From: Planctomycetaceae bacterium
Lineage (GTDB): Bacteria; Planctomycetota; Planctomycetia; Pirellulales; Thermoguttaceae
DNA: 12,607 nt
Direction: 5' to 3'
Assembly: GCA_031266315.1 (NCBI GenBank)
Contig: JAISBG010000570.1
Coordinates: 1 to 12,607, forward strand
This document shows, one piece after another, positions 1 through 12,607 of this stretch. The position numbers were made by a program, and so were the translations under genes. Each line of letters begins with the position of its first letter. The stretch's first letter is position 1. The notes under the pieces are model-generated. The model searched no databases. It saw only the letters and a program-made list of their open reading frames with translations, and was not told the origin of the DNA.

Positions 1-78
1 GTTACGTAATAATTGTGAAAGTGAAATGATATACTCAATCACACTTGAAGCAACTTCTAAAAACCTTTAGCAAAGATT

Positions 79-156
79 CTTTTTGACAAGATATACATGA
101 TTCACTGGATTTTATTTGATTTTATTCTGTAAATTTTGTAAATCCTGTCAAAAAAA
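79..156. repeat. Imperfect 78-bp palindrome with TTTTTGACA ends
   Basis: The left end TTTTTGACA (80-88) is mirrored by TGTCAAAAA (146-154). The inner parts also match loosely (GATATACA on the left against TGTAAATC on the right). The interior is AT-rich, with repeated GATTT/ATTTTGT words. It lies downstream of the DUF1559 gene with no coding frame over it. It looks like a degenerate dispersed palindromic repeat rather than a terminator; the TTGACA inside it is probably part of the repeat. Confidence 0.5.
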
Positions 157-191
157 CTGATTTTTGGAAGTTGTCTTGAATTTTAGTTTTT

Positions 192-226
192 TAAGTAGAG
201 GCAAGGGCTAGCCTTGCCCGTACTTA
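192..226. repeat. Palindromic hairpin, possible 3' end structure of the DUF1559 transcript
   Basis: TAAGTA (192-197) pairs with TACTTA (221-226). After a 2-base mismatch, GGCAAGG (200-206) pairs with CCTTGCC (212-218) around the loop GCTAG. No U-run follows on either strand, so this is not a canonical intrinsic terminator. It sits about 95 bases past the DUF1559 stop codon and could stabilise that mRNA end or be a small dispersed repeat. Confidence 0.5.
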
Positions 227-227
227 G

Positions 228-280
228 TTGTCCGTCATGTCCCTATTGTTTAAAAAATCCCTTTTGTCCTTCATGTCCCT
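228..280. repeat. Two 17-bp direct repeats, 36-bp period
   Basis: TTGTCCGTCATGTCCCT (228-244) and TTGTCCTTCATGTCCCT (264-280) differ at one base. Both lie between the palindrome at 192-226 and the end of the DUF1559 gene. The role is unknown; the arrangement resembles a short two-copy tandem array. Confidence 0.55.
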
Positions 281-321
281 TACAAAAACGAAAACCGAAT
301 TTATAAAGTGTGAAGAGTTTA

Positions 322-1569
322 TTATTGAGGAATTGAAGCGTTATTTCCGTCATTGACGCGGGCAAGATTCCAGAGTAACGAAGTTGCAATGGTTCCGTGA
401 ACTCCATGAACGGAACCGTCGCCAAGTAGAAAATGGACAATTTCTCCATGTTGGCTTCCAAACCCGTAATGTCCCCAGTGATTATCTGGCGTTTGATTCG
501 GAACAACTCCGGGATCATTGGGGTTGGCAACAAGGCAACGATAATCCTGATGAATAAACCGACCAACATTAAATACTTGTCCGGTTGCGAAAGCAGTGAG
601 ATATCCGCCGTCCCACCGTTTGTGGTTTTGAGTATCAGAACTGAGCGCAAATCCCGGAATGAATTTTTCACCGACAATCAGTTGATTGCTGCTTCCGTCT
701 TGCCACCACGCCATCGAATCGCGACATTCCCAACCAGCAACAAGACTGCCATGACCTTGATCTGATCCGTCGGAACTGTCATCGAATCTTGGAATGGAAA
801 CTCGCAGCGGACTGGTAAAAAGTTCCGGTTTCGAGTCGGCTTGTGTTGCGAGATAACCAAAATTTGCCCAATAAGATTCATTGTGTTTGGTTACGACAAC
901 CGCATAATCGCAACGAGGACCGCATTGTTGCTTTTTGGCGTCTTCAGTCGCAGCATCTTCATCACGTTTGGCAAATCCATTTGCCGCCGTGTGCCGTGTA
1001 GGACACAAATAGATGGAAACACTTCCGAAACCTTTCTGCTCATCTGTCGACAAAACATCAACTGACCATTGATCTCCATGGCGTCCATTGGGAAAACGCA
1101 AAAGACCGTCAGTGGGACCTGTCATTCTCTCATAAAGAGCCTGTTGCTCAATATAAGGATACAAATAAGCGAAAAACGATCCTTTCGTAGAAAAGATCTC
1201 AATTGGCGTAAGTCCTTTACGCGCGTCGTGAAAATTGTGAACTCCGATTCCAATCTGTTTGAGATGATTGGTACACGTCATTCGCCGTGCCGCTTCTCTC
1301 GCCGCCTGAACCGCCGGCAACAGAAGTGCGATTAACACCCCGATAATCGCAATTACCACCAGAAGTTCGACGAGGGTAAAGCCGAACGGTGAAGAACGAA
1401 TCAAAGAAAAAATATTTGAAGAATTGAGTTTGTCAAAAGAAAATTCTTCGTTTAATTTTTCCTTTTCCTCACATACTGCCCCCCCCCCCTGACTTGCCCA
1501 TTTTAACATTTCACTTTTCACCGTGTTTTTTGGAGAGTGGTTCAAAGCGTTTTCAACAAAGTTTTTCAT
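322..1569 (-). CDS. DUF1559 pseudopilin-like protein, 415 aa, with poly-G tract in leader
   Basis: This is a planctomycete DUF1559 protein with a type IV pilin-like N-terminus. A prepilin peptidase site is visible at G63/F64, with Glu68 at mature position 5 and the hydrophobic helix [14 protein letters not shown] running to about residue 85. It continues into the family signature [15 protein letters not shown]. Near the C-terminus, [16 protein letters not shown] is the family's DGSV region. The start at 1569 is chosen because AAGGAA lies 8 bases upstream and a promoter at 1672-1700 places transcription start after the other upstream ATG at 1671. An ATG at 1575 is too close to the ribosome site. 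The leader of 63 residues is very long for this type of signal and contains Met21-Leu-Lys-Trp followed by Gly28-30, encoded by 11 consecutive G bases. DUF1559 proteins are presumed to be envelope or pseudopilus proteins; the exact function is unknown. The gene stands alone downstream of yidC. Confidence 0.9.
1479..1489 (-). repeat. Homopolymeric G(11) tract inside the DUF1559 leader
   Basis: The plus strand has 11 consecutive C bases, read as G on the coding strand over residues 27-31. With 11 G the frame is open. With 12 G a TGA follows after about three codons, and with 10 G a TAA follows after about nine. The tract could therefore act as an on/off slippage switch. Confidence 0.8.
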
Positions 1570-1576
1570 TGTCATA

Positions 1577-1582
1577 TTCCTT
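1577..1582 (-). promoter_or_regulatory. Ribosome binding site AAGGAA for the DUF1559 gene
   Basis: On the minus strand AAGGAA precedes ATATGACAATG. Spacing favours the second ATG (1569) over the first (1575), which decides the start call. Confidence 0.6.
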
Positions 1583-1671
1583 ATTTTATAATGTTTCATT
1601 GAAATAATCGCGAAACATTTACCGCAAAACAATACGGCAAAAAATATGTATCGCCATTGAATCAGATTCAA

Positions 1672-1700
1672 ATTTTATAAAAAACAAAGACGAACGTCAA
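1672..1700 (-). promoter_or_regulatory. Sigma70-like promoter for the DUF1559 gene
   Basis: On the minus strand TTGACG (1700-1695) is followed after exactly 17 bases by TAAAAT (1677-1672). Both hexamers match the housekeeping consensus at 5 of 6 bases. Predicted transcription start is near 1665, giving a leader of about 95 bases before the ATG at 1569. This excludes translation from the further ATG at 1671. Confidence 0.55.
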
Positions 1701-1762
1701 GAGAAATCTTTTTTTTGTGAAAATTTTGTTGTTTTAGAATTTTTTTAGGGTCATTACAACGG

Positions 1763-1848
1763 GGCAATCAAGGTGGGTGACCTTTCGCTGAAAGGTTGCG
1801 TCGGCGTTAGCCGACAGTGAACCAGATTAACGACGGCAAATGATTTGG
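1763..1848 (+). repeat. Structured intergenic repeat, copy 1 (left half only)
   Basis: It begins with GGCAATCAAGGTGGGTGA. Hairpin A follows, with arms ACCTTTC (1780-1786) and GAAAGGT (1790-1796) around loop GCT. Hairpin B has arms GTCGGC (1800-1805) and GCCGAC (1810-1815) around loop GTTA. It then has the family's core words GTGAAC, AGATTAAC and GGCAAATGATT, and breaks off just before the yidC stop codon. The right arm seen in the other three copies is missing, so this is a truncated copy. Confidence 0.75.
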
Positions 1849-1856
1849 AATTCTTT

Positions 1857-4478
1857 TTATTTTTTTCTTTTGTTCTTTTTATTAACCTGTTCGAGTTTTC
1901 GTTGTTCGGCGGCTTTTTCTGTTATTTCGTGGATTAGTTTACTGAAAAAACCTTCTTTTTGGGGAGTTTTTGGGTCATTATATTTTGCGGAGTTTTTTGA
2001 AGAATATTTTGAAGCGTTTTTTGTATTTTTTTTTCGATCTTTTGTCTCGGTTGGCGGCGGAGTGATTTCTTTGGGCGTTTCTTCAACCGGTTTTTTGGGA
2101 ATAAACCGCCGTTCCAGCAATCCCCATGTTGTCGAAACAATAAAGTAAATGCAAAGACCGCTTGGTATTTTGAAGAACAAAAATCCCATAAAAATCATCA
2201 TGTATTGCATCATTTTCCGTTGCAACCGGCTTTGTTCATCGGTTGGCGGCGGCATCATGACCGCCTGTTGAATCAGGAACAGAACAATTGTCAGCAACGG
2301 CAGCAAATTAAAATAAGGACCCAATGCAAAAATAGCGGCAAAACTTGTTCCGGTACCGGTATTGAAACTCGTCCAGCCGATGGAAGTCCAGAACGAACTC
2401 CAATCGAAAAGCATATCCGGCGCGGAAAGATCACTGCACCACCGGAATGTCGGCGAAATCAGCGGTGTTCCGTAAAGTCCGGCGTCAATCGATAACGCTT
2501 TGTACAATCCAATAAAAATCGGCAACTGGATGAAAAGCGGAAGACAACCGTTCATCGGATTATAACCATGTTTTTTGTACACGGCTCTCGTGGCGTTGGA
2601 ACGGGCTTGCATATCATCTTTATATTTTTCGTTGATGGCTTTGAGTTCCGGCATAATATCTGCCATTTTGATGGCACCCAACGCTTGTTTGATACTGAGC
2701 GGAAACAATAAAAGCCGCACACAAATTGTCAACGCGATAATTGCCACCGCATAACTCATACCGAGTGAATGAAAGAAATGCAAAACCACAAGCAACAGTT
2801 TTGCGACAACCCCAAACCATCCGTAAGAGATTGTTTCGCTGAGTTGATGTTCGGCAAGAATCGCGGTATCTTTGGGACCGAGAAAAAGGGAATACTGATG
2901 TTTGAGTTCTTCGCCGGGTTGCAACACCGTTTCGCGACTCCACAATCGAAACGAAATATCCGTCAACATATTCCATTCGGTATTTTTTTCTCCGACACGG
3001 ATTGGAAACGACCGAATGTGCATGGCGTTTTCGTAATCCTGATGTTGCGGTTTCAGAGTACATTGAAAATACAACGAATCAACACCGATGTAATCCAACG
3101 GTTCATCGATCCAAAGTTTATCATTTTTATCAGAAGCAATAACGGTGTTGGCGATTACTTGACTGGCGTTGTTGTGAAACCGGACAACGAGGTCGCGGAT
3201 TCCGTAACCGCCCCAACCGGGACCTGTTTTCCGTACATACCAACCGCCTTCCAACGGCAAACCGGTAGGACCATCGAGTTGGTAAGCAACTTTATGCTCT
3301 TTCGTATCAAGGTTGCGGATTTCGACCTGAAACGTTAATTCATATCCCGCTCCAACCGGAGGTGTTTTCTCTTCAACCTGTTCGACTTTCGCCAAGCGGT
3401 AAGTTTTCACCATTTCAAGATTCCAATCGGGAACCGCACGCCGAAATACGGCTTCGTTTTCTGTTGCGGAAACAAGTTCCCAAGATTCCTGCCGCAACGA
3501 TACGCCCGGAAGTTCCAGATCAAGCGTCGGGTCACGCGGAATCATTCCTTTCATTTTGGAATTACTGACCTTCAGACTCGCAGGAAGATCAAGTTGATGA
3601 TCGTCAACCTGTTGAAGTGTTGTTAAAAAAGAAAGTTGATCGGATACCGTGCTGTTTTTATCGGGAAACCGACCATTGAACCGACTGCCCAAAACCGCTC
3701 CACGCAAACCGCCAAGACGACGATATTCTTCATAATCCTTTGGAACCGATTCCGGTCGAATCACATCCATTGGGTATTGACCAAGAATTATTCCCAACCC
3801 GTCAAATGTTTTCTCTTTTCGTAATAGGGTTAGTTCGATATAATCGTTTGGCTTTGTTTTCAGCAAACAGTTCCGCAAATCGTCGAATTTTTTGATTTGT
3901 GTTGTTTCAAAGGCGTCGGTTTTTTTATTTTTCAGGTCGAACCGAATAATCTGATCGCCGACCATTAAACCGAATAATTGAGCCGGAGTTCCGTGTCCGA
4001 CAACCTGAACCGTAACACCTTCGCCGTTTTTTTCCGCTTCAACCGGGTCGACAACGATTTGACCAAGATAACCGGACAACTCCTGAACATCGCGATATTT
4101 TGCGATATTCAGTTCGGCTCTAACAATTGCCGCCCCTTGGTTGGTCAAAGTTACGAGCATTTTATACGGACTTTTCGGGTCGATAGAACCGAGAGTTGCC
4201 CAAGCGGGTTGTGCGGTGGTTGCTTCGATATTTTTTTTCGGTTCAGTGTCTATTTCTGCTGCCGAAGGTTTTTCCTTTTCAAGTTCAGGAACCAACGGTT
4301 TATCTAAGAGATTCTGTTGGTTTTTCTGTTGCTGTTGTTGGCGAAGTGCTTCTTGTTGCTGTTGGTTATTCGAAGAGGTGAGCCAAAGATGAACAAACAA
4401 AATGCCCATCAAAACCATTAAGAATAATGTATTACGTTCTTGAAGGGAACGGCGTGAATCGGGAAGAAGTGATTGCAT
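1857..4478 (-). CDS. yidC: Membrane protein insertase YidC with PDZ-like insertion, 873 aa
   Basis: YidC/Oxa1-family insertase of the inner membrane, acting alone or with SecYEG to insert and fold membrane proteins. TM1 is at residues 17-34, followed by a Gln-rich linker (38-55). The periplasmic region spans about 100-550. The insertase core runs from about 553 to 792: Arg588 in ICVRLLLFPLSIKQ matches the conserved groove arginine, then PMNGCLPLFIQLPIFIGLYK (641-660) and PSGLCIYFIVSTTWGLLERR (772-791). A basic Lys/Asn-rich tail (795-873) is suited to ribosome contact. The protein is far longer than the roughly 550 residues usual in proteobacteria. Part of the excess is a segment at about 150-235 with VVGHGTPAQLFGLMVGDQIIRFD, which reads as a PDZ-like fold. 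No clear Shine-Dalgarno sequence precedes the ATG at 4478. The usual rnpA/rpmH neighbours are absent here. Confidence 0.95.
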   Translation of the reverse strand: MQSLLPDSRRSLQERNTLFLMVLMGILFVHLWLTSSNNQQQQEALRQQQQQKNQQNLLDKPLVPELEKEKPSAAEIDTEPKKNIEATTAQPAWATLGSIDPKSPYKMLVTLTNQGAAIVRAELNIAKYRDVQELSGYLGQIVVDPVEAEKNGEGVTVQVVGHGTPAQLFGLMVGDQIIRFDLKNKKTDAFETTQIKKFDDLRNCLLKTKPNDYIELTLLRKEKTFDGLGIILGQYPMDVIRPESVPKDYEEYRRLGGLRGAVLGSRFNGRFPDKNSTVSDQLSFLTTLQQVDDHQLDLPASLKVSNSKMKGMIPRDPTLDLELPGVSLRQESWELVSATENEAVFRRAVPDWNLEMVKTYRLAKVEQVEEKTPPVGAGYELTFQVEIRNLDTKEHKVAYQLDGPTGLPLEGGWYVRKTGPGWGGYGIRDLVVRFHNNASQVIANTVIASDKNDKLWIDEPLDYIGVDSLYFQCTLKPQHQDYENAMHIRSFPIRVGEKNTEWNMLTDISFRLWSRETVLQPGEELKHQYSLFLGPKDTAILAEHQLSETISYGWFGVVAKLLLVVLHFFHSLGMSYAVAIIALTICVRLLLFPLSIKQALGAIKMADIMPELKAINEKYKDDMQARSNATRAVYKKHGYNPMNGCLPLFIQLPIFIGLYKALSIDAGLYGTPLISPTFRWCSDLSAPDMLFDWSSFWTSIGWTSFNTGTGTSFAAIFALGPYFNLLPLLTIVLFLIQQAVMMPPPTDEQSRLQRKMMQYMMIFMGFLFFKIPSGLCIYFIVSTTWGLLERRFIPKKPVEETPKEITPPPTETKDRKKNTKNASKYSSKNSAKYNDPKTPQKEGFFSKLIHEITEKAAEQRKLEQVNKKNKRKK

Positions 4479-4664
4479 GAAAGTTGACGAACCGGACGGT
4501 TTATAAAACAGGAGGTTTTCATTTAAGATTCACAATCATAACAAAACATCTCCAAAAAACAACCGGAGAGCAACACCGAAAATAACAAAGTTAAAAAAAG
4601 ACAAACTAATAAAAAACAAACCGCAGAACAACGTGAAAAGAACACAAAAGATGCGAAAAAAGAT
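4479..4664. other. Upstream region of yidC, no gene seen
   Basis: This 186-base stretch is purine (A) rich on the plus strand and pyrimidine rich on the yidC strand. It must hold the yidC leader and probably its promoter, but no convincing -35/-10 pair stands out. A Lys-rich plus-strand frame ending at 4676 has no start codon. Confidence 0.4.
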
Positions 4665-4881
4665 GGGCAATCATAAGGTAGAATGAGGTGGGCGATGTTT
4701 TGCTAAAACATCGCGTCGGCGTTAGCCGACTGGGAACTCAATTAACGATGGCAATTCGTTATTACCAACTGTTTCGGAATCTGATTGCCAGCCGGAAACA
4801 GAGGCAAAGTCGGCTATTGCCGACGCGACCTTTCAGCGAAAGGTCACCCACCTACAAAAGGTTGCCCACCAGATGATTGCC
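4665..4881 (+). repeat. Structured intergenic repeat, copy 2 (both arms)
   Basis: Left arm: hairpin A has perfect 10-base arms GCGATGTTTT (4692-4701) and AAAACATCGC (4705-4714) around loop GCT. Hairpin B has arms GTCGGC (4715-4720) and GCCGAC (4725-4730). Centre: GGCAAT (4750-4755) pairs with ATTGCC (4784-4789). Right arm: a second B hairpin (4809-4824, loop TATT), then arms GACCTTTC (4827-4834) and GAAAGGTC (4838-4845) around loop AGC. The end AAAGGTTGCCCACC (4857-4870) looks like a duplicated terminus. It lies between the small gene at 4964-5290 and yidC. Confidence 0.8.
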
Positions 4882-4940
4882 GATGAAATATTACCAATTA
4901 TTTTACTATTCCGGCGGGAAACATCTAATCCGGTAGAATC
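4873..4940 (+). repeat. 68-bp tail sequence, copy 1
   Basis: This stretch follows repeat copy 2 and matches 9281-9348 without gaps, with six mismatches by eye (about 91% identity). It contains the words ACTATTCCGGCG and CTAATCCGGTAGAATC. The match ends sharply at GAATC in both copies. Confidence 0.8.
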
Positions 4941-4963
4941 AGCAATTTTTATGTCAACACGAT

Positions 4964-5290
4964 TTAATTCTGCAATTCGACTTGAGTTTGAAATTCGATA
5001 ATGACTGGTTTTTGAGTTCGTGTGCGGCGTTTTCGTTTTGATTCGCACCATTCTTTGGTCATTTGTTCGAAAACATCCGGCGATTCATACCGAATAACTC
5101 CTCCTGATTCAGGCATTGGTCCGATAAGTCCCTTGAAAACAGGACGACCACGAAGACTGATGTCTGTACTGCAATCATCTGTACCAATTTGAATATGGCG
5201 ATGCCGGATTTCTTCTTCGCTCGTGTAATCCCGAATACGATAATCCCCCTCAGGACCTCGCGTAACAACCCGATAAATGTGTCGTTTCAT
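4964..5290 (-). CDS. Small hypothetical protein, 108 aa
   Basis: I do not recognise this protein. It is soluble-looking, with no signal peptide or membrane segment. It starts MKRHIYRVVTRGPEGDYRIRD, has an acidic patch (EEE near residue 25), a middle segment rich in Gly/Pro (FKGLIGPMPESGG) and a strongly basic stretch KRKRRTRTQK at about 85-94. Codon choice resembles that of the neighbours, and no competing frame is better. The start ATG at 5290 has no obvious Shine-Dalgarno sequence, as for yidC and lepB. It is divergent from lepB and separated from yidC by repeat copy 2, so it is probably its own transcription unit. The basic C-terminal patch could contact nucleic acid, but this is speculation. 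Confidence 0.6.
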   Translation of the reverse strand: MKRHIYRVVTRGPEGDYRIRDYTSEEEIRHRHIQIGTDDCSTDISLRGRPVFKGLIGPMPESGGVIRYESPDVFEQMTKEWCESKRKRRTRTQKPVIIEFQTQVELQN

Positions 5291-5477
5291 AGTTTTGCTT
5301 TAGATGTTAAATTATTAGTTAGTTGGTTAATCAGTTGATTATTGGTTCTGCGAATTGCGAATAATGTCTGAAGTTCAAAATCGTCTGAAAACCGGTTGGA
5401 AACAACGTTTTTTCCGCTTCGTTGTTTTTTGCGAAGAAACAGTTTTCCCGGCTCTTTCGGCACATTCCGATTTACGG

Positions 5478-5483
5478 TATAAT
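5478..5483 (+). promoter_or_regulatory. Possible -10 element (TATAAT) for lepB
   Basis: An exact TATAAT lies 64 bases upstream of the lepB ATG. The -35 position at the usual 17-base spacing reads TTTCGG, a poor match, so the call rests mainly on the -10 hexamer and its position in the 257-base gap between divergent genes. The rest of that gap holds an AT-rich GTTA/GTTG-repeating stretch (5306-5345) and the palindrome at 5523-5536. Confidence 0.3.
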
Positions 5484-5522
5484 AAGCGACAATCCTTATT
5501 TTTATACCACGAAACTTTTACC

Positions 5523-5536
5523 GGAAAATATTTTCC
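5523..5536. promoter_or_regulatory. Perfect 14-bp palindrome before lepB
   Basis: GGAAAATATTTTCC is a perfect inverted repeat ending 11 bases before the lepB start codon. A dimeric repressor could bind here, or it could be chance in AT-rich DNA. No Shine-Dalgarno sequence is present in the same interval. Confidence 0.3.
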
Positions 5537-5547
5537 AGCGTATCCCG

Positions 5548-7380
5548 ATGAACCGTAAAAAATCATCTATTCCGCAAGAATCTCCCACAGCCGCAAAACC
5601 GGAAGAGCCGACAAATAATGTTCGGGTTATTCGGGAATACGTCGAAGCCTTAGCAACCGCTCTTGTTTTGGCGTTTTTCTTTAAAGCGTTTGTAGCGGAA
5701 ATGTTTATTATTCCGACCGGCTCTATGGCAACAACTCTGATGGGACGGCACAAAGATGTCTGTTGCGAACAGTGCGGATTTCCTTTTCAAATCAGTGCCA
5801 GCGAAGAATCAAACGACGGCGCGGAACATCCGCGAAACGCTTATGATTTGCCAAGCGTTTTAGCCGGAACTTGTCCGCAATGCCGTAACACAATGTATGT
5901 CGGAAAAAATAATGTTGATAAAAAAATATTCCAATCGTTCAACGGCGACCGGATTTTTGTTAATAAAAGTCAATTCGATTTCCGTGACCCCACTCGTTGG
6001 CATGTTACCGTATTTCGTTATCCGGGAAAACCGCAAGTCAATTATATTAAACGGCTTGTCGGTGTTGAAAATGAAACGGTTCTTCTCCGTAACGGTGATG
6101 TGTTTGTCAAAAAAGACGGCGAAACGGAGTTCGCTATTCAGCGGAAACCGCTCCGTTCCTTGCTTTCGATGTTGCGTCCGGTCGATGATAACGATTACGT
6201 TCTTCCCAAACTTCATCAAATCGGTTTGCCAACCCGTTGGTTCGATGACAAGGGAAATTGGGACAGGTCGGAAGATTACAAATCGTTTCAAATAACGCCT
6301 GATGTTGCGGCAAATTCTTCAACAGCAATAACATGGTTGAATTACCGGCATATCGTTCCTTCTTCCGATGACTGGTATTATTTGTCGCAAGAAATGTTGC
6401 CGCCGAATGGATTGGTTAATAATCAACAATTGATCACTGATTTTGTCGGTTATAATTCGGGGATTGTTTATTCGCCGGATCATCCGATCATGTTTGATTC
6501 GGGTTTAACCATTTCGACGCGGGAAGTTCATCGAAACGGCAAACCTCGTAAAGAATTTTTTTGTCAGAAAAGTCTGAACGGTATGGGGTTGAATTGGGTG
6601 GGCGATCTGACGGTTGCTTGCCGGTTGCATATCGAACAGCCGCAAGGATTGTTTTTGTTGCGGTTAGTCAAAGGAGGAGTTGTTTTTCTGTGCAGTATTG
6701 ATTTCCGTTCCGGCAACGCAACACTTTCTATTCCTGATTTTCCGGAATTTCCGCCGGCGGTTGCTCCGACACCGCTTCAACATTCGGGAACATTTGATCT
6801 GATGTTTTGCAATTGTGATGAAGAACTGCGTCTTATGGTCAACGGCAAGGAAATTGATTTTCAGGGAAAAGGGCGTTACGATTTTTGGTGTCAGCCGGAC
6901 AGTTTGCTGACACGGGATCGAAGTCCAAACCAACTTGATTTGGTTCCGGCGGGAATCGGTTCTCAAGGAGCCGCCGTTCAAGTTGAACATCTTAAAGTGT
7001 TACGGGATTTGTATTATATTGCTTGTGATCGTTTGCTGGATTTGCAGTGTGATTTGCTGAATCCGCCATTTCGTGACGAATATTCCTTGACGGAAAATAC
7101 GGTTAATAAGATTTTTTCCAATCCGGAATATTGGCGTAATTTTGGTAAAACAAATGCGGTGAGTTTCGAACTTGGTAAAGATCAATTTTTAATGCTTGGC
7201 GATAACAGTACACGAAGTTCGGATGGTCGTCTTTGGCGGCGTGATGATTCTCCGCTTTATGTTGATCGGACTCTTTTGATTGGCGAAGCGGTTTTCGTTT
7301 ATTGGCCTCACGGTCTCCGTATTCCCGGAACGCGAATTGCTCTCATTCCTAATTTACAAAAGTTACGATTTATTGACTGA
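5548..7380 (+). CDS. lepB: Signal peptidase I with zinc-ribbon-like and large beta-rich insertions, 610 aa
   Basis: Type I signal peptidase, which cleaves Sec/Tat signal peptides on the outer face of the inner membrane. A single TM segment (about 31-52) leads into IIPTGSMATTL with nucleophile Ser59. The general base is Lys168 in YIKRLVGV. The later box is GDNSTRSSDGRLW (551-563), with Asp559 and Arg561 in the usual positions. Two features are unusual. A CxxC pair (Cys73/76 and Cys109/112, plus Cys72) right after the catalytic serine looks like a zinc ribbon. Residues of about 195-540 separate the lysine box from GDNS. That insert has alternating beta-strands (DLTVACRLHIEQ, GTFDLMFCNCDEELRLMVNG, VQVEHLKVLRDLYY) reminiscent of a LamG/concanavalin-like sandwich. 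E. coli LepB has about 324 residues. The ATG at 5548 is chosen because upstream in-frame sequence has only a TTG and no membrane or conserved residues. rsmE follows after 12 bases, so they are probably co-transcribed. Confidence 0.93.
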   Translation: MNRKKSSIPQESPTAAKPEEPTNNVRVIREYVEALATALVLAFFFKAFVAEMFIIPTGSMATTLMGRHKDVCCEQCGFPFQISASEESNDGAEHPRNAYDLPSVLAGTCPQCRNTMYVGKNNVDKKIFQSFNGDRIFVNKSQFDFRDPTRWHVTVFRYPGKPQVNYIKRLVGVENETVLLRNGDVFVKKDGETEFAIQRKPLRSLLSMLRPVDDNDYVLPKLHQIGLPTRWFDDKGNWDRSEDYKSFQITPDVAANSSTAITWLNYRHIVPSSDDWYYLSQEMLPPNGLVNNQQLITDFVGYNSGIVYSPDHPIMFDSGLTISTREVHRNGKPRKEFFCQKSLNGMGLNWVGDLTVACRLHIEQPQGLFLLRLVKGGVVFLCSIDFRSGNATLSIPDFPEFPPAVAPTPLQHSGTFDLMFCNCDEELRLMVNGKEIDFQGKGRYDFWCQPDSLLTRDRSPNQLDLVPAGIGSQGAAVQVEHLKVLRDLYYIACDRLLDLQCDLLNPPFRDEYSLTENTVNKIFSNPEYWRNFGKTNAVSFELGKDQFLMLGDNSTRSSDGRLWRRDDSPLYVDRTLLIGEAVFVYWPHGLRIPGTRIALIPNLQKLRFID

Positions 7381-7392
7381 TTTTTTTGTACC

Positions 7393-8133
7393 ATGAGCAA
7401 TCGTTTTTTCCTTGATCCGGCAATCTCAACAATTGATGATAATCGTGCTGTTCTTGGCGGCGACGAAGCCCATCATTTCAGCCGTGTTATGCGAGGCGAA
7501 GTTGGAGACGAAATCATTTTGTTCGATGGTTCCGGTTTTTCTTACCGTAGTTGTGTTGAGTCGGTCAGTAAAACAACTGTTGCGGTTCGGGTTATTGAAA
7601 CATTACCGGACAATATTGAATCACCAATTCGTTTGACGGTGGCAACTGCTCTGCCGAAAGGTGATCGGCAACGTTTTTTGGCAGAGAAATTAGCGGAACT
7701 TGGAGTTGCCCGTCTTATTCCGTTACGATTAGAGCGAAGTGTTGCCCGTTCAGATGCGGCAGTTGCATTGCGGTTGCGGCGTTATGTCATTGAAGCGGCA
7801 AAACAATGTGGTCGGAATGTTCTTATGGAAATTACAAACGAAATGCCGCTCACGGAATTGAACGATTTTCTGACGAATCAAGGCGATGTTACAAAATTCC
7901 TGCTCCACCCGCTTGCGCTCGGCACTGTAGGACAAACAACACCGCAAATAATTCTCGCCAATGAATTACCGAAACAAATTATAGTTCTTATTGGACCGGA
8001 AGGAAGTTTCACTGATCAGGAAATTGAAACGGCGTTGAATTTCGGTTTCCAACCGCTTGATCTCGGTGCCAGAATTTTACGTACAGAAACCGCCTGTATT
8101 GCCGTTGCCGCAGTTTTTTTAACTTGCTCCTAA
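7393..8133 (+). CDS. rsmE: 16S rRNA (uracil1498-N3)-methyltransferase RsmE, 246 aa
   Basis: Cytoplasmic SPOUT-family methyltransferase that modifies U1498 of 16S rRNA (E. coli numbering) using S-adenosylmethionine. An N-terminal PUA-like domain (about 1-70) has the typical GGDEAHHFSRVMRGEVGDEI. The SPOUT domain (about 75-245) shows ALPKGDRQRFLAEKLAELGV, IPLRLERSVAR and EAAKQCGR. The knot and SAM-binding motifs are LIGPEGSF (199-206, Ser where many have Gly) and LGARILRTETA (224-234). Length matches the family (about 240-250). It starts 12 bases after the lepB stop with no clear Shine-Dalgarno sequence, consistent with an operon with lepB. Confidence 0.95.
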   Translation: MSNRFFLDPAISTIDDNRAVLGGDEAHHFSRVMRGEVGDEIILFDGSGFSYRSCVESVSKTTVAVRVIETLPDNIESPIRLTVATALPKGDRQRFLAEKLAELGVARLIPLRLERSVARSDAAVALRLRRYVIEAAKQCGRNVLMEITNEMPLTELNDFLTNQGDVTKFLLHPLALGTVGQTTPQIILANELPKQIIVLIGPEGSFTDQEIETALNFGFQPLDLGARILRTETACIAVAAVFLTCS

Positions 8134-8222
8134 GAAATTGTGCGCAAATAAATTATCGTTTTTGTTGCGAATTGCCGGGAGATTTTGTTTCTTTAATGAT
8201 TTTTATTGCCGATTCATGTCCG

Positions 8223-9104
8223 ATGACAAAACTTTACGCATTTGAATCTCATTTTTTTGATATTGACGGTTTTCGATACCATTATCTTGACGAACAACGT
8301 CCAAGAAATGCGGTGAACCGTGAAGTTTTGTTGATGGTTCATGGTAATCCGACGTGGTCGTTTTACTGGCGCAATCTTATTACGGTATTCCGTGACCGGT
8401 ATCGGGTGATTGCGGTGGATCATCTTGGTTGCGGTTTATCCGACATGCCGGACGAATCGCGTTATCCGTTTACTTTGGAACGCCGGATAAATGATCTTTG
8501 CCGATTGATTGAGGGGTTGGATTTACAAAAGGTTACGCTAATTGCTCATGATTGGGGCGGTGCGATTGGAATGGGAGCGGCGGTTCGGTTGCCGGACAGA
8601 TTTGACCGGTTTGTGTTGATGAACACCGCCGCATTTCGCGGGTTTCAGTGTCCGTTACGGATTCGGGCGTGTCGGATACCCGGTTTAGGGCGGTTGTTGG
8701 TTCAAGGCTTTAACGTCTTTGCTAAAGGGGCAACCAGAATGGCGATTGCCAAACGGAAAGGGTTACCGAAAGAAGTTCGCGACGGTTTGACGGCTCCTTA
8801 CAATTCTTGGGCACATCGAACGGCGTTGTATCGATTTGTGACGGATATTCCGCTTTCACCGCGTCATCCGACTTACCAAACACTTAGCGACATTGAGGAA
8901 GCGTTGCCGAAATTCCGTAACAAACCTGTTTGTTTAATTTGGGGAATGTTGGATTGGTGTTTTACGCCGGACTATCTTAAACGTTTCCTTCAATTCTATC
9001 CGGAAGCCGATGTTTACCGTCTCAACGACGCTCACCATTATCTTGTTGAGGATGCCCCTGAAGAAGTTATAAACGCATTAGACCAATTTTTGAAACGTCA
9101 TTAG
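8223..9104 (+). CDS. Alpha/beta hydrolase, haloalkane dehalogenase / OleB-like, 293 aa
   Basis: Alpha/beta-fold hydrolase of the haloalkane dehalogenase superfamily. HGNPTWSFYWR (40-50) gives the oxyanion region with Asn42. Asp110 in AHDWGGAIGMG is the nucleophile, with Trp111 next to it. Asp244 in WGMLDWCFTP is a plausible acid, and His272 in NDAHHYLVEDAPEE is the catalytic base. An aspartate rather than serine nucleophile fits dehalogenases and OleB beta-lactone decarboxylases. The segments LNTAAF-like (MNTAAF), LLVQGFNVFAKGA, APYNSWAHR and FVTDIPLSP resemble the OleB group as I recall it, so OleB-like is preferred over a true dehalogenase. No oleA, oleC or oleD gene is visible here, so the pathway is unproven. 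The start at 8223 gives MTKLYAF; an in-frame ATG at 8196 is possible. The gene lies 89 bases after rsmE on the same strand. Confidence 0.85.
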   Translation: MTKLYAFESHFFDIDGFRYHYLDEQRPRNAVNREVLLMVHGNPTWSFYWRNLITVFRDRYRVIAVDHLGCGLSDMPDESRYPFTLERRINDLCRLIEGLDLQKVTLIAHDWGGAIGMGAAVRLPDRFDRFVLMNTAAFRGFQCPLRIRACRIPGLGRLLVQGFNVFAKGATRMAIAKRKGLPKEVRDGLTAPYNSWAHRTALYRFVTDIPLSPRHPTYQTLSDIEEALPKFRNKPVCLIWGMLDWCFTPDYLKRFLQFYPEADVYRLNDAHHYLVEDAPEEVINALDQFLKRH

Positions 9105-9120
9105 ATGGAATTTCATTAAA

Positions 9121-9290
9121 GGTAGGCAATCATCAGGTGGGCGATCCGCCCGCTGGGCGGTCGCGCCGGTTGACTCGGCATTGACTCCAAAACGGAAGGC
9201 AACACAATTTGCCATGGTTAATCTAATTCACAGTCGGCGAGTACGCCGACGCGACCTTTTAGCAAAAGGTCGCCCACCTTATGATTGCCT
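9121..9290 (-). repeat. Structured intergenic repeat, copy 3 (complete, inverted core)
   Basis: Terminal inverted repeats AGGCAATCAT (9124-9133) and ATGATTGCCT (9281-9290) bound the element. The left hairpin has CCGCCC and GGGCGG around loop GCT (9146-9160). The central hairpin pairs GGCAA (9198-9202) with TTGCC (9209-9213). The right side has hairpin B, arms GTCGGCG (9233-9239) and CGCCGAC (9244-9250), then a perfect 10-base stem GCGACCTTTT/AAAAGGTCGC (9251-9273) around loop AGC. The core words (GGTTAATCTAATTC) are on the minus strand, opposite to copies 1, 2 and 4. It lies 16 bases after the hydrolase stop codon and could serve as its mRNA 3' structure. Confidence 0.85.
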
Positions 9291-9348
9291 GTGAAATAGT
9301 ACCAATTATTTGACTATTCCGGCGAGAAACACCTAATCCGGTAGAATC
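9281..9348 (+). repeat. 68-bp tail sequence, copy 2
   Basis: Gapless match to 4873-4940 with about six substitutions, in the same plus orientation although the adjoining core of copy 3 is inverted. It overlaps the terminal repeat ATGATTGCC of copy 3. From 9349 to about 9496 nothing further is recognised. Confidence 0.8.
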
Positions 9349-9570
9349 TGAAAAAATTCTTTGAGATAAAAAATAATCAAAATTGTTACTTTCGGCTAAA
9401 TTTTTCTGAGCAATTTTCCGAAAAACTAATTGTCTCTTAACTTGAGATAGTCCAATAACTCGGAAATTATCAGTCAGACCAAACTTATCAATTCTTATGT
9501 TCTCAACTGTGAAATCAGAAAAAATGAAAATATCGGTAAATTACCCAAATTACCTTTGCTTTATGTTAAA

Positions 9571-9954
9571 ATGGGAAGGGGGGGGGGCTACGGAAGATGT
9601 CCCGATAACGAGTGGTCGTGCGGAAGAACGATTACCGCAAATAATTCCGGCAATCGCCGTACCTATTGTTGTTTCAATAAATTCCACCGTCACGATAACT
9701 TCAATTATCCCGCTCCGCAATCTTTATTAGTGTATTTGTGGTTCGTTTTAACGGCAATTTTCCTGATTGCCATTCTGTTTTCCGTATTGTGTTTTGGTTC
9801 CTTTTTTGAAAAGGTTCCGGTTTCCTCTGTATTGTTATTATTCGGCGATGTTATTACGCTGTTTTCTATGTTCCCGATCAATTTTCCTGAAAGTATTTCC
9901 CGTTTGTTTCTCCTGTTCGCCTCGTTTTCGTGTTCACAATTGTGTCCGTTTTAA
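9571..9954 (+). CDS. Doubtful small membrane-protein frame or gene remnant after a poly-G tract
   Basis: From ATG 9571 the frame reads MGRGGGYGRCPDNEW and later gives hydrophobic stretches (QSLLVYLWFVLTAIFLIAILF and VSSVLLLFGDVITLF), ending at 9954, 127 codons in all. No Shine-Dalgarno sequence and no family resemblance are seen. A second start, ATG 9563 (MLKW), and an ATG at 9497 lie in another frame that stops at 9730. With one more G in the tract (11 instead of 10) the MLKW frame would run into this longer frame. This may be a phase-variable gene, a decayed gene, or a chance frame. Further frame changes near 9940 would extend it to about 10012, which favours decay. Confidence 0.25.
   Translation: MGRGGGYGRCPDNEWSCGRTITANNSGNRRTYCCFNKFHRHDNFNYPAPQSLLVYLWFVLTAIFLIAILFSVLCFGSFFEKVPVSSVLLLFGDVITLFSMFPINFPESISRLFLLFASFSCSQLCPF
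9578..9587 (+). repeat. Homopolymeric G(10) tract after ATGTTAAAATGGG
   Basis: Ten consecutive G bases follow ATGTTAAAATGGGAA (9563-9577). The same ATGTTAAAATGGG string precedes the G(11) tract in the DUF1559 gene. In the matched frame both loci read MLKW, then one to three residues, then GGGA. Confidence 0.8.
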
Positions 9955-10068
9955 CGAATGGTTTCGATTGGCGGTTGCGGGGCTTTTTTTTATTTTACAC
10001 TCAAACCGTAAATGAGTTAAAAACTTAGTGTAATATTTTAATGGAATTTTTGTTAAAAATTTTTAAAG

Positions 10069-10227
10069 GTAGGCAACCATAAGGTGGGTGACCTTTTGCT
10101 AAAAGGTCACGTCGGCGTACTCGCCGACAGTGAATTAGATTAACAACGGAAACTATGTTGCCTTCCGTTTTGGAATCAATTATCGCTCAACCGGCGCGAC
10201 CTTTTAGCAAAAGGTCGCCCACCTTAT
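10069..10227 (+). repeat. Structured intergenic repeat, copy 4
   Basis: It starts GGTAGGCAACCATAAGGTGGG. Hairpin A is a perfect 10-base stem GTGACCTTTT (10088-10097) and AAAAGGTCAC (10101-10110) around loop GCT. Hairpin B has arms GTCGGCG (10111-10117) and CGCCGAC (10122-10128) around TACT. The core reads GTGAATTAGATTAAC, then a TTGCCTTCCGTTTTGGA stretch shared with copy 3. The right stem is GCGACCTTTT/AAAAGGTCGC (10196-10218) around loop AGC, then CCACCTTAT. The outer right terminal repeat is lost after 10227. It sits upstream of the autotransporter-like gene. Confidence 0.85.
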
Positions 10228-10271
10228 ATTTTGTTGGACATTCTCTCCCCGGGAACAGACCAAGTTAATTA

Positions 10272-10308
10272 GTTAATAAATTGATTAATAAATTTATTGA
10301 TTATTAAC
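10272..10308. repeat. AT-only nested palindrome upstream of the autotransporter-like gene
   Basis: Outer arms GTTAATAA (10272-10279) and TTATTAAC (10301-10308) enclose the perfect 12-base palindrome AATAAATTTATT (10287-10298). Such DNA melts or extrudes easily and may belong to the promoter region of the gene at 10478. No clear -35/-10 pair was found between 10228 and 10463, and no gene is seen there. Confidence 0.5.
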
Positions 10309-10463
10309 CGGGCATTATTATGAGGAGAATTTTGTTTTCGTTTGTACGGACAACCTGATTCCGTCAGGCGAGTATCAAAAATATCCTTAAAACATAATGA
10401 TTTGTTCACGGAAGTGTGGCGGAAATGTATCTGCCTACGGGAACAAAAAAATTGTTTCACGTT

Positions 10464-10470
10464 AAAGGAG
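10464..10470 (+). promoter_or_regulatory. Strong ribosome binding site AAAGGAG
   Basis: AAAGGAG lies 7 bases before ATG 10478. It is the best Shine-Dalgarno match in the window and fixes the start of the autotransporter-like gene; most other genes here lack one. Confidence 0.8.
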
Positions 10471-10477
10471 AGTTAAT

Positions 10478-12607
10478 ATGAAAACAAAAAAACTCTGGAA
10501 GTACGCTGTTGCGACAGCCGTACTTTTCGCAACATTGCCGATGTGCACATTTGCACAAACAGGTGTTACTGTGTCGGAAAAGATCACCTCGCAACAACTC
10601 ACGACGATTTATGATCCCAATGATGCGGCTGCAGGCGTTGAGATTAAGATTACAGGTGTTGATGCCGGTAATGTTCTTTACAAATCCGGAAGCACTGCAC
10701 AAAATAAACCATTTGTTGCAGGTGCCGGTACAATTCAACTCAATGGAGTTGACGTAACGAAGGCAACAACTCCCACTTCTCCTTGGGGTGGACCGAGTGT
10801 TGGAGTTTTGATCAACAACAGTGCCATGACTCCGCTATCCAACAAGACAATCAACACCGGTGACATCAATATCGCTGGAGAAGTTTCCGATGGATACTTG
10901 GTTGGTTTCTTGTATCATAGCGATTATGACTATGATTATAATTCCGGGACTTACAACGACCAAGCGTTTGACGGTACGCTGACAATCGGTAACGTTAATG
11001 TTGAGAATGTTACTGATACTGAATTTACTTACACTAGTGCTTATGGTGTAGAATTCGATACGGCTATCACAGGTAAAGTAACGGTAGGGAACATTAAAGC
11101 CACTGCTGACGGTGCTTATAGTTCTGCTGATGGTTTCTCCTCCTATGGTTTGACAGACGGAGCAACTGTTACTCTCGGTAATGTTGATGTAACAGCCCAA
11201 TATGCCTACGGCGTTGATGTCGGTGATATTGGTGATAGCGATAAAACTACCACCGAAAAGTTTACTGTCGGAAATATCAATGTTACGAGTAAAGATGGAT
11301 ACGGTACTGGTGTTTATGTAGATATTCAGGAAGATGGTGTATTCGAGGCAAAGGATATTACCGTTAAAGGTACGAATGATTATGGAGTTGAAGGTGTTTC
11401 TGCTTACTCTATTGCTAAGGGTGGTACTTTCAATGTTGGCAAGGTTCAGGTTGAAGGTGATAGTTATGCCACAGGTATTGCAATTTACGATTCAGGAACA
11501 TTTACCGTAACGAATGATGTTGTCGCAAAAACCAATGCCGCTAAAGATTCCTATGTTACTGTTACAGGTATCGATACTGGGGGTTGGGGTTACGGTGGTA
11601 ACAGTAATCTCACGATTGACACGAAGGACGGTGATGTTCAAATCAGCGGTATTGCAAAAAATTCGGGTAATACCGCCCAAAGTATTAACATGAATAGCGA
11701 CAATGATACCCTTACCGTTACGGGTGCGAACAAGCACGCGAACAAAGGTCAAGCGTTTGATGTGTCGGGTGCTGAAAATGTTCGTTGGGAGACCGACGCC
11801 GAATACACTAAATCATCATTCACCACATCGGCAGATACCGTACATCAAGTTGCAACAGGTAAAAATGTTGGTACTAATGGCGGTGTTAATACTGACGGTA
11901 ACAAATACACGGTTGGCAATGCGGCGGATAACAAGAGCGCAGGTACTCTCGCTATCAGTACATTAAATGCCGGTGATGTTGTTGTGAACAATGGAATTCT
12001 TGCTATTGACGGCAGCAAAACCAGTAACATTAACTCTCTTACGATTGGTAACAATAATAAAGACGGTCAGGCTTCGGCGGCTGTTGCCCTTTACGGTAAC
12101 GTCGCGTCTGGTCAAGTTGCCGGTTTAACGATCAATAGTGGTACAGTTACTACTTTTGATAATGCGGTTAAGGATCCGACGACGAAAGCAGAAATACTTT
12201 CGTTGAGTACGATTACCGAGTACGTCAAGAAAGGGAATAATTACGTTGCGAAAAATCGGGAGAAGGCGAGTTTAGCGGACGGATTTTTGCTTCCGGCTTC
12301 GATTCACCGTTACAACACCGGTTGGGAAGCAACACGTGATCATTTGATTTCCGGCGGACAGACTTCGTGCAAACCGTGCGAATCCGTTTGTAATCCTTGC
12401 GATCCTTGTAACAAATCTGATGGTTTCTCGCTTGGTTGTAGTGCTTGGGTAAATTATGTTGGACGTTCCAATTCTTACCGCAGTTCCTATTCCAATATTG
12501 GAATTAACAACGGCGATTGGGAAATCGGAACCGACGGAATTCAGGTTGGTCTTGACCTTTACAAATCGAGCAAAGCTCAACTCGGTTTGCTGTTTGGTTA
12601 TGAAGGT
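10478..12607 (+). CDS. Secreted repeat protein with autotransporter-like beta-barrel (3' truncated by window)
   Basis: The frame is open for 710 codons to the window edge. A Sec signal peptide is clear: MKTKK, hydrophobic core to about residue 20, cleavage likely after TFA26. Residues 30-580 form a Gly/Asn/Thr/Val-rich passenger with imperfect repeats around [TF]xVGN[IV]xV followed by YGV-like words (168-174, 201-206, 231-238, 262-269, 318-325), as expected for a right-handed beta-helix. A cysteine cluster, Cys631, 634, 638, 641 and 644, forms a linker. From about 649 the pattern GFSLGCSAWVNYVGRSNSYRSS and WEIGTDGIQVGLDLYKSSKAQLGLLFGYE matches the start of a type V autotransporter barrel (alternating polar/aromatic strands, GxQVGxD, GYE). 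The protein would be exported by Sec, cut by signal peptidase I, and its passenger displayed or released at the outer membrane. Role (adhesin, surface layer or other) is not visible. Confidence 0.8.
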   Translation, partial: MKTKKLWKYAVATAVLFATLPMCTFAQTGVTVSEKITSQQLTTIYDPNDAAAGVEIKITGVDAGNVLYKSGSTAQNKPFVAGAGTIQLNGVDVTKATTPTSPWGGPSVGVLINNSAMTPLSNKTINTGDINIAGEVSDGYLVGFLYHSDYDYDYNSGTYNDQAFDGTLTIGNVNVENVTDTEFTYTSAYGVEFDTAITGKVTVGNIKATADGAYSSADGFSSYGLTDGATVTLGNVDVTAQYAYGVDVGDIGDSDKTTTEKFTVGNINVTSKDGYGTGVYVDIQEDGVFEAKDITVKGTNDYGVEGVSAYSIAKGGTFNVGKVQVEGDSYATGIAIYDSGTFTVTNDVVAKTNAAKDSYVTVTGIDTGGWGYGGNSNLTIDTKDGDVQISGIAKNSGNTAQSINMNSDNDTLTVTGANKHANKGQAFDVSGAENVRWETDAEYTKSSFTTSADTVHQVATGKNVGTNGGVNTDGNKYTVGNAADNKSAGTLAISTLNAGDVVVNNGILAIDGSKTSNINSLTIGNNNKDGQASAAVALYGNVASGQVAGLTINSGTVTTFDNAVKDPTTKAEILSLSTITEYVKKGNNYVAKNREKASLADGFLLPASIHRYNTGWEATRDHLISGGQTSCKPCESVCNPCDPCNKSDGFSLGCSAWVNYVGRSNSYRSSYSNIGINNGDWEIGTDGIQVGLDLYKSSKAQLGLLFGYEG

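Follow-up and report, generated by a model that had tools for sequence, protein, structure and literature searches.

The stretch of 12,607 nt analysed here (the window), from a Planctomycetaceae bacterium, contains seven hairpin arms, one solitary and the other six arranged as three inverted pairs (elements B, C, and D). A sequence-only reading of the window had listed four hairpin copies lying between genes, and at all four sites the hairpin is indeed present in intergenic DNA, with the stems CCTTTC/GAAAGG, ATGTTTT/AAAACAT, CCGCCC/GGGCGG, and CCTTTT/AAAAGG around the loop GCT. The count of four was too low, however, as three minus-strand arms had been overlooked and copies 2, 3, and 4 each belong to an inverted pair. 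The arm pattern finds six matches at three or fewer mismatches in the real window, and none in any of 200 shuffled windows.

The solitary arm A (positions 1772–1804, plus strand) is of the L type. It carries the tag GGTGG followed by hairpin 1 (1777–1799) with the loop GCT, matches the pattern with no mismatch, scores 53.8 bits with covariance model R1, and is recovered in the fold, together with a second hairpin, GTCGGC-GTTA-GCCGAC (1800–1815, plus). Inverted-repeat comparison identifies element B (4687–4852, no strand assigned) as an L-L dimer with inverted arms and a 100-nt spacer. Its left arm (4687–4719, plus; stem GCGATGTTTT/AAAACATCGC) is accompanied by the second hairpin GTCGGC-GTTA-GCCGAC (4715–4730, plus), and its right arm (4820–4852, minus; stem GTGACCTTTC/GAAAGGTCGC), one of the three overlooked, by GTCGGC-AATA-GCCGAC (4809–4824, minus). 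Both arms are supported by pattern, covariance model, and fold, as are the L arm of element C and both arms of element D, and all second hairpins were located by folding.

Element C (9136–9278) is an L-R dimer whose canonical orientation is on the minus strand. Its R arm (9136–9169, plus; 53.7 bits with the covariance model) comprises GCGA, a bulged T, CCGCCC-GCT-GGGCGG, TCGC, and GCCGG. This copy had been taken for the same kind of arm as the others; it represents a second arm type, and the GTCGGC hairpin lies at the other end of the element (GTCGGCG-TACT-CGCCGAC; 9233–9250, minus), beside an L arm (9246–9278, minus; stem GCGACCTTTT/AAAAGGTCGC) that was also overlooked. Element D (10083–10223, plus), an L-R dimer that folds as a whole at a z score of −10.8 as DNA, consists of an L arm (10083–10115, plus; stem GTGACCTTTT/AAAAGGTCAC) with the second hairpin GTCGGCG-TACT-CGCCGAC (10111–10128, plus), and of the third overlooked arm (10191–10223, minus), which occupies the R position, with its GCCGG end, yet has an unbulged CCTTTT/AAAAGG stem. 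Inverted-repeat comparison within the window reveals that elements C and D are one element in opposite orientations. Arm D is preceded by a 15-nt unit, GGTAGGCAACCATAA (10068–10082, plus), that resembles the arm's own foot; tandem repeats of this unit are found ahead of some other arms. The second hairpin had been described as having a GTCGGC/GCCGAC stem and four variable loops, and it is real, although two of those loops, AGTA and TATT, are the second hairpins of minus-strand arms read on the plus strand. The co-change of the outer pairs (GTGA/TCAC versus GCGA/TCGC) likewise holds except in copy 1, where they are GTGA/TTGC with two G.T wobbles.

The arm pattern has 421 exact matches in the 4.24-Mb source assembly, whereas the same pattern read backwards has none. 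Statistics were collected from the window plus 100 of 883 whole contigs (534,672 bases, 490,757 of them non-N), 80 of which were taken by number and 20 for their arm matches, mostly two or more, among the about 100 of the 421 matches listed. For the counts of dimers, linkage, spacer tree, anchored pairing, G.T/A.C departures, and allele–spacer association, 22 loci resembling element D were added, which favours intact L-R copies. Further intergenic copies, which the sequence-only reading had proposed to look for, are abundant: 176 of 188 sampled arms lie outside crudely called ORFs, against an intergenic share of 23.5% of bases.

Each arm is composed of a GTRG tag and, directly after it, a 23-nt hairpin whose stem measures 10 bp and whose loop, in the source genome, is GCT. 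L arms combine a perfect stem with a second hairpin, whose own stem (GTCGGC/GCCGAC) is nearly fixed and whose loop is variable, while R arms have one bulged T, present in 71 of the 72 R arms in the anchored sample. Of 196 arms anchored independently of loop and pairing, a set that includes one spurious match, 194 have the loop GCT. Among 150 arms with perfect inner stems, the tag directly before the stem is GTGG in 129 and GTAG in 18 (together 147), and the dinucleotide following hairpin 2 shows no tag-dependent pattern. The elements are nested among other repeats. An outer module, TAATATTTCAGTGGAATTTTC, was considered as the element end and rejected; an arm follows within 90 nt in 27 of its 63 copies, indicating that it is an independent repeat.

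The stems are almost always paired. Specifically, 1720 of 1764 pairs (97.5%; nine per arm in the 196 anchored arms) are Watson-Crick, the covariation score is 0.447 compared with 0.207 after shuffling, and changes occur on both sides at eight of ten stem pairs, with alternative complementary residues as in sub-families of the GTAG superfamily. The two stem halves are linked within an arm (0 of 2000 shuffles equally strong), but the stem alleles carried by an element's two arms show no linkage (644 of 2000 shuffles as strong; 68 elements). In the fold of element D, the two arms pair with each other to form a long hairpin, but across the 68 elements the arms' stem alleles are unassociated. The arms are also better conserved than the spacer, with 2.0% of stem pairs non-Watson-Crick and 13.9% of spacer letters off consensus. 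The stem covariation reported by the sequence-only reading is thus genuine; its conclusion that paired substitutions reflect selection and "not simple duplication" was too strong, as the copies resemble duplicates of a mobile doublet, and the data agree better with a filter on pairing at the time of copying than with selection maintaining each inserted copy.

In the enlarged sample, 85 inverted dimers (68 L-R, 15 L-L, and 2 R-R) and 62 unpaired arms were counted, some of the latter possibly cut by contig ends. Singlet arms carry more substitutions than doublet arms (0.78 versus 0.29, p 0.0013, n = 36 and 138), consistent with the expectation for REPINs that singlets decay more than doublets (PMC3116915), while unpaired positions per ten do not differ (0.28 versus 0.25, p 0.62).

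A covariance model recovers the family, with stems, loops, and tags that vary, in at least 13 of the genus's 21 genomes and at least 15 of 119 genomes of the taxonomic family, in at least 2 of its 40 genera. These counts are lower bounds, because the genus survey scored no more than about 150 candidates per genome and the other no more than 59. Relatives were thus found by the route that the sequence-only reading had suggested. The tag is GTAG itself in 19 of the 21 relatives' arms listed, and GTGG in 25 of 29 arms of genome G003 and in 12 of 12 of genome G009. G009 arms retain an A.G mismatch in the stem, and the loop is TCC, without the first G, in G010 and in one G015 arm. In G003, the copies look recent, because at least 39 arms share one identical score. 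Downstream of the orthologous gene, none of the five relatives compared (G016, G011, G014, G005, and G006, over 1500, 1500, 164, 614, and 343 bases, respectively) has element C, and the covariance model finds no arm at those loci, as expected of an insertion; the intergenic sequence at the site is too diverged in these relatives for insertion ends or target duplications to be read. The pattern occurs in at least 12 stretches from named genomes, two of them from Kf353_bin151, and has no match in viral contigs. Nine actinobacterial records and the planctomycete SZAS-2, with one match each among the matches listed, were taken for chance.

The sequence-only reading had hoped for a linked REP-associated transposase, and none was found: no covariance-model match at E < 0.01 lies within up to 1.5 kb on either side of 36 Y1_Tnp loci, and a regular-expression search detected no arm beside the transposase at 26 loci. 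One locus (L051) has a tagless partial match at E 0.01. The only Y1_Tnp found in the source genome (L001) has a different palindrome on its flanks and scores as IS200/IS605, with 21.6 bits for REP_Tyr_transpos against a cut-off of 80. No genome of the 21 in the genus reaches the RAYT cut-off, and RAYT-like genes at loci L261 and L262 lack the repeat beside them. Y1_Tnp was undetected even at E 1 in three carriers (G003, G006, and G016); it occurs in 9 of the 12 genus genomes that have ten or more repeat matches and in 5 of the other 9, which gives no clear association. The genomes searched are incomplete, so the absence of a linked transposase is no proof.

Taken together, the family probably represents GTAG-superfamily REPs, mostly in inverted BIME/REPIN-like dimers, that would serve as substrates of a group-3-like TnpA_REP (a Y1 single-strand transposase) acting in trans. 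The earlier suggestion of a REP- or MITE-like family without a named match was right as to a dispersed, REP-like nature, but the GTRG tag allows placement in a named superfamily. On single-stranded DNA, such an enzyme may recognise the tag, the loop, and the pairing, and hardly the stem letters; unpaired arms would rarely be copied, so that lasting stem changes would be paired, and paired variants could spread and reassort among copies. In the Stenotrophomonas maltophilia Sm REP (GTAG tag, perfect stem of 8 bp, GCT loop), cleavage is affected or nearly lost when a mismatch is placed mid-stem and requires the loop G, while replacing blocks of the stem by their complement has no drastic effect (PMC8266576); cleavage rules of this kind would explain a fixed loop with a covarying stem. 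Supporting this explanation are the copy number, tag, loop, bulge, pairing, within-arm covariation, dimers, the higher substitution count of singlets, intergenic bias, absence of element C from relatives, and spread in the genus. It is weakened by the lack of a linked transposase, the three carriers in which Y1_Tnp was undetected (among them G003, with its recent-looking copies), the equal pairing of singlets and doublets, the A.G mismatch in G009, the TCC loops in G010 and G015, and the finding that changing the third tag base (GTTG) abolishes cleavage in the Sm system (PMC8266576), given that most tags in the source genome are GTGG. A variant to which we give little credence makes single hairpins the units of exchange, with a single-strand enzyme other than a linked RAYT cutting each arm and swapping paired cassettes between elements, leaving the two arms of an element in linkage equilibrium and mismatched arms hardly copied.

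It is unlikely that the copies are ordinary duplicates whose perfect stems are kept by template switching during replication (quasipalindrome correction), an arm being copied onto its partner in a single event with neither selection nor a hairpin-reading enzyme. A mechanism of this kind has been described for RNA genes (PMC8794818) and would produce paired multi-base stem alleles with few intermediates, as seen here; the association of inner stem alleles with the spacer disappears within about 7–12% spacer divergence, and a tip duplication, GCTATTTGCT, recurs 16 times and resembles hairpin-tip copying. In the spacer tree, which is poorly resolved (35 of 51 inner branches open), end branches have a median of 0.051, which would also leave room for correction after insertion. 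At 0.0102 per site, unpaired stem changes are, however, no rarer than copy-private spacer letters (at least 0.0082 per site), so post-insertion correction is not evident, and fixed loop, fixed tag, bulged T, and dispersal are left unexplained.

The idea that the hairpins are host-functional RNAs or terminators, each under selection on the transcript, draws on their location between genes, a moderate enrichment where neighbouring genes converge (19 of 72 elements versus 14.7% of intergenic bases), and a shorter median distance to gene 3′ ends (76, n = 43) than to 5′ ends (181, n = 35). It appears very unlikely, as departures from pairing show none of the wobble bias expected under RNA selection (G.T to A.C is 10:10 over all pairs in one count and 19:14 in the anchored-arm count), orientation along versus against transcription is 11:10, no T-run follows the window's hairpins on inspection, an Rfam scan of the window gave no match at gathering score, and, among the candidates scored, the repeat was recovered in 2 of the taxonomic family's 40 genera. 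The folded DNA or RNA form proposed earlier shows no overall preference for a strand or for RNA; in favour of the RNA idea, outer pair 2 leans towards wobble, with T.G 8 versus C.A 2 in anchored arms and GTGA/TCGC 10 versus GCGA/TCAC 1 in another count. Least probable of all are classical MITEs, whose terminal inverted repeats a DDE transposase would bind by sequence. Inverted termini of about 35 nt, high copy number, and nesting among other repeats would suit them, but the termini vary in sequence yet keep local pairing, the two ends vary independently, which a transposase binding the termini by sequence would hardly permit, and the fixed parts (tag, loop, and bulge) are single-strand features. 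ORFs between inverted arms 300–2600 nt apart, examined by eye in the sampled contigs, resemble host genes, none being transposase-like.

As probable REPs, these repeats provide a natural mutagenesis data set on which REP features a transposase reads, a question previously studied with single enzymes. Across several hundred copies in one genome and about a dozen relatives, the tag, loop, bulge, and pairing stay mostly constant whereas the stem letters vary, in agreement with the in vitro rules of group-3 TnpA_REP. The family adds dense REP dimers to an uncultured planctomycete genus and makes the missing enzyme a concrete, testable gap.

Among known systems, the Sm REP of the S. maltophilia REPtron (group 3 TnpA_REP) shares a GTAG-type tag directly before a perfect stem and the loop GCT; here, in a different phylum, the stem has 10 rather than 8 bp, the tag is mostly GTGG in the source genome, and the partner arm has a bulged T. 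Membership of a REPtron is incomplete, as a REP-associated transposase was not found beside the repeat. The GTAG superfamily (Di Nocera et al. 2013), which includes O. terrae GTAG-20 with GTGG and families in R. baltica, offers many intergenic copies of a short palindrome (20–40 bp) with a GTRG tag at one end, a 6–13-bp stem, a short loop, alternative complementary stem residues, and dimers, heterodimers among them, with tags outside and mostly 20–100 bp apart; the text of that article (PMC3733652) was not found to describe the stems and second hairpin of the present family. The Pseudomonas fluorescens SBW25 REPINs are likewise inverted doublets with conserved ends and a looser spacer; their singlets are more decayed (PMC3116915), which the present singlets match in substitutions though not in unpaired positions. 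Their groups are tied to specific RAYTs, whereas here the arms of a dimer usually differ and vary independently, with no linked RAYT that could be found. The E. coli BIMEs (y, z1, and z2 REPs) are, like the present dimers, mosaics of dissimilar palindromic units (PMC8266576); the BIME units share a conserved mismatch bulge, whereas here the L unit is perfect and a one-base bulge occurs only in the R unit.

The window carries seven copies of one hairpin arm, arranged as one solitary arm (1772-1804, plus strand) and three inverted pairs: 4687-4719 (plus) with 4820-4852 (minus), 9136-9169 (plus) with 9246-9278 (minus), and 10083-10115 (plus) with 10191-10223 (minus). The last two pairs, spanning 9136-9278 and 10083-10223, represent a single element in opposed orientations. 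The sequence-only reading had described four hairpin copies; the hairpins are present, and they number seven arms. Six of the seven are found by an exact pattern, which matched 0 of 200 shuffled windows, and all seven by a structure-aware model (each E < 1e-9). Folded as single-stranded DNA, the five L arms (perfect stem followed by a second hairpin) have z scores of -4.0 to -8.1, and the two arms in the R position -2.3 and -4.6. Two homopolymer runs in the window are possible slippage or assembly sites, namely eleven C at 1479-1489, within an ORF (322-1671) with a pilin-like N-terminal motif as judged by eye, and ten G at 9578-9587. Immediately downstream of the element at 10083-10223, a long open ORF (10478-12607), repetitive in sequence and with a start that looks like a signal, resembles, by eye, a surface autotransporter.

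Each arm runs from GGTRGG through a ten-pair stem, starting at the last G of that motif, around the loop GCT to GTCGG or GCCGG. L arms end in GTCGG, have a perfect stem and are immediately followed by hairpin 2, the stem of which, GTCGGC/GCCGAC, is exact in 85 of 99, with loops counted as GTACTC (35), GATA (27) and GTTA (23). R arms mostly end in GCCGG and carry one extra stem base, a T in 71 of 72. Thus, hairpin 1 combines a constant loop with a changing stem, and hairpin 2 a constant stem with a changing loop. A duplication of the hairpin tip recurs in place of GCT (loci L007, L027, L127 and L150), in the census as GCTATTTGCT (16) or GCTATTTGTT (5).

The source genome (4.24 Mb, 883 contigs, 65.8% complete) contains 421 matches to the exact pattern and none to the same pattern read backwards. 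A set of 196 arms, one evidently spurious arm being kept, was anchored on the flanks GGYRGG and CGYCGG alone, with loop and pairing unused. The loop is GCT in 194 of these arms, and 1720 of 1764 stem pairs are Watson-Crick, the remainder being 19 G.T, 14 A.C and 11 other; at outer pair 2 alone T.G outnumbers C.A (8 versus 2). In a set of 54 elements the G.T and A.C departures number 10 and 10. Among 63 distinct arms, 97.3% of cells are paired, versus 84.7% with shuffled partners and 29-53% with partners slid by one to three columns, and both sides are altered in 8 of 10 stem pairs. The covariation score (0.447 versus 0.207 shuffled; 0/500 shuffles as high) bears out the proposal that the stems covary. 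The stem alleles are few and discrete: shuffles gave at least as many further pair types in 484/500 cases.

Left stems are mainly CCTTTC, CCTTTT, CCGTTC or TGTTTT/C, and right stems mainly CCCTTC or CCGCCC. The outer pairs toggle between GCGA/TCGC (127), GCAA/TTGC (62) and GTGA/TCAC (4); the forms changed only in part are GTGA/TCGC (10), GCAA/TCGC (6) and GCGA/TTGC (4). Stem halves inside one arm are tightly associated (0/2000 shuffles as strong), and inner and outer stems of L arms weakly so (31/2000); the two arms of the same element show no association in 68 L-R elements (inner stems, 644 and 909/2000; outer, 324/2000). Spacers at least 93% identical have a common inner stem in 72% of cases (18 pairs), and at 88-93% identity sharing is 49% and 36%, versus 41% and 33% overall; linkage of the R outer pair persists longer (71% versus 52%). 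Mapped on a tree built from the spacers of 54 elements, the alleles change 20 times for L inner stems (shuffled mean 20.95), 20 for L outer (18.2), 20 for R inner (24.6) and 12 for R outer (15.6). Stem sharing against spacer identity, together with these tree changes, indicates that inner hairpin alleles exchange or switch faster than the adjoining spacer diverges, a trend rather than a rate because the spacer tree is weak.

In the same 54 elements, 13.9% of spacer sites are off consensus, letters private to one copy make up 0.82% of the spacer (33/4047, a lower bound), and unpaired stem changes 1.02% per site; mismatches are unrelated to spacer divergence (Spearman 0.004). Lasting stem changes are paired, and recent unpaired ones arise at about the private spacer rate. 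The pattern fits a filter on pairing at copy-making with little protection thereafter; this is an inference, given that the private letters are a minimum count and that end branches of the spacer tree have a median of 0.051.

A covariance-model search of the genome and its relatives, proposed by the sequence-only reading, found further copies, with matches in 13 of 21 genus genomes (E 0.1; one with two matches only). Across the family, at E 0.001, 15 of 119 genomes match, from 2 of 40 genera; the exact pattern occurs in 2 of 21 genus genomes. Among the 21 arms listed from relatives, 19 have the tag GTAG itself, and the loops are GCT, GCC or TCC. Genome G003 has dimer arrays, the two arms often being GCGACCTTTC and GTGATGTTTC around GCC, with GTGG in 25 of 29 arms counted, and G009 retains the stem CCGACC/GGGCGG with an A.G mismatch. 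Whole-dimer clusters, especially in G003, often lie close to contig ends (L082 5395-5748, L244 43-323, L254 2-618, L255 111-367), suggesting that the repeats break assemblies. The element at 9136-9278 lies downstream of the gene at 8214-9104; in 5 of 5 relatives read, all of which carry the family elsewhere, the stretch following the orthologous gene lacks it; it is a lineage-specific insertion or loss.

Elements are oriented along (11) or against (10) transcription. The hairpins of the window lack a T-run after them, and a search of the window against Rfam gave no family. With ORFs crudely called, 176 of 188 arms lie outside them, and 19 of 72 elements lie between convergent genes, a moderate excess over the 14.7% of intergenic bases there; both fit tolerated insertions. 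At least two further palindromes are abundant in the source genome, CCCACCGCAACGCGGTGGG (flanks TAACAA/TTGTTA) and CTGCCTGAAAGGCAG (14-mer census, L089-L168). An independent module, TAATATTTCAGTGGAATTTTC, occurs at 10031-10051 and in 62 more places in the sampled contigs, often adjoining hairpin arms and other palindromes, and also downstream of a gene in G005 (L185), a locus without a hairpin arm; it is perhaps a landing site.

A linked REP-associated tyrosine transposase (RAYT), also sought at the suggestion of that reading, was not found. In incomplete, repeat-broken assemblies, the repeat occurs at 0 of 36 Y1 transposase loci examined (covariance model, E < 0.01) and none of the 21 genus genomes passes the RAYT cut-off; three carriers with incomplete assemblies (G003, G006, G016) have no Y1_Tnp at all. 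A RAYT may still exist in these genomes, but the family is not classed as a REPtron (a REP plus its RAYT). Four of five Y1 proteins tested exceed the IS200/IS605 cut-off, the fifth being weakly RAYT-like, and the only Y1 transposase found in the own genome is surrounded by other palindromes. Across the genus, IS200/IS605-like Y1 genes often lie inside their own, different palindrome arrays, e.g. CGACCCCTTGCGGGTCG, GCCCTGAAAGGGC and CCGTAGGT...ACCTACGG, with a Y1 gene among other palindromes at L001 (1501-1845, downstream to 2383) and further such loci at L044, L047, L049, L050, L051, L056, L058 and L060.

The fixed parts of the repeat are single-strand features (tag, loop, bulge) and pairing itself, which matches experiments on group-3 TnpA_REP. 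The Sm REP of S. maltophilia combines the tag GTAG with a perfect stem of 8 bp closed by loop GCT (PMC8266576). Cleavage in that system is lost when the loop G is changed or the third tag base becomes T, and is affected or all but lost when the middle of the stem holds a mismatch, but replacing blocks of the stem by their complements does not alter it drastically. In Marinomonas Mb, cleavage still occurs with a GTGG tag, either at CC or, with lower efficiency, at CA (PMC8266576). The present family likewise has loop GCT and, in L arms, a perfect stem, of ten pairs rather than eight. If an enzyme with Sm-like rules worked on a large number of scattered copies, it would produce the pattern seen here. 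The main rival for the origin of the paired stem changes is template switching during replication, which could produce them and is described as a mechanism in PMC8794818; it and a hairpin-reading enzyme can act together.

The literature search, covering titles, abstract openings and passages, with subscription papers thinly represented, returned no published description of this family. The repeat is a new lineage-specific REP family of a kind already known, with cleanly evidenced constrained features, and the original REP-like reading holds, with tag GTRG, loop and dimers as in GTAG families. PMC3733652 describes such families, some of them in Planctomycetes, with GTRG or GTGG as the tag, stems that vary by complementary residues, and heterodimers that carry their tags on the outer side; the present repeat has in common with them the tags, the complementary stem alternatives, the dimers of unlike arms and the outside position of the tags.
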